The translations under genes and the position numbers were made by a program. Shown piece by piece: positions 1-64,000 of a stretch of DNA of 64,000 nt. Each line of letters begins with the position of its first letter. Within the stretch, counting starts at the first letter, position 1. The notes under the pieces are model-generated. The model was given only the letters and a program-made list of their open reading frames with translations. It had not been told where the DNA came from and made no database searches. Source of the stretch: Saprospiraceae bacterium (GTDB lineage Bacteria > Bacteroidota > Bacteroidia > Chitinophagales > Saprospiraceae). The stretch is taken from the NCBI GenBank assembly GCA_029262995.1, contig JAJCYH010000020.1, positions 1 through 64,000 of the forward strand, written 5' to 3'.

Positions 1-77
1 GTATCCACACAAGATTTGTCATCTCCAAATTGCTTTTGGAAGTCATAAATGCTTAGTCCTTTGAACAATTTATTCAT
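1..77 (-). CDS. IS1595-type transposase, N-terminal fragment (runs off the left edge)
   Basis: The minus strand opens at an ATG at 77 and stays open to the window edge (25 codons). It reads MNKLFKGLSIYDFQ, then KQFGDDKSCVD. This resembles the extreme N-terminus of IS1595-family transposases, which begin with a short helix before a zinc ribbon and the DDE nuclease domain. The zinc ribbon and catalytic region would lie outside the window, so the assignment rests on the opening residues only. The debris of other genes to its right fits an insertion site. Confidence 0.5.
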   Translation of the reverse strand, partial: MNKLFKGLSIYDFQKQFGDDKSCVD

Positions 78-80
78 AAT

Positions 81-104
81 TATATGATTTGATTCAATCA
101 TATA
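81..104. repeat. Perfect inverted repeat upstream of the transposase fragment
   Basis: Arms tatatgatt (81-89) and aatcatata (96-104) are exact reverse complements around a 6-base loop. The repeat lies just upstream of the transposase ATG on the minus strand. It could be a subterminal element or a leader hairpin of the insertion sequence; the element's true end cannot be fixed from this window. Confidence 0.45.
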
Positions 105-110
105 TGAGTT

Positions 111-218
111 TTACAGTGAAAGGTAAATGCGCAATTCAATAGATTTAATTATACTTGTCTGAGCTGAGATTACGAATGTAGATGCAAAGAGTAAGAAAAG
201 AATTAGTTTGGTCTTCAT
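111..218 (-). pseudogene. Truncated secreted-protein gene (signal peptide only)
   Basis: A 35-codon reading frame encodes a textbook signal peptide: MKTK, a hydrophobic stretch LILFLLFASTFVI, then SAQ as the cleavage region. About 15 residues follow before a stop. A lone signal peptide with no mature domain suggests the 5' end of an exported-protein gene cut off by the adjacent insertion sequence. What the protein was cannot be told. Confidence 0.45.
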
Positions 219-247
219 ATCAAGCTGGATTTATTAATAAATACTAA

Positions 248-388
248 ACCTTGGCAGCCAAACTAAGTTATGAAGAAAATTTTGAATATAATGCAAGAAC
301 AGCCACAGACGGTTCGAGATTTGACATAACATTAGCTAACTCTCCCAAAAGACTAACATATAATGACCTTTTCAAAAAAGGAAATTGA
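248..388 (+). pseudogene. Decayed coding remnant, unknown family
   Basis: An open stretch without a start codon reads protein-like (KLSYEENFEYNARTATDGSR, then FDITLANSPKRLTYNDLFKKGN, then stop). Residue use looks like real protein, but both the 5' end and any start are missing. Read as the 3' scrap of a lost gene; no family recognised. Confidence 0.25.
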
Positions 389-392
389 AAAA

Positions 393-557
393 CTATTTAT
401 CCTTAAGAAAGATAAGAATAGAATCTAAAATAGCTCCACTTGCATGACCAGTTACACAAAATATCTTATTGTCCCCTTAATAGTCCAATAATGCATGAAA
501 TCTCATTTGAGCTATTGAATTATCAAGTATTATTGTATAGATTGTATGAAAAACCAA
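393..557 (-). pseudogene. Decayed C-terminal gene fragment with an in-frame stop
   Basis: On the minus strand the frame reads VFHTIYTIILDNSIAQMRFH, then ALLDY, a TAA, then GDNKIFCVTGHASGAILDSI and LIFLKDK to a final TAG. The sequence stays protein-like on both sides of the TAA in the same frame, as expected if a CAA or GAA codon mutated to a stop. There is no start. No family recognised. Confidence 0.3.
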
Positions 558-582
558 TCAAAATTATATATAAATAGATATT

Positions 583-936
583 ATGAATGATAAATCATAC
601 GATATATGGAATGAAATGTCAGATAAATCTTTAATAGAGACCATAGGAATTTTTATTAAATCCCATCGATTAAATCAAAATAAATCGCAAGATCAAATAG
701 CACTAGAAGCAGGAATAAGCCGTTCCACATTAAGCTTGCTAGAGCGAGGGGAAAAAGTTAGAATGGATAGTTTTATTCAGGTATTAAGAGCACTAGGGTT
801 ACTATATATTATGGATGTGTTTAAGATCCAAGAACAAATCAGCCCAATCGAATACGCGAAGCTTAAGAAGAAGCAAAGAAAACAAGCTTCTCCTAAAAAG
901 AATAGTATGAATGACCAAGAAGAATTGAAATGGTAG
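583..936 (+). CDS. hipB: HipB-like XRE-family antitoxin / DNA-binding protein
   Basis: A 117-residue protein with a helix-turn-helix of the XRE/Cro type at about residues 20-75; the recognition part reads SQDQIALEAGISRSTLSLLE followed by RGEKVRMDSF. The C-terminal 35 residues are lysine-rich. The last 7 bases overlap the start of the HipA-like gene, so the two are translationally coupled. In HipBA systems the HipB protein neutralises the kinase and represses the shared promoter; that role is inferred from family and context. No operator was identified upstream. Confidence 0.85.
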   Translation: MNDKSYDIWNEMSDKSLIETIGIFIKSHRLNQNKSQDQIALEAGISRSTLSLLERGEKVRMDSFIQVLRALGLLYIMDVFKIQEQISPIEYAKLKKKQRKQASPKKNSMNDQEELKW

Positions 937-2243
937 ATGTCACCGAAGTTAAGATATGGGGTGAATTTGTAGGTGCAGTTCGTTGGGATGAACCTCAACA
1001 AATGGGATATTTCCAATACGACTCAAAGTTTATTCAAAAAAAATGGGATTTATCACCAATCAAAATGCCTATCGATCAAGGGTCAAGAATTTATAGTTTT
1101 CCTGGTTTAAGAAAAAACCCTAATGATACTGAAGATACCTTCAAAGGTCTACCGGGTTTGTTGTCTGATGCCTTACCAGACAGGTATGGCAATAAGTTGA
1201 TCAATATATGGTTGGCCCAACAAGGAAGACCAGAGAACATCATGAACCCAGTTGAGAAATTATGCTTTATCGGTACAAGAGGTATGGGTGCATTAGAGTT
1301 TGAGCCAGCACAAATCAAATCAGGAACAAAAAGTTTTTCATTGGAACTTGGCAGTATAGTAGAACTAGCAAATAAAATGCTTAATAGGAGAGAAGCTTTT
1401 TTAACCAACTTGACTAAGGATGAAGAGAAGGGAATGGTGGACATTTTAAATATAGGAACTTCTGCTGGTGGCACACGTCCTAAAGCCGTCATCGCCTATA
1501 ATTCCAAAACCAAAGAGATAAGGTCTGGACAAGGAAATGTACCCAAGGGTTTTGAACATTGGTTGCTTAAATTGGACGGCGTAAGCGGCGAACAGTTTGT
1601 GGAGAGTTCTGGTTGGGGTCGAGTTGAATATGCATATTACCTGATGGCGTTAGACAGCAAAATTGAAATAAATGAAAGCCAATTGCTAGAAGAAAATGGA
1701 AGGGGACATTTTATGACCAAACGTTTTGATAGAAAAGGCAATGTCAAGCATCATATCCAATCTCTATGTGGTCTACAGCATTATGATTTCAATGACATGT
1801 ACGGATATAGTTATGAGCAAGTTTTTCAGACCATGCGATTACTACGTATGACCTATCCTGAAGCTGAACAAATGTTTCGAAGAATGGTATTTAACGTATT
1901 GTCAACAAACTACGATGACCATGCAAAGAACTTTTCTTTTATTTTGAAGAAAGAAGAAAGATGGAGGCTGGCCCCTGCTTACGACTTATGCTTTTCCTAC
2001 GATCCAAGCAATTATTGGGTCAACAAGCAAACATTAAGCGTAAATGGAAAGCGACTTGAAATAACCAAAAGTGACTTGATGACTATAGCCAATGATAACA
2101 ACATTAAAAAAGCCGATAGAATTATAGATCATATTAATTCTGTAATAAAATCATGGGATATATATGCTGATCGAGCAGAAGTCAGAAATGATTTGAAAAA
2201 AAGTATTGGAAGTAACTTGAATACATTTAAAAATCGTTTCTAA
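930..2243 (+). CDS. hipA: HipA-like serine/threonine kinase toxin
   Basis: A 437-residue protein of the usual full HipA length (E. coli HipA is 440). The N-terminal couple_hipA region includes LPGLLSDALPDRYGN. The kinase core carries the loop GTSAGGTRPKA (residues 176-186), the catalytic segment NYDDHAKNFSF (327-337) and the metal-binding AYD (350-352). E. coli HipA phosphorylates glutamyl-tRNA synthetase; the target here is unknown. All motifs look intact, so the toxin is probably active. It is one complete chain rather than the split HipS/HipT arrangement. A strong terminator follows. Confidence 0.92.
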   Translation: MVDVTEVKIWGEFVGAVRWDEPQQMGYFQYDSKFIQKKWDLSPIKMPIDQGSRIYSFPGLRKNPNDTEDTFKGLPGLLSDALPDRYGNKLINIWLAQQGRPENIMNPVEKLCFIGTRGMGALEFEPAQIKSGTKSFSLELGSIVELANKMLNRREAFLTNLTKDEEKGMVDILNIGTSAGGTRPKAVIAYNSKTKEIRSGQGNVPKGFEHWLLKLDGVSGEQFVESSGWGRVEYAYYLMALDSKIEINESQLLEENGRGHFMTKRFDRKGNVKHHIQSLCGLQHYDFNDMYGYSYEQVFQTMRLLRMTYPEAEQMFRRMVFNVLSTNYDDHAKNFSFILKKEERWRLAPAYDLCFSYDPSNYWVNKQTLSVNGKRLEITKSDLMTIANDNNIKKADRIIDHINSVIKSWDIYADRAEVRNDLKKSIGSNLNTFKNRF

Positions 2244-2406
2244 CTTTTTTTATTCTAAAGTATTTGAAAATTTCCTTTATATATTCTTGAAGTGGATAGC
2301 GATATTTTATCACCATTATATTCTCTTTGGTTCAGTAGATCAAAGGTCTTCACCTTTGTTGTAGAAAAGATATAGGACTCAAGTCAATCCAGATATTGTT
2401 ATTTAA

Positions 2407-2439
2407 AAAGCCTCACAAGTCTAAGACCTGTGAGGCTTT
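2407..2439. terminator. Bidirectional rho-independent terminator after hipA
   Basis: Arms AAAGCCTCACA (2407-2417) and TGTGAGGCTTT (2429-2439) pair perfectly over 11 bp. The intervening bases contain a further small palindrome GTCTaAGAC, so almost the whole element can fold. It has A-runs on one side and T-runs on the other. It lies between hipA (plus) and a convergent minus-strand gene and can serve both. Confidence 0.85.
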
Positions 2440-2508
2440 AATTATGGTCAAACTATCCAGCCAATGATTACTTCAGAATAGCTTGAGTATTGGTTTAAAA
2501 TATCCTAA

Positions 2509-2880
2509 TTAGGCAGTCTTTCTGTTTTGCATCCATAAGTAGCCAATCATTGCTGAAATAAGTAATTGCAAAGGAGCAGCCCATATTGGGATATTGATGC
2601 CATCAATGAGCAGGTGCTTGAGTGAGTTTAATCCGAATAGAAGAAACCCCAGACTAAATGCGCCAAGAGCATTAGGGTATTCTCTAGTGGAATATAAGGC
2701 AAGAGAAACCATCAGATAAACTACAGCAAATAGTTCTTGATTATATGCAACGGCAATTTTTCCTTGGTCACTGAGTCCTGGAAAAGTTTCAAGTGCAACC
2801 TGATCGCCCAGGAAATAAGTGCCTACACTAAAAAGTATACCCAAAAATGCGAGAAATGTAAATAGGTTCTTCTGAGTCAT
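2509..2880 (-). CDS. Small four-helix membrane protein, unknown function
   Basis: A 123-residue protein with about four hydrophobic segments (roughly residues 5-25, 47-63, 70-90 and 97-117) and short charged termini. No motif or family was recognised. It stands alone, convergent with hipA, and shares the terminator between them. Starts at an ATG; no promoter box was found upstream. Confidence 0.7.
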   Translation of the reverse strand: MTQKNLFTFLAFLGILFSVGTYFLGDQVALETFPGLSDQGKIAVAYNQELFAVVYLMVSLALYSTREYPNALGAFSLGFLLFGLNSLKHLLIDGINIPIWAAPLQLLISAMIGYLWMQNRKTA

Positions 2881-3187
2881 ATTGATATTTTTAATTGGTT
2901 AAAAAATGAAACTCCAGATAGTAAAACAAGGCTTAATTTGAAAAAAGACAATCCGTTTCCATTAAGCTTATTCCATCTCTCACATAATATCCAAAAAAAA
3001 AATGTGAACGCAAAATATATAGGCAAGAATCAACATTTCAGTAGCAAATATTAGAATAGAATCATTACTAATAATATTTTAGTTAACTTATAGAAATGCT
3101 GTAATAACAGTTTTCAAAATCAATAGCAAACAAAAAATGATTGATTGAGATTTATTTATGTTAAAAAATCTAAGTTATAAATTAACA
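2881..3187. other. Intergenic stretch with no recognised feature
   Basis: Very AT-rich, with runs of A around 2992-3002. No convincing reading frame, RNA gene, strong hairpin or TAnnTTTG box was seen. It lies upstream of the 2509-2880 gene and downstream of the NHL-repeat gene. Confidence 0.4.
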
Positions 3188-4204
3188 TCAATTCAACAAC
3201 TCAATAAAACGAATAATCGTTGGACTAATTACTGCTTGATTAGGATCTGCGCCATTAACATCATTTACATAAATATATTTTCCATCGGAACTGATAGCAA
3301 TATCATTAGGCAAGGAGAAACTGGCTTCTGCAACAAGTCCATCAATAATTCCTCGTTGACCATTTCCAGCAACCAAACTAACATTACCGAGCATAGACAC
3401 TTTATGTATCTGATGTAAGCCTCTAGAGACAACATATAGTGCATTGTTTTTGAATAGTAAATGGCCATTGTTATTACCTGGCATAGTTGCAAATGAAGAA
3501 GCCGTGCCATCAGATATAATCTTTACTATGGTAGAGTTACTAAAATTTGCTACATAAAGATTTCCATTTTGATCAATGTCATTACCATTAGGGCAATTGA
3601 ATAAACTGCTGCTTGAAAAGGCAGACACATTGCCATCCATGTCCAGTTTGACGATGGTATTATTTCCGCAATTGCAAACATAGAAACTTGAATCTCCATC
3701 AAAGGCTATTCCTACAGGATTGACAAGACCAGTAGCAAAGGTAGATACTTGACCACTCGGAGTAATTTTACTTATTGTGTTGCCACCAATATTAGATTGG
3801 TATAGATTACCCATATAATCAAAATCATTGCCTGAAGCTCCAGAAAATCCGCTTGCAAAATTGGTGACCTGTCCATCAACCGTTATTTTAATAATATTTG
3901 TCCCATTCGCATTATTGGTGGCTTTTCCAAAATCGGCCATATAGATATTTCCATCACTATTGATATCCATACCTCCTGAACCTTCGTTGAGACTTGTAGT
4001 TAGTGTCCTGACGATATTATTTTTCTGAAGGGTTAGTGCTGTTGATTTTTCAGATAATTTGCCACCTGTATTGCTTTCTTGTGTCGGCTGTGACCAAACC
4101 GATAAAATATATCTCTTGTTTTCTTCAATCAGATTGCCTTCTATGTCTTTTTGATTTTCATCAAAACCAACCTTGGAGGTTTGTCCTAACTTATTCACTG
4201 TCAA
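3188..4204 (-). CDS. NHL-repeat beta-propeller protein, start uncertain
   Basis: The frame from a TTG at 4204 gives 338 residues. From about residue 70 it consists of repeated blades of the type GNIYMADFG..NIIKI, GNLYQSNIGGNTISKITPSG, and GNLYVANFSNSTIVKI, the signature of NHL / SMP-30-like propellers. Such domains bind ligands or act as carbohydrate-processing or scaffold modules; the substrate is unknown. The frame stays open upstream to about 4251 without an ATG and no signal peptide is visible, which is odd for this usually exported family. The gene may have lost its 5' end or may start at TTG. Confidence 0.7.
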   Translation of the reverse strand: MTVNKLGQTSKVGFDENQKDIEGNLIEENKRYILSVWSQPTQESNTGGKLSEKSTALTLQKNNIVRTLTTSLNEGSGGMDINSDGNIYMADFGKATNNANGTNIIKITVDGQVTNFASGFSGASGNDFDYMGNLYQSNIGGNTISKITPSGQVSTFATGLVNPVGIAFDGDSSFYVCNCGNNTIVKLDMDGNVSAFSSSSLFNCPNGNDIDQNGNLYVANFSNSTIVKIISDGTASSFATMPGNNNGHLLFKNNALYVVSRGLHQIHKVSMLGNVSLVAGNGQRGIIDGLVAEASFSLPNDIAISSDGKYIYVNDVNGADPNQAVISPTIIRFIELLN

Positions 4205-4405
4205 AAATTCTTTTTCTTTGGTTTTACCGAAGGTTTTAATCCATTTTTTAGTGATAAATTATTATATTTAGTAAACAAGCTCTAGAATTGTCACTTTCAG
4301 AGATTAGTATTTCACATTAGAAATACTTTTGACAAATCCATACTTTAATGAAGTTTAAAAAAGCATAACGAATTATTCTATCACCTTTAATAAAAAACTT
4401 TAGTC

Positions 4406-4768
4406 ATGGCGGACCACACTATTAAAATCGACTTGGGAGGGTATAACGCAAATAATCAACCTTGGTTAAAAATCTCTGTTGATGGAGGCAGTTGGACTAC
4501 TTCTTCATCTGAAGATGAAGAATTGGTTACAGAAGTTATTGCAGGTCAATCAGTACAATTTGTAATTAGTTCTGGATCACCAATAACAAGTATTGATGCT
4601 ATTATTGACAAATCGGCTGATGGGTTTGACATATTTAAAGTAGATCCTACAGAAAGTAATGCATGGACTGGAATTATTGGGACTGTAAAAGGGGAGGAGC
4701 CCTATGCCATAGAATACACGTTAAATGGTAGACAATATACGGAGGATCCGAAAATGAGGATGATCTGA
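4406..4768 (+). CDS. Small acidic protein, unknown function
   Basis: A 120-residue acidic protein without signal peptide or membrane segment. It looks like a small all-beta domain (alternating hydrophobic pattern, for example HTIKIDLGGY, WLKISVDGGSW, AIEYTLNGRQY). No family was recognised. It stands alone between two long AT-rich gaps and diverges from the NHL-repeat gene. Start at ATG, following an AT-rich leader. Confidence 0.6.
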   Translation: MADHTIKIDLGGYNANNQPWLKISVDGGSWTTSSSEDEELVTEVIAGQSVQFVISSGSPITSIDAIIDKSADGFDIFKVDPTESNAWTGIIGTVKGEEPYAIEYTLNGRQYTEDPKMRMI

Positions 4769-5076
4769 TAACTGATTTAATTTTCAATTGATATACCTCA
4801 TGTCACTGCATTTCTTGTATTTACCTAGCTTAATTATGGTGGCTCTGGATTGATCTAGATAGTTTGCATAACTAACTAGAGATAGAATTTTTGAAAGTTG
4901 GGGTTTAAAGTAGAGTATAATTTTTTCCTCGAAAGCCCTATTCTTCTAAAATCTAATTGGACTTGTGTCAATACTTTAAAAGTAAAACACTATCTTAACA
5001 AGGTGTTGAAGTGGTTTTTGTTGTTAATTCTGCTTAAAGGACCATGTATCGATAATGGCTTTACATCATTATATTT
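4769..5076. other. Intergenic stretch with no recognised feature
   Basis: About 300 bases between the small acidic protein and the cyclase gene. A 65-codon frame (4898-5095) begins at a non-ATG codon and overlaps the cyclase start; it was not accepted. No terminator hairpin or promoter box was found. Confidence 0.4.
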
Positions 5077-6882
5077 ATGGATTGCAATAAACTAATAGTC
5101 TTATTTCTGCTGTTAATTTATCCGCTACTAATAATAGGTCAGGATGAACGTAAAGCTGATAGTCTAAAGATGTACTATTATAATAATCATACTGACGATG
5201 TTGAATTATTGCTTGATATTGCCCAACAGGAAACCAATCCAGATAGTATATTAAAATATGCTAAGCTAATTATCCAGAAATCTATACCGGATTCCTTATT
5301 TAGACTAATCCATAACGGATATTTACAAAAGGGTAATGCCATGCTTTTGAAAGGTAATCTCGACCTAGCGTTGGAAAATTATTTCACTAGTATGGACTAT
5401 GCTTTGAAGGATAATTATGAACTTGGAATTGGTAAACTATATATAGCTATTGCAGATACATATTCTGAAAATGAAAACAGCTCAAATGCTGCTAGATACT
5501 ATAATAAAGGAATAAAGATACTTAGAGACCTTCACGATTCTACATCTTTAGCAAGGGCATTAATCAATGCTGGAGATGAATACTTTAATGTTGGTGACCT
5601 TGATTCTGCATTGATTTATACTAAAGAATCTGAGGCTATTTTCAATAAAATAAATTCGCCGGTTGGACAGGCTTATTGTCTTGGTAACATGGGGATGGTA
5701 TTTGCTAAAAAAGGTAATGATAGGATTGCTGAAGAAAATATTCGGAAAGCCGTTCTTCTTTTGGAGGAACAAAAAAACTACTATCCCATATCTGTTTACC
5801 TAACATACATGTCTGATATATATCGCGAAAAAGGCGAAAATTCTAGGGCTCTCGATTATGCGAAACAAAGCCTTGAACTAGCACAAAAACATGGACTTAA
5901 GGAACAGATAAGTGAAGCAAACTTAAAGATATCTGAGATTTATGAATATATAGGTGATTATCATAATGCGCATCTCTACTATAAAGAATATATAGAATAT
6001 CGGGATAGCGTAATAAATGTTGAGTCTCTACAGAATATGGGAAACTTAAGAACTGATTTTGAAGTTTCACTTAAGCAAACGGAAGTTGATCTATTAAACC
6101 AACAAAAGGAAAACCAAAAGAACATCCGTATAGGAATGACCATTATACTAATATTGGTTTTAATTTTATTAATCTCTCTATTTTGGTATTCAAGAAGGAT
6201 TTCTAGCCAAAAGAAATTGGCAGATGAACTCCTATTGAACATCTTACCAGCCGAAACAGCGGAAGAATTAAAAGGATATGGTAAAGTTCAGGCCAAGAGG
6301 TTTGATTCTATTACCGTTTTATTTACTGATTTTAAGGGATTTACAAAGCATTCAGAAAAGCTAACACCAGAAGAACTGGTAGAAAGTATTGATTTTTACT
6401 TTTCAAAGTTTGATCATATCATTGAGAAATATGGTCTTGAAAAAATAAAGACAATAGGTGATGCCTATATGTGTGCAGGCGGACTGCCATTTGAAACAAA
6501 TGACCATGCGATACAGATAATGAATGCCGCATTTGAAATTGCTGAATTTGTAAATGATGCCAAAAACAATAATATTAATAACAAAATGCGATTTGAAATT
6601 CGTATTGGCGTAAATACTGGTCCTGTAGTGGCTGGCGTTGTCGGTATAAAGAAATTTGCTTATGATATATGGGGAGATACTGTAAACGTTGCATCTCGAA
6701 TGGAGTCAGCTTCAGAGCCAGGAAAAATAAATATTTCTGAAAACACCTATGAAATAGTAAAGGATTATTTCGATTGTGAATATCGTGGAGAAATTGTGGT
6801 CAAGAATAAGGGAATGATGAAAATGTATTTTGCGATAAGCAAAAAAGTGTCAAGCTCAATTAAGTATACTCTTTCGCAATAG
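5077..6882 (+). CDS. Membrane-anchored adenylate cyclase with exported TPR domain
   Basis: A 601-residue protein. A signal peptide (about 1-22) is followed by TPR-type helical repeats (about 75-310), a coiled stretch, one membrane helix (about 351-370) and a cytoplasmic class III cyclase domain (about 405-590). Key residues are present: metal aspartates D418 (in FTDFKGF) and D462 (in TIGDAYM), ATP-selecting K458 and D530 (in YDIWGD), and transition-state N537 and R541 (in NVASRM). Lysine plus aspartate point to ATP rather than GTP, hence cyclic AMP. The TPR part should face the periplasm and act as the sensor; that is inference. Single gene, no obvious partner. Confidence 0.88.
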   Translation: MDCNKLIVLFLLLIYPLLIIGQDERKADSLKMYYYNNHTDDVELLLDIAQQETNPDSILKYAKLIIQKSIPDSLFRLIHNGYLQKGNAMLLKGNLDLALENYFTSMDYALKDNYELGIGKLYIAIADTYSENENSSNAARYYNKGIKILRDLHDSTSLARALINAGDEYFNVGDLDSALIYTKESEAIFNKINSPVGQAYCLGNMGMVFAKKGNDRIAEENIRKAVLLLEEQKNYYPISVYLTYMSDIYREKGENSRALDYAKQSLELAQKHGLKEQISEANLKISEIYEYIGDYHNAHLYYKEYIEYRDSVINVESLQNMGNLRTDFEVSLKQTEVDLLNQQKENQKNIRIGMTIILILVLILLISLFWYSRRISSQKKLADELLLNILPAETAEELKGYGKVQAKRFDSITVLFTDFKGFTKHSEKLTPEELVESIDFYFSKFDHIIEKYGLEKIKTIGDAYMCAGGLPFETNDHAIQIMNAAFEIAEFVNDAKNNNINNKMRFEIRIGVNTGPVVAGVVGIKKFAYDIWGDTVNVASRMESASEPGKINISENTYEIVKDYFDCEYRGEIVVKNKGMMKMYFAISKKVSSSIKYTLSQ

Positions 6883-7112
6883 CAGATTTTTTCTCATTTT
6901 AAAATTATCAAAGAATTTATTTGTTTTGATTCGATTTGAAAATTGGTGTATGTCAGATTCTAGTAATTAATTGACAAAATATAATCAATATTCAAGATAA
7001 TTATACATCCTACTTGGTATGAGTAGTAATCTACATTTTGTGTTGAATGTGCAATTCCTAGTTGGTTAAAGTAAATGGAATTAAGCCTGAACTTATTGTG
7101 AATAATGAATAT

Positions 7113-7535
7113 CTAATTAACTTTTCTTTTTAGCAAATAATCGATACTGTAAACATCCCATTCTTCAGGTAAAAGGAGTAAGGCCATTAAAAGAATTGTT
7201 CTATACATCACATGGGAAAGATCCCAAATCGGTTCAACAAGACCGTGACCAAAGCTTACAATAACCAGTACTGAAGCTAGGAGGTATAGTGCCACATTCC
7301 TTTTAAATCCAAGGATCAATAAAAAGCCAGCGATTAGTTCGACATAAGAGGTGTAATAAGCGGTACCCATTATAATAAAGTCAGGGAGAATATCTTTATA
7401 AGTATCATAAAAGAACTCCATTCGATATACATTATCTACACCCCAAGTAAAGACCTTTCCAAATCCTTGCATAAAGAATATTAGTCCAAGAATTAATCTG
7501 ATGGATAATATGGCGATGTGTTTATTTCTGTTCAT
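7113..7535 (-). CDS. DoxX family membrane protein
   Basis: A 140-residue protein with four hydrophobic segments and the DoxX-like start IRLILGLIFFMQGFGKVFTW. The segment YVELIAGFLLILGFKRNVAL is also typical of the family. DoxX proteins are small inner-membrane proteins linked in different bacteria to redox or thiosulfate metabolism; no specific role can be given here. Monocistronic, between two AT-rich gaps. Confidence 0.8.
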   Translation of the reverse strand: MNRNKHIAILSIRLILGLIFFMQGFGKVFTWGVDNVYRMEFFYDTYKDILPDFIIMGTAYYTSYVELIAGFLLILGFKRNVALYLLASVLVIVSFGHGLVEPIWDLSHVMYRTILLMALLLLPEEWDVYSIDYLLKRKVN

Positions 7536-7888
7536 CTTTGATTGATTTATAAACCCAGTTATAGGACACCCAATTTTTATTAAGATAGTTTATTTTCAAA
7601 AGACAATTGTAATATAATATAATAGTAAAACAATATTGAGAAGAAACTTCAAGTCAATTCAGTTGCTATTGCAGTCTCTAAGGTACTAAGAGCAGGGCTG
7701 GTATAAGTTATTTTTTAATAACTACTGTTTAATCAATTCAAGTTCTATTCATACCATTCATGAAAATCCTTAACCAATCAGCAAGCTTTAATCAATTAGC
7801 GTATCTGTCATTTATGATATTATTGATATTATTGCAGTAAAATCCAAAGGAGACATTTTTTTATTAAAATGAATCTAATAAATGACCG
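7536..7888. other. Intergenic region between divergent genes
   Basis: About 350 AT-rich bases between doxX-like (minus) and the 7889 gene (plus). The one notable element is a good Shine-Dalgarno-like run, AAAGGAGA at 7846-7853. It sits 15 bases before an ATG at 7869 that opens a 13-codon frame overlapping the start of the 7889 gene. This could be a short leader peptide, or chance. Confidence 0.35.
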
Positions 7889-8380
7889 ATGCCTAAGTAC
7901 AGACTTTTAACGACAGACGAACTCCAGCAATTTGAAAAGGAATTTATCGATTACCTTATCGTCAATGGCATTGATGCAGATACTTGGGCTAATCTCAAAA
8001 TAGAAAAACAAGGGGAGGCCAAGAAGATCATTGAGCTTTTCAGTGATGTTGTGTTTGAAAAAATTTTGCGCAAAGCAAAATATCTGGTTTTTACTAATGG
8101 CCCTTATCTATATTCATTTCGTTATGGAGAAAGGAAAGCAAATTTGTATATTCTTAAATTTCAGGATGTACAGTTTGCTTCCGATTCCTCAAGCCAAGAA
8201 GAAATTCTCGAATTTATAAGGACCAATCAAGACAATTGCGATTTGCAGTTGCAAGAAAAGAATTATACCAATACACGAGAGCAAGAAGTATTTGCTATGC
8301 TGGAATCTGGTTGTATTATAGAGGAAGGAGGAATATTCCAATTTTGCGTAAAGCTTAACAAAAATTCAGATCCTGAATGA
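7889..8380 (+). CDS. Conserved Bacteroidota protein, DUF6495-like
   Basis: A 163-residue acidic, probably cytoplasmic protein beginning MPKYRLLTTDELQQFEKEF, with a second conserved-looking patch IIELFSDVVFEKILRKAKYL. This pattern resembles the small Bacteroidota family I know as DUF6495; the match is from memory. Function unknown. Its stop overlaps the next start (ATGA, 8377-8380), so the two genes form a translationally coupled pair. Confidence 0.7.
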   Translation: MPKYRLLTTDELQQFEKEFIDYLIVNGIDADTWANLKIEKQGEAKKIIELFSDVVFEKILRKAKYLVFTNGPYLYSFRYGERKANLYILKFQDVQFASDSSSQEEILEFIRTNQDNCDLQLQEKNYTNTREQEVFAMLESGCIIEEGGIFQFCVKLNKNSDPE

Positions 8381-9057
8381 AAGTACTAATTATTGAAAAT
8401 CATATCGAGAAGTTTAAAAAATGGCTAGAAGAACTAGATTCTTACCCCGAGATTTTCAAGTATGAATGTCTGATGAACTATCGGCAAAACTGGGATATTG
8501 AAGCTCATGACTTTTATTCGATGTTTGATACATGTTATAAGAGTAAGATTTCCAACAGCCTATGGGGCGGTAGTATCAATTCTTCGAAGTCAATAATGTT
8601 ATTGCTTATAGAGCAAAATAAAGAATTTGTCAGGTCCATGTTCAAGGACTTATTGAATGAATCAAAAGACCTGAGCCTGCGCGTAAACAGATTTTCATTT
8701 CATTGTGAAGAAATGATGGATCAGCTTCCCAATTCAAAAAACAAACCTGTTTCACATAAACATTCTCCCAAGATTCTTACTTTATATCTATGTTTCAATG
8801 ATCCGTCATTATATACGATTATAGATTATCGCAATTTCCAATCGATGATGCAATTGTTTGAAAATGCCAATATTCCAATGGAATTCGAAATCGAACGAAT
8901 TATCAAATTATGTAGGGGATTATTTAAGATTTTATCGAATGATGAGAAGCTAATTGAACTTCACCGATCACAGATTCCTGAAGAATATCAGTGTGAACAT
9001 AATATGCTTCTTGTTCATGATTTCATTATGATGCATAAATTCTACAAGACATATTAG
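8377..9057 (+). CDS. Unknown protein, possibly a stand-alone McrB-type N-terminal region
   Basis: A 226-residue protein, aromatic- and lysine-rich, with no signal peptide or membrane segment. The middle (PKILTLYLCFNDPSLYTIID) and the end (HNMLLVHDFIMMHKFYKTY) remind me of the poorly characterised N-terminal region of McrB-like AAA+ proteins in Bacteroidota. There a segment about DP..Y..YK is followed later by LL.QDFI. No P-loop or AAA+ part follows, so if the resemblance is real this is a free-standing version. Low certainty on homology, good certainty that it is a gene (coupled to the upstream gene). Confidence 0.65.
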   Translation: MKVLIIENHIEKFKKWLEELDSYPEIFKYECLMNYRQNWDIEAHDFYSMFDTCYKSKISNSLWGGSINSSKSIMLLLIEQNKEFVRSMFKDLLNESKDLSLRVNRFSFHCEEMMDQLPNSKNKPVSHKHSPKILTLYLCFNDPSLYTIIDYRNFQSMMQLFENANIPMEFEIERIIKLCRGLFKILSNDEKLIELHRSQIPEEYQCEHNMLLVHDFIMMHKFYKTY

Positions 9058-9203
9058 ATATTTATTTAATATGTAAATATTTTATATTCAGAACTTCAAG
9101 GATTTAGCCTTTGCTGGAATGTGATTATTTTTCAAATTATTGTAATATTTAATATGTAATTCAAAGAAAAACATATATCTTAAATATTAAAATAAAGTCT
9201 CAT

Positions 9204-9488
9204 ATGTTTTCATACGAAAATTATCTCCCATTTACCGCATTTAATGAGTCCAGTTTATTTTTCAAGGCAACAGAGGTTTTTAGGTATGGATTCCTGCTGG
9301 AAAGCATGGAAGAAGAAACTGAATTCAGGCAGTTGTTTTCATATTTCAATTACTATGTTGAAATTGTATATGCTGACAATTATGAAGAAATCAAATGCAT
9401 TAAGGCGATTAGTATCAACGAGGCGTTGTCAAAGTATGTTGATGAAACCCGTTATGTAGCGGCTTGTATCGATTTGTTTTCTGTCTGA
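9204..9488 (+). CDS. Small acidic protein, unknown function
   Basis: A 94-residue acidic protein rich in aromatic residues (MFSYENYLPFTAFNESSLFF at the start). There is no recognised domain, signal peptide or membrane helix. It follows the 7889-9057 pair after a 146-base gap and is convergent with the WYL regulator. It may belong to the same small-gene cluster. A second frame inside it is a shadow. Confidence 0.55.
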   Translation: MFSYENYLPFTAFNESSLFFKATEVFRYGFLLESMEEETEFRQLFSYFNYYVEIVYADNYEEIKCIKAISINEALSKYVDETRYVAACIDLFSV

Positions 9489-9532
9489 GCATTTAATCAT
9501 TGAATGATTTGAATCGATTGTTGTTCCAACAG

Positions 9533-10546
9533 CTAGGACTCATAGCGCCCTCTTGCTTTATCAAGCCTTTTCTTTATTTTATTGGATAATGCCTTGGGTT
9601 GTAACAATTTGATCGACTCTCCAAATGACAATAATTTGCTTTCGAGTTCATAATTTGGTATTACCATTAATTCAAATTGAGCCTTGCTTTTCGATTCAGA
9701 AATCAAGTTTTGTGATTCATGTAGTGGTTTTGTTTTAATGTATTGAATCGTATTGCCATAAACTTCAAAAACTAGTTTTTTGGCTTCTTTCCCTGCCACT
9801 AAAGTCACACCCAGAATATCTTTGAAATATTTGTCAGGATTAAAATTTTTAACAGCGCGATAAACCTGCAATGACGGTTTGAGTTCCGTAATTCTCTCCA
9901 AGCCATAAGTTCTCAGTTGATCTTTGGAATGAAAATGTGCATATAAATACCAGCGGTCATCAAATTCCTTGAGGAGATATGGACTGATAACACCGGAAAA
10001 GGCTTCCCGGTCAAAGGGCTTGTATCGCATCGTTAAACATTTATCTTCCTTTATAGCATCATATAATAAATCCAACCACTTCTGACCTGGTATTGAAGTT
10101 GGCTGCGCCAGATGAACAATTCGTTTTTCATTGTCTCTGGATTCAAAGGCAAGGAGCTCTAACTTCTGTATGATGTTGTCTATACCTTCAAGATGTCTGA
10201 ATCCGGTAAACTGACGTAGTAGTGAAATCGCACCTTTTAATTCCTGACTATCCGATCTGTTGAGCGGAGATTCTGTAATAGAGAAGCTTCGGTTGGAATA
10301 GTAATAGGACTTTTCCTTACGATCATATTCGATGGGAGCAAAATAGCCCAGTGCCTCATCATGACGCATACTTCTTAAGTCGCCCTTTATCGTTCTTTCG
10401 GACAAACTATGATTTTTTCCTGTAACCCTTTCCAGTTCTTGAGAGCAAGCTTCAGCCAAAGACTTCCAGTTCCAGGTTTTATCCACGTGTCTCAAACATT
10501 TATCAATAACGCGGTATCGGATTACAGCATGTTTGTTTGTAGCCAT
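9533..10546 (-). CDS. WYL-domain transcriptional regulator
   Basis: A 337-residue protein. An N-terminal winged helix-turn-helix (about 5-70) is followed by a WYL domain (about 155-225) with the defining residues W199 Y200 L201 in RWYLYAH, and a C-terminal WCX-like extension (about 255-335). WYL proteins sense ligands, often nucleic acid or nucleotides, and many repress defence or DNA-repair genes. The gene diverges from a small unknown gene at 10608. An inverted repeat that overlaps its own -7 box suggests autoregulation. Confidence 0.88.
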   Translation of the reverse strand: MATNKHAVIRYRVIDKCLRHVDKTWNWKSLAEACSQELERVTGKNHSLSERTIKGDLRSMRHDEALGYFAPIEYDRKEKSYYYSNRSFSITESPLNRSDSQELKGAISLLRQFTGFRHLEGIDNIIQKLELLAFESRDNEKRIVHLAQPTSIPGQKWLDLLYDAIKEDKCLTMRYKPFDREAFSGVISPYLLKEFDDRWYLYAHFHSKDQLRTYGLERITELKPSLQVYRAVKNFNPDKYFKDILGVTLVAGKEAKKLVFEVYGNTIQYIKTKPLHESQNLISESKSKAQFELMVIPNYELESKLLSFGESIKLLQPKALSNKIKKRLDKARGRYES

Positions 10547-10552
10547 TTTTTA

Positions 10553-10571
10553 CGTGCAAATATAATGCACG
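10553..10571 (-). promoter_or_regulatory. Promoter -7 box inside an inverted repeat (candidate WYL operator)
   Basis: CGTGCA (10553-10558) and TGCACG (10566-10571) form a perfect 6-bp inverted repeat around 7 bases. On the minus strand the sequence TATATTTG (10564 to 10557) fits the Bacteroidota -7 consensus TAnnTTTG and lies inside the repeat. It is 11 bases before the regulator's ATG at 10546, so the mRNA leader would be very short. A protein bound here would block the promoter. Confidence 0.55.
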
Positions 10572-10607
10572 ATTGTATTTATATATGCATTACTAAACAA
10601 ATTAATT

Positions 10608-10919
10608 ATGAATAATCAGTGGAATGTAGAAATCAATAGCGAGGGACACCTATATATCAGAGGACAAGAAAACATGGGTGTCTATGATAATTTATTTGGA
10701 GTCAATCGTATTGAATCAGGAATATGTGTATATTCTGATGAACTAAAGTCTGTGCTTAAATTATTAAACAGATTGTTTCCAGATGCAAGCATTAAGAGTC
10801 TTGACGCAATCGAATATGTTATCAAGATGGAGTTTTGTGAATTAAGAACAGTAGGCACTTTCAAATGCTTTCTAGAGAATGCACAGATTCCTTACAGAAG
10901 TTTTAGCAACGCCGCTTAG
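10608..10919 (+). CDS. Small protein, unknown function
   Basis: A 103-residue soluble protein (MNNQWNVEINSEGHLYIRGQ at the start) without recognised motifs. It diverges from the WYL regulator with 61 bases between starts, which places it among likely targets of that regulator. Similar small unknown genes flank the regulator on the other side. Confidence 0.6.
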   Translation: MNNQWNVEINSEGHLYIRGQENMGVYDNLFGVNRIESGICVYSDELKSVLKLLNRLFPDASIKSLDAIEYVIKMEFCELRTVGTFKCFLENAQIPYRSFSNAA

Positions 10920-11019
10920 TCGATATGAACTGCGAATGTAGTTCGAATAAGCATTCAATTGGGTAATTTGCTTCACGGGATTTCCTTACCTTTAAGTTGT
11001 AAAGATTAAGAAGCGTTAA

Positions 11020-13281
11020 ATGAATAGAAATGATGGTTTGGTTTTATTTATAAATAGACCTTTAAGGCTGTTGATATTGTGTATTTTTTTGTTTTGCACA
11101 AAAGGTATTTTGGCGCAGGACACATTAGATCGTCCAAAAGTTGGACTGGTACTGTCAGGCGGATCAGCTCATGGTCTTGCTCATGTTGGTGTGCTGAAGT
11201 ATCTAGATGAAATTGGTCTTGAAGTGGATTACATCACCGGAACAAGTATGGGTGCAGTAATCGGTGGTTTATATGCAATGGGTTATTCAGCTGATGAGAT
11301 AGAAGCCATTGCAGATCACCAAGAGTGGAAATTGCTAATGAGCAACAAAACACCCTTAAATGAGATTGCGCCTATCGAAAAGAAGAATCATGAGCGCATT
11401 CCATTAACATTATATTGGAAGAACGATCGATTTAAATTACCTTCTGCATTCATTCGTGGCCAGAGGCTGGACATCAATCTTTCCAATTTATTTTTGCCGG
11501 CACATAGAATTCAAGACTACGATGATCTATATATACCTTTCAGATGTGTAGCTGTTGATCTTGAAGATGGTTCGGTAAAAGTCTTCTCAAGTGGCTTTTT
11601 GGGAGAATCAATTCGGGCAAGCATGGCAATACCTTCTGTTTTTCCACCTAAAATACTGAATGACCGCATTTATGTCGATGGAGGCTTGATCAGAAATTTT
11701 CCTGTTGAAGAAGTTATTGAGATGGGAGCAGATATTGTCATCGGGGTATATGTGGGTGGAGTAAAAATGAACCGCGAGGACATGGGTTCTATGTTTGATA
11801 TTCTTGAACATTCAGCTTTTATGGCGGGGATTCTGGATTCTGAAATTCAGATTCGTAAAGTGGATTTGCTTTTGACACCAAAGGTCAAGAGAATGAAAAA
11901 GTTTGACTTCACCAGTGCAGAGATATTTATCCAAAAAGGCTATGAGTCAGCAATTAGAAATGAGGACCAATTGATGGCATTGAAATCTAAACTTGATTCT
12001 TTCCCCGACATTGTAAGGAATAATCGCCTTAATCTTGCAGACGATATCAAGGTTGATTATATCCATATTGGAGAAAAAAATCCCGCCGTTAAAAAATTGA
12101 TATCAAGGCAATTAGTGGGTTTGGAGAGCAATCATTTTTCATCTCTCGATTTGGCACACTGTCTATCCTTGGTTTATGGAACAAAGAATTTTTCCAAATC
12201 TTTTTATTCGTTTAATAATAACAAAAATCAATTGGGTTTAGAAATCCTGACTGCAAATACCAATGATTATATATTGGGAATTAGCTTAAACAGATTTGAA
12301 CTTTATAACGCTTCTCTGATCCTTAATTCTGAAGTGAGAAATGTGCTGGGAGAACTTTCAAGTCTTAGAATGGATGTCCGATTGTCTGAAAACTCTGGTG
12401 CTCAGTTAAGTTATTATAAAAGAATGAATTTTGCGCCAAGCTATATGATATCTATGACTGGCAAATTTGAGCTATACGAATTACCATTTGTCAATGCTGA
12501 TGTTCAGGATAGACTTTATAAATATCGTGACGGGAAATATGGATTGTCAATAATAAAAGAATGGCGAAACAGTTTTATGTTTGCTTTAGGCTATCAATTT
12601 CAGTATGATAAAATAAAGCCTCAAGTCTTTAAAGTAGATGGAATTAAAAAATATGTATCTAGACGTCATGTTGCCTATTTGAATTTCTCTCATAATAATT
12701 TGGATAAACAATATTATGCAACAAGTGGCTTGTATATTAATCTAACACCTTCTTGGATTCTGAAAACTAAAGTAGAAAATGAAAATCAGGACGTCTTAAA
12801 TGAATTTATAGCGTTTCCAGAAAAAAATTCTTATGTACGTGCTGATTTTGCTATGGAATATTATTACAGTTTGAGCACGAAAACAAGTATTGAACTATCC
12901 TCTAATGGGCGGTTAAGTTCTGGTGAGTCTTTTTTAGATCATTATAAAGTTGGAGGTCCTTTTCAAGTCAAAAATTATAACTATGGGTTTATAGGCCTTG
13001 AAGAATCTGAGTATATTATCGGTGACCATGTTTCAATAAAAGCGGCATTGCGATTCCTAGTCAGAGATTTTCTTTATATAACACCGACAGTACAGTTTTT
13101 GTATGGGGAAGATTATTTGCATTATATCTATGATCGTAAGTTAAATACTACCTTATTGGGTTATGGTATTCAGTTTGGTGTCGACTCCCCAATAGGTCCA
13201 ATTTCCTTAGATATTGGTTATACCAACAAAACAGATGAATTTAATTTAAATCTAGGCATTGGCTTCAGGCATATTTATTAA
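11020..13281 (+). CDS. Patatin-like phospholipase fused to an outer-membrane barrel (PlpD-like)
   Basis: A 753-residue exported protein. A long basic-then-hydrophobic signal region (about 1-32, ending LAQD) precedes a patatin domain (about 38-235). That domain has oxyanion glycines in SGGSAHG, nucleophile S76 in GTSMG and catalytic D220 in YVDGG. A POTRA-like stretch (about 335-405) and a beta-barrel region follow, ending in the aromatic residues FRHIY, as outer-membrane barrels do. The order matches PlpD-type (type Vd) proteins, which hydrolyse phospholipids at the cell surface. A near-consensus box TACCTTTA lies about 35 bases upstream. Confidence 0.88.
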   Translation: MNRNDGLVLFINRPLRLLILCIFLFCTKGILAQDTLDRPKVGLVLSGGSAHGLAHVGVLKYLDEIGLEVDYITGTSMGAVIGGLYAMGYSADEIEAIADHQEWKLLMSNKTPLNEIAPIEKKNHERIPLTLYWKNDRFKLPSAFIRGQRLDINLSNLFLPAHRIQDYDDLYIPFRCVAVDLEDGSVKVFSSGFLGESIRASMAIPSVFPPKILNDRIYVDGGLIRNFPVEEVIEMGADIVIGVYVGGVKMNREDMGSMFDILEHSAFMAGILDSEIQIRKVDLLLTPKVKRMKKFDFTSAEIFIQKGYESAIRNEDQLMALKSKLDSFPDIVRNNRLNLADDIKVDYIHIGEKNPAVKKLISRQLVGLESNHFSSLDLAHCLSLVYGTKNFSKSFYSFNNNKNQLGLEILTANTNDYILGISLNRFELYNASLILNSEVRNVLGELSSLRMDVRLSENSGAQLSYYKRMNFAPSYMISMTGKFELYELPFVNADVQDRLYKYRDGKYGLSIIKEWRNSFMFALGYQFQYDKIKPQVFKVDGIKKYVSRRHVAYLNFSHNNLDKQYYATSGLYINLTPSWILKTKVENENQDVLNEFIAFPEKNSYVRADFAMEYYYSLSTKTSIELSSNGRLSSGESFLDHYKVGGPFQVKNYNYGFIGLEESEYIIGDHVSIKAALRFLVRDFLYITPTVQFLYGEDYLHYIYDRKLNTTLLGYGIQFGVDSPIGPISLDIGYTNKTDEFNLNLGIGFRHIY

Positions 13282-13377
13282 GCATGGATATTTCTTAGTT
13301 GATCATTACATTAATCCCTTTTATCTAATTATAGTCAGCTATAACAACAATTTTTACTTGGCTTCTGTTAATCTTTC

Positions 13378-14382
13378 ATGCTGGTAAAAATAGTGTTCTT
13401 CATATTGTTGAGTTATCAAATGTTTGCACAAGATCATGTGCAATACAACATTGTAGTAATTGAGAATAGGGGAGAATGGGATCTTCAATATGAGAAAATT
13501 TTGCTTAACGCAAAACTTAGACCTGTTGAGAAAATAACAACTGTTGATCAAGATAGTTTTATGATGTTATTATTATCAGATCTCCACAGCCAAGTTGCAG
13601 AAAAAAACCAAATCTTATTTTATGTTCATGGTATGTGGGGAGGAACAAGAGTCGGGTTTACAAAAGCCTATGGCCTGATGACCAAGAATTATCTTAATGC
13701 AGAAGATTCTGACATTGCAAGAATTGTTTCATTGAAATGGCCAGGGAATGATATGGAATACAAGACAAATAAAGAGCGCCTGTACAGACTTGCTCCTTTT
13801 CTTGGTGAGGAGTTATTCATTTTTATTCGAAGGTTTCAACTGTTACAGATAGCAACCAATGGGAAAGTAGTTTTTGAGCTGGATATGTTGGCTCATTCGC
13901 TTGGTAATGAATTGGTAAAGGAATGTTTTAAAGGCATAGATGAAGCTGAGTGGATTTATCCGCTATTTGATCAGATGATATTTGCTGCACCAGATTTTGA
14001 TGAAGATATCTACTCAGATCAGGAGGTGATGTCAGCATTGCACCATGCAGGAAGAAGAAGCCATATCTATTTTAGTGAAAGAGATTTAACTTTGGAAGTT
14101 TCCAAAAACCTTAATAAAAAAGACAGAATCGGACGTTGTGGTCCCGGTGAGTGTAATCTTGATAATGAACAAATATATTTTGTTGATGTGACGCTGGTTA
14201 AAGACGATACTAATTTTCCGGATCTGATTACTGGACATTCCTATTTCCGTTCATCGCCTATAGTATCCAATGATATGTTGCAAGTCATGATGGGATTGGA
14301 TGCCAATTATAACCCTGCTAGAAAAATAAAAGACGAAACTTTAAACCTCTACATATTGAACCCAGTGTCTGAATTGGAGTAG
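13378..14382 (+). CDS. Exported alpha/beta hydrolase, DUF900-like
   Basis: A 334-residue protein with an N-terminal signal peptide (cleavage near MFAQD). The hydrolase features are YVHGMWGG (oxyanion loop, about 82-89), nucleophile S174 in LAHSLGN and a likely catalytic H287 in GHSYF. The combination of a short HG loop and a SLGN elbow resembles the DUF900 group. Substrate unknown. Its last 34 bases overlap the convergent hydrolase gene on the other strand. Confidence 0.75.
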   Translation: MLVKIVFFILLSYQMFAQDHVQYNIVVIENRGEWDLQYEKILLNAKLRPVEKITTVDQDSFMMLLLSDLHSQVAEKNQILFYVHGMWGGTRVGFTKAYGLMTKNYLNAEDSDIARIVSLKWPGNDMEYKTNKERLYRLAPFLGEELFIFIRRFQLLQIATNGKVVFELDMLAHSLGNELVKECFKGIDEAEWIYPLFDQMIFAAPDFDEDIYSDQEVMSALHHAGRRSHIYFSERDLTLEVSKNLNKKDRIGRCGPGECNLDNEQIYFVDVTLVKDDTNFPDLITGHSYFRSSPIVSNDMLQVMMGLDANYNPARKIKDETLNLYILNPVSELE

Positions 14383-15401
14383 AGCATCTCTTCTTGAATG
14401 CCTTCCACAGGTTTCATTCCAATTACATTTTCCGCAAAGGAAAAAATAGAATTTTGAACATCCTTCCAGTTCTTGTTCATGTATTTTGAGCTGATGACGT
14501 GACCTCTTGCATTATCAATAGGCTTAACAACTACTTGTTCCATCGGTGTAGCTAAGTAGGAAGTAAATTCTTGAATCGCATCAATGGAAATGATCTTGTC
14601 CTTATTGTCGTCATCTTTGTAATAATAGGCAACATAGAAAGGCTGTTTGATCGAAGCAAATGTTTTCTCTGTCATTGTTTGATCTAGCAATGATCTCAAA
14701 GCGATATGTGCTTCGATTCTGTTTTTTGTAGTCCAGTACCTGTTTATATTATCATTCTTACTCGTCCACTGCCGATAGTCTCCTCCCATCATTTTTCTTA
14801 ATAGCTTTTTCCCCCACGGACCGACAATCAGTCGTGAACGGCTGTCATAAAGATCGAAATTTGGAGAAGTGCAGATGATTGCCTCTATTTCGGGATCATT
14901 TGCTGCAAGATAACAAGCAAGAGTTGAGCCTGTAGATGTAGAAATGATAATTAATTTGTTACCGATGGATTTACCGATGGCAATGGCCTCTCTTGCAGAA
15001 TCAACTAATGCCTTTGGGCTGAGGTTAACGAAGGCATCTTCATCTTCTAGTCCATGAAATGCAAGTCTAGGTAAATAGGTGTTACAATTATATTTGGCAG
15101 CAAAATTCGTGAGGATAGGTTGTGCTTCTCCATGTGAAGCTGAAAACCCATGCAAGTAGACAACACTATATTCGGTTTTATTCAAACTATCAACCCAAAT
15201 GAATTGACATTCATTATCGGTTTTAATTCCATCAATTTTTGCCTCTCTCTGGCTGATCATCTGATCAAGTTTTTGGATAGGGAAATTGATTTTAATTGGC
15301 GTATTGTCAACTTGTTCAAATTCTGCTTTTGGTCCTGAAAAATAGGCCAATGCTAAAGTAGAAATCAATACCAATAAAAATATGAGAATTCGTTTCATCA
15401 T
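14349..15401 (-). CDS. Alpha/beta hydrolase with N-terminal membrane anchor or signal
   Basis: A 350-residue protein. The first 20 residues are hydrophobic and basic at the start (MMKRILIFLLVLISTLALAY), a signal peptide or anchor. VVYLHGFSASHGEAQP gives the oxyanion loop and STSTGST holds nucleophile S156 in a variant elbow where the first glycine is serine. A histidine in ARGHVISS is the likely catalytic base. Substrate unknown. It overlaps the previous gene tail to tail and diverges from the protease gene at 15468. Confidence 0.75.
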   Translation of the reverse strand: MMKRILIFLLVLISTLALAYFSGPKAEFEQVDNTPIKINFPIQKLDQMISQREAKIDGIKTDNECQFIWVDSLNKTEYSVVYLHGFSASHGEAQPILTNFAAKYNCNTYLPRLAFHGLEDEDAFVNLSPKALVDSAREAIAIGKSIGNKLIIISTSTGSTLACYLAANDPEIEAIICTSPNFDLYDSRSRLIVGPWGKKLLRKMMGGDYRQWTSKNDNINRYWTTKNRIEAHIALRSLLDQTMTEKTFASIKQPFYVAYYYKDDDNKDKIISIDAIQEFTSYLATPMEQVVVKPIDNARGHVISSKYMNKNWKDVQNSIFSFAENVIGMKPVEGIQEEMLYSNSDTGFNM

Positions 15402-15485
15402 AAAATTTAGGATCTAAAAAACATTAAATACGCTATATTTAGCCTGGCTTAAATTAGATTAATTAAAATGCTTAATAATTTTAGA

Positions 15486-16583
15486 ATGAAGATAACAACA
15501 GTTTTATTCTTTTGCTTATTGTGTTCAAGCTTAGTAACCGCACAATATGAATTTACACACACTATTGATATCCCTTGTACTGCTGTAAAAAGCCAAGACA
15601 ATACAGGAACGTGTTGGAGTTTTGCAACAGCATCATTTATTGAGACAGAACTTATGCGTAATGGACATTCGAATCTTGACCTGTCAGAAATGTTTGTTGT
15701 CAGAAACATATATAGAGATAAAGCTAAAAATTACGTCTTAAGACAAGGAAATGCTAATTTTTCCCAAGGGAGCTTATCACATGATTTGATTAGAGCAATT
15801 AGCAAGCATGGAATTATACCTGAAAAAATATATTCTGGTCTCTACCCTGAAGAAACTTCTCATAATCATAGTGAGATGGAAAATGCTTTAAAAGGATTTC
15901 TTGATGGTGTTATGAAGTCTAGTCGATTGTCTTCAAAATGGCCAAAGGCATTCGATGCTATTTTGGATGTATATATTGGTGCAGTACCAAATGAATTCAA
16001 CTACGGTGGAAAAAGTTATTCACCTCAATTATTTGCTAAACACCTAGGTATTGATCCAAACAATTATGTAAGTATGACTTCCTTTTCTCATCATGATTTT
16101 TACAGTTCATTTATTCTTGAAATTCCTGATAATTATTCCAATGGTTCTTTTTATAATTTGCCTATAAATGAAATGGTTAGCGTAATAGATCAGGCACTAA
16201 CCAAGGGATATTCTATTGCTTGGGATGGTGATGTCAGTGAAAAAGGATTCAGTGCTTCTGAAGGTATAGCTGTATTGACTGCAGATCACAAACGAAAAGA
16301 TTTGTTTTCATTGCCGGGAGAAGAACTCAAAGTGACACAGGAATTGCGTCAAAAACATTTTGAGAGTTACTCAACAACAGATGATCATCTAATGCATATT
16401 ATCGGCAAAGCTAAAGATCAAAACGGGACAGAATATTATATCGTTAAAAACAGCTGGGGAAAAATAAGTCCTTATGAAGGATTTCTTTACATGTCTAAAG
16501 CATATGTTCAAATGAAGACAATTGCCATTATGGTTAATAAAAATGCATTGTCAGACCAATTGAAGAGCCTGATAAGCGAGTAA
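15486..16583 (+). CDS. Exported C1 (papain-like) cysteine peptidase
   Basis: Starting at the second ATG gives a clean signal peptide (MKITTVLFFCLLCSSLVTAQ); the first ATG at 15468 adds six residues. Counting from the first ATG, the active site is C49 in TGTCWSF with Q43 before it, H310 in HLMHIIG and N328 in VKNSWG. That is the complete papain triad plus oxyanion glutamine. The spacing resembles the bleomycin hydrolase / aminopeptidase C side of the family. There is no propeptide between signal and catalytic domain. It probably acts in the periplasm or outside the cell. Confidence 0.85.
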   Translation: MKITTVLFFCLLCSSLVTAQYEFTHTIDIPCTAVKSQDNTGTCWSFATASFIETELMRNGHSNLDLSEMFVVRNIYRDKAKNYVLRQGNANFSQGSLSHDLIRAISKHGIIPEKIYSGLYPEETSHNHSEMENALKGFLDGVMKSSRLSSKWPKAFDAILDVYIGAVPNEFNYGGKSYSPQLFAKHLGIDPNNYVSMTSFSHHDFYSSFILEIPDNYSNGSFYNLPINEMVSVIDQALTKGYSIAWDGDVSEKGFSASEGIAVLTADHKRKDLFSLPGEELKVTQELRQKHFESYSTTDDHLMHIIGKAKDQNGTEYYIVKNSWGKISPYEGFLYMSKAYVQMKTIAIMVNKNALSDQLKSLISE

Positions 16584-16600
16584 ATTAGATTAGATATCTT

Positions 16601-17218
16601 CTAAGGGTTAAACTGCGGAAATTTTGCTAGATCTTTAGCATCATCTAAATCGGATAATACTGGAAGGGACTTATAGGTCAAAGAAAGATCCTCGATGATT
16701 CTGATGGTATCTTCATAAACGGAGGAACTACTCCATGTAATATTTTGGAATAATTCAGGTATGTTTTTACGCATACCTATGAGGTAGTATCCGCCATCAT
16801 GAGTGGGACCTAAGCAAATGTCATTTGTCTTTAATGATTCATATGCTACTTCTATAATTTCGGGACTTAATTGAGGACAGTCACTTCCGATAATTATAGC
16901 ATGTTGTGAATGGGTCAGGACTTCTGATAGTGCAGAAGACATACGTGCTCCTAAATCGCCTTTAGCCTGTGTTTTTTTGATGAATATATCATTTGACCAA
17001 TCATCTTCTAATTCTATATTGCTGTCATAATAGAGATATCTACTCGAATCAATACCAAGCGATATTTTTCGGGTATACGATAGAAGTTTGTTGTAAACGG
17101 AGAGCGCTTTATTATCGCCTATTCCAGAAGCTAGCCGAGTCTTGCATTTGCCCAGAACAGGATTTTTAATAAATATAATCAGAGCGCGGCTCAAAGTATT
17201 TGATTCCTTAAATGTCAA
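16601..17218 (-). CDS. DUF2064 / TIGR04282-family nucleotide-sugar-type transferase
   Basis: A 205-residue protein with the family's start ALIIFIKNPVLGKCKTRLA and the DxD-like GSDCPQLS plus GPTHDGGYYLIG. The family is often labelled an arsenosugar biosynthesis glycosyltransferase, but no other arsenic gene is present here, so the role is open. The start is a TTG 17 bases after the adaptor gene's stop, and no nearer ATG exists. It is probably the last gene of the TolC-adaptor transcript. Confidence 0.82.
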   Translation of the reverse strand: MTFKESNTLSRALIIFIKNPVLGKCKTRLASGIGDNKALSVYNKLLSYTRKISLGIDSSRYLYYDSNIELEDDWSNDIFIKKTQAKGDLGARMSSALSEVLTHSQHAIIIGSDCPQLSPEIIEVAYESLKTNDICLGPTHDGGYYLIGMRKNIPELFQNITWSSSSVYEDTIRIIEDLSLTYKSLPVLSDLDDAKDLAKFPQFNP

Positions 17219-17235
17219 AAAATATAGAAAAGACT

Positions 17236-18609
17236 TTATTTGTCTTTTTTATCATCTTTCTTTTTTTCCTTCTTTTCTTTCAAATAGACTTTGTCTCCAT
17301 CTTCTAACTTGCTTGAAACTGCAGAGTAAGGCCCTGAGACGACTTCTTGACCTTCGGTAATTCCTTCAAGAATTTGGATAAACTCGTCATCTTGAATTCC
17401 AGTTTTTACTTCGATCATGGATACTGTATCATTTGAGTAAATGAAGGCTATTTCTTTAAACTCCTTTTCTTCACTTGAATCATCATCATCATCTTCTTTG
17501 TCCAGCTCTCTTGCTGAAATACATTGAATAGGAACCGTGACGACATCTTTAACTTCTTCGGTATAAATATCAACGGATGCAGACATACCTGGTCGGAATG
17601 GGAATTTCATAGCAGAGGTAATCAGATTGGTGTAAGAGTCAGGATGAATTCTGATCTTAACTACAAAATTAGTTACCTGATCGGTGTTTAATGAAGTTGC
17701 ACCAATCAGATTGGATGCTGAATTAGCGATTTCAGTTACTTCACCTTTTACAACATTGTCAAGATAGGCATCTACTTCAATATCTACTTTATCGCCCAAG
17801 TTAACTTTGATGATATCATTTTCTGAAACATCCACTTGAACTTCCATGGAATTAAGATTTGCGATTCTCATCATTTCTGTACCAGTCATTTGAATAGTAC
17901 CGACTACACGTTCTCCTTTTTCTACACTCAGACTAGAAATGATACCATCTACTGGAGCTTTGATTGTTGTTCTGGACAGACTGGTTTGCAGTTCGCTTAG
18001 CGTTGCTTCAGCACTTTCAATGGTGTATTCATTGCCTTTGATGCTTTCTTCGGCAGATTTGATATTGGCTTCTGCAGAACGAAGGTTTGCTTCAAGATTT
18101 TGCACATTGGATTGTGAAAGCTCATAATCAGCTTGAGAAATAATGCCTTCTTCTCGGAGCTGTTTATTTCTGGCTAAGATCTTTTTGGCATTGCCAAGCT
18201 GTGCTTCAATTTGCTCCCTCTGAGCTACACTAGATTCTTTTTGGGCAATGGCCATTTCATATTGGGACTTGGAACCACTGACTGAAGCCTTGCCTCTTTC
18301 AACTGCAGATACGTATGTGTCGGGATCAATTTTAGCAAGAATTTGACCTGCTTTAACGGAATCACCTTCTGCAACATAAAGGTCTACAATTTCTCCTGAA
18401 ACGTCAGAACTGATTTTAACTTCGACTTCAGGGAAAATCCTTCCAGAAGCAGAAACAGTTTCATTAATTGTTCTTAACTCAGCTTTATCAACTGTTACTT
18501 CAATGCCTTTGGGTTGACTTTTACTCTTGATGATTGCTGCTGCGATCAAGACTATGATTAGTGCGATTAAGCCAATTGTTATCCAGATTCTTCTATTGCT
18601 TTTTGCCAT
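17236..18609 (-). CDS. HlyD/MacA-type efflux periplasmic adaptor
   Basis: A 457-residue membrane-fusion protein. One N-terminal membrane helix (about 8-27) is followed by a split lipoyl domain (starting about 50 and resuming near TIKAPVDGIISSL), a long alpha-helical coiled-coil hairpin (about 100-215) and beta-barrel domains. The tail is rich in Lys, Asp and Glu. It should bridge an inner-membrane pump and the TolC protein encoded 6 bases upstream. No MacB or RND pump gene is present in the window, so the partner must be elsewhere. Confidence 0.9.
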   Translation of the reverse strand: MAKSNRRIWITIGLIALIIVLIAAAIIKSKSQPKGIEVTVDKAELRTINETVSASGRIFPEVEVKISSDVSGEIVDLYVAEGDSVKAGQILAKIDPDTYVSAVERGKASVSGSKSQYEMAIAQKESSVAQREQIEAQLGNAKKILARNKQLREEGIISQADYELSQSNVQNLEANLRSAEANIKSAEESIKGNEYTIESAEATLSELQTSLSRTTIKAPVDGIISSLSVEKGERVVGTIQMTGTEMMRIANLNSMEVQVDVSENDIIKVNLGDKVDIEVDAYLDNVVKGEVTEIANSASNLIGATSLNTDQVTNFVVKIRIHPDSYTNLITSAMKFPFRPGMSASVDIYTEEVKDVVTVPIQCISARELDKEDDDDDSSEEKEFKEIAFIYSNDTVSMIEVKTGIQDDEFIQILEGITEGQEVVSGPYSAVSSKLEDGDKVYLKEKKEKKKDDKKDK

Positions 18610-18615
18610 GTCTTA

Positions 18616-20064
18616 TTATAGTTTCAAAGATTTTCCTAAGTAAAATTCTAATATTTTAATTTTAAAGAGATAGTCATATTTGTCTATCAGGTTTTGTATT
18701 TCTGCATTTTCCATTTGGGTCTTTTGAGACTCCCATTCGAAAGTATTTGCGGTTCCTATTTCAAGTCTTCTAGAGGTATTTTGAAATGCGAGTGTCTGAG
18801 CTGCAAGGCTTTTTCCTGAGGCTTCAAATTTTTTCTTGGCTGCTCTTGCATCTGCTAAAGACGTCTGAACGGTGATTTTTAAATTCTCCAGGAGTTGATC
18901 ATAATTATACTGTGAGTTAAGTGCATTTAACTTAGCTCTTTGCACAGCACTTTTAGTACTTCCGTTATTATATATTGGTATGCTTACACCCAAGCCAAAA
19001 CCATAGGAAAGGTTATTGTCTAACTGTGTGGTATAGGCAGGTTTCTGGAATTCAGGAATAGTTCCTGGAGTTTCAATTATTGCATCTAAGCTGGTAAAAG
19101 GAAGGGAAGGTTCATCTACGAGGATTGTAACAGGACTTTGAAATACTGTTTCTTGAAAACCAATAGACTCTCGTGCCTGATTGGAATAAGCTGTTCCCAA
19201 ACTACCGCCTATTCTAATGCTTGGGGCATGTAATCCTTTGGCAATTTTAATTCCTAATTCAGCACTTTGAACACGAAGACCATTGCTGTATAGGTCCGGT
19301 CTGCTTTTTTGGGCTTCATCATAAGCTTCCTCAAAATTAACCATATCAGGATCAGTAGTTACAGTGACCCCTTCAGGGGCTTCTACATTAATGGGAAAAC
19401 TTGGGTCAAGACGCAATACCTGCTTTAGTTGGAGCATGGATATGTCATAATTGTTTTGGGCAACGATAAGTGCTTGTTCGCTTTGTGCTACTTGTGCTTC
19501 AAGATTTAGTCTTTCAGATTCTGCTTGTGATCCAGCGGCAATTAATTTATTGGTTTGATCTAATTGTTGAAGTGTAAGATCTAGCTGTCTTTCAGAGACA
19601 TTGATATTTTCTTTGGCAAACAGAACATTTAGGTAATTGGATGCTACTTGAAGAGCAACGTCATTTCTTGTTTGTTTTACATCTGACTTAGCAGCTTCAA
19701 GGTCTATTTTGGATTGTTTGATACTGTTTTTGATTCTAAATCCTTCAAACAGGGATACGCCTGTATTAAATCCATAATTGTTTGAGAAGAAGGTCTCTGT
19801 AATAAAAGCATTGGTCGTAGGGTCGATTGTCCGTCCAAAGTTCCAATTTACATTGGTATTACCACTTAGGTTAGGCAGTCTGTTTTGTTTGCTTTGACTG
19901 AGGTTAACCTCTGCTTGGGATATACCTATTTTGGATTGATTGATGACTATGCTGGCATCCTGAGCGTGAAGAATGCATTTTTCAAGCGACCAAGTGTCTT
20001 GAGACGAAAGTTGAAAGCTTAAAAAAACAAAGCTCAAACAGGCTAGGATTTGATATGTCTTCAT
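18616..20064 (-). CDS. TolC-family outer membrane efflux protein
   Basis: A 482-residue protein. A signal peptide (ending LSSQD) is followed by two repeated outer-membrane-efflux halves, with long helices rich in Gln, Ala and Leu (for example NVSERQLDLTLQQLDQTNKL) and beta segments (NLSGNTNVNWNFGRTIDP). It forms the outer-membrane channel of a tripartite pump. It is first in its transcript, with a -7 box TACATTTG 32 bases before the ATG, and the adaptor gene follows directly. Confidence 0.9.
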   Translation of the reverse strand: MKTYQILACLSFVFLSFQLSSQDTWSLEKCILHAQDASIVINQSKIGISQAEVNLSQSKQNRLPNLSGNTNVNWNFGRTIDPTTNAFITETFFSNNYGFNTGVSLFEGFRIKNSIKQSKIDLEAAKSDVKQTRNDVALQVASNYLNVLFAKENINVSERQLDLTLQQLDQTNKLIAAGSQAESERLNLEAQVAQSEQALIVAQNNYDISMLQLKQVLRLDPSFPINVEAPEGVTVTTDPDMVNFEEAYDEAQKSRPDLYSNGLRVQSAELGIKIAKGLHAPSIRIGGSLGTAYSNQARESIGFQETVFQSPVTILVDEPSLPFTSLDAIIETPGTIPEFQKPAYTTQLDNNLSYGFGLGVSIPIYNNGSTKSAVQRAKLNALNSQYNYDQLLENLKITVQTSLADARAAKKKFEASGKSLAAQTLAFQNTSRRLEIGTANTFEWESQKTQMENAEIQNLIDKYDYLFKIKILEFYLGKSLKL

Positions 20065-20095
20065 AGTTATGATTTGATCTAGGGCTTTTGACAGC

Positions 20096-20103
20096 CAAAT
20101 GTA
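20096..20103 (-). promoter_or_regulatory. Promoter -7 box for the TolC-adaptor transcript
   Basis: TACATTTG on the minus strand matches the Bacteroidota -7 consensus TAnnTTTG. Transcription would start about 25 bases before the TolC ATG. A clear -33 TTG at the right distance was not found. Confidence 0.5.
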
Positions 20104-20252
20104 TAATAGAATGTAATGATAAGCTTATCGGGATTCAATTTTGTAAAATTTCTATAAAGCTATGTACTTATTGGATTAAAGCGCAGTAAGGTATGTTTGA
20201 AAATAGTGCGAAGAATAAAATTCCAGTTGTTTTCATTATAGTAAAAAATAAA

Positions 20253-20260
20253 TACTTTTG
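20253..20260 (+). promoter_or_regulatory. Promoter -7 box for tRNA-Leu
   Basis: TACTTTTG matches TAnnTTTG and ends 9 bases before the first base of the tRNA. A TTG at 20227-20229 is a possible -33 element. Confidence 0.6.
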
Positions 20261-20269
20261 TATGCACTT

Positions 20270-20353
20270 GCCAAAGTGGTGGAATTGGTAGACACGCTGG
20301 ACTCAAAATCCAGTGCTAGCAATAGCGTGTGGGTTCGAGTCCCACCTTTGGTA
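20270..20353 (+). tRNA. tRNA-Leu(CAA)
   Basis: An 84-base class II tRNA. The acceptor arm GCCAAAG pairs with CTTTGGT (one G-U at the first pair). The anticodon stem CTGGA/TCCAG frames the loop CTCAAAA with anticodon CAA. A long variable arm follows (TGCTAGCAATAGCGT region), then the T-arm GTGGG TTCGAGT CCCAC and discriminator A. CCA is not encoded. It decodes UUG. Its last 16 bases recur downstream in the repeat array. Confidence 0.96.
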
Positions 20354-20361
20354 CAAAGGTT

Positions 20362-20393
20362 AAAAAAGGCAGCATGAAAGTGTTGCCTTTTTT
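20362..20393 (+). terminator. Rho-independent terminator after tRNA-Leu
   Basis: AAAAAAGGCAGCA (20362-20374) pairs with TGTTGCCTTTTTT (20381-20393), with one G-U pair and a 6-base loop, then runs into more T. The right half of this terminator is retained in every downstream repeat unit. Confidence 0.85.
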
Positions 20394-20841
20394 TTGATTC
20401 GGAGAATCAAAGGGACGAGAAGTCTATCCCAGATATTGCGGAGCAATTATCGGGAAGTCCCACCTTTGGTATAGTGAAGGACTATCGCCTTCACTATAGG
20501 CACTCCCAAGTTGTAAAGTGAAAGTGTTGCCTTTTTCTGTTTCGAAGAAACAAAAGGACGAGAAGTTTATCCACGATATTGCGGAGCAATTATCGGGAAG
20601 TCCCACCTTTGGTATAGTGAAGGACTATCGCCTTCACTACAGGCACTCCCAAGTTGTAAAGTGAAAGTGTTGCCTTTTTCTGTTTCGAAGAAACAAAAGG
20701 ACGAGAAGTCTATCCCAGATATTGCGGAGCAATTATCGGGAAGTCCCACCTTTGGTATAGTGAAGGACTATCGCCTTCACTACAGGCACTCCCAAGTTGT
20801 AAAGTGAAAATGTTGCCTTTTTTTGTTTCGAAGAAGCAGTT

Positions 20842-20864
20842 GTTTGAAGTTGCAAACTTCAAAC
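20842..20864. repeat. GTTTGAAGTT palindrome, copy 1
   Basis: Arms GTTTGAAGTT and AACTTCAAAC pair perfectly over 10 bp around GCA. It is followed by AAACACTTTTTGGAACCGAA, which accompanies most copies of this palindrome. Confidence 0.85.
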
Positions 20865-21002
20865 AAACACTTTTTGGAACCGAAGTAATTATCGGGAAGG
20901 GAAGTCCCACCTTTGGTATAGTGAAGGACTATCGCCTTCACTACAGGCACTCCAAAGTTGTAAAGTGAAAATGTTGCCTTTTTTTGTTTCGAAGAAACAG
21001 TA

Positions 21003-21025
21003 GTTTGAAGTTGCAAACTTCAAAC
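21003..21025. repeat. GTTTGAAGTT palindrome, copy 2
   Basis: Identical 10-bp arms and GCA loop as the copy at 20842, 161 bases further on, again followed by the CTTTTTGGAACCGAA tail. It ends the main array. Confidence 0.85.
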
Positions 21026-21133
21026 AAACACTTTTTGGAACCGAAACTTTGAAGTTTGAATACCAATGATTTCAATCGGAAGGACTGGCACCATTTGGAG
21101 AGGAATATACACAAACTCAGATACGTACATAAT

Positions 21134-22270
21134 TTAGAATTGTTTTACATAATCACTAAACATAAATATCCTATTTCGATTTTTTCCTGTTAACTCAATT
21201 AAAATTTTAAACTCAATAAAGTCCTTAACTAATGAGTTTGAAGCGTTATAGCTTAATCCTGTAATCTTAGCAACTTGATTTACATTGACAATAGGCTTTT
21301 TTAGTAACTGTTGAAATAAGATCATTGCGCTTTGACTTTTCCTTCCAAATTCTTTATTTATTGTTTTTTCAATGGAATCTTTCAATTTAAGAATATTAGA
21401 TAAAGTTTGTGATGCCTTATCGGCTGTTTGTTCAATACCAACTAAAAAATACTTAATCCATTGTTTTAGATCATTTTTAGTCCTTACAAATGTTAGGTTA
21501 TCATAGTAAAGTCCTTTGTTCATTTCAAAGTATACAGAAAGATATAATAATGGTTTTGACAAGATCTTTTTATCTACTAAAAATAGTGTTATTAGTAACC
21601 TACCTATTCTTCCATTTCCATCCAAAAATGGATGAATAGTTTCAAATTGATAATGTGCTATTGCAATTTTTATTAAGTCAGGCACTTTTATATCCTCGTT
21701 ATGAATAAAGTTTTCTAAGTCACTCATTAGCTCATTAACATGACTTTGATGGGGAGGTATAAATGTTGCATCACTTAAACTATTCCCACCTATCCAGTTT
21801 TGACTTGTTCTGAATTCACCTGGTTGCTTATGTTCACCTCTTACACTATCTAACAGTATCCTATGAGTATCCCTCAACAGTCTAGATGAAATAGGAAAGT
21901 CACTTAATTGTTCAATAGCATTGTTTAATGATTTTATATAGTTGTTAACCTCTTTCCAGTCATTTATTCTTTCAGGGGAAATCTCGTCTTCATCCATTAG
22001 TGCCTCATCTATTTCGGTTTGAGTACCTTCAATTCTACTTGATATTACTGCTTCTTTTGTTATATGTAATTGAATAAATAAATCAATATTTGGTACAAGT
22101 CTTGAGAAAGAGTTTAGCTCTCCAAGTTTAATTGCAGCTTTCTCAAGAAGCAAACTTATTTGAGGATCATCCCATTTCCAGACTTTGTTCACTTTTGTTG
22201 GAAGGAAATAACTATATCCATAAGTCGTTTTGTGAAACTGACCTGAAATGAATTTTTCTATTTGTATCAT
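21134..22270 (-). CDS. Fic-family AMPylase with inhibitory helix and C-terminal winged helix
   Basis: A 378-residue protein. An N-terminal Fic_N region contains an inhibitory motif SSRIEG (77-82, with E81 as the blocking glutamate). The Fic core carries the full motif HPFLDGNGRIGR (213-224), catalytic H213. A C-terminal winged-helix-like domain follows (about 300-375). Intact motifs predict transfer of AMP to a target hydroxyl, normally held off by E81. No separate antitoxin is needed in this class. It sits inside the tRNA-Leu repeat-bounded segment, with a 12-bp palindrome upstream that may be its operator. Confidence 0.92.
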   Translation of the reverse strand: MIQIEKFISGQFHKTTYGYSYFLPTKVNKVWKWDDPQISLLLEKAAIKLGELNSFSRLVPNIDLFIQLHITKEAVISSRIEGTQTEIDEALMDEDEISPERINDWKEVNNYIKSLNNAIEQLSDFPISSRLLRDTHRILLDSVRGEHKQPGEFRTSQNWIGGNSLSDATFIPPHQSHVNELMSDLENFIHNEDIKVPDLIKIAIAHYQFETIHPFLDGNGRIGRLLITLFLVDKKILSKPLLYLSVYFEMNKGLYYDNLTFVRTKNDLKQWIKYFLVGIEQTADKASQTLSNILKLKDSIEKTINKEFGRKSQSAMILFQQLLKKPIVNVNQVAKITGLSYNASNSLVKDFIEFKILIELTGKNRNRIFMFSDYVKQF

Positions 22271-22331
22271 TTGAATTAGCTTGATTTAGTTATTTTGCTT
22301 TGATGAAGCAAAGGTACTGTATGTTTTATTA

Positions 22332-22361
22332 TATCTCAACTTAATGGAATAAGTTGAGATA
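22332..22361. promoter_or_regulatory. 12-bp palindrome upstream of fic (candidate operator)
   Basis: TATCTCAACTTA (22332-22343) and TAAGTTGAGATA (22350-22361) are perfect inverted repeats with a 6-base spacer. They lie 62-91 bases before the Fic ATG. A further half-site CTCAACTT occurs at 22374-22381. The spacing suits a dimeric winged-helix or HTH protein, and the Fic protein itself carries a winged-helix-like domain. Confidence 0.6.
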
Positions 22362-22554
22362 AGAGAAACTATAACTCAACTTCTATTACATTAATTATAG
22401 TGACATAGAATAAGTGAAGAACTATTTGATCTAGTTAAAGAATGATTATATATTAATTGTAACAAGAGTATTTTAACATAATTGATTATGTTTCGACTTG
22501 AAAAGAAATTCAATTCTTAAAGAATTAAAAAGCACCTAATTCCGGATTATCAAA

Positions 22555-22675
22555 AGTCCCACCGATGTTTGAAGTTTGCAACTTCAAACAGACATAGTTT
22601 GAAACTTCAAACAAACATTTTTTGGAACCGAACTTTGAAGTTTGAAACTTTAATGACTACCGCCTTCACTGATAA
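22555..22675. repeat. Degenerate copy of the tRNA-end / palindrome repeat
   Basis: It begins AGTCCCACC (tRNA-end fragment), then the palindrome GTTTGAAGTT-TGC-AACTTCAAAC (22567-22589) and a shorter one (22597-22612). The TTTTTGGAACCGAACTTTG tail and a remnant of the CCTTCACT hairpin arm follow. Same modules as the main array, with parts missing. Confidence 0.7.
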
Positions 22676-22725
22676 GAGAATTTGAAAATTATTTGGGTAT
22701 TTAATATAAAAAATTTGGTAATGCT

Positions 22726-23010
22726 TTGAATAATGCATTGATTCTGACTGGAGGAGACGAAACTGGAATTAATTCTATTAGTTTAGAGAATATTACACAT
22801 CCTAAGTATAACCTATTGTCTGATGTTGCAACAGGATTAAAAATTCTAACTAATGATACGGAACAAACTCAAGTGTATATAGATTCCTATACCTTTGATG
22901 AAAATACTGGCGAATGGGAAGCTGCAATAACATTAAAAATAACTGATCACTTTGGATTAGGAAACGATGACTTAGAAAAATTTAGATGGATTTATGGCTT
23001 TAATGTTTAA
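22726..23010 (+). pseudogene. Fragment of a DUF3289-like C-terminal (toxin-type) domain
   Basis: A 94-codon frame starting only at TTG. The segment GLKILTNDTEQTQVYIDSY and the later ITDHFGLGNDDLEKF resemble the DUF3289-type domain found at the C-termini of large secreted or polymorphic-toxin proteins. After LEKF the family normally continues into FRAWF.LQH; here it is replaced by RWIYGFNV and a stop, and the 5' part of the gene is missing. Read as a broken cassette remnant. Confidence 0.5.
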
Positions 23011-23154
23011 TGCACCATAACCTGTTTCAGTATAACCTAAGTTTGTATCAAATTTCGATAATTGAATACCAGTAGAAAAATTAACATTTATCTGAGCTAT
23101 ACTATTTAAATGAATAATAAATAATAAAAGCAATACTAATGAGAATCTAATCAT
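22972..23154 (-). pseudogene. Truncated secreted beta-protein gene
   Basis: From the ATG at 23154 the frame gives a good signal peptide (MIRFSLVLLLLFIIHLNSIA) and then QINVNFSTGIQLSKFDTNLG, typical of the first strands of an outer-membrane barrel. It stops after about 60 residues. Its 3' end runs into the opposite-strand DUF3289-like fragment, so both genes appear broken at one junction near 22980-23010. Confidence 0.45.
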
Positions 23155-23376
23155 ATTATTTTTATAAGGAAACAATTCTAATTCATCAAATAAATAAACA
23201 TTAATCTATCAGTTAATTATAAATACCTTTTGAATATTTATTCTCGTATTATCAATATTAGAGAAATTAACTATGAAGTGATTTAAAAACATATTATTAA
23301 AAGTAATAATATAAAAAAGTTTGTAGATTTAGAAATCTGAGGATGAAACCAAAGAATAACTAAATACTACAAACAA

Positions 23377-23872
23377 ATGTGTAAGTGTAAAATTAACAAT
23401 TTCTTTGTTCAATATATTGAATTAGCGAGAACAGGGAGAAAAATAAGCGTACCACTTTGGCGAATCGTTAAGGCAATCTTGTATAAATTGAAAACGGGTG
23501 TACAGTGGAAACACTTACCCATGCGACAGTTTTTTGGATTCACTAAATACAGCTGGGAATCAGTGTATTATCATTTTAACAAATGGTCTCAGACTGGAGT
23601 TTGGGCGCAATGTTATAGAAGGCTAATTGTTGATAATAGATCAAAGCTAGATATGTCGTTAGTTAATTTAGATGGAACCCATACACCAGCAATACGGTAA
23701 CAAGAGCGGTTATGTGTATAAAATGAAAGGAAAAAATTTGTATATTTCTCCAGATATAGATATTCACAATAGTAAAGGTGTCTGGAAGACCGCGAGGAGA
23801 ATTAAAGACTTAGGTATTCCAAAGAAAAGGATAGGAACATTTAGCGAAAATTTCGAATATGTTAGAAAATGA
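23377..23872 (+). pseudogene. Frameshifted, truncated IS5-type transposase
   Basis: The first frame (23377-23700) has the N-terminal DUF4096-like domain of IS5-group transposases, including WRIVKAILYKLKTGVQWKHL and the start of the catalytic core LDGTHTPA. A frameshift at about 23695 moves the sequence into the next frame (to 23872), which continues GNKSGYVYKMKGKN. The rest of the DDE core is absent or unrecognisable. The element is dead on its own. Confidence 0.75.
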
Positions 23873-24242
23873 GAATATAATTTTTATTGAGCAGTTAAAT
23901 GATGTGATGCAAAAAGAAGGTGAGCTTTGTGATTGTATAGCAAATGAGTCTTATTTCGATATTGATAAATTCAATACTTACAATCAACTTATTTTCAAAT
24001 TATCTAATTTGAACCTAGAAATAGAACAAAGGTATTGTATAGTCATCAGGATTTGGGAAATTAATTACATTATCAAAGGCTTAATATTACGACATTGTAA
24101 TGAGAAAGATTATTTCAAAATATCTAATTTGAAAGATAATATAATTGCACGTATTAGCGAGGTATTGTATTATACGGCTAATTGGTATTCTTATAAAAGA
24201 GAAATGAACGAAAAACATTTATCAATTGAAAAGGGGAGCTAA
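23859..24242 (+). CDS. Small unknown protein
   Basis: A 127-residue, mostly helical, soluble protein (MLENENIIFIEQLNDVMQKE at the start). There is no recognised family. It overlaps the end of the broken transposase frame by 14 bases. In this position, beside a toxin-domain fragment, an immunity-type role is possible but nothing in the sequence proves it. Confidence 0.5.
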   Translation: MLENENIIFIEQLNDVMQKEGELCDCIANESYFDIDKFNTYNQLIFKLSNLNLEIEQRYCIVIRIWEINYIIKGLILRHCNEKDYFKISNLKDNIIARISEVLYYTANWYSYKREMNEKHLSIEKGS

Positions 24243-24642
24243 TTTTCAATGTCTATAATAAATCTCAGAAGATTATAATAGATCTTTATGCTCTCCATTT
24301 GTCCCTTGACTAGTTCTAAATTATTGATAATCAGGATGAATTATGTTCCCACCTTTGGTATAGTGAAGGACTACCGCCTTCACTACAGGCACATTAATTA
24401 GTAATACTAAATGTTGCCTTTTTTTTGTTTCGAAGAAACAGTTGTTTGAAGTTTGAAACTTCAAACAAACACTTTTTGGAACCGAACTTTGAAGTTTGAA
24501 ACTTTAAGGACTACAGCCTTCACTATGCCTTAGTAGTAACTTTGAAACTTCAAACATACATATTGATCACGATTTATCTAACTTGTAATTATTCTTGTGG
24601 TTATAGAATGATTATTTCTAAAATTCTAACTTAAAAAATACG
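24243..24642. other. Intergenic region holding the distal repeat copy
   Basis: The 400 bases contain no convincing gene. The interval 24347-24560 is a copy of the tRNA-end repeat (listed separately); the rest is AT-rich and featureless. Confidence 0.6.
24347..24560. repeat. Distal copy of the tRNA-Leu-end repeat
   Basis: It starts TCCCACCTTTGGTA (24347-24360), identical to the last 14 bases of the tRNA. It continues with the TAGTGAAGG / CCTTCACTA hairpin (centre base change TAC for TAT), the GTTGCCTTTTTT run, TTTCGAAGAAA and the palindrome GTTTGAAGTT-TGA-AACTTCAAAC (24444-24466). The CTTTTTGGAACCGAA tail and a second, degraded hairpin follow. It closes the segment that begins at the tRNA about 4 kb upstream. 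Confidence 0.85.
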
Positions 24643-24852
24643 GTGATGAAAAAATTGATGATAAGCCTGAAAATTATTATTTCTCTACTTTTGAGTAGTT
24701 ACCTCTTGATTTATGCATTAATTTTTTCATTAACAGGAATGACGATGGAGTCAATAACATGGGTGTATTTACTGTTTGGATTAATATTTGGTTATATCTC
24801 CTTTAGGAATGCAAGATTTCTTGAATATAATTACGCTGAAATAGTTAAATAA
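24643..24852 (+). CDS. Small two-helix membrane protein, unknown
   Basis: A 69-residue protein with two hydrophobic segments (about 8-30 and 39-55) and a basic start (MMKKLMISLK). No family recognised. Alone, just after the repeat-bounded segment. Confidence 0.5.
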   Translation: MMKKLMISLKIIISLLLSSYLLIYALIFSLTGMTMESITWVYLLFGLIFGYISFRNARFLEYNYAEIVK

Positions 24853-24940
24853 AGATTATTTAAGAAATTTAACAAAATAGAAAGTATTCCATTAAGTTAT
24901 AGGGTATTGTACCTTATGTTTATTGAATTTAAACAGTGAA

Positions 24941-25897
24941 ATGAAAGTTTGTGATCATATAGAAAATGCAAATGGAAGCACATTGGTTTCCTACGAAGTG
25001 TTACCTCCGTTAAAAGGAGGAGCAATGAAAGATATATTCAATATGCTGGATCCATTGATGGAATTCAAACCACCATTTATTGATGTCACCTACCACCGTG
25101 AAGAAGTAGTTTTCAATAAAAAGGATAGTGGATACTATGAGAAAGTATCTATCAGAAAAAGACCTGGAACTGTAGGTATCTGTGCTTCAATAATGCATAA
25201 ATACAAAGTAGATGCTGTTCCGCATTTGATATGCGGAGGCTTTAACAGTCAGGAAACAGAAGATGCTTTGATTGATCTTGCCTTTCTAGGAATCAATAAT
25301 GTTTTGGCACTAAGAGGTGATGCTCGCAATTTTGAAGATCGTTTTGTTCCCGAAAAAGGAGGGCATAAATATGCTGTTGATTTGGTTAAGCAGATTTCAA
25401 AAATGAATGATGGTAACTATCTGGATGAAAATCTGGCTAACGCTCAACCTACAGAATTTTGCATCGGAGTGGCAGGATATCCAGAAAAGCATTTCGAAGC
25501 ACCTAACTTTGATTCGGACTTACGGTTCTTAAAAGATAAAGTAGACGCTGGTGCCAATTATATTGTTACGCAAATGTTTTTTGACAATCAGAAATATTTT
25601 GAATTTGTAGATAAGTGCAGAAGCTTTGGAATTAATGTACCTATCATTCCTGGATTGAAACCCATTACAAGCAAACAGCAACTCAACAGTATTCCAAGAA
25701 AGTTTTTTACCAACTTCCCAGAAGATTTTGTGAAAGAAGTAGAATCCTACAGTACCAGTGCCCAAGTCAAAGAGGCAGGTATTGAATGGTGCATTGCCCA
25801 ATCTAAGGAATTAAAATCCCGAGGTGTTCCGGTTTTGCATTATTACACCATGGGTGATAGCAATACTATTATGAGAATATTAAAAGAGGTAATTTAA
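24941..25897 (+). CDS. metF: Methylenetetrahydrofolate reductase
   Basis: Starting at the ATG (24941) gives 318 residues; the TTG 18 bases upstream is less likely. It is an FAD-dependent TIM barrel, with the family segments STLVSYEVLPPLKGGAM, DVTYH, VPHLICGGFNSQE, NNVLALRGDA and FCIGVAGYPEKH. It reduces 5,10-methylene-THF to 5-methyl-THF for methionine synthesis. No other methionine gene is adjacent. The next gene is convergent with only four bases between. Confidence 0.95.
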   Translation: MKVCDHIENANGSTLVSYEVLPPLKGGAMKDIFNMLDPLMEFKPPFIDVTYHREEVVFNKKDSGYYEKVSIRKRPGTVGICASIMHKYKVDAVPHLICGGFNSQETEDALIDLAFLGINNVLALRGDARNFEDRFVPEKGGHKYAVDLVKQISKMNDGNYLDENLANAQPTEFCIGVAGYPEKHFEAPNFDSDLRFLKDKVDAGANYIVTQMFFDNQKYFEFVDKCRSFGINVPIIPGLKPITSKQQLNSIPRKFFTNFPEDFVKEVESYSTSAQVKEAGIEWCIAQSKELKSRGVPVLHYYTMGDSNTIMRILKEVI

Positions 25898-25901
25898 ACT
25901 C

Positions 25902-27596
25902 CTAATTGCTTTCGTATTTCACCTCTCCTCCAATAATGGTGTACAATACTTTAGTGTCTGGAATAACATCATCTTCACAGTTCAATAAATTGGTATCCAG
26001 AATGACGATGTCTGCCAGTTTGCCTATTTCAAGTGAACCTTTAATATCATCTTCGAATGCTCCATATGCCGCATCAAGAGTATAGGACTTCAAGGCTTGT
26101 ACTCTAGTCATTCGCTGTTCTGTAAAAAAGCGCATACCATTGTCTAAGCGGCTTCTGGTCACAGAGGCGTAAAAATTTTGAAAAGGATCAATGCTCTCTA
26201 CAGGGACGTCCGTTCCGTTGACAATGATAACATCATTTTTAAGCAAAGATTGCCATGCATAAGCTCCTATTTTTGCACGCATATAGCCAAGTCTTTTTTC
26301 AACAAAAGGAGCATCTGAAGTGCAATGCACACCTTGCATAGAAGCAATTGCACCAGTCTGTTTGAATCTAGCAATATCAGAAGGATGAAGGTGTTGCGCA
26401 TGTTCAACACGCCATCTTAATTCCTGGTCAGATTTCTTCGAATAGCTTTCAATAATATCTAGAGTTTCTTTGTTAGCACGATCTCCGATGGCATGTACGC
26501 ACAACTGCATACCGTTATCATAAGACAGTTTTGCTATGGCAGCTACATCTGATATTTCAGTAGTATTTTGGCCATAGAAACCCGTTTTGTCTTCATAAGG
26601 TTCTATTAGCCATGCTCCATGTGCTCCAAGGGCCCCATCGATTTCAGATTTCATAGCTCTACAGGTATAGTGGTTGTTGGCAAGACCAATTTTTCTATAT
26701 TTTCGAATTTGTTCGTCTGTAAGGTTTTCTGCTCTTTCTCTAAGCATAACCCAGAACCTAATTTCTAACGCATCCTTGGCAGCTAATTCCTCGAAGAGAT
26801 CGAGTTCAGAATATCTCAATCCTGCATCCTGAAAACTGGTAATACCATATTTCAGACATTTATTTTGCGCAAGCTCAAAAGCCTCCAACCAGATTTGTTT
26901 TTGCACTTCTTCATCTAGACTATTTAAGTATTCACTATATATTTGACTAATCGGTCCCATGGCACGTTCTTCAAATACACCTATTGGAGAAGAGTTAACA
27001 TCCTTGACGATTTTTCCACCTTTGGGATCTGGTGTTTCTTTGCTTATGCATGCAAGTTTCATGGCATGCTCATTGGCATACAAAGAATGGCCACTAGCGT
27101 GATACATCACAACAGGATTATCAGGACTTACATTGCTTAATGAGGTATGAATTGGGTAATCTCCTACATGTTCGGATGGGGTAGAACTCCATTTTTCTTG
27201 ATGCCATCCTCTACCATATATCCATTCACCAGAATCTACTTGTGCTACTTTTGCTTTTACTTTATTAACGATATCATTCCAGCTGGTGTCAGCCATGAAA
27301 TTCAAATTTTGAAAAGACTTCCCAAAATTAGGAAAGTGCCCATGTCCTTCTATAATTCCTGGCATGACAAATTGGCCTTCGGCATCAATAACTTTGGTGT
27401 TGGCTCCTTTTAGTTTGAGTATTTCACCTTTAGTTCCTACAGCAATAATGGCATCACCTTTAACCGCTATCGCTTGAATTGAATCATTACCGGTTGCCGT
27501 ATAATAGTTACCGTTTACAATGACAAGATTGGCTTCTTCATTTTGCTGACAAGCAAATAAAAACAAGCATATAAGTAATAATATGTAATTCTTCAC
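25902..27596 (-). CDS. Amidohydrolase-family lipoprotein (YtcJ-like)
   Basis: A 564-residue protein starting at GTG. A lipoprotein signal ends in LFLFAC with C16 as the lipid-bearing cysteine. The metal-dependent amidohydrolase 3 fold follows, with H85 and H87 in EGHGHF, a later HAIGDRA and EHAQHL, and the terminal AYGAFEDDIKGSLEIGKLAD. The substrate is unknown. It is probably anchored in the envelope. It diverges from the polyprenyl synthase gene. Confidence 0.88.
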   Translation of the reverse strand: MKNYILLLICLFLFACQQNEEANLVIVNGNYYTATGNDSIQAIAVKGDAIIAVGTKGEILKLKGANTKVIDAEGQFVMPGIIEGHGHFPNFGKSFQNLNFMADTSWNDIVNKVKAKVAQVDSGEWIYGRGWHQEKWSSTPSEHVGDYPIHTSLSNVSPDNPVVMYHASGHSLYANEHAMKLACISKETPDPKGGKIVKDVNSSPIGVFEERAMGPISQIYSEYLNSLDEEVQKQIWLEAFELAQNKCLKYGITSFQDAGLRYSELDLFEELAAKDALEIRFWVMLRERAENLTDEQIRKYRKIGLANNHYTCRAMKSEIDGALGAHGAWLIEPYEDKTGFYGQNTTEISDVAAIAKLSYDNGMQLCVHAIGDRANKETLDIIESYSKKSDQELRWRVEHAQHLHPSDIARFKQTGAIASMQGVHCTSDAPFVEKRLGYMRAKIGAYAWQSLLKNDVIIVNGTDVPVESIDPFQNFYASVTRSRLDNGMRFFTEQRMTRVQALKSYTLDAAYGAFEDDIKGSLEIGKLADIVILDTNLLNCEDDVIPDTKVLYTIIGGEVKYESN

Positions 27597-27643
27597 GATG
27601 ATAATTTAATTTATCAATATTAAGGAAAGCAATATACAATGCG

Positions 27644-27651
27644 TAGTTTTG
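27644..27651 (+). promoter_or_regulatory. Promoter -7 box of the polyprenyl synthase gene
   Basis: TAGTTTTG matches TAnnTTTG. A possible TTG start (27649-27651) is inside this box and so cannot be translated from this promoter; the ATG at 27673 is the start. Confidence 0.55.
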
Positions 27652-27672
27652 AAACATAAAAGTAAACCGGAA

Positions 27673-28647
27673 ATGTTTTCATTCAAACAGCTTTCAGAAA
27701 AGTTCCTACAGTATTTAAATCAATATGACTACAAAAAACAACCCGCCGAACTTTATGATCCGGTAAAATATATCATGTCCATTGGTGGAAAGAGGATTCG
27801 TCCATTGATGTGTTTGGCTGGTTATAATTTGTATAAAGAAAATGTTGAACAGGCCTTTAATGCTGCAATGGCGATAGAAGTCTTCCATAATTTTTCACTT
27901 GTTCATGATGACTTAATGGATGCAGCAGATAAACGAAGAGGACTCCCTTCTGTCCATAAAAAATATAATGATAATACAGCAATCCTTTCTGGAGATGCGA
28001 TGTTGATCATGTCGTATCAGTTGCTTGAGATGTACCCAGATAACTACTTGGAATTAACGCAGCTATTTAGTAAAACTGCCATTGAAGTGTGTGAAGGTCA
28101 AAGAATGGATATGGACTTTGAAACTCAGGTTCAACCAGAGATTGATGCGTACATCCAAATGATTGCCTTAAAGACATCTGTATTGATTGCATGTTCTTTA
28201 AAGATGGGGGCCTTGATTGGGGGAGCTTCAGAAAGCGAGGCGAATCATTTATATGAGTTTGGTAAAAACATGGGGATTGCATTTCAAATTCAGGATGATC
28301 TATTGGATACTTTTGGTGATGAGGAAAAAGTAGGAAAGAAGATAGGAGGTGATATTCTACAGAAAAAGAAAACATACCTCTATTTAAAATCACTTGAACT
28401 GTTGTCTATGGATGAATCAGAGACGCTAAGGGTTTTATATTCTGATTCCACAGAAAAGACTGGCGATGAATTGGTGGACCAAGTGGTTCAATTGTTTAAA
28501 ATATCACATGTAGATGTTCATGCTCAGGAATTAAAGTTGGTTTACCAACAATTGGCCTTTTCACATCTGAAAGCTCTGCAACTTGATGAAGAGCGTAAAG
28601 TTCCCTTGATGAATTTTGCTAAAGAATTATTAGACAGGACGCATTAG
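27673..28647 (+). CDS. Trans-polyprenyl diphosphate synthase
   Basis: 324 residues from the ATG at 27673. The two aspartate-rich motifs are DDLMD (79-83) and DDLLD (208-212), with the GGKRIRP motif (38-44) for isopentenyl diphosphate binding. It condenses isopentenyl diphosphate onto an allylic diphosphate; product length (geranylgeranyl or longer) cannot be told reliably. Upstream in-frame codons to 27649 are excluded because they overlap the promoter box. Confidence 0.92.
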   Translation: MFSFKQLSEKFLQYLNQYDYKKQPAELYDPVKYIMSIGGKRIRPLMCLAGYNLYKENVEQAFNAAMAIEVFHNFSLVHDDLMDAADKRRGLPSVHKKYNDNTAILSGDAMLIMSYQLLEMYPDNYLELTQLFSKTAIEVCEGQRMDMDFETQVQPEIDAYIQMIALKTSVLIACSLKMGALIGGASESEANHLYEFGKNMGIAFQIQDDLLDTFGDEEKVGKKIGGDILQKKKTYLYLKSLELLSMDESETLRVLYSDSTEKTGDELVDQVVQLFKISHVDVHAQELKLVYQQLAFSHLKALQLDEERKVPLMNFAKELLDRTH

Positions 28648-28688
28648 ACTATCATTTTGTTTTTCATAGCTTGCGCAAAATTTGTGCA

Positions 28689-29141
28689 TTAGTTTAGCCA
28701 CAATTTGCCATTATACCAATTCGTTTCAATTTCAGCATTTTTAGCTTTGTAAAATTTTATGGCTTCGGTGTTCCAGTCTAGTACCTGCCATTTTAATAAT
28801 ATACATTTCCTGTTTTTTGCTTCTTGAACTACTGCATCAAACAATCTGGAACCGATGCCTCCACTTCTGTATTCTGGTTTGACATAAAAATCCTCTAGGT
28901 ACATCATCCTTCCTTTCCATGTTGAGAATGTGTCATAGAATATTGTCATACCAATTACTTTATCATTGTCGCAGGCTACGTGGCAGCTGATTAAGCCTGA
29001 GGCAAATACTTCCTGATAGGTTTCTAGAGAAGCAGTTACGGCATTAGGTGCTTTTTCAAAAATGGCTAATTCTTCTACCAGCCCTATAATATCATTAAGA
29101 TCGTCTTTTGTGGCATTCCTTATTATGATGTTTTTTTCCAT
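28689..29141 (-). CDS. GNAT-family N-acetyltransferase
   Basis: 150 residues from the ATG at 29141; a TTG extends it by five. The acetyl-CoA loop is in RSGGIGSRLFDAV, preceded by YLEDFYVKPEYR and followed by LKWQVLDWNTEAIKFYKAKN. This arrangement is close to diamine N-acetyltransferases (spermidine/spermine type), but the substrate is unproven. Convergent with the polyprenyl synthase gene. Confidence 0.88.
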   Translation of the reverse strand: MEKNIIIRNATKDDLNDIIGLVEELAIFEKAPNAVTASLETYQEVFASGLISCHVACDNDKVIGMTIFYDTFSTWKGRMMYLEDFYVKPEYRSGGIGSRLFDAVVQEAKNRKCILLKWQVLDWNTEAIKFYKAKNAEIETNWYNGKLWLN

Positions 29142-29334
29142 TGATTTTGCATACAATTAATATAGATGTAAAATAATCATTATTTGTAAATAATTGAATG
29201 TCATAATCTTAAGAATATTTTTTTATCCTAAATTGCAGTCATATGAACAATATATCACATAATACGCTGATAGACAATGACTTACGCTTTGTATTTTATT
29301 ATTCTTTGTTTGTGAATTTTCTTCAAAATTACTC

Positions 29335-29365
29335 TTTGCAAATATGGAAAATAGTCTTACCTTTG
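29335..29365 (+). promoter_or_regulatory. Promoter of the rpsL-rpsG-fusA operon
   Basis: TTTG at 29335-29338 (-33) and TACCTTTG at 29358-29365 (-7) have 19 bases between them, the classic Bacteroidota housekeeping arrangement. The rpsL ATG follows 35 bases later. Confidence 0.75.
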
Positions 29366-29399
29366 CACCTCATTTTTTTAAGCTGAAATAAAATATTAT

Positions 29400-29771
29400 A
29401 TGCCTACTATTAATCAGTTGGTTAGAAAGGGACGGAAGAAGATCGTCATGAAAAGTAAATCAAGAGCTTTAGATTCTTCACCACAAAAACGTGGTGTTTG
29501 TACTAGAGTTTATACGACGACCCCTAAAAAGCCAAACTCTGCCTTGAGAAAGGTTGCAAAAGTTAGATTAACAAATGGAATTGAGGTGATAGCCTACATT
29601 CCAGGCGAAGGACATAACCTTCAGGAGCACTCAATTGTATTGATCAGAGGCGGAAGAGTTAAGGACTTACCTGGTGTAAGATATACAATTGTTAGAGGAG
29701 CACTTGATACTGCAGGTGTTGAAAAGAGACTACAATCAAGATCAAAATACGGTACTAAACGACCTAAATAA
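29400..29771 (+). CDS. rpsL: 30S ribosomal protein S12
   Basis: 123 residues with the S12 core [20 protein letters not shown] and [20 protein letters not shown]. Lysines K43 and K88, sites of streptomycin-resistance changes, are the wild-type residues. S12 sits at the decoding centre. First gene of the str-type operon, 8 bases before rpsG. Confidence 0.98.
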
Positions 29772-29779
29772 GAAGTAAA

Positions 29780-30244
29780 ATGAGGAAAAGAAAGCCAAAA
29801 AAGCGAATCATTCAGCCAGATCCACGATTTAGTGATCCTATGGTAACACAATTTGTTAACAACATGATGTGGAGTGGAAAGAAAGCTACTTCTTATGCAT
29901 TGTTTTATGAAGCAATGGACATGATCCAGGAAAAAACAGGTGAAGATCCGCATGAAATGTGGAAAAAAGCTGTTCAGAACGTTACACCTAATGTAGAGGT
30001 TAAATCAAAAAGAATCGGCGGTGCTACCTTTCAGATTCCTTCTGAAATTAGACCAGCACGTAGATTATCTGTTGGTATGAAGTGGTTGATCAAATATTCC
30101 AGAGCAAGAAACGGTAAAGGATACGGTGAAAAACTAGCCGCTGAAGTAATAGCAGCAAGTAAAGGGGAAGGAGCTGCAGTGAAGAAAAAGGAGGATACCC
30201 ATAAGATGGCAGAATCCAACAGAGCATTTGCACACTTCAGATAA
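29780..30244 (+). CDS. rpsG: 30S ribosomal protein S7
   Basis: 154 residues, the family's usual length. RNA-binding segments include RKRKPKKRIIQPDPRFSDPM at the start and VGGATFQIP-type IGGATFQIPSEIRPARR. S7 starts assembly of the 30S head. Between rpsL and fusA, as in most bacteria. Confidence 0.98.
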   Translation: MRKRKPKKRIIQPDPRFSDPMVTQFVNNMMWSGKKATSYALFYEAMDMIQEKTGEDPHEMWKKAVQNVTPNVEVKSKRIGGATFQIPSEIRPARRLSVGMKWLIKYSRARNGKGYGEKLAAEVIAASKGEGAAVKKKEDTHKMAESNRAFAHFR

Positions 30245-30310
30245 TGAGAGGTACACTCTAGTTAAGGTACACATTAATAAATTTTAGAAAAATTATAATT
30301 ATTTAATATA

Positions 30311-32446
30311 ATGGCTAAAGATCTTTCATTCTTAAGAAATATTGGAATTGCTGCACACATTGATGCCGGAAAGACAACGACAACAGAGCGTGTATTATAC
30401 TACACAGGTATGAGTCACAAAATCGGTGAAGTACACGATGGTGCTGCTACTATGGACTGGATGGAGCAAGAGCAGGAAAGAGGTATCACAATTACTTCTG
30501 CTGCTACCAAAACCAACTGGAACTGGAAAGGACAGGATTATCCAATGAACATCATTGATACGCCAGGTCACGTTGATTTTACTGTTGAGGTGAACAGATC
30601 TTTAAGAGTATTGGATGGCTTAGTATTTTTATTTTGTGCTGTTTCAGGGGTAGAGCCTCAGTCAGAAACAAACTGGAGATTAGCCGATAATTATAATGTT
30701 CCAAGAATTGGTTTCGTAAATAAAATGGACCGTTCAGGTGCTGATTTTTTCGCCGTCGTTAGAGATGTAAAAGCAAAACTAGGTTCGGAAGCTATTCCAT
30801 TACAAGTGCCTATCGGTGCAGAAGAGAATTTCAAAGGTGTCGTGGATTTAATCACAAACAAAGCTATTGTTTGGAATGATGATGATATGGGTATGTCTTT
30901 TAAAGAGATTCCAATTCCTGATGATTTGGTTGATACCGTAATGGAATGGAGAGAAAAACTTCTTGAAGCAATAGCTGAATACGATGAGACATTGATGGAG
31001 AAATTTTTCGATGACCCTGATAGTATTACAGAGCAAGAAATGATCAATGCAGTACGTGGTGCTGTTATCGATAATAAATTTGTTCCAATGATGGCTGGTT
31101 CAGCTTTCAAAAACAAAGGTGTTCAAGCGGTTTTGGATGCGGTATGTGCCTTTTTACCTTCTCCGATGGATGTAGGTGGTATAAAGGGTACTAATCCTGA
31201 TACTGACGAAGAGATAATTAGACAACCAAACATAGATGAGCCATTCACAGCATTGGCATTTAAAATTGCAACAGATCCTTATGTAGGTAGACTTTGTTTT
31301 TTCAGAGTTTATTCAGGTGCATTGGATGCTGGCTCATATATTTACAATTCAAGAAGTGATTCTAAAGAAAGAATTTCAAGATTGTATCAGATGCACTCTA
31401 ACAAGCAAAATGCAATTGATAGAGTAGAAGCGGGAGATATTGCTGCTGGTGTTGGTTTCAAAAACATCAGAACTGGTGATACTTTATGTCAAGAAGGAAA
31501 ACCTATTGTACTTGAAAGTATGGTATTCCCTGATCCGGTTATCGGTATTGCGATTGAGCCTAAAACTCAAAAGGATATTGATAAGTTAGGTATGGCTTTG
31601 GCTAAATTGGCTGAAGAAGATCCAACTTTCAGAGTAAAATATAATGAAGATACCAATCAGACGATTATATCTGGAATGGGTGAGTTACACCTTGAGATTA
31701 TAATCGATAGGTTGAAAAGAGAATTCAAAGTAGAGTGTAACCAGGGCGAGCCTCAGGTTAATTACAAGGAGGCACTTACGGTAACTGTAGATCACACAGA
31801 GAGATTGAAAAAGCAATCGGGCGGTTCTGGTTTGTTTGCTCAGATGCAATTTGAATTAGGTCCTGCTGATGAAGAATTTTTGGAGTCTGAGGATTTCAAA
31901 AGTGGTAAAGTAAGATTACAATTCATTAACAATATTTTTGGAGGATCGATACCTAAGGAATTCTTCCCGTCTATTGTTAAGGGTTTTAATATGATGATGG
32001 ATAACGGAATTTTGGCTGGTTATAATATTGACAGCATGAAAGTGCGTCTGTATGATGGAGCTACTCACGCCGTGGATTCTAAGCCAATTGCTTTTGAGCT
32101 TTGCGCAAAAGAAGGCTTTAAAGCTGCAGCAAGAGCTTGTAAACCAGTATTATTGGAACCCATTATGGCTATCGAAATTGTTACACCAGATGAATATGTT
32201 GGTTCTGTAATTGGTGACTTAAACAGAAGAAGAGGTTTGCCTAAGGGTCAGGATACCAGACCAGGCGGTGCCGTAGTTATTTCTGGAGATGTTCCATTGT
32301 CAGAGATGTTTGGATATGTTACTCAATTGAGAACAATTACTTCTGGAAGAGCCAGTAGCACTATGACTTTCTCACACTATACAGCAGCACCACAGGGTAT
32401 TGCAAAGGAAATTATTGAAAAAGCAAAAGGAACTGTAGAAGTATAA
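30311..32446 (+). CDS. fusA: Elongation factor G
   Basis: 711 residues. The G domain has the P-loop AHIDAGKT (15-22), DTPGH (83-87) and NKMD (137-140), and domains II-V are complete to the end. It drives translocation of tRNA and mRNA. A 66-base gap after rpsG has no hairpin, so it probably shares the rpsL transcript. tuf, which often follows fusA, is absent and rpsJ comes next. A hairpin follows the stop. Confidence 0.98.
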
Positions 32447-32454
32447 ATAAATAA

Positions 32455-32485
32455 TTCTGGCAATTGTCTTGTATAATTGCCAGAA
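32455..32485. terminator. Hairpin between fusA and rpsJ
   Basis: TTCTGGCAATT (32455-32465) pairs perfectly with AATTGCCAGAA (32475-32485); the loop is 9 bases. There is no T-run after it, so it may attenuate or process the transcript rather than stop it fully. The loop holds the TTG that serves as the -33 element for the next promoter. Confidence 0.65.
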
Positions 32486-32499
32486 TGAATTTACTTTTG
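32469..32499 (+). promoter_or_regulatory. Promoter of the S10-spc-alpha operon
   Basis: -7 box TACTTTTG at 32492-32499, with TTG at 32469-32471 as -33 (20 bases between). The S10 start ATG is 28 bases after the box. The promoter overlaps the hairpin at 32455-32485. Confidence 0.7.
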
Positions 32500-32527
32500 C
32501 AGCCCAATTTAATTGTATAAAGAGGTT

Positions 32528-32836
32528 ATGAATCAAAAAATAAGAATTAAACTCCGTTCTTACGACTATAATTTAGTTGATAAATCAACGGAGAAGATCG
32601 TGAAAACAGTACGCAACAGTGGCGCTGTGATCTCAGGTCCGATTCCGCTGCCAACAGATAAAGAAATTCACACAGTGCTACGTTCTCCGCACGTGAATAA
32701 AAAATCTCGCGAGCAGTTTTCTCTTCGGACCCACAAGAGACTCATAGAAATCTTCACCCCTACGCAAAAGACAGTGGATGCACTATCTAAATTAGAATTG
32801 CCTAGTGGAGTAGATATTCAGGTTAAGCTCACTTAA
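32528..32836 (+). CDS. rpsJ: 30S ribosomal protein S10
   Basis: 102 residues from the ATG at 32528, the normal S10 length ([20 protein letters not shown]). A TTG 15 bases upstream would add an unconserved MYKEV and is not used. The loop [12 protein letters not shown] is conserved. S10 is in the 30S head and opens the S10 operon. Confidence 0.97.
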
Positions 32837-32921
32837 TCACCGTTTTCACATATATTTTTAAGAATTAAAGCGAAGGCTTCGCAAGGAGTCTCAAAGCATA
32901 GATATTGCTAAATATTTAAAG

Positions 32922-33542
32922 ATGAATGGTTTAATTGGCAGAAAAATAGGCATGACCAGTATTTTCAACGAAGCGGGAAAGAATATTCCATGTACTGTTG
33001 TTGAACTGGGCCCAAACGTAGTTTCCCAAGTTAAAACTGAGGATTCTGATGGTTATAATGCTGTGCAGTTGTCGTTTGGTGAAAGGAAAGCCAAAAGAAT
33101 GACTAGTGCCCTAACAGGTCACTTGAAGAATGCAGGCATAGACTCCACTCTTAGGGTTGCAGAATTTAGAAATTGCAATTTGGAAAAGAATCTTGGCGAT
33201 AAAATTATTGTCGATGAAGTTTTCAACGAAGGTGATAAGGTGAGTGCAATTGGCGTTTCTAAAGGAAAGGGATTTCAGGGTGTAGTGAAGAGACACAATT
33301 TTGGAGGTGTTGGTCAAGCTACTCACGGTCAGCATAACAGACTTAGAGCTCCTGGTTCTATCGGTGCATGTGCCACGCCGTCTAAGGTAATTAAAGGCAT
33401 GAAGATGGGAGGAAGAACTGGAGGAAACAGAGTAAAGACAAGAAATCTAGTTGTGGTAAAGGTTCTTGCCGAAAAGAATATTTTATTGATCAAAGGATGC
33501 GTACCTGGACACAAGGGTGCATTTGTAATAATTGAAAAGTAA
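32922..33542 (+). CDS. rplC: 50S ribosomal protein L3
   Basis: 206 residues. The conserved loop reaching the peptidyl-transferase centre is [20 protein letters not shown] followed by [15 protein letters not shown]. An 85-base gap after rpsJ with a small GCGA/TCGC hairpin at 32870-32882 could be a leader, but no known regulator site is evident. Confidence 0.98.
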
Positions 33543-33547
33543 TCGTC

Positions 33548-34177
33548 ATGAAAGTAGATGTTTACGGTATAAATGGACAGGCAACAGGTAGAAAAATAGA
33601 ATTACCTGATGAAATATTTGGTACTGAACCAAATAAGCATGTTGTATATCTTGACGTAAAAGCTATTCAAGCAAATGGTCGTCAAGGAACACATAAAGCA
33701 AAAGAAAGGGGTGAGATCAAAGGATCTACTCGTAAAATAAAAAGACAAAAGGGTACTGGTACAGCAAGAGCTGGTTCTATCAAGAATCCTTTGTTCAAAG
33801 GTGGTGGTAGAGTTTTTGGTCCAAGACCAAGAAATTACAATTTGAAGCTTAACAAGAAGGTCAAACGACTGGCTAGAATTTCAGCTTTGTCTTCAAAAAT
33901 TGCTTCCGGTGCAATTAAAGTTGTTGAAGATTTCACTTTTGATCAACCAAAGACGAAAGAGTTTTTAAATGTTATTAAAAACTTAGAAGCAAATAACGGT
34001 AAATCATTGTTTGTTCTTTCTGACTTTGATAACAACTTATTTTTATCAAGCAGAAATCTTCAAGAAACTTCAGTAGTGCTAGCTCAGGATTTGAGTACAC
34101 TAGATATTATGAGAGCAAAAGCACTTTTAATATCTGAAGGATCTGTCGAAAAAATTAAAGAAACCTTATTAAGATAA
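33548..34177 (+). CDS. rplD: 50S ribosomal protein L4
   Basis: 209 residues. The extended loop that lines the exit tunnel is KRQKGTGTARAGSIKNPLFK followed by GGGRVFGPRPRNY. In enteric bacteria L4 also represses its own operon; no such leader structure is evident here. Five bases after rplC. Confidence 0.97.
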   Translation: MKVDVYGINGQATGRKIELPDEIFGTEPNKHVVYLDVKAIQANGRQGTHKAKERGEIKGSTRKIKRQKGTGTARAGSIKNPLFKGGGRVFGPRPRNYNLKLNKKVKRLARISALSSKIASGAIKVVEDFTFDQPKTKEFLNVIKNLEANNGKSLFVLSDFDNNLFLSSRNLQETSVVLAQDLSTLDIMRAKALLISEGSVEKIKETLLR

Positions 34178-34183
34178 TCCGCT

Positions 34184-34480
34184 ATGGGAAAGAAAATACT
34201 TATAAAGCCAATTATCTCTGAAAAGTCTGAATTTCTATCAGGTGATTTAAATCAATACAGTTTTATCGTTGATAAACGGTCTAACAAAATAGAGATTGGT
34301 AAAGCTGTAGAAGAGATGTACGGTGTTCAGGTTTCGTCAGTTAACACCATGGTAATGCCAAGCAAATCTAAAGTGAGAAACTCAAGATCTGGTGTTCAAA
34401 AGGGTAGTGTTAGCGCATATAAGAAAGCTATAGTTAAACTCGCCAATGGCGAGGAAATCGATTTTTTTGGTGATATATAA
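34184..34480 (+). CDS. rplW: 50S ribosomal protein L23
   Basis: 98 residues, beginning MGKKILIKPIISEKSEFLSG, a typical L23 start. It is located at the tunnel exit and docks trigger factor and SRP. Six bases after rplD. Confidence 0.96.
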   Translation: MGKKILIKPIISEKSEFLSGDLNQYSFIVDKRSNKIEIGKAVEEMYGVQVSSVNTMVMPSKSKVRNSRSGVQKGSVSAYKKAIVKLANGEEIDFFGDI

Positions 34481-34489
34481 TAGAGGATA

Positions 34490-35332
34490 ATGGCAGTAAA
34501 AAAACATAAACCGGTAAGTCCTGGACGAAGACATTTAGTGTCTGTTGAACATGATAAATTAACCAGTACTCATAGTACTCCGGAAAAGTCATTGACTAAA
34601 GGAAAAGCTTATTCAGGAGGAAGAAACCACAAAGGTAAAATGACTGTCCGTAATATCGGTGGGGGTCACAAAAGAAAGTATCGTGCTATCGACTTCAAAA
34701 GAGATAAAGAAGGTATTCCTGGTGTCGTTAAGGCTATTGAGTATGATCCGAACAGATCTGCGTACATCGCATTGATCTTTTATGTTGACGGTGAAAAGAG
34801 ATATATCTTGGCTCCAGATAAATTAGAAGTTGGAAATAAAATCCTTGCAGGAAAAGATGCAACTCCAGATATCGGAAACGCAATGTATTTATCTAACATT
34901 CCTTTGGGATCTTCAATTCATGCCATTGAAATGCAACCTGGTAAAGGTGCTCAGTTGGCAAGAAGTGCAGGAACTTACGGCGTAATGGTTGGACGAGAAG
35001 GAAAGTATGGTATTGTAAAATTACCAAGTGGTGAAGTAAGAAGAGTATTGTTGACATGTAAAGCAACGATAGGAACAACTTCTAATCCAGATCACGGACT
35101 TCAGGTTCTAGGTAAAGCCGGTAGAAATAGATGGAAAAATAATAGACCAAGAGTAAGAGGTGTAGCGATGAACCCAGTAGATCACCCTATGGGTGGTGGT
35201 GAAGGTAGAGCTTCTGGTGGTCACCCTAGATCAAGAACTGGTGTTTTTGCTAAAGGTCAGAAAACAAGAAACAGGAACAAACCTTCAAGTAAGTTGATAA
35301 TTTCAAAAAGGAAATCAAAAAGTAAAAAGTAA
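34490..35332 (+). CDS. rplB: 50S ribosomal protein L2
   Basis: 280 residues. The C-terminal functional segment is [20 protein letters not shown], with the conserved histidine in VDHP near the peptidyl-transferase centre, and a lysine-rich tail. Nine bases after rplW, six before rpsS. Confidence 0.98.
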
Positions 35333-35338
35333 TTAAGA

Positions 35339-35605
35339 ATGGCTAGGTCAATAAAAAAAGGTCCATACGTACATCATAAGCTTCTTGATAAAATTGAGAA
35401 AGCTCAAGCTTCTACTAAGAAAGCAGTTATCAAAACTTGGTCAAGATCATCAATGGTAATACCGGACATGGTTGGCTTGACAATCGCAGTTCATAATGGT
35501 AAAACATTTATTCCTGTGTATCTAACTGAAAATATGGTTGGTCATAAGTTAGGTGAGTTTTCACCAACAAGAACGTATAAAGGTCATTCTGGAAACAGAA
35601 AATAA
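35339..35605 (+). CDS. rpsS: 30S ribosomal protein S19
   Basis: 88 residues with the signature [19 protein letters not shown] and the C-terminal [15 protein letters not shown]. Binds 16S rRNA in the head together with S13. Confidence 0.98.
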
Positions 35606-35627
35606 AAACGCATAAATAATATTTGCG

Positions 35628-36026
35628 ATGGATGCAATTGCTAAAATGAAAAATATTCCTCTTTCGGCTCGAAAAATGAGATTCGTGATCGATAGTATTA
35701 GAGGAAAATCCGTGAATGAAGCTTTAGGGATTCTGAAATTCTCCAAAAGAGAAGCTTCAGAGTTTGCTGAGAAATTACTTCTTTCGGCTGTCTCCAATTG
35801 GGAAAACAAATTGGATATGGTCTATAGCGCAGATGACTTCGGTCTCTATGTTAAAGAAGTATTTTCTGATGAAGCAGGACACTTGAAAAGATTCAGGCCA
35901 GCGCCTCATGGTAAAGCGCTTAGGATTAGAAAAAGATCAAATCACCTGACGTTGGTGGTTTCTAACAAAGTGGAAATTGAAGCGGAGGTAGGTGATCTAA
36001 TTGATAACGAAAACATCGAAGATTAA
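35628..36026 (+). CDS. rplV: 50S ribosomal protein L22
   Basis: 132 residues. The beta-hairpin tip that reaches into the exit tunnel includes FRPAPHGKALRIRKRSNHLT. Slightly longer than E. coli L22 through its acidic tail. Four bases before rpsC. Confidence 0.96.
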   Translation: MDAIAKMKNIPLSARKMRFVIDSIRGKSVNEALGILKFSKREASEFAEKLLLSAVSNWENKLDMVYSADDFGLYVKEVFSDEAGHLKRFRPAPHGKALRIRKRSNHLTLVVSNKVEIEAEVGDLIDNENIED

Positions 36027-36029
36027 GAT

Positions 36030-36779
36030 ATGGGTCAAAAGACGAATCCAATAGGCAACAGACTAGGTATCATAAGAGGATGGGAATCCAACTGGTACGG
36101 TGGAAAAGATTTTGCCAAAAAAGTTGTAGAAGATGAGCGCATCAGAAATTATGTTAATGCTCGTGTTCAAAAAGGCGGAATAGCTAGGATTGTTATCGAA
36201 AGAACACTTAAAAGAATAACTGTTACAGTTCACACTTCTAGACCAGGTATCATTATCGGAAAAGGAGGTCAAGAAGTTGACAGAATTCGAGAAGAGTTAA
36301 AAAAACTAACAGGTCAGGAAGTACAGATTAATATCGTAGAAATAAGAAAACCTGAACTAGATGCTAACATCGTTGGTGAGTCAATCGGTAAACAATTGGA
36401 AGCTAGAGTTAACTTTAGAAGAGCCATAAAAATGGCTATCCAATCAACAATGAGAGCAGGGGCGGAAGGAATTAAGGTTAGGGTTAGTGGTAGATTAAAT
36501 GGTGCAGAGATGGCACGTTCTGAAGAATTTAAAGACGGAAGAACACCATTGCACACTTTTAGAGCTGATATAGATTATTGCCTGTTTGAAGCCCAAACAG
36601 TCTACGGAAAGATTGGAGTTAAAGTGTGGATTTGTAAGGGAGAAGTATTGGGAAAAAGAGATTTATCACCTAATGTAGGAGAAGATACTTCCAAGTCAGG
36701 AAGAGGAAGAAATCAAGGAGGAAGAGGTAGAAACCAAGGTGGCGGAAGAAACCAAGGTGGAAGAGGTAAGAGAAGATAA
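36030..36779 (+). CDS. rpsC: 30S ribosomal protein S3 with Gly-Arg-Asn repeat tail
   Basis: 249 residues. KH domain with [20 protein letters not shown], and the C-terminal core [20 protein letters not shown]. The last 20 or so residues are a low-complexity repeat of units such as GRGRNQGG and GGRNQGGR ending in KRR; E. coli S3 lacks this. S3 is part of the mRNA entry helicase site. Confidence 0.97.
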
Positions 36780-36813
36780 TTTATTTGAGTAAAACTGAAC
36801 AAATAATAAAATA

Positions 36814-37233
36814 ATGTTACAGCCTAAACGTACGAAATATAGAAAACAACAGAAGGGAAGAAACAGAGGGCTAGCCTATAAAGGAAGTACTGTCGATTTT
36901 GGATCCTTTGGTTTGAAGGCGATTCAAAACGGTAGATTAACAAACAGGCAAATTGAATCTGCAAGGATTGCAATGACCAGATATATGAAGAGAGAAGGTA
37001 AGGTTTGGATTAGAATTTTCCCAGACAAACCAGTCACTTCAAAGCCTTTGGAAGTAAGGATGGGTAAAGGTAAAGGTAACCTTGATCATTATGTTGCTCA
37101 GATAAAGGCAGGAAGAGTATTATTTGAATTGGATGGTGTGCCTAAGGCAGTTGCCGAAGAAGCATTAAGGCTTGCAGCACAAAAACTTCCAATGTTAACA
37201 AGAACGGTCACAAGACCAGATTACGTAGATTAA
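36814..37233 (+). CDS. rplP: 50S ribosomal protein L16
   Basis: 139 residues with start [19 protein letters not shown] and the conserved [14 protein letters not shown]-type segment ([17 protein letters not shown]). It contacts A-site tRNA. Confidence 0.98.
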
Positions 37234-37251
37234 GCACAATTTTATTTTAAA

Positions 37252-37515
37252 ATGGCTACAAAGAAATTCATAGAATTACAAGATTTCACGGTAGAACAAC
37301 TTCATAGTGAGTTGGAACAAACCCAGAAGCAATATCAAAAGCTTGAGTTTGATCATACTTTGAAAGGCTTAGAAAACCCACTTGCTTTAAGAGAAGTACG
37401 CAGGGATATAGCTCGATTGAGAACGGAAATCAGAAAGAGAGAAATCTCTGAAATGACTCCAGAACAATTGGAGATGAGAACTAAAAAAATTCATAGACGA
37501 AGAAATAACAGGTAA
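37252..37515 (+). CDS. rpmC: 50S ribosomal protein L29
   Basis: 87 residues, a two-helix L29 (LENPLALREVRRDIARLRTE) with about 20 extra C-terminal residues (EMTPEQLEMRTKKIHRRRNN) compared with the usual 60-70. Three bases before rpsQ. Confidence 0.95.
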   Translation: MATKKFIELQDFTVEQLHSELEQTQKQYQKLEFDHTLKGLENPLALREVRRDIARLRTEIRKREISEMTPEQLEMRTKKIHRRRNNR

Positions 37516-37518
37516 GAT

Positions 37519-37785
37519 ATGTCTACGGAAACATATGTAAGTAATAAAAAACAAAGGATTGGTGTTGTAAGCAGCAACAAAATGGATAAAACCATTACGG
37601 TTTCTGTTGAAAGAAAATTAAGACACCCGATCTATGGTAAATTCGTAAAGAAAACCAAGAAATTTGTTGCTCATGATGAAAAGAATGAGTGTAATGAAGG
37701 TGATTTAGTGAAAATCATCGAATCCAGACCGCTTAGCAAACGGAAGCGTTGGAGATTGGTAGAAATAATTGAAAGAGCTAAATAA
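37519..37785 (+). CDS. rpsQ: 30S ribosomal protein S17
   Basis: 88 residues, OB-fold, with [20 protein letters not shown] and [19 protein letters not shown], then [16 protein letters not shown]. Binds the 30S body early in assembly. Confidence 0.97.
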
Positions 37786-37793
37786 GAGTAATC

Positions 37794-38159
37794 ATGATTC
37801 AGCAAGAAAGTCGATTAAATGTAGCAGATAATTCAGGCGCGAAACAAGTTCTTTGCATCAGAGTTTTAGGTGGATCTAAAAGAAGATATGCTTCAATTGG
37901 TGATACTATTGTTGTTACTGTAAAAGAAGCTGCACCAGGAGGTGTAAAAAAAGGAACGGTTTCTCAGGCTGTTATCGTGAGAACTAAAAAGGAAATAAGA
38001 AGAAAAGATGGTTCTTATATCCGATTCGATGACAATGCAGTAGTTCTACTAACTGCCACTGGTGAACCAAGAGGAACAAGGATTTTTGGACCTGTGGCCA
38101 GAGAATTGAGAGACAAAGATTATATGAGAATTATTTCATTAGCACCTGAGGTGTTATAA
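37794..38159 (+). CDS. rplN: 50S ribosomal protein L14
   Basis: 121 residues with the start [20 protein letters not shown] and the C-terminal [20 protein letters not shown], nearly universal in L14. Forms an intersubunit bridge. Confidence 0.98.
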
Positions 38160-38169
38160 GAATTTTATT

Positions 38170-38508
38170 ATGAAAAGAGTTGATTCACATAAAACCACTA
38201 AACTCCACATTAAGAAGGGAGATAAAGTGATGGTAATTTCAGGATCCTACAAAGGAAAGGAAGGAGAAGTAAAAGAAGTTCTTCCAAAGAAATATGCAGC
38301 CATCGTTAAAGGTGTAAATGTTGCAAAGAAACATACCAAACCTGCGGCAGATAACCCAGGTGGTATCAATGAAATTGAATTGCCTATTCATCTTTCAAAC
38401 TTGATGTTGATTGATCCTAAATCTGGAGCAGCAACAAGAATAGGAAGAAAAATGGAAGGCGATAAGAGTGTTAGATATTCTAAGAAATCAGGAGAAACAA
38501 TTAAGTAA
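38170..38508 (+). CDS. rplX: 50S ribosomal protein L24
   Basis: 112 residues with the KOW motif in [20 protein letters not shown]. An early assembly protein at the tunnel exit. Its last base is the first base of the rplE start (TAATG). Confidence 0.96.
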
Positions 38509-39065
38509 TGAGTTACGAACCAAGACTTAAAAAATTATACTTGGAGGAAGTCGTTCCTAAATTAATGGAAGAATTCCAGTACAAATCTTCAATGGAAGTG
38601 CCACAATTGGTAAAGATATGCCTTAATCAAGGTGTAGGAGATGCAACCCAAGACAAGAAATTGGTAGACAATGCTGTAAATGAAATGTCAATGATCGCAG
38701 GTCAAAAGGCACAAGCAACTATAGCGAAAAAGTCTGTTTCAAATTTCAAATTAAGAGAAGGAATGCCAATCGGCTCTAAAGTTACTTTGAGGAAAGCGAA
38801 AATGTGGGACTTCTTAGATAGGCTAGTTGCAGTCGCTCTTCCTAGAGTTAGAGACTTTAGAGGTGTCAATGATAAAAGTTTTGATGGTCGAGGTAATTAT
38901 ACTTTGGGCGTAAAAGAACAAATCATTTTCCCAGAAATAGATATAGATAAAGTGAATAGAATAAGTGGAATGGATATCAATTTTGTGACAACAGCAAAAA
39001 CTGATGCAGAAGCTTTGGCCCTTCTTAAATATTTAGGAATGCCGTTTAAAAACCAAAGAAATTAA
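38508..39065 (+). CDS. rplE: 50S ribosomal protein L5
   Basis: 185 residues with [20 protein letters not shown] and the conserved [10 protein letters not shown]. Binds 5S rRNA. Starts one base inside rplX, so translation is coupled. Confidence 0.97.
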
Positions 39066-39071
39066 TTATTA

Positions 39072-39341
39072 ATGGCTAGGAAATCACTAATTGCTAGAGA
39101 GCAAAAAAGACAAAGACTGGTAAATAAATATGCCGAGTTGAGAAAGCAGCTAAAAGCTGAAGGGAGATGGGATGAACTCGACAAGTTGCCAAAGAATTCT
39201 TGTCCGGTACGTTTGCATAACAGATGCCAACTAACGGGAAGACCAAAGGGATATATGAGAAAATTTGGGATAAATAGAGTAACATTTAGAAAAATGGCTC
39301 TTGAAGGAAAAATCCCTGGATTAACTAAAGCTAGCTGGTAG
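39072..39341 (+). CDS. rpsN: 30S ribosomal protein S14
   Basis: 89 residues, the long zinc-free form: [20 protein letters not shown] lacks the CxxC pairs of the short zinc-binding type. Six bases after rplE, in the usual order. Confidence 0.97.
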
Positions 39342-39355
39342 TAAAATTAATTGAA

Positions 39356-39760
39356 ATGGCAGTAACAGATCCAATAGCAGATTATTTAACAAGAATCAGA
39401 AATGCTCAACAAGCAAGACATAAGGTCGTTCAAATCCCAATGTCAAAAATGAAGAAAAGCATAACTGAAATTCTTTATGATCAAGGTTATATTTTAAAAT
39501 ATAAGTTTGACGAAACTGAAGGTAAGCATGGTTTAATCAGCATTGCCTTAAAGTATGATTCTAAAACCAAGTTACCTATAATCAAAAAACTTGGCAGAAT
39601 AAGTACTCCTGGACTTAGACAATATGTTCCAGCAACAGATATTCCTAGAGCAATTAATGGTTTGGGAATAAATATTATTTCAACATCAAAAGGCGTAATG
39701 ACCGATAAGCAAGCTGTCAAGGAAAAGGTAGGCGGGGAACTTATTTGTTACGTACATTAA
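39356..39760 (+). CDS. rpsH: 30S ribosomal protein S8
   Basis: 134 residues, with TDPIADYLTRIRNAQQARHK and the C-terminal ISTSKGVMTDKQAVKEKVGG. Binds the central 16S rRNA domain; in enteric bacteria it also represses the spc operon. Confidence 0.98.
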   Translation: MAVTDPIADYLTRIRNAQQARHKVVQIPMSKMKKSITEILYDQGYILKYKFDETEGKHGLISIALKYDSKTKLPIIKKLGRISTPGLRQYVPATDIPRAINGLGINIISTSKGVMTDKQAVKEKVGGELICYVH

Positions 39761-39772
39761 AATTATATACCA

Positions 39773-40330
39773 ATGTCTAGAATCGGCAAAGCTCCTATAG
39801 AAATTCCAGCAGGTGTGAACATTGACATTTCAAGTTCTAATCTTGTTACTGTTAAAGGTCCTAAAGGTGAATTGACTCAGCAAGTTGATGCTGATATGAT
39901 CCTTAAAAATGAGAATGGAATTCTTACAGTTGATAGACCTACTGAACAAAAGAGACATAAGGCTATGCATGGATTGTATAGATCCCTTATCAACAATATG
40001 GTTGTAGGTGTTTCAGAAGGCTGGAAAAGAGAACTTGAATTATATGGTGTAGGTTATAGAGTAAGCAATACAGGAAACTTAGTTGAGTTTTCATTAGGTT
40101 ATTCTCACCCTATTCTTTTTTATGTACCCGATGAAGTCAATGTAACGACTGCAATGGAAAAAGGTAAAGCTCCAAGCATATCTTTAGAATGTCACGATCT
40201 ACAATTGCTAGGTCAAGTGGCAGCTAAGATTAGAGCTTTCAGAAAGAATGAACCATATAAAGGAAAAGGTATTCGATTCAAAGGTGAACAAATTAGAAGA
40301 AAAGCTGGTAAAACAGCTGGTGCTAAATAA
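39773..40330 (+). CDS. rplF: 50S ribosomal protein L6
   Basis: 185 residues, start MSRIGKAPIEIPAGVN, C-terminal EPYKGKGIRFKGEQIRRKAG. Two duplicated domains as in all L6. Sits near the factor-binding site. Confidence 0.98.
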   Translation: MSRIGKAPIEIPAGVNIDISSSNLVTVKGPKGELTQQVDADMILKNENGILTVDRPTEQKRHKAMHGLYRSLINNMVVGVSEGWKRELELYGVGYRVSNTGNLVEFSLGYSHPILFYVPDEVNVTTAMEKGKAPSISLECHDLQLLGQVAAKIRAFRKNEPYKGKGIRFKGEQIRRKAGKTAGAK

Positions 40331-40337
40331 TTGAATT

Positions 40338-40679
40338 ATGGGAAGTCATTTAAAAGCAAAAGAAAAAATCAGGTTCAGGATTCGGGCTAAAATTAGCGGA
40401 ACACCTGAAAGACCTAGACTATCGGTTTTTAAAAGCAACAAATTTATCTATTGTCAAATTATTGATGATTTGAGCGGAAAAACAATAGCAAGTGCTGACT
40501 CTAAGTCCTTAGGGGGTGCTTCAGATATTGAATCTGCTGCGAAAGTGGGTAAAGCAATTGCGGAGAAAGCTACAGCTAGTAAAGTAAGTGCAGTTGTTTT
40601 TGATAGAGGTGGTAATTTATATCACGGAAGAGTAAAGGCCTTAGCAGATGCTGCTAGAGAAGGCGGACTAAAATTTTAA
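40338..40679 (+). CDS. rplR: 50S ribosomal protein L18
   Basis: 113 residues with [20 protein letters not shown] and the end [20 protein letters not shown]. Binds 5S rRNA with L5. Seven bases after rplF. Confidence 0.97.
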
Positions 40680-40698
40680 ATCGAAATAATAGTATCTC

Positions 40699-41214
40699 AT
40701 GTCAGATAATAAAAAAGTTAAAATTGTTGATGCTTCAGAATTGAAGGAAAAGCTTGTAAGTCTAAACAGGGTAGCAAAAGTTACCAAAGGTGGACGAACC
40801 TTTAGCTTTTCAGCATTAATCGTTCTTGGCGATGGCAACGGTCGAGTTGGTCATGGCCTTGGAAAGGCAAGAGACGTGCAAGAGTGTATAGCTAAAGCTG
40901 TAGATGATGCAAGAAAAAACCTTGTAGACGTACCAATTATAAAAGGAACTATACCTCATGAGCAAAAAGGAAAATATGGTGCTGGTAAAGTACTTATTAA
41001 GCCTGCTGCGGATGGTACAGGTGTAATTGCAGGTGGAGCAATGAGAGCTGTTCTTGAAATGGCTGGGATACACAATGTATTGGCTAAGTCTCAAGGATCT
41101 TCAAATCCACACAATGTAGTGAAAGCGACTATTGACGCTTTAGCAAAATTAAGAAGTGCTAAAGATATAGCTAGACAAAGAGGTATTACTTTAGAAAAGT
41201 TGTTCGAAGGATAA
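40699..41214 (+). CDS. rpsE: 30S ribosomal protein S5
   Basis: 171 residues with [20 protein letters not shown] and the conserved [20 protein letters not shown]. Works with S3 and S4 at the mRNA entrance and in decoding fidelity. Ten bases before rpmD. Confidence 0.98.
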
Positions 41215-41224
41215 TAAAATAGCT

Positions 41225-41404
41225 ATGGCAAAGATTAAGATAACACAGGTAAGAAGCATTATCGATAGGTCTAGAAGACAAAAAGATACTGTAAAAGCAC
41301 TAGGGTTGCGCAAAATCAATCATACAATTGAAAAAGAGGCATCACCTCAGATTTTAGGCATGATTGCAAAAGTCAAGCATTTAGTAAAAGTCGAAGAAGC
41401 TTAA
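41225..41404 (+). CDS. rpmD: 50S ribosomal protein L30
   Basis: A 59-residue protein: [20 protein letters not shown] then [16 protein letters not shown]. This is the usual bacterial L30 with the LGLRKI segment. It lies exactly where L30 is expected, between rpsE and rplO. Confidence 0.96.
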
Positions 41405-41425
41405 TATCTATAAATAATTATTAAG

Positions 41426-41872
41426 ATGGAATTACATAATCTAACTCCTGCAAAAGGATCAATTAAGAAGAAAAAGCGAATTGCTCGTGGTCAAGGTTCT
41501 GGGTATGGAGGTACTTCTACCAGAGGGCATAAAGGAGCCAAGTCAAGATCTGGTTACAGCAGGAAAAGAAATTTTGAAGGTGGTCAGATGCCACTACAAA
41601 TGAGATTGCCTAAAAGAGGATTTAAGAATCCTAATCGTGTTGATTATGTGGCAGTTAATTTAGGACGTCTTCAGGAAATTCATGATAAGTACGGTATCAA
41701 AGAAGTAACCGTAGCTGCTTTATATGAAAATAGACTTATCAAGAAAAATGATAAAGTAAAAGTATTGGCTAACGGGACTCTTGACGCTTCTGTTAACCTA
41801 TCAGTACATGCAATTTCTGAAAAGGCCAAAGCAAAGATTGAATCTCTAGGTGGAACAGTTACAATTCTTTAA
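41426..41872 (+). CDS. rplO: 50S ribosomal protein L15
   Basis: 148 residues with the glycine/arginine-rich N-terminal extension ARGQGSGYGGTSTRGHKGAK and the conserved GGQMPLQMRLPKRGF. Late assembly protein. Nine bases before secY. Confidence 0.97.
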   Translation: MELHNLTPAKGSIKKKKRIARGQGSGYGGTSTRGHKGAKSRSGYSRKRNFEGGQMPLQMRLPKRGFKNPNRVDYVAVNLGRLQEIHDKYGIKEVTVAALYENRLIKKNDKVKVLANGTLDASVNLSVHAISEKAKAKIESLGGTVTIL

Positions 41873-41881
41873 AAAAAGATA

Positions 41882-43243
41882 ATGGGAAAATTTTTCGAAA
41901 CCTTAAAAAATATCTGGTCAATAAAGGAACTTAAAGACCGAATACTCTATACGATGTTATTATTGTTCGTCTATAGATTAGGTTCATTTATCGTTCTCCC
42001 AGGTGTAAACTCTAAAGCTCTTGAGCAAGCGGTTAGCCAAAACTCAGGAAATGACTTATTAAGTTTGATAAATACATTTACAGGTGGTGCTTTTAATCAA
42101 GCAGCAATTTTTGCACTTGGAATCATGCCCTATATTACTGCTTCAATTATTGTTCAACTTTTAGGTTTTGCCGTTCCTTACTTTCAAAAATTACAACAAA
42201 AAGAAGGTGAGTCTGGAAGAAAAAAGATTACCCAAATTACCAGAATACTTACTGTTTTTATAACCTTGGTTCAAGGTGGGGGGTATTTAACTTGGTTGAA
42301 TCAACAACAAGGAGCAGTACACGCTTCTTTAAATGAAACAATATTTTGGTTGAGTAATATTATCATTCTATCCAGTGGTACTTTGTTTGCTATGTGGATG
42401 GGTGAAAAAATTACCGATAAAGGAATCGGTAATGGTGTTTCATTATTAATTACCATAGGTATTATTGCAACACTTCCGAGATCATTTGCTACAGAAGTAA
42501 TTTCTCAGTTTTCAGGTAGTCCATTCTTCTTAATCATCGAGTTGGCAGCATTTTTCTTTATCGTCTTAGCAACTGTTTTAATAGTTCAGGGAGTAAGAAA
42601 AATTCCTATTCAGTTTGCTAAGAAAATGGTGGGAAGATCAAATGCAAATATTCCTGCAGCAGGCGCAAGAGATTATATTCCCTTAAAAGTAAATGCATCT
42701 GGTGTAATGCCAATCATTTTTGCTCAGGCAATCATGTTTTTGCCTATGACCGTTATCAGTTATGTAAGTAAGAATAATACACCTAGCGATTTTTTATTAA
42801 AAATGGGTGATTGGCAGTCTTTGCCATATAATATTATATTCTTTCTATTGGTTGTCGTATTCACTTACGTGTATACTGCCTTATTGGTAAATCCACAGCA
42901 ATATGCAGAATACCTAAAAAGGCAGAATGCATTTATTCCAGGTATAAAACCAGGAAAACATACCCAAGATTATATAGATAGTCTTACGACTAGAGTTACT
43001 TTACCAGGTTCTATATTCCTTGGAATTATATCAATACTACCTGCAATTGTAGCTGTATTTGGTGTTAACCAAGGATTTGCTCTATTCTTTGGAGGTACAT
43101 CTTTATTGATTTTAGTTGCTGTTGTTCTTGATACACTTCAACAAATTGAGAGTTATTTATTAATGCGTAAATATGACGGTTTAGTAAAGTCTGGAAGGAT
43201 TAAGGGAAGAAGTGGAATGCAGGCTATCGGAGCTGGAATGTAA
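41882..43243 (+). CDS. secY: Protein translocase channel subunit SecY
   Basis: 453 residues with ten predicted membrane helices. The plug and pore region includes SLINTFTGGAFNQAAIFALG and PYITASIIVQLLG. A cytoplasmic loop GVRKIPIQFAKKMVGR binds SecA and the ribosome. Placed between rplO and map as in the spc operon of most bacteria. Confidence 0.98.
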   Translation: MGKFFETLKNIWSIKELKDRILYTMLLLFVYRLGSFIVLPGVNSKALEQAVSQNSGNDLLSLINTFTGGAFNQAAIFALGIMPYITASIIVQLLGFAVPYFQKLQQKEGESGRKKITQITRILTVFITLVQGGGYLTWLNQQQGAVHASLNETIFWLSNIIILSSGTLFAMWMGEKITDKGIGNGVSLLITIGIIATLPRSFATEVISQFSGSPFFLIIELAAFFFIVLATVLIVQGVRKIPIQFAKKMVGRSNANIPAAGARDYIPLKVNASGVMPIIFAQAIMFLPMTVISYVSKNNTPSDFLLKMGDWQSLPYNIIFFLLVVVFTYVYTALLVNPQQYAEYLKRQNAFIPGIKPGKHTQDYIDSLTTRVTLPGSIFLGIISILPAIVAVFGVNQGFALFFGGTSLLILVAVVLDTLQQIESYLLMRKYDGLVKSGRIKGRSGMQAIGAGM

Positions 43244-43248
43244 TATAT

Positions 43249-44079
43249 ATGGTTTACTTAAAATCGCAGGAAGAAATAGAATTGATCAGAAAAAGCTGCT
43301 TGCTTGTTTCTGAGACTCTAGCACTTGTGGCAAGTGTATTAAAGCCTGGAATGACAGGTTTGGAAATTGACAAATTAGCGGAAGAATATATAAAAGATAA
43401 AGGAGCAGTACCTGCATTTAAAGGTTATCAAGGGTTTCCTGGTACCTTATGTATCTCTCCTAATGAATGTGTCGTTCATGGAATTCCTTCAAAGGAAACG
43501 TTTAAAGACGATGACATCATTAGTATAGACTGCGGTGTTTTATGGAATGAGTATTTCGGTGATTCGGCATTTACATTTGCAATGCCAGGGGTCTCCGAGG
43601 ATACTATGCTTCTATTAAACACAACGAATGAGAGTTTGTATAAAGGTATTGAAGAGGCTGTTGTAGGTAATAGAATGGGTGATGTTTCTCATGCCATTCA
43701 AAAACATGCAGAAAATCAAGGATTTAGCGTAGTGAGAGAATTAGTAGGGCACGGTATAGGAAAAAATTTGCATGAAGCACCTGAAGTTCCTAATTACGGG
43801 AAAAGAGGAAGAGGAGGAAAATTAAAAAGCGGTTTGGTGATTGCCATTGAGCCGATGATTAATAAAGGCGTAAAACAAGTTAAGCAATCTAGTGATGGTT
43901 GGACAATAGTTACTAAAGATGGAACGCCATCTGCACACTATGAGCACACGATAGCTATTACAAGTGAGAAAACTGAGACACTTTCTGATCACAGAATAAT
44001 AGAGGAAGCTTTAAAAAATAACCCTGAAATCAGGAATATTTCGTTAAATAATTCGATATTTGCACTCCAAAATTTCTAG
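43249..44079 (+). CDS. map: Type I methionine aminopeptidase
   Basis: 276 residues. The five metal ligands are at D94, D105, H168, E201 and E232 (E. coli 97, 108, 171, 204, 235), and the substrate histidine is H77 in CVVHGIP. It removes the initiator Met co-translationally. The C-terminus has about 25 residues beyond the E. coli end (EIRNISLNNSIFALQNF). Directly abuts infA with no gap. Confidence 0.97.
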   Translation: MVYLKSQEEIELIRKSCLLVSETLALVASVLKPGMTGLEIDKLAEEYIKDKGAVPAFKGYQGFPGTLCISPNECVVHGIPSKETFKDDDIISIDCGVLWNEYFGDSAFTFAMPGVSEDTMLLLNTTNESLYKGIEEAVVGNRMGDVSHAIQKHAENQGFSVVRELVGHGIGKNLHEAPEVPNYGKRGRGGKLKSGLVIAIEPMINKGVKQVKQSSDGWTIVTKDGTPSAHYEHTIAITSEKTETLSDHRIIEEALKNNPEIRNISLNNSIFALQNF

Positions 44080-44298
44080 ATGGCTAAAAAAGACTTGATA
44101 CAACAGGATGGAATAATTGAAGAAGCACTATCAAATGCAATGTTTAGGGTACGTCTTGAAAATGACCATCTGATTGTTGCCACTATTTCAGGTAAAATGA
44201 GAATGCATTATATCAGAATATTACCTGGAGATAAAGTGGCAGTAGAAATGTCGCCTTATGATTTAACCAGAGGAAGGATTACTTATAGATATAAATAA
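44080..44298 (+). CDS. infA: Translation initiation factor IF-1
   Basis: 72 residues, one OB fold: [20 protein letters not shown] and [20 protein letters not shown] with the end [10 protein letters not shown]. Binds the A site during initiation. Starts on the base after the map stop and ends one base before rpmJ. Confidence 0.98.
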
Positions 44299-44299
44299 C

Positions 44300-44416
44300 A
44301 TGAAAGTAAAAGCATCAATAAAGAAGAGATCTGCTGATTGTAAGATCGTTAGAAGGAACGGGAAGCTTTACGTAATTAACAAAAAGAACCCTAGGTTCAA
44401 ACAAAGACAAGGTTAA
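44300..44416 (+). CDS. rpmJ: 50S ribosomal protein L36
   Basis: A 38-residue protein: [20 protein letters not shown] then [18 protein letters not shown]. It keeps one of the four zinc ligands of the C+ form (C14), so it is probably the zinc-free version. It follows infA by one base and is one base before rpsM. Confidence 0.97.
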
Positions 44417-44417
44417 T

Positions 44418-44795
44418 ATGGCAAGGATAGCAGGTGTAGACTTACCAAAGAACAAAAGAGGAATAATTAGCTTGACTTATATATATGGAATAGGTCGATC
44501 TAAGGCTACTGAGATTCTTCAACGTGCAGGCATTGACGAAAATGTTAAAGTTAACGACTGGTCAGATGACCACGTAAAAGATTTGACAACCCTTATCCAG
44601 AATGAATACACTGTAGAAGGGGAGTTGCGTTCCGAAGTGCAAATGAACATCAAGCGATTGATGGATATTGCTTCGTATAGAGGTTTAAGACACAGAAAAG
44701 GTCTTCCAGTAAGGGGTCAAAGAACGCAGACAAATGCAAGGACTAGAAAAGGAAGAAAGAAAACAGTTGCAAACAAGAAAAAAGCTACTAAATAG
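44418..44795 (+). CDS. rpsM: 30S ribosomal protein S13
   Basis: 125 residues, start [20 protein letters not shown] and the conserved [20 protein letters not shown] segment. Bridges to the 50S subunit and contacts the P-site tRNA through its basic tail. First gene of the alpha-type group. Confidence 0.98.
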
Positions 44796-44803
44796 TAAAT
44801 AGG

Positions 44804-45190
44804 ATGGCAAAAGTTAAAAAGGTAAAAAAGAGAAAAGTAAATGTTGAGCCAGAAGGTATTGCATACATTCAGGCTAGTTTCAACAACATTATTATTTCAT
44901 TGACCAATAAACAAGGTCAGGTAATCTCTTGGGCTTCTGCTGGTAAAGCAGGATTTAGAGGATCAAAGAAAAACACTCCTTTTGCTGCTCAGATTGCAGC
45001 TAAAGATGCTGCTCAGGTAGCATACGATGCTGGAATGCGATATGCTGAAATTTTAGTTAAAGGACCTGGTGCGGGAAGAGAATCTGCAATAAGGGCGATC
45101 GATGAAGTTGGTATTAAAGTTACCAGAATCAAAGACGTTACACCACTTCCGCATAATGGTTGTAGACCTCCAAAGAGGAGAAGAGTTTAA
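44804..45190 (+). CDS. rpsK: 30S ribosomal protein S11
   Basis: 128 residues, with [35 protein letters not shown] and the nearly invariant end [15 protein letters not shown]. Located on the platform near the mRNA exit. Confidence 0.98.
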
Positions 45191-45223
45191 TAAAAATAAT
45201 ATTCTAAAAAAGAATTTAGTTCA

Positions 45224-45835
45224 ATGGCTAGATATACAGGACCTACTACTAAAATAGCAAGAAAATTTGGAGAAGCTATTTTTGGACCAGACAGAAGTTT
45301 CGAGAAGAGAAAGTTTCCTCCTGGACAACATGGACCTTCCAAAAGAAGAAAACAAAAGTCCGATTATGCAACGCAGTTAACTGAAAAGCAAAAGGCTAAA
45401 TATACCTATGGTGTATTGGAAAGACAGTTTAGAAACCTTTTTGAAGCTGCCTCTAGAAAGAGTGGAGTAACAGGTGAAATTTTGTTACAATATCTTGAAG
45501 CAAGATTGGATAACACAGTTTACCGATTAGGGATCTCTCCAACTAGAAGAGGAGCGCGTCAATTGGTAAGCCACAAACATATTCTTGTGAACGGTGTTTT
45601 GTCAAATATTCCATCTTATAGATTGAAACCAGGTGACGTTATTTCCGTTAGAAATAAATCAAGACATTTGGAATTAATTAACAATAACATTGGTGGAAAA
45701 GCTAATGTTCGCAAATGGACTTGGCTTGAGTGGAACCCAGAAAGACTTGAAGGAACATTCATGGAATACCCTAGTCGTGAAGCGATTCCAGAAAATATTA
45801 ACGAACAATTGATTGTTGAATTGTATTCTAAATAA
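45224..45835 (+). CDS. rpsD: 30S ribosomal protein S4
   Basis: 203 residues. The zinc-free form (no N-terminal cysteine cluster), with the S4 RNA-binding domain [20 protein letters not shown] followed by [18 protein letters not shown]. Initiates 30S body assembly. Confidence 0.98.
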
Positions 45836-45907
45836 GATTCATTAATTAAATGCATCTGCTATTCAAACAGGGTTTGATTAATTATTAAAGCGCGAATAAA
45901 ATAACTC

Positions 45908-46906
45908 ATGAGTATATTAAACTTTCAAAGACCTAATAAAATCATTTTAACTAAAGCTGATGACTTCGATGGTACATTCGAATTCAAGCCTTTAGAACCT
46001 GGTTTTGGTCAAACTATAGGAAATTCATTACGAAGAGTATTATTATCTTCTTTGGAAGGTCATGCTATCTCTGCAATCAGAATTGCAGGTGTAGATCATG
46101 AGTTTTCAACAATTAAAGGCGTTGTAGAGGACGTTGTCGATATTATCCTAAATATCAAACAAGTTAGATTAAAGCCCGAAATTGAAATTACGGAAGGTGA
46201 CGCAGAAAAGATTTACCTCACAATCAGTGGTAAAGAACAATTGACTGCAGCTGATATCGAATCTCATACCAACGTATTCAAAGTGACTAACCCCGACCTA
46301 TTGATATGTAGAATGGATCCAAGTGTAAACCTTGAGATGGAGTTGACAGTGAGCAAAGGAAGAGGTTATGTACCAGCATCTGAAACTTTAACAAAGGATG
46401 CCCCAATTGGAGTAATTCCAGTCGATGCAATCTATACCCCTATAAAAAATGTTGCTTACAAAGTTGAGAACACCAGAGTAGGCCAAAGAACGGATTACGA
46501 GAAACTTACAATTGATATCAAAACGGACGGTACAATACATCCAGAAGATGCAGTAAAAGAAGCTTCTAGAATTTTAATCCAACATCTAATGTTGGTTACT
46601 GATGAGAATATAACTTTCGATACCGACAAGGGAAGAGAAGATGATATCGTTGACGAACACATCTTACACATGCGTAAGTTATTAAAAACACCTCTTGAAG
46701 ACCTAGATCTTTCAGTTCGAGCATATAACTGCTTGAAAGCTGCCAAGATTAACTCTTTGGGTGAGATGGTAAAATATGATACTAATGAGTTATTGAAGTT
46801 CAGAAACTTCGGTAAGAAATCATTGGTAGAAATTGAAGAATTGTTACAAAATAAAGGTTTGACCTTTGGTATGGACCTTTCTAAATACAAACTCGACGAA
46901 GAGTAA
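45908..46906 (+). CDS. rpoA: RNA polymerase alpha subunit
   Basis: 332 residues. N-terminal dimerisation domain with [20 protein letters not shown]. The C-terminal domain (about 255-325) has [20 protein letters not shown] and [15 protein letters not shown]. Forms the assembly platform for beta and beta-prime and contacts upstream promoter DNA. A 72-base gap after rpsD holds no clear promoter. Confidence 0.98.
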
Positions 46907-47026
46907 TTTGTTATTTGAATCGTATTGACCCAAAATTGGATTCATATTTTTTAAAGTATTAACCGATTCTCAGATTTTTTAAAGGTCAATTGTAAAACTG
47001 AGATGACGTGATGCCAAATTATTACA

Positions 47027-47521
47027 ATGAGACACGGTAAGAAATTCAACCACCTAGGTCGTAAAAAAGGACACAGAAGAGCTCTTTTGATGAACCTTGC
47101 AAATTCATTAATTCAATACAAAAGAATCAATACCACATTAGCAAAGGCGAAGGCCCTACGTGTATATATTGAGCCTTTAGTAACCAAAGCAAAGACAGTT
47201 ACAGTTCACAATCAAAGAACTGTGTTTTCTAAACTTCAGGACAAAGAAGCAATTAAAGAATTATTCGGAACCATAGGTCCAAAAGTGGCTGATCGTCCAG
47301 GCGGTTACACAAGAGTAATTGCAACTGGATTTAGAAAAGGCGATGGCGCTGAAATGGCAATGATTGAGTTTGTTGATTTCAATGAAGTGTATTCCAACAC
47401 TAAAGAGACTAAAAAAACGACACGAAGAAGAAAAAAGAAGTCTTCAGTTAAAGCTACCGTACCTGTAGCACCAGTGACTAACGAAACTAAATCTGATGAT
47501 TCAACGCAAGAGGAAGAGTAG
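47027..47521 (+). CDS. rplQ: 50S ribosomal protein L17 with extended C-terminus
   Basis: 164 residues. The first 120 are standard L17 ([20 protein letters not shown], with the family's [20 protein letters not shown]). The last 40 are a basic then acidic low-complexity tail ([13 protein letters not shown] ... SDDSTQEEE). Last gene of the cluster, followed at once by a strong terminator. Confidence 0.97.
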
Positions 47522-47543
47522 TTGATGACTTTTTAAGATATCG

Positions 47544-47580
47544 AAGGGCAATAATGTTGATTCATTATTGCCCTTTTATT
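47544..47580 (+). terminator. Rho-independent terminator of the ribosomal cluster
   Basis: AAGGGCAATAATG (47544-47556) pairs perfectly over 13 bp with CATTATTGCCCTT (47563-47575) around a 6-base loop, then a T-rich tail. It separates rplQ from carA. Confidence 0.92.
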
Positions 47581-47605
47581 TTTTAGTCATATTAAGCTAA
47601 ACCTT

Positions 47606-47613
47606 TATATTTG
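47606..47613 (+). promoter_or_regulatory. Promoter -7 box of carA-eno
   Basis: TATATTTG fits TAnnTTTG and lies 16 bases before the carA ATG at 47629. A TTG in frame with carA (47611-47613) is part of this box, which rules it out as the start. Confidence 0.65.
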
Positions 47614-47628
47614 ACCCAATTTTTAAAT

Positions 47629-50024
<2,396 letters not shown>

Positions 50025-50032
50025 ATTTACTT

Positions 50033-50040
50033 TATCTTTG
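50033..50040 (+). promoter_or_regulatory. Promoter -7 box before the DivIC-like gene
   Basis: TATCTTTG fits TAnnTTTG, 8 bases after the eno stop. The gene it serves starts 83 bases further on, leaving an AT-rich leader in which no clear structure was seen. Confidence 0.55.
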
Positions 50041-50123
50041 CAGCAATTAATTTATTTTCCTGAATTAAGATTAACCATACCACCTGAGATAGTTTGATTT
50101 TTTAACAAACTTATTAGGAAATT

Positions 50124-50429
50124 ATGGCTACCAAAAAAGCATTTTTTAATTCGCTTCTTTCGGAGAAAAAGTCTCCGATTATCAATAAATATAACATTGC
50201 CTTATTCGTATTTTGTATTTGGATTGGTTTTGTAGATAAGTATAGTATTGTAAACCAGTTTAAATTGACTAAGAATGTTAACAAACTGGAATCCGCAAAG
50301 TCTGAATATGAAAGACTGTTGGAAGAGGCTTTGGCAGAAAGAGATATAATCAATAGCGATATTGAAAAATACGCCAGAGAAAAATACCTTTTTCATAAAG
50401 ACAACGAAGAAGTTATTTTGATTAGATAA
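50124..50429 (+). CDS. Septum formation initiator (FtsB/DivIC-like)
   Basis: A 101-residue bitopic protein: a short basic cytoplasmic start, one membrane helix (about 24-40), a coiled coil (about 48-75) and the DivIC-type end KYAREKYLFHKDNEEVILIR. FtsB/DivIC proteins link the divisome with FtsL and FtsQ. Located between eno and sucD. Confidence 0.85.
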   Translation: MATKKAFFNSLLSEKKSPIINKYNIALFVFCIWIGFVDKYSIVNQFKLTKNVNKLESAKSEYERLLEEALAERDIINSDIEKYAREKYLFHKDNEEVILIR

Positions 50430-50461
50430 ACATATCAGTTAATAGAAAATAGATCACAGAA

Positions 50462-51325
50462 ATGAGTGTTTTAGTAAACAAAGATTCAAAAATTATAGTA
50501 CAAGGCTTTACTGGTAAAGAAGGTACTTTCCACGCTTCCCAAATGATGGAATATGGAACCAAGGTAATCGGTGGGGTTACACCAGGTAAAGGTGGTCAGA
50601 CACACCTGGGGAAACCCGTATGGAATACAGTTGAAGATGCTGTTAAAGCAGGTGCTAATACAACTATAATTTTTGTTCCTCCTGCTTTTGCTGCTGATGC
50701 AATTATGGAAGCTGCTGCTTCTGGTATAAAGGTTATTGTTTGTATTACTGAGGGTATACCAGTTCAAGATATGGTAAAAGTAAAAGCTTATATCGAAGAT
50801 ATTGACTGTAGATTAATAGGACCTAACTGTCCTGGAGTAATCACTCCTGGAGAAGCTAAAGTTGGAATTATGCCAGGCTTTATACATAAGCCAGGCAGAA
50901 TAGGAATTGTTTCAAGATCTGGGACCCTAACCTATGAAGCTGTCGATCAAGTTACGAAAGCTGGATTAGGACAATCTACATGTATTGGAATTGGTGGAGA
51001 CCCTATCCCAGGCACAACGACCAAAGAGGCTGTCGAATTATTGATGAATGATCCTGATACAGATGGTATTATCATGATAGGTGAAATCGGTGGTAATATG
51101 GAAGCCGATGCCGCCACGTGGATTAAAAAAAATGCAACAAAACCAGTTGTTGGCTTTATCGCTGGTCAAACAGCCCCAAAAGGAAGAACAATGGGCCATG
51201 CAGGTGCCATCGTTGGTGGTAAAGCAGATACTGCAGAAGCTAAAATGGAAATTATGGAAGCTTGTGGTATTCATGTCGTAAAATCTCCAGCAGACATTGG
51301 AGCAGCAATGGCTAAACTAGTATAA
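50462..51325 (+). CDS. sucD: Succinyl-CoA synthetase alpha subunit
   Basis: 287 residues. CoA-binding [14 protein letters not shown] at the N-terminus; active-site H246 in [10 protein letters not shown], phosphorylated during catalysis. Interconverts succinyl-CoA and succinate. The beta subunit gene sucC is not next to it. Ended by a strong terminator. Confidence 0.97.
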
Positions 51326-51353
51326 AACGAATCTACACTATATCCAAATATAT

Positions 51354-51381
51354 AGGCACTCATCAACGAGTGCCTTTTTTG
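51354..51381 (+). terminator. Rho-independent terminator after sucD
   Basis: AGGCACTC (51354-51361) pairs with GAGTGCCT (51368-51375) around ATCAAC, then a T-run (TTTTTGTTT). Confidence 0.9.
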
Positions 51382-51425
51382 TTTAACAATACTTATCATA
51401 AACTTATCTTTACGCAATATCTTGA

Positions 51426-52187
51426 ATGATGAAAAGGTATTTTTTCCAGATTTGCTATGATGGCTCTCCCTTTTCAGGATGGCAAAAACAAAATAATGCC
51501 TATACCGTTCAGGAATGTATAGAGGAGGGACTAAACAAGCTTCTTGGACAATCTAAAGATATCATAGGATGTGGGAGAACGGATGCTGGTGTACATGCCT
51601 CCGTATTCTTTTTTCATGTAGATCTCATAGATAAAGATTATGATGAACTCGATATAGTCTATAAGCTCAACAAAATATTACCTCCTGAGATTTCTGTAAT
51701 CAGAATGATCTCGGTTCATAATGAAGCCCATGCAAGATTTGATGCAACAAGCAGAGCTTACTGTTACCGTATACATTTTAGGAAAAATCCTTTTGATAGA
51801 AAATATTCATTTAGATATAATCAGTCCGTTAAGCCTAACTTTGAATTAATGAACTCAGCAGCTGAGCAGCTATTATTATATAATTCATTCTTTCCTTTTT
51901 GCAAGACTCAAAGTGATGTCTTAAATTACAATTGCAAGATTACTAGATCGCAATGGCTAAAAGTAAACGATTATGAATTTGAATTTCATATTCAGGCCAA
52001 CAGGTTTCTTAGAGGAATGGTAAGGTTGATTGTTGGTGCATGTCTTAATGTTGGAATAGGCAAACTTACAATTCAGCAATTAAACAGTACATTAGGGCTA
52101 CAAGAAAGAATTCCGTATCCCTGGTCTGTTCCTGCTAGCGGATTAACATTAGTTGATATTAAATATCCATATATTAAACCCTGTTAA
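51426..52187 (+). CDS. truA: tRNA pseudouridine(38-40) synthase
   Basis: 253 residues; catalytic D53 in CGRTDAGVHA, with FLRGMVRLIVGACLNVG near the C-terminus. Makes pseudouridine in the anticodon stem-loop. Two adjacent ATGs offer starts one codon apart. A near-consensus TATCTTTA box lies about 15 bases upstream. Confidence 0.95.
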   Translation: MMKRYFFQICYDGSPFSGWQKQNNAYTVQECIEEGLNKLLGQSKDIIGCGRTDAGVHASVFFFHVDLIDKDYDELDIVYKLNKILPPEISVIRMISVHNEAHARFDATSRAYCYRIHFRKNPFDRKYSFRYNQSVKPNFELMNSAAEQLLLYNSFFPFCKTQSDVLNYNCKITRSQWLKVNDYEFEFHIQANRFLRGMVRLIVGACLNVGIGKLTIQQLNSTLGLQERIPYPWSVPASGLTLVDIKYPYIKPC

Positions 52188-52189
52188 AT

Positions 52190-53467
52190 TTGATAGTAGT
52201 TGATATATATAGTGATTATATTGATGACAGACTTAATTACGTTTGTAATTACATTTTTTCAGATCGATTAAAAGTAAAATATCAACTTATTGAAAATATT
52301 GATAACTTTCGTTATTCAAGTAATTCAATAAAATGTTATTACGGGACAGAAAATGTAGATGCAGATCTCAAAATTCACTGCAGTCACTATTTTGATGATT
52401 TTAATATTGACAAGGATCCTGAAATACTGAAGCAGTTGAAATTTGTGAATGGTACTTCTGAGTTTGATGTTTTTGCCGCTATTTTCTTTTTACTTGCCCG
52501 AGTAGAAGAATATAGAGATTGTCCAAGAGATATTCATGGAAGATTTAATTGTGAGAATACACTTTTATTTAGAAAAAATCTTTTTGAAATTCCAGTAATA
52601 GATTTTTGGATACGATCCATCAAAAGTCAGCTCGAAATTAAATTGAATAATACTATAATCAACAAAGAGAAATATGGTTTTAAGTCCACGCTAGATATAG
52701 ACCAGTTTTACGCTTATAAAAATAAACCTTTATACATTCAAGTAGGGTCACTGTTACGCGATATCTTTTTGTTGAAATTTGGAAGAATAAAGGATCGCTA
52801 TTCTAAGTCTGACCCATATGATAATATTGATGAAATATTAAACTGGCATTTAGAGATAGATATAAGGCCAACTCTTTTCATTTTGTGTGCATCTGGTGGT
52901 AAATATGATAATAATATAGATCCAGCAAGTAAGAGTTTTGCGTCTAAGCTAAAATCTATTATGCATAAATGTGAGTTGGCTATACACCCTTCATATGACT
53001 CCAATTCTGATTCTATATTGATTAGAAGAGAAAAAGAAATACTTGGCAATTTGACAAATAGTGAAATCATCCGTTCAAGACAACATTATTTAAGGATGAG
53101 CTTCCCATACACATATCGTGCATTAATAAATGCAGGAATTAAAGAGGACTATTCAATGGCATGCCATGAAAGAATTGGATTTAGGGCAGGAACATCTCGA
53201 TCTTTTAGTTGGTTTGATCTTGAGAAAAACGAAGTGACAGAATTACGAATTTACCCGTTTTCGGTGATGGATGTTACCTTAAGAAATTATATGAACCTGT
53301 CTCCTATCGATGCTTTGCAGCAATCAAAAGTTTTGATTGATTCAATTAAATCTTGTGAAGGTGAATTTTGTTTACTATGGCATAACAGCAGTTTTTATGA
53401 ACGAGAAGGATGGCATGATTGGAAAAAGACTTATTTGGAATTATTAAATTATGCAAAGACTAATTAG
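52190..53467 (+). CDS. Polysaccharide deacetylase-like protein (DUF7033-type N-terminus)
   Basis: 425 residues from a TTG two bases after the truA stop; no nearby ATG. The N-terminal half (FAAIFFLLARVEEYRDCPRD) is the DUF7033-type region found in Bacteroidota. The C-terminal half is a degenerate NodB-like barrel with STLDIDQ, AIHPSYDS, RQHYLRM and GFRAGTSRSF. DIDQ takes the place of the usual DDG-type metal motif, so activity is uncertain. Probably soluble; followed six bases later by the symporter. Confidence 0.78.
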   Translation: MIVVDIYSDYIDDRLNYVCNYIFSDRLKVKYQLIENIDNFRYSSNSIKCYYGTENVDADLKIHCSHYFDDFNIDKDPEILKQLKFVNGTSEFDVFAAIFFLLARVEEYRDCPRDIHGRFNCENTLLFRKNLFEIPVIDFWIRSIKSQLEIKLNNTIINKEKYGFKSTLDIDQFYAYKNKPLYIQVGSLLRDIFLLKFGRIKDRYSKSDPYDNIDEILNWHLEIDIRPTLFILCASGGKYDNNIDPASKSFASKLKSIMHKCELAIHPSYDSNSDSILIRREKEILGNLTNSEIIRSRQHYLRMSFPYTYRALINAGIKEDYSMACHERIGFRAGTSRSFSWFDLEKNEVTELRIYPFSVMDVTLRNYMNLSPIDALQQSKVLIDSIKSCEGEFCLLWHNSSFYEREGWHDWKKTYLELLNYAKTN

Positions 53468-53473
53468 AATATT

Positions 53474-54970
53474 ATGAAAGGGGCGTCATCATCTTCACTG
53501 ATAATTTGCTTGGCTGCATATTTTTTACTTTTATATTTGGTTTCATATTTTACCAGTCGGAAAGCAGATAATCAGACTTTTTTCAATGCAAAAAGGAACT
53601 CTTCTTGGATCTTAGTGGCTATAGGTATGATTGGTGCATCCCTATCAGGGGTAACTTTTATATCAATACCTGGGGTAGTTGGTGCTGGTCAAACTAACCA
53701 ATGCTTTTCTTATATGCAAATGGTGTTCGGTTACTTGGTAGGTTATACCATTATAGCATTGGTACTTCTGCCAATATATTATCGGATGGGCCTTACTTCA
53801 ATCTACTCTTATCTTGAAGAAAGATTTGGAAAAGTGTCTTACAAATGGGGGGCATTTTATTTCTTGATATCCCGAATAGTTGGTGCCTCTTTCAGGTTAT
53901 ATCTTGTAGCAATAGTTCTACACCCTTTTGTGTTAGCACCCTTGGGGATATCCTTTTCAATGACGGTAGTAATAACCCTTGCTCTTATATGGGTGTATAC
54001 GTATAAGGGCGGAATTAAAACAATAGTCTGGACGGATACCATACAGACAGTTACAATGATGTCAGCTGTTGGTTTTAGCTTATATGCAATTGCTAGCGAG
54101 ATGAATTTCAGTTTGTTCGAAATGGGAGAAATCATCGATTCTTCTGGTTTAACTAAAATCTTTTACTTCGAGAACGGGTGGGGTGATCCTAATAATTTTT
54201 ACAAACAGTTTATTTCGGGTATGCTGATAGCTGTTGTGATGACTGGTCTCGATCAGGATATGATGCAAAAAAATCTGACTTGCCGAAGTTTGCATGAAGC
54301 ACAAAAGAATGTTTTTCTTTTCAGCATTGTGCTCGTTTTTGCTAATCTATTGTTTTTAAGCCTAGGAGCATTCTTATATGTTTATGCTTCATACTTAGGT
54401 TTAGAAATTCCCGATAAAACAGATCAGTTATTTCCAGTGATTGCTTTGCAGCATCTTACACCATTTATTTCAATAGTTTTTGTTATCGGCTTAGTAGCTG
54501 CAGCTTATTCAAGTGCTGATTCTGCACTTACAGCTCTAACGACTTCATTTTGTATTGATTTTCTAAATTTTGACAAGTCTAAAAGCAGTGAAACCGAAAA
54601 GGCTAAACAAAGAAGTTGGGTTCACGTTGGATTTACCTTGATATTATTAGTAGTTATTCTCGTTTTTAATGCATTGAATAATGATGCTGTAATTAATGGA
54701 TTATTTAGAATGGCAGGTTACACTTACGGTCCATTGTTGGGTTTATTTGCTTTTGGTATTTTCACGAAGCTTAAAGTATACGATCCTTGGGTTTGGTTGG
54801 TTGTCTTGGCAGCACCAATTATATCTTATATTCTTGATAGTAACTCTGAAGCTTGGTTTAATGGTTTGAAGTTTGGATTTATTATACTAGCTTTAAATGG
54901 ATTGTTAACCTTTGTAGGATTATATCTACTTACTTTAAAAAGGAGCCCGCAGTTGATGGGTAATAAATAA
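53474..54970 (+). CDS. Sodium:solute symporter (SSS family)
   Basis: 498 residues with about 13 membrane helices. Characteristic segments: RNSSWILVAIGMIGASLSGV near the first helices, GGIKTIVWTDTIQTVTM, and SSADSALTALTTSFCIDFL. Lies between the deacetylase-like gene and murQ, in the same direction with gaps of 6 and 7 bases, so it is probably their co-transcribed transporter. The substrate is likely an amino sugar such as N-acetylmuramate; inference only. Confidence 0.88.
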   Translation: MKGASSSSLIICLAAYFLLLYLVSYFTSRKADNQTFFNAKRNSSWILVAIGMIGASLSGVTFISIPGVVGAGQTNQCFSYMQMVFGYLVGYTIIALVLLPIYYRMGLTSIYSYLEERFGKVSYKWGAFYFLISRIVGASFRLYLVAIVLHPFVLAPLGISFSMTVVITLALIWVYTYKGGIKTIVWTDTIQTVTMMSAVGFSLYAIASEMNFSLFEMGEIIDSSGLTKIFYFENGWGDPNNFYKQFISGMLIAVVMTGLDQDMMQKNLTCRSLHEAQKNVFLFSIVLVFANLLFLSLGAFLYVYASYLGLEIPDKTDQLFPVIALQHLTPFISIVFVIGLVAAAYSSADSALTALTTSFCIDFLNFDKSKSSETEKAKQRSWVHVGFTLILLVVILVFNALNNDAVINGLFRMAGYTYGPLLGLFAFGIFTKLKVYDPWVWLVVLAAPIISYILDSNSEAWFNGLKFGFIILALNGLLTFVGLYLLTLKRSPQLMGNK

Positions 54971-54977
54971 AAAAATA

Positions 54978-55781
54978 ATGAATAAGCCCACTGAGTCAGA
55001 TTCCAATTATAGAAATCTTGAGTTGATGTCAACTGAAGAACTTTTGCAAAATATAAATAAGGAAGATCAAACAGTCGCATATGCTGTAGGAAAAGTAATT
55101 CCAGAAATTAAATCATTGATAGATATTCTTTTTTTGAAAATGTCAAAAGGTGGTCGATTATTTTATATGGGTGCAGGAACCTCTGGACGTTTAGGAATTT
55201 TGGATGCCTCGGAATGTCCTCCAACATTTGGAGTACCTCATGATCTTGTAATTGGCTTAATGGCAGGAGGAGATCAGGCAATAAGAACAGCTGTGGAATT
55301 TGCCGAAGATGATAAAGAACAAGGATATAAAGACTTATTGAAGTATAGAATTAATAAAACAGATGTTGTCATTGGGATAGCTGCTTCTGGCACGACTCCA
55401 TATGTTGTTTCAACATTGAAAGTTTGCCAATTAAAAGGAATTACTACTGCTTGCATTTGCTGTAACCCCGATTCACCGATTACTCATTATTCAGACTTTC
55501 CTCTTGTATGTGTTGTCGGACCTGAATTTGTTACAGGATCTACACGAATGAAAGCAGGAACAGCACAAAAGCTGATATTAAATATGATTTCAACTGCAGT
55601 GATGATTAAGTTGGGTAGAGTGAAAGATAATAAGATGGTAGATATGCAATTAAGCAATGATAAATTAGTCGATAGAGGAGTGAGGATGATAATGGAAAGA
55701 AGTTCACTTAGTTATGATAAAGCCAAGTCCTTACTTCTGAAATTTGGTTCTGTACGAGCAGCATTAAATAGCCTGAAGTAA
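54978..55781 (+). CDS. murQ: N-acetylmuramic acid 6-phosphate etherase
   Basis: 267 residues with the SIS-domain signature GAGTSGRLGILDASECPPTF and the later GSTRMKAGTAQKLILNMIS. Cleaves the lactyl ether of MurNAc-6-phosphate to GlcNAc-6-phosphate. It is a little shorter than enteric MurQ (about 300), as is usual in Bacteroidota. The operon with a symporter suggests recovery of peptidoglycan sugars. Confidence 0.94.
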   Translation: MNKPTESDSNYRNLELMSTEELLQNINKEDQTVAYAVGKVIPEIKSLIDILFLKMSKGGRLFYMGAGTSGRLGILDASECPPTFGVPHDLVIGLMAGGDQAIRTAVEFAEDDKEQGYKDLLKYRINKTDVVIGIAASGTTPYVVSTLKVCQLKGITTACICCNPDSPITHYSDFPLVCVVGPEFVTGSTRMKAGTAQKLILNMISTAVMIKLGRVKDNKMVDMQLSNDKLVDRGVRMIMERSSLSYDKAKSLLLKFGSVRAALNSLK

Positions 55782-55794
55782 GATTATTGCGGTT

Positions 55795-56499
55795 TTATTT
55801 TATCAAAAAATCAGGAAAGTTGTTTTGTTCTTCTAATGATCTTTCCTCAATTGTTTTTTCAAAAGTATCTCTGTTCAAAAAATATTCTGTGTCTTCGTAT
55901 TTCTCGTTGGCCCAAGGATCTCTTTTGATTTCATCTTTTTCAATAATTCCTTTAAGAAAGAAAGCGATGATAATTCCTACGATCAATCCAAGGAGATGGC
56001 TCTCCCAAGAAATTCCTTCCTGAAAAGGAACAATACCTTCAAGGTAACCGACATATAGAATTGTAACAATAAGGGCAAGAACAATGGACTTTATATTTCT
56101 TCTGAATACACCACTCCAAAAGATAAACGAAATAAGGCCATATACAACACCACTTGCTCCGATATGATAAACACTTCTACCAAACATCCATACTGCACAA
56201 CCTGTCAGTAAGTAAATCAAGAAAAAAGAACTTAAAGCGACACGCTTATAAAAGTAATGTATGATTGTCATGCTTACCAGTAGGGGGGCAGAATTTGAGA
56301 ACAAATGTTCCCAATCTTTATGAATTAATGGTGCCATAATAATTCCGATTAGCCCGTCCGTTTCCCTTGGATATATTCCTAAATAACTTAACTCAATATC
56401 GGCGACTATGGAATAGATATGTACAATCCATATGCAGACAATGATAATACTGCTGAATTTTAATGCATTTAGAAAGTCTTGAAGTGTTTTTTCAGCCAC
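55795..56499 (-). CDS. Rhomboid-family intramembrane serine protease
   Basis: 234 residues starting at GTG. About six membrane helices; catalytic dyad S116 in IGASGVVYG and H168 in ESHLLGL, plus H60, H65 and N69 in HKDWEHLFSN, which resemble the family's HxxxHLxxN motif. Cuts substrates inside the membrane; target unknown. Convergent with murQ. Confidence 0.92.
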   Translation of the reverse strand: MAEKTLQDFLNALKFSSIIIVCIWIVHIYSIVADIELSYLGIYPRETDGLIGIIMAPLIHKDWEHLFSNSAPLLVSMTIIHYFYKRVALSSFFLIYLLTGCAVWMFGRSVYHIGASGVVYGLISFIFWSGVFRRNIKSIVLALIVTILYVGYLEGIVPFQEGISWESHLLGLIVGIIIAFFLKGIIEKDEIKRDPWANEKYEDTEYFLNRDTFEKTIEERSLEEQNNFPDFLIK

Positions 56500-56522
56500 G
56501 GATTATAATCTTTAATAAAGAA

Positions 56523-57212
56523 TTAAACGTACTTACGTTTTACCAGTTTAATAAAGTTTTTGGCTTTACCAATTTTTGATACATTGGTCCAGTCATATTT
56601 TGTGGCTACACTTCTAATTAAAACAGATTTTGCCTCATCGAAATCTGATAGACCATTTAAGGCTACAAGAATATTTTCCATCTCTTGTTGATTCCCACCA
56701 AACAAATCATTAACTGTAAGTATTTTTTCATTAATTCCCATAACTTTAGTAAGATCTTTGATGTGCATATTTGCTAGTTTGTCAGACAATTCAGAATTGT
56801 TTTTAGATGCAAATAATTCAATCATTTCTTGGGAGACAGAATTGGATTTTTCCTCAACTTCTGCTTTAGGTGACTTTTCTTTTGGCAGTTTAACTTTAAG
56901 AGGTTTTGTTTCCAAATCATCATCGAAATCATCCTCAGACTCAGATTCCATAACTACCTTTAGTCTTTTTCGCTCTAGTTGTTTTTTTATTTTCTTTTCT
57001 TGCTTCTTTCTAAGTTTGATCAGTTCTTTTAGTTCAGCATCGTTTATTTTATTAGGTAGTTCAGTTTCGACCATTGTTACTGCCTCATATAAATCAAGAA
57101 CATAAGCTTTTAGCAAGTCCTTTTCTGTTGAATTCGCTTCACCTATGCCATTTATCAATTCTGATAATCGGTTTATCTTTTTTAAAATCACCTGTGTTTT
57201 CTCAATATTCAT
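56523..57212 (-). CDS. Conserved Bacteroidota protein with charged linker, unknown function
   Basis: 229 residues, highly charged. The N-terminal helical part (LSELINGIGEANSTEKDLLK) is followed by a long Glu/Lys/Ser linker and a C-terminal domain with the segment DLTKVMGINEKILTVNDLFG that I associate with an uncharacterised Bacteroidota family. Its role is unknown. Co-directional with rhomboid, 23 bases upstream of it. Confidence 0.7.
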   Translation of the reverse strand: MNIEKTQVILKKINRLSELINGIGEANSTEKDLLKAYVLDLYEAVTMVETELPNKINDAELKELIKLRKKQEKKIKKQLERKRLKVVMESESEDDFDDDLETKPLKVKLPKEKSPKAEVEEKSNSVSQEMIELFASKNNSELSDKLANMHIKDLTKVMGINEKILTVNDLFGGNQQEMENILVALNGLSDFDEAKSVLIRSVATKYDWTNVSKIGKAKNFIKLVKRKYV

Positions 57213-57473
57213 AGTAAATAGTATTATTAATGGTTATTTCTACTTATGCAAAAATCAGACCCATTAAGTAAAATCGTAATATGTTTTAAGTAAATAATTA
57301 TATTATTTCAAATAATTAATAGAATAAACATTTATTAAGTTCATTTTATTGGATGTTTAGGCTAATTAAAGGCAATCTTAGTTGCTTCAAGAATAATTTT
57401 TCAAAATGAAACATATTTATACATTATATATATTTTTGCTTTGCCCTAGTTTTTATACAAATGTTAATCGATA
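57213..57473. other. Divergent intergenic region with tdk promoter box
   Basis: About 260 bases between divergent genes. TATTTTTG (57431-57438) fits the -7 consensus and lies 36 bases before the tdk ATG. No other structure noticed. Confidence 0.5.
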
Positions 57474-58067
57474 ATGTTTTTAGAACCCAGTTTTAGAGCC
57501 CAACGAAGTGGATGGATTGAAGTAATCTGCGGTTCGATGTTTTCTGGCAAAACAGAAGAATTAATCCGTAGGCTAAATAGAGCAAAAATTGCCAATCAAA
57601 AGGTAGAGATATTTAAGCCACTTAAGGACAAACGTTATGCTGAAGAATCTGTAGTATCTCATAATGAGAATGCTATTGAATCTAGATCTATTACCAAAAG
57701 TGAGAATATTTACGACTTCATAGATGATGTTCATGTCATTGGGATTGATGAAGCTCAGTTTTTTGATTTGGAATTGGTTGAGGTATGTCAAAAGTTAGCA
57801 CTAAAAGGTATAAGGATAGTTATAGCAGGATTGGATATGGACTTCAGAGGTAAACCTTTTGGTCCAATGCCTTATTTGTTATCTGTAGCAGAATACATTA
57901 CAAAGGTTCATGCTATTTGCCCCCATTGTGGCAGCCTAGCCACACATTCTTACAGACTTTCTGAAGAAAAAGAAACTGTAGTAATCGGAGAAAAGGATAA
58001 ATACGAACCAAGATGCAGAATCTGTTATGAAATGGGTCATATTTTAGACTTTAGAAGAAGCTCATAA
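57474..58067 (+). CDS. tdk: Thymidine kinase (type II)
   Basis: 197 residues; P-loop GSMFSGKTE (20-28), catalytic E93 in DEAQFF, and zinc ligands C149, C152, C181, C184. Phosphorylates thymidine in the salvage pathway. The C-terminal lasso loop ends after HILDFRRSS. Confidence 0.96.
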   Translation: MFLEPSFRAQRSGWIEVICGSMFSGKTEELIRRLNRAKIANQKVEIFKPLKDKRYAEESVVSHNENAIESRSITKSENIYDFIDDVHVIGIDEAQFFDLELVEVCQKLALKGIRIVIAGLDMDFRGKPFGPMPYLLSVAEYITKVHAICPHCGSLATHSYRLSEEKETVVIGEKDKYEPRCRICYEMGHILDFRRSS

Positions 58068-58091
58068 TACACTAGACATAAACAATTTCAT

Positions 58092-58099
58092 TACCTTTG
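58092..58099 (+). promoter_or_regulatory. Promoter -7 box of purH
   Basis: TACCTTTG is a perfect TAnnTTTG box, 18 bases before the purH ATG at 58118. An in-frame TTG (58097-58099) belongs to the box. Confidence 0.65.
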
Positions 58100-58117
58100 C
58101 GGCTTGAAATTATTATC

Positions 58118-59650
58118 ATGCCTGATATTCATATTAAATCTGCACTTATATCTGTTTTTAACAAGGACGGATTAGATAAAATTGCTCCCTTACTTACTAA
58201 ACATCAAATTATAATATACTCAACAGGCGGTACATATGATCACCTCGAAAAGCTTGGACTTTCTCCTCTCAAAGTTGAAGATGTAACCGGTTATCCTTCT
58301 ATTCTAGATGGCAGAGTTAAAACCCTACACCCAAAGGTTTTTGGAGGAATTTTAGCCAAAAGAGAAAAAGGTCATTTGAGTCAGTTGGATAAATATGAGA
58401 TTCCCCCTATAGATTTAGTTATTGTTGATTTATATCCGTTTGAAGAGACTTTAAAATCAACAGATGATGAGTCCGCAATTATTGAAAAAATAGATATTGG
58501 TGGCATTTCATTGATTAGAGCTGCAGCTAAAAATTATAAAGACGTTTTGATTGTTCCCTCTAAGAATCAATACGATCAACTGATTGATATACTTTCTCGA
58601 AATGAAGCCATATGTAATTTGGCAGAAAGAAAGAGCATGGCTGCATCTGCATTTGACATTTCTTCACATTATGATACAGCAATATTTAATTACTTCAATG
58701 ATGGCATTGAAGAACCTATAAATGTATTTAAAGAAAGTGCAAATGACGGCATGGCACTTCGTTATGGAGAAAACCCTCATCAATCGGCTACGTTTTTTGG
58801 TGATTTAGGCACATTGATGGAAAAGCTCGCTGGTAAGGAATTATCTTACAATAACCTTGTAGATATAGATGCTGCTATGCAAGTCATGGCCGAATTTGAA
58901 AATGCTGAACCTACATTTGCAATTTTAAAACATACCAATACTTGTGGTTTGGCTACAAAAAATAATGTACTCGAAGCGTGGCATGCAGCTCTGGCAGGCG
59001 ATCCTGTTTCCGCTTTTGGTGGCATATTAATTTGTAATTCAGAAATAGATGCAGATACTGCTGAAGAATTAAATAAACTATTTTATGAAGTTCTTTTGGC
59101 TCCTGGGTACACTGAGAAAGCGATGAATGTCTTGTCAAAAAAGAAAAAGAGAGTGCTTATAAAAATAGATTCTTTTGAACGGAAGGCTACGCAATTTAAA
59201 AGCCTCTTAAATGGTATTGTCCAACAGGATTCGGACCTTAAAATTGAGCATGATATTGATTTGGTTCCATGTACGAAGCAGAGTCCAGATGAAAAGCAAA
59301 TTCAGGATTTATTGTTTGCCAATAAAGTGTCAAAACACCTCAAATCAAATACAATTGTCTTGGTGAAAGATAAACAATTGCTTGGCATGGGATGTGGCCA
59401 GACTTCAAGGATAGATGCCTGTCATCAAGCCATTGATAAAGCTGGTAGAATGGGCTTTGACTTGAACGGTTCGGTAATGTCTTCTGATGCTTTTTTTCCT
59501 TTTCCAGATTGTGTGGAAATAGCACATAAGGCCGGGATAAAGGCAGTTGTTCAACCAGGAGGTTCAATAAATGATAAATTGAGTATTGAATATTGTAATC
59601 TAAATGATTTGGTCATGGTGTTATCTAGTACAAGACACTTCAAACATTAA
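58118..59650 (+). CDS. purH: Bifunctional AICAR transformylase / IMP cyclohydrolase
   Basis: 510 residues from the ATG at 58118. N-terminal IMP cyclohydrolase (STGGTYDHLEKLGL, DGRVKTLHPKVFGGILAKRE), then the AICAR transformylase with LRYGENPHQSA, KHTNTCGLA and SSDAFFPFPD. Catalyses the last two steps of IMP synthesis. The next frame begins on the following base. Confidence 0.97.
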   Translation: MPDIHIKSALISVFNKDGLDKIAPLLTKHQIIIYSTGGTYDHLEKLGLSPLKVEDVTGYPSILDGRVKTLHPKVFGGILAKREKGHLSQLDKYEIPPIDLVIVDLYPFEETLKSTDDESAIIEKIDIGGISLIRAAAKNYKDVLIVPSKNQYDQLIDILSRNEAICNLAERKSMAASAFDISSHYDTAIFNYFNDGIEEPINVFKESANDGMALRYGENPHQSATFFGDLGTLMEKLAGKELSYNNLVDIDAAMQVMAEFENAEPTFAILKHTNTCGLATKNNVLEAWHAALAGDPVSAFGGILICNSEIDADTAEELNKLFYEVLLAPGYTEKAMNVLSKKKKRVLIKIDSFERKATQFKSLLNGIVQQDSDLKIEHDIDLVPCTKQSPDEKQIQDLLFANKVSKHLKSNTIVLVKDKQLLGMGCGQTSRIDACHQAIDKAGRMGFDLNGSVMSSDAFFPFPDCVEIAHKAGIKAVVQPGGSINDKLSIEYCNLNDLVMVLSSTRHFKH

Positions 59651-59656
59651 TTGACC

Positions 59657-60403
59657 ATGACCTCGGATACACAATTGGTCGTAGATATTGGTAACAGCTT
59701 TATTAAGTTGGCTGTTTTTAAAGGTACCAAGTTAGTGTACAAAGAGCAATTTGGAAAAGTCAAAGTTGCTACTATCCAAGGATTAAAGTTAAAATATGGG
59801 TTTCTGTATTGTATTTTTTCGACTGTTAGAACCAAACAACCATACTTTTTGCGCCATTTGGATAGAAATTTTCATCTGATTCAAATGAATCACAAAACCA
59901 AAATTCCCATTAAGAATCTGTATACATCACCGAAGACTTTAGGGCCAGATAGATTGGCGGCTGCAATTGGCGCGCATCAATTGTATCCAGGCAAGAATGT
60001 TTTGACAATTGATTTAGGGACATGCATAAAGTATGATTTTATTGACAGCAAAAGCCAGTACCACGGTGGAAATATTGCTCCTGGATTAGAGATGAGATTA
60101 GAAAGTATGCATATTCTTACCTCTAAATTACCTAGAGTAAATAGAGCTTTCAATAAAAACTTACTTGGAAAAAATACCAAAGAAGCTCTACAAAATGGAG
60201 CTGTTTGGGGCATAAAATGTGAAATTGAACGTTTTATCAAAACTTTAACTACGATTTGGGGTGATATTATCATTATTTTATCGGGTGGAGACAGTATTTA
60301 TTTTGGAGAAATAATAGAATCTAAGATATTTGTGCTCCCTGATTTAGTCTTATCAGGATTAAATGAAACATTGAGGTATCACCGCATCTTAAAAAAGCTG
60401 TAA
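59657..60403 (+). CDS. coaX: Type III pantothenate kinase
   Basis: 248 residues from the ATG at 59657; a TTG at 59651 directly follows the purH stop and is less likely. ASKHA-type fold: VVDIGNSFIKLAVF (phosphate loop), GPDRLAAAIGA and LTIDLGTCIKYDFID. First step of coenzyme A synthesis. Likely in one transcript with purH and the two genes after it. Confidence 0.92.
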   Translation: MTSDTQLVVDIGNSFIKLAVFKGTKLVYKEQFGKVKVATIQGLKLKYGFLYCIFSTVRTKQPYFLRHLDRNFHLIQMNHKTKIPIKNLYTSPKTLGPDRLAAAIGAHQLYPGKNVLTIDLGTCIKYDFIDSKSQYHGGNIAPGLEMRLESMHILTSKLPRVNRAFNKNLLGKNTKEALQNGAVWGIKCEIERFIKTLTTIWGDIIIILSGGDSIYFGEIIESKIFVLPDLVLSGLNETLRYHRILKKL

Positions 60404-60430
60404 AGCTGCCATATAAATAATGGCAATAAA

Positions 60431-61786
60431 ATGATTATGATAAAGAAATTATCAATATTCCTCGTCCTTTTCCTTCCTCTGACATTATTATGTCAACCCA
60501 ATACGAATTCCCCCTACTCCAGATTTGGTATAGGTGATATTGTAGATAGAAATTTTTATTCTTCCCAATTCATGGGAGGGTTGGGTGCTTCATTTACTGA
60601 CCCTTATCAAATCAATATCGTCAATCCTGCTTCTTTAAGTAATCTTACGGCAACAGCTTTCGATATTGGCTTATTTGCTGAAATGTCTGGATTGCGTGAC
60701 GGAAAGACTGTCGATAATCCTAATCCTGGGCCTTATAAGTCTTTGTGGTCAGGAAATTTGAATTACATTTCTCTAGCCCTTCCTCTTCAAAACAAGGTAA
60801 ATGACTTATTGGATAGAAAGCAAAGAGATTATGCTTTGGCGAGCGCATTTACGCTTATGCCATTTAGTACTGTGGGTTACAATATCGCAACCATTGAAAA
60901 TATTGAGAATATTGGTGATGTAAAAAAAAGATTTGAAGGAGAAGGAGGTACATACCAATTTGTTTGGAGTAATGCGATACGCTATAAAAATTTATCCTTT
61001 GGTCTTAACCTAGGTTATTTGTTTGGTAAAATAGAATATTCAAGAAGTGTTGAGTTCGATTTTTCACAACCATATTTCAACAGTTTATTTACGGAAACCA
61101 ATCGAGTTAGCGGATTTTTATATGATCTAGGACTTATCTACACCTTAAACTTAAATTCAGGTGAAGATATAGAAGGAACAGATGTTGGTCGTAAAATTAA
61201 TTTCGGTATTCATGGACACGGAAAGAGTAATTTGACTTCCAGAGCTTCTTCCTTTGAAGGCTCAATACAAAGTGGTACCGGAGTTCTTGATACGTTGAAC
61301 TTTGTTGATGAAATGTCATTTGATGGTAAACTGCCATCTCAGATAGCCATGGGAATTAGTTATTATGCGGGGCAGAAGTTTGCTCTAGGCATTAATTATA
61401 CTAGATCCAACTGGTCTGAGTTAGAGTCTAATTTTGTTAATAATAGCTTAAATAACACATCTCGGTTATCTTTAGGCGGATTTTATCGTCCTGATTATAA
61501 ATCGATATCTAGTTACTTTTCGAGAGTATATTATCGATTTGGAGTTTTTTATAATCAGGTACCTAATGAGATACCAGAAAATTTTGACAACACAATTGAA
61601 GATATCGGGTTTAATCTTGGTTTTGGTATGCCTTTCTTTTATCAAAGAAAGATCTCACATGCTAATTTAGGTTTAACTTTTGGAATGAAGGGTAGAGGTA
61701 CAGCGATTGAAGAGCGGTACTTGAGAATATCTTTCAGCTTTACATTCAATGATGATGAATGGTTTATAAAAAGAAAATACAATTAG
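60431..61786 (+). CDS. Outer-membrane beta-barrel protein, conserved in Bacteroidota
   Basis: 451 residues with a signal peptide (ending LLCQPN) and then NSPYSRFGIGDIVDRNFYSS and QFMGGLGASFTDPYQINIVN, a start reminiscent of FadL/OmpP1-type barrels. Alternating hydrophobic strands continue to the end. Substrate unknown. It overlaps the first codons of the next frame by 28 bases if that frame is read from 61759, but not from the preferred 61807 start. Confidence 0.8.
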   Translation: MIMIKKLSIFLVLFLPLTLLCQPNTNSPYSRFGIGDIVDRNFYSSQFMGGLGASFTDPYQINIVNPASLSNLTATAFDIGLFAEMSGLRDGKTVDNPNPGPYKSLWSGNLNYISLALPLQNKVNDLLDRKQRDYALASAFTLMPFSTVGYNIATIENIENIGDVKKRFEGEGGTYQFVWSNAIRYKNLSFGLNLGYLFGKIEYSRSVEFDFSQPYFNSLFTETNRVSGFLYDLGLIYTLNLNSGEDIEGTDVGRKINFGIHGHGKSNLTSRASSFEGSIQSGTGVLDTLNFVDEMSFDGKLPSQIAMGISYYAGQKFALGINYTRSNWSELESNFVNNSLNNTSRLSLGGFYRPDYKSISSYFSRVYYRFGVFYNQVPNEIPENFDNTIEDIGFNLGFGMPFFYQRKISHANLGLTFGMKGRGTAIEERYLRISFSFTFNDDEWFIKRKYN

Positions 61787-61806
61787 AAAATTCAAAATCT
61801 TTACAC

Positions 61807-63228
61807 ATGAATAGTATTAATAAATTTATCCGACTCTTGGCAGTTATTCTCCTAATAACGCCTTCAATAAATGCTCAATTTCATACTTGGGTAGGTAGTG
61901 AATTTGAGGAAGATGCAACTGATGCTCATTCTATTTACCGACAAGCATTAAAAGCTGGTGACTGGGAAGTAGCATTTGCAAACTGGCAAAAAGCATATGA
62001 TTTTGCTCCAGCAGCTGATGGAAAGAGAGACTATCACTTTATAGATGGTGCTAAATTATATCTACATAAATTCAAAAATGAAACCGATCCAGCAAAAAAG
62101 AAGGAATATACAGCTATGATCAATCGTCTTTATGATGAAGCTGTCAAAGCTTATGAAACTAGAGCCATTAAGCCAACGAGTTGTGGTAATGATGCCGCGT
62201 GTTTTGAAAGAAAAGTTGGGTATGTTCTTAGCCGAAAAGCTTTTGATATGTTCTATACTTTAAATGTACCTTATAGTGAAAACTTAAAAGTGTATCAAAT
62301 GGCAATTGAAAAAGCAGGTAATGATTTAGAGTATACCGCCTTTGATCCAATATTTACAATGTTGACCTTCCAGTTTCAAAATTCTCAAGTTACCAAGGAT
62401 GAAGTATTAAGTTTTTATGAAAGCCTTGAGAATATTGCTCAATATAACATTGGTAACAATGAAAGATTAGGTGCTTATTATGATCAGGCCTGGAAAGCTG
62501 CAAGGGTCAAATTGGCTCCTATTGAACCAGACATTTTTGATTGCGAATACTTTAAACCGATCTATAAGGAAATGTATGAAGATAATCCTGAAGATATGGA
62601 TCAATTAAGAAATTTGGTGGGCCTCCTTAAAAAGAGAGGATGTAGTGAAAATGATCCATTACTTGTAAAGTTAGAAACCAAGTGGATCGCATATGCTGAA
62701 AAAGTAAATGCTGAAAGGCAAGCAGAATTCGAAGCTAATAACCCGAGTTTTTTAGCTAAAAAATTATACGATGATGGCGACTTCAAAGGTGCTGTTGAAA
62801 AGTATGATGATGCTATTAGCCAAGAAGTTGATAAGGAAAAGAAAGCAAGCTATTTATTTTCTAAAGCATCTATCCAATTCAGAAAATTAAATCAGTATAC
62901 AACTGCAAGGGCTACTGCATACGAAGCAGCAAAGACAAAGCCTAACTGGGGAAGACCTTATATGCTGATTGGTGATATGTATGCATATTCGGCTAGATCT
63001 TGTGGTGATACTTGGACGCAGAGACTAGCTATTATTGCTGCAATCGATAAGTATAATTACGCTAAAAGCGTTGATTCTAATGTTGCTCAAGAGGCAAATG
63101 AAAGAGTTGGAAAATATAGATCATCTCTTCCTGAATTGGGCGAAGGTCATATGAGAGGAGTAAAAGAAGGTGATAAAGAAAAAGTTGGTTGTTGGATAGG
63201 AGAAACTGTTTTCGTGAGATTTCAATAA
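61807..63228 (+). CDS. Exported TPR-containing protein
   Basis: 473 residues from the ATG at 61807, which gives a proper signal peptide (NKFIRLLAVILLITPSINAQ). The leftmost ATG at 61759 overlaps the previous gene and masks the signal. Tetratricopeptide-like helices occupy the body (SIYRQALKAGDWEVAFANWQ, RNLVGLLKKRGCSEND, FKGAVEKYDDAISQ). Probably a periplasmic scaffold; partners unknown. Followed by a terminator. Confidence 0.85.
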   Translation: MNSINKFIRLLAVILLITPSINAQFHTWVGSEFEEDATDAHSIYRQALKAGDWEVAFANWQKAYDFAPAADGKRDYHFIDGAKLYLHKFKNETDPAKKKEYTAMINRLYDEAVKAYETRAIKPTSCGNDAACFERKVGYVLSRKAFDMFYTLNVPYSENLKVYQMAIEKAGNDLEYTAFDPIFTMLTFQFQNSQVTKDEVLSFYESLENIAQYNIGNNERLGAYYDQAWKAARVKLAPIEPDIFDCEYFKPIYKEMYEDNPEDMDQLRNLVGLLKKRGCSENDPLLVKLETKWIAYAEKVNAERQAEFEANNPSFLAKKLYDDGDFKGAVEKYDDAISQEVDKEKKASYLFSKASIQFRKLNQYTTARATAYEAAKTKPNWGRPYMLIGDMYAYSARSCGDTWTQRLAIIAAIDKYNYAKSVDSNVAQEANERVGKYRSSLPELGEGHMRGVKEGDKEKVGCWIGETVFVRFQ

Positions 63229-63248
63229 TCAGATTTCAACAAAAATAT

Positions 63249-63281
63249 AAAAGGGGATATACATCAAGTCTATCCCCTTTT
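63249..63281. terminator. Bidirectional rho-independent terminator
   Basis: AAAAGGGGATA (63249-63259) pairs perfectly with TATCCCCTTTT (63271-63281), loop of 11 bases. Stands between the TPR gene (plus) and the barrel gene (minus) and can end both. Confidence 0.9.
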
Positions 63282-63305
63282 TCTATTAATTCTTAGGACC
63301 CTATA

Positions 63306-63728
63306 TCAAAACATGTAACCAACGTTTATTCCAATATCTCCACCGAATAATGATCTGTAAAAGATCTCAGCATAAATATTTCCAATATTGATTCCACCAC
63401 CAAGGTTTATACCAATTTCACTGTTTGAGAGTCCATTATTTGAAAATCTGGTCCAATCAAGTCCACCAAGAGCATATATTGGTATATCATTACCAATAGT
63501 AGCAACATTATAGCTTAAGTTTGCATCAATTGAAATTTGCGTACCTATATCTGTAAAGTAGTAGGAGAAACTTGGAATCAATCCCAGATCATCACTAACA
63601 TTGAGATTCGCTCTTGCCTGAATGCCTAAATCATTAACGTAAGTACCACCCACCCCGAATGAAACTTGACCAAATGAAGTTGTCGCAAAGCAGAAGCCTA
63701 CAACAAAGAGAAGTAAGAATTTTTTCAT
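63306..63728 (-). CDS. Small outer-membrane beta-barrel protein
   Basis: 140 residues: a signal peptide (ending TSFGQ) followed by alternating strands (VSFGVGGTYVNDLGIQARAN, IGINLGGGINIGNIYAEIFY) and a C-terminal aromatic YMF, as in OmpW/OmpA-like small barrels. No operon partner. Confidence 0.8.
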   Translation of the reverse strand: MKKFLLLFVVGFCFATTSFGQVSFGVGGTYVNDLGIQARANLNVSDDLGLIPSFSYYFTDIGTQISIDANLSYNVATIGNDIPIYALGGLDWTRFSNNGLSNSEIGINLGGGINIGNIYAEIFYRSLFGGDIGINVGYMF

Positions 63729-63896
63729 CGTTAGAAATTTAAATGGTTAAAAAAGCTATTAATTAACATATCTAAAAATAACTATATATTAATTAAATGA
63801 GTGACTTTTCTTAATTTTAATTCATTCAAATGCTATATTTAAAGAATAAAGTATCGCTATTTAATATTTATTACCCAATAAATTTTAGCTTGCACG

Positions 63897-64000
63897 CTAA
63901 ATTCCAAATGATATTCCGACTGCTTTGGCGGTTTTGATGAGATAATGCTTTGCATCAACGAAATTGTATTTTTTAACCGCTTCTTTTAGGCTTGTATAAG
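63897..64000 (-). CDS. Unidentified gene, C-terminal part (runs off the right edge)
   Basis: The minus-strand frame ending at TAG (63899-63897) is open to the window edge and reads YTSLKEAVKKYNFVDAKHYL then IKTAKAVGISFGI. The coding character is good but the family cannot be recognised from 33 residues. Confidence 0.4.
   Translation of the reverse strand, partial: YTSLKEAVKKYNFVDAKHYLIKTAKAVGISFGI

What the first reader, a model, noticed from the sequence alone, without database searches (positions are those of the whole stretch)
20338..21060. Tandem array built from the 3' end of tRNA-Leu
The last 16 bases of tRNA-Leu(CAA) are repeated at 20456, 20599, 20742 and 20903, the first three of these exactly 143 bp apart. 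Each unit also keeps the right half of the tRNA's own terminator and adds a hairpin, TTTCGAAGAAA and a GCGGAGCAATTATC block. The near identity of neighbouring units suggests recent or ongoing amplification. Serial integration at a tRNA attachment site, or slippage of a tRNA-terminator module, could create this. The array may also be transcribed from the tRNA promoter past a leaky terminator and processed into small structured RNAs.
Basis: partly seen in the sequence, partly recalled or inferred. Interest (0 to 1): 0.72.

Follow-up and report, generated by a model that had tools for sequence, protein, structure and literature searches.

The report
Hairpin repeats copying tRNA gene tails
A transfer-RNA gene is followed by a row of short repeats, each a small hairpin joined to a copy of the gene's last 16 letters; the same arrangement recurs behind other tRNA genes in other bacteria, E. 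coli included, which suggests a widespread and little-recognised genetic element rather than a local oddity.

Summary
The array is real: five exact copies of the tRNA-Leu(CAA) tail (20338-20918) and a degenerate one at 24345. It is more than a duplicated tRNA end. The first three joints carry a conserved element E: GGACGAGAAGYYTRTCC, an inner hairpin, A, then a tail copy starting at T-loop position A58/N59. In this genome all 9 exact E motifs and 2 near ones lie behind six different tRNAs, each followed by that tRNA's own tail or a decayed copy. A structure model finds E in 23 of 296 Bacteroidota genomes, behind many tRNA types, a tmRNA and inside an rRNA operon. The bases before GAGAAG are complementary to the host tRNA's own tail (2.58 of 4 pairs against 1.28±0.13 shuffled; 53 distinct tails). 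Four of eight relatives have MTHFR 92-435 bp behind the tRNA, where the window has 4.57 kb. Closest known: E. coli RtT (tyrT 178-bp repeats), with the same tail boundary, anti-tail:tail stem and following GAGAA; E. coli Lys and Arg(ACG) genes show the layout too. Best reading: an rtT-like tail-copy hairpin element, amplified here as [tail-spacer-E] units. No enzyme was found; an RNA role stays open.

The parts
20270..20354 (+). tRNA-Leu(CAA); its tail (20338-20353) is the repeated sequence
   Evidence: ARAGORN and Rfam
20362..20393 (+). terminator-like hairpin with a T run directly behind the tRNA; its right half is repeated in every unit
   Evidence: inverted repeat I10 and direct repeat D2
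20405..20468 (+). element E, copy 1 (GGACGAGAAG motif at 20413, inner hairpin, joint with tail copy at 20456)
   Evidence: R1 model, 49.9 bits; motif
20548..20611 (+). element E, copy 2 (motif at 20556, tail copy at 20599)
   Evidence: R1 model, 46.3 bits
20691..20754 (+). element E, copy 3 (motif at 20699, tail copy at 20742)
   Evidence: R1 model, 47.2 bits
20456..20471 (+). tail copy 2
   Evidence: exact
20599..20614 (+). tail copy 3
   Evidence: exact
20742..20757 (+). tail copy 4
   Evidence: exact
20903..20918 (+). tail copy 5, preceded only by the 3' remnant of E
   Evidence: exact; sequence
20470..20498 (+). unit hairpin TATAGTGAAGG-ACTATCG-CCTTCACTATA, repeated in each unit
   Evidence: sequence
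20822..20884 (+). palindromic module F in place of most of E; other copies at 20983-21060, 22596-22670 and 24424-24561
24345..24440 (+). far degenerate unit: tail with 2 mismatches, hairpin and terminator half
20355..24922 (.). DNA between tRNA-Leu and MTHFR, 4.57 kb here against 92-435 bp in four of eight relatives

Best explanation
The array is built of an rtT-like 'tail-copy hairpin' element. SHOWN: a short conserved element (bases complementary to the host tRNA's tail, GAGAAG, YYTR, an inner hairpin, A) is joined to a copy of that tRNA's 3' end beginning at A58/N59; it sits behind many different tRNA genes and a tmRNA gene; the DNA between tRNA and element is often duplicated with it. INFERRED: the element reaches new T-arm genes at the T-loop/tail boundary in a way that duplicates the tail and so leaves the tRNA intact; the anti-tail:tail stem either guides this step or hides the extra tail so that it does not disturb tRNA folding; arrays then grow and shrink by slippage or unequal exchange of [tail-spacer-E] units. 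In the window three E units stand in tandem; later units were altered by another palindrome and by inserted genes. As with E. coli RtT, read-through transcripts may give small structured RNAs (not tested).
For: All 9 exact E motifs of the genome lie behind tRNAs. Of 130 exact matches in 119 public stretches (a capped list), 88 have a tRNA within 700 bp upstream on the same strand. Identity of tRNA and copy jumps from 0.00 at C56 to 0.96 at A58. Flank and own tail covary. Spacer duplicated in 29 of 75 loci. Patchy presence: 23 of 296 genomes of the phylum, 3 of 14 of the genus. Near-empty sites in relatives. E. coli RtT shares the plan, and its annotated number differs between strains. Similar inner hairpins behind different tRNAs of one genome: G000 Leu-GAG/Leu-CAA 0.85, G058 Gln/Arg 0.76.
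Against: No recombinase or transposase recurs near E; the one Y1 transposase of the genome is not flanked by E. Averaged, elements of one genome at different tRNAs (0.54, n=13) are less alike than elements at the same tRNA type in different genomes (0.62, n=257; all other pairs 0.47), so inheritance in place is common. In 46 of 75 loci the spacer is not detectably duplicated. Folding of the window's three E copies is only modestly better than shuffles (RNA z -2.0, -1.4, -1.7) and in the third the outer stem is absent from the best fold. Direct movement was not seen.
Confidence: 0.55

Rival explanations
1. A functional RNA element: the anti-tail:tail hairpin acts in tRNA transcripts (3' processing, competition for the acceptor strand, or release of a small RNA such as RtT) and is kept by selection; arrays are by-products.
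For: E. coli RtT is a catalogued RNA with the same plan. In one genome E lies inside an rRNA operon (16S, tRNA-Ile, E, tRNA-Ala, 23S), and in Flavobacteria between tRNA-Thr and tRNA-Tyr, where it should be transcribed. Tail copies match their tRNA in 14 of 17 tRNA-Thr loci although that tail has three variants.
Against: E is absent from most genomes. In many loci a terminator-like hairpin lies between the tRNA and E (sequences). Inner hairpins favour C-GNA-G triloops, which I recall as typical of stable DNA hairpins, and the wobble-pair test was inconclusive.
Confidence: 0.25
2. Remnants of T-loop-type site-specific integration: E is the conserved arm of the attachment site of islands whose genes were mostly lost, with serial integration at the tRNA.
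For: [quoted passage not shown] L217 holds two recombinase-like ORFs upstream of an E (by eye). The window interval holds foreign-looking genes.
Against: No recurrent integrase beside E. In the 92 analysed loci E mostly lies 5-90 bp from the tRNA with no room for genes. Flank-tail complementarity is not expected for arm sites.
Confidence: 0.12
3. Passive template switching: polymerase stalls at hairpins and slips between short shared words such as AGTCC, duplicating tails without any element-specific process.
For: Unit duplication with one fixed joint; short shared word at the joint; hairpin-rich units.
Against: The same GAGAAGYYTRTCC element stands at the joint across distant genomes, and flanks adapt to tails other than GTCC (T-A and G-C at N59).
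Confidence: 0.06
4. Assembly artefact: false copies in the array.
For: Contig C30 ends in mid-unit of the tRNA-Ala array, so some arrays are unresolved.
Against: Neighbouring units differ by substitutions and one by length; independent genomes show the same layout.
Confidence: 0.02

Closest known systems
RtT RNA / 178-bp repeats behind tRNA-Tyr (tyrT) of E. coli, Rfam RF00391
   Same: Tail copies of 18 nt starting at N59 in tandem behind the tRNA; outer stem of a flank with the tail; GAGAA directly after the flank; copy number differs between strains
   Different: Longer insert with another core (CGTTGC..GCAACG, CCCGAAGGG); RF00391 finds nothing in this genome and model R1 nothing in tyrT; RtT rang only in E. 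coli among 14 control genomes
Tail copies behind tRNA-Lys and tRNA-Arg(ACG) of E. coli K-12 (seen here, no name known to me)
   Same: Exact 18-nt tail copies from N59 behind all six tRNA-Lys genes of the regions read and three of four tRNA-Arg(ACG) genes; flanks fit their own tail slightly best (9 of 10 pairs against 7-8)
   Different: Core shared with RtT, but GAGAA does not follow the flank; single copies, not arrays
ssrA genomic islands of Dehalococcoides (PMC3146451, passages)
   Same: Insertion point in the T-loop; series of tail repeats; a conserved motif next to each repeat
   Different: Islands with integration genes; E has none and occurs at many tRNA types
REPs, GTAG- and CGTC-tagged (PMC3733652, passages)
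   Same: Small palindromes of mobile character; CGTC REPs occur in Bacteroidetes and lack a dedicated transposase
   Different: Dispersed extragenic elements; no tRNA tail in the passages seen; E is tied to T-arm genes

Membership tests
RtT RNA (RF00391) | Score above the Rfam gathering cut-off | tested here: not met
   No match in the window nor in the genome at E<=1; no match at E<=1 in five E loci
RtT RNA (RF00391) | Flank pairs with the tail copy of the preceding tRNA | tested here: met
   Covariation; in the window itself only 4-5 uninterrupted pairs
RtT RNA (RF00391) | GAGAA directly after the flank | tested here: met
   RtT consensus; in the window at 20417, 20560 and 20703. Elements were partly found by this motif
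RtT RNA (RF00391) | Tandem repeats with the tRNA tail behind a tRNA | tested here: met
RtT RNA (RF00391) | A discrete RNA is made | not testable with these tools
   needs RNA data
T-loop-type integrated islands | Identity block from the T-loop to the gene end | tested here: met
   (loci chosen by tail similarity; the sharp 5' edge is not selected)
T-loop-type integrated islands | Integrase gene with the element | tested here: not met
   no recurrent recombinase at 91 loci; one exception by eye, L217
REP / RAYT | Transposase gene flanked by the repeat | tested here: not met
   one Y1 gene in the genome, IS200-like by eye, no E beside it
REP / RAYT | Dispersed extragenic copies | tested here: not met
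   the 9 exact and 2 near motifs examined lie behind tRNAs; seven further 2-mismatch hits, equal to the control of seven, were not followed

The most novel reading that the evidence does not exclude
E and the RtT-like repeats of E. coli belong to one widespread class of tiny mobile hairpins that use base pairing between their own flank and the conserved T-arm strand to enter any tRNA or tmRNA gene at A58/N59, duplicating the gene's tail so that the host gene survives: a base-pairing-guided parasite of the most conserved RNA genes, moved by an unknown enzyme.
Probability: 0.3. Interest if true: 0.88.

Novelty: new variant of a known kind. Interest (0 to 1): 0.72.

Why it matters
The tyrT repeats of E. 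coli have long looked like a curiosity (recalled). Their layout, a tail copy starting at the T-loop and a hairpin whose flank fits the host tRNA's tail, is seen here behind many tRNA types, a tmRNA and inside an rRNA operon in Bacteroidota, in records of some other phyla, and at Lys, Arg and Tyr genes of E. coli. That turns an anecdote into a class with defined anatomy, a covariation signature and a laboratory model, and makes its origin, movement and effect on tRNA expression testable.

Tried and rejected
RAYT/IS200 mobilisation, suggested by the hairpin and the GGAC/GTCC pairing: the genome has one Y1 transposase without E beside it; not supported. CGTC-tagged REPs: passages only; a different thing. 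Recurrent neighbour genes: ORF comparison at 91 loci showed the usual neighbours of tRNA genes and no recurrent mobile gene among the clusters printed. Viral contigs: 25 stretches with the motif, none with an upstream tRNA. Plasmids: no match to the array. Rfam at low threshold on five loci: nothing at E. Strand test by wobble pairs: inconclusive. Jumping shown by within-genome similarity: weak. Triloops: 40 of 81 inner hairpins hold C-GNA-G against 13.5±3.1 shuffled, but spacers also exceed their shuffles (12 of 66 against 5.0±2.3), so the contrast is one of degree.

Literature: ten searches listed no paper whose title describes these elements in Bacteroidota. Most subscription papers are not held and some term sets were clumsy, so this is weak evidence of novelty. 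Papers seen in passages only: PMC3733652, PMC8040213, PMC3146451, PMC2658671; the others as listings.

Recalled, from no call: history of the tyrT repeats; stability of C-GNA-G DNA hairpins; tRNA position numbering; that a tRNA-Ile/tRNA-Ala pair marks rRNA operons (confirmed for one of three places).

Full report
OBSERVATION. The last 16 bases of tRNA-Leu(CAA) (20270-20354) recur exactly at 20456, 20599, 20742 and 20903 and with two mismatches at 24345, against 0.03 expected matches. The unit is 143 bp, 4.2 copies. The last interval is 161 bp because another palindrome (module F) stands in place of most of the GCGGAGC block.

A CONSERVED ELEMENT. The last 43 bases of the unit also lie behind tRNA-Leu(GAG) on another contig. 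A look behind the 32 tRNAs of this genome (at most 1.5 kb each, less at contig ends) showed tail copies after Leu-CAA, Leu-GAG, Ala-GGC, Arg-TCT, Arg-CCT (three) and Gln. At five of these six, Arg-TCT excepted, a copy is preceded by GGASGAGAAGYYTRTCC and a hairpin, here called E. All nine exact E motifs, and two with 1-2 mismatches behind tRNA-Met whose tails are decayed, lie behind tRNAs; seven other 2-mismatch hits were not followed, equal to the reversed-pattern control of seven. Contig C30 stops in mid-unit of the Ala array.

DISTRIBUTION. Of 199 genomes of the family, 16 carry the exact motif (33 matches; 6 for the reversed pattern). Of 130 exact matches in them, 16 are coding, 9 lie within 150 bp of the stretch edge, 88 have a tRNA within 700 bp upstream on the same strand and 17 have none by ARAGORN. 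Of those 17, six show a tRNA end directly upstream, one has the matching tRNA-Cys 1.5 kb off, and ten show none. A covariance model finds E in 23 of 296 Bacteroidota genomes at least 90% complete (own genome included; strict filters may lose weak ones) and in 3 of 14 of the genus. Of 52 distinct model hits in the loci held, 44 have a tRNA or tmRNA within 900 bp upstream, five more show a tRNA end or tail, three do not. The 92 loci with tail copies from the motif searches cover 13 amino-acid types. Other hosts are a tmRNA (L342) and, in genome G417, the tRNA-Ile/tRNA-Ala spacer at three places; at the one tested it lies between 16S and 23S rRNA.

ANATOMY. In 80 loci (chosen by 3 or fewer mismatches over the last 15 bases, so identity inside the tail is partly selected) agreement of tRNA and copy is 0.00 at C56, 0.25 at G57, 0.96 at A58, 0.90-1.00 to the gene end and 0.70 or less beyond; the copy is exact in 60 of 80. 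In 29 of 75 testable loci the spacer, often holding a terminator-like hairpin, is duplicated too, so the unit there is [tail-spacer-E]; in 46 this was not detectable. The bases before GAGAAG pair with the tail of the particular tRNA: with one element per distinct tail (53) there are 2.58 Watson-Crick pairs at positions 5-8, against 1.28±0.13 with shuffled tails, largest 1.64. In a 61-sequence alignment, cells with changes on both sides number 127, against 57±6 in shuffles and 28-58 in slid controls. In 52 model-found elements, an alignment fitted to the model, they number 93 against 30±4. N59, in the T-loop, is matched too: C-G 36, T-A 5, G-C 3, wobble 3, unpaired 3. These tests ignore phylogeny.

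LOCUS HISTORY. Seven of eight relatives keep the TolC gene divergent upstream of tRNA-Leu(CAA). In four of the eight, MTHFR follows the tRNA at 92, 177, 236 and 435 bp; in a fifth (L016) the tRNA is inverted between the same two genes; in three no MTHFR lies in the stretch held. The window has 4.57 kb there. One of the four (G004) has a single E with a decayed tail. Elements at Gln and Leu-GAG occur in both G000 and G010. So E at these tRNAs may be older than the array, which was amplified in this genome. The added DNA holds a Fic gene and fragments matching DUF3289, an IS4/5 transposase and Ntox21.

E. COLI. The repeats behind tyrV of K-12 show the same plan: GGGGAAGGAT, GAGAAG, a structured insert, GAGTA, then ATCCTTCCCC and the rest of the tail; the tyrT-tyrV spacer has a variant. 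Rfam's RtT model pairs the same two arms and has GAGAA after the first. Of 50 listed strain rows, 34 cover narI and both tRNA-Tyr genes; they show 4 (9 rows), 3 (8), 2 (6), 1 (10) or 0 (1) annotated RtT copies. In Salmonella Paratyphi A a 175-bp rtT difference between two strains is tabulated (PMC2658671 passage). In nine K-12 regions with 43 tRNAs, exact 18-nt tail copies also follow all six tRNA-Lys genes and three of four tRNA-Arg(ACG) genes there, with a core shared with RtT and flanks that fit their own tail slightly best, but without GAGAA after the flank. Formal membership fails: RF00391 finds nothing in this genome, R1 nothing in tyrT. It works like RtT; common descent is not shown.

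MECHANISM. The facts fit a small element that reaches T-arm genes and amplifies by unit duplication. The enzyme, if any, is unknown. Same-tRNA elements in different genomes resemble each other more (0.62) than different-tRNA elements of one genome (0.54; all other pairs 0.47), so inheritance in place is common and jumping rare or old. An RNA role, as for RtT, is the main rival. The fold of the window's own copies is only modestly better than shuffles.

TAXONOMY NOTE. The Arg element of same-family genome G058 (L140) reads the same as that of Saprospiraceae bacterium DHS20C18 (L153), so the window probably belongs to Saprospiraceae (inference).

Noticed in passing
window 21134-24242: Between the array and MTHFR lie a Fic-family gene (21134-22270, -), and ORFs or fragments matching DUF3289, IS4/5 transposase DUF4096 and Ntox21, like a store of toxin/immunity-type genes.
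   Followed up: partly
G000 contig C26 289556-290100 (L092): tRNA-Val(TAC) is followed by two repeats of about 220 bp ending in only the acceptor part of its tail, without E but with the TTTGAAGTTT..AAACTTCAAAC palindrome of module F.
   Followed up: partly
G000 contigs C30, C32, C23, first 150 bases: Three contigs begin 84-143 bases behind the 3' end of a tRNA (Ala, Lys, Glu); for Ala the end is in mid-repeat, suggesting unresolved arrays.
   Followed up: partly
E. coli K-12 L358, L360, L362: Exact 18-nt tail copies behind six of six tRNA-Lys and three of four tRNA-Arg(ACG) genes, with an RtT-like core.
   Followed up: yes
L330 (G453 C1 518500-523500): Behind tRNA-Asn lie larger partial copies of the tRNA, from the anticodon arm to the tail, each followed by E.
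   Followed up: no
L327 1810-2138: tRNA-Trp is followed by at least four E units at 72-bp period, three of them equal in score.
   Followed up: no
L217 1-3430: Two tyrosine-recombinase-like ORFs (by eye) lie upstream of an E joined to a tRNA-Gln-like tail: a possible island using the site.
   Followed up: no
L016: tRNA-Leu(CAA) is inverted between the TolC and MTHFR genes that flank it in relatives.
   Followed up: no
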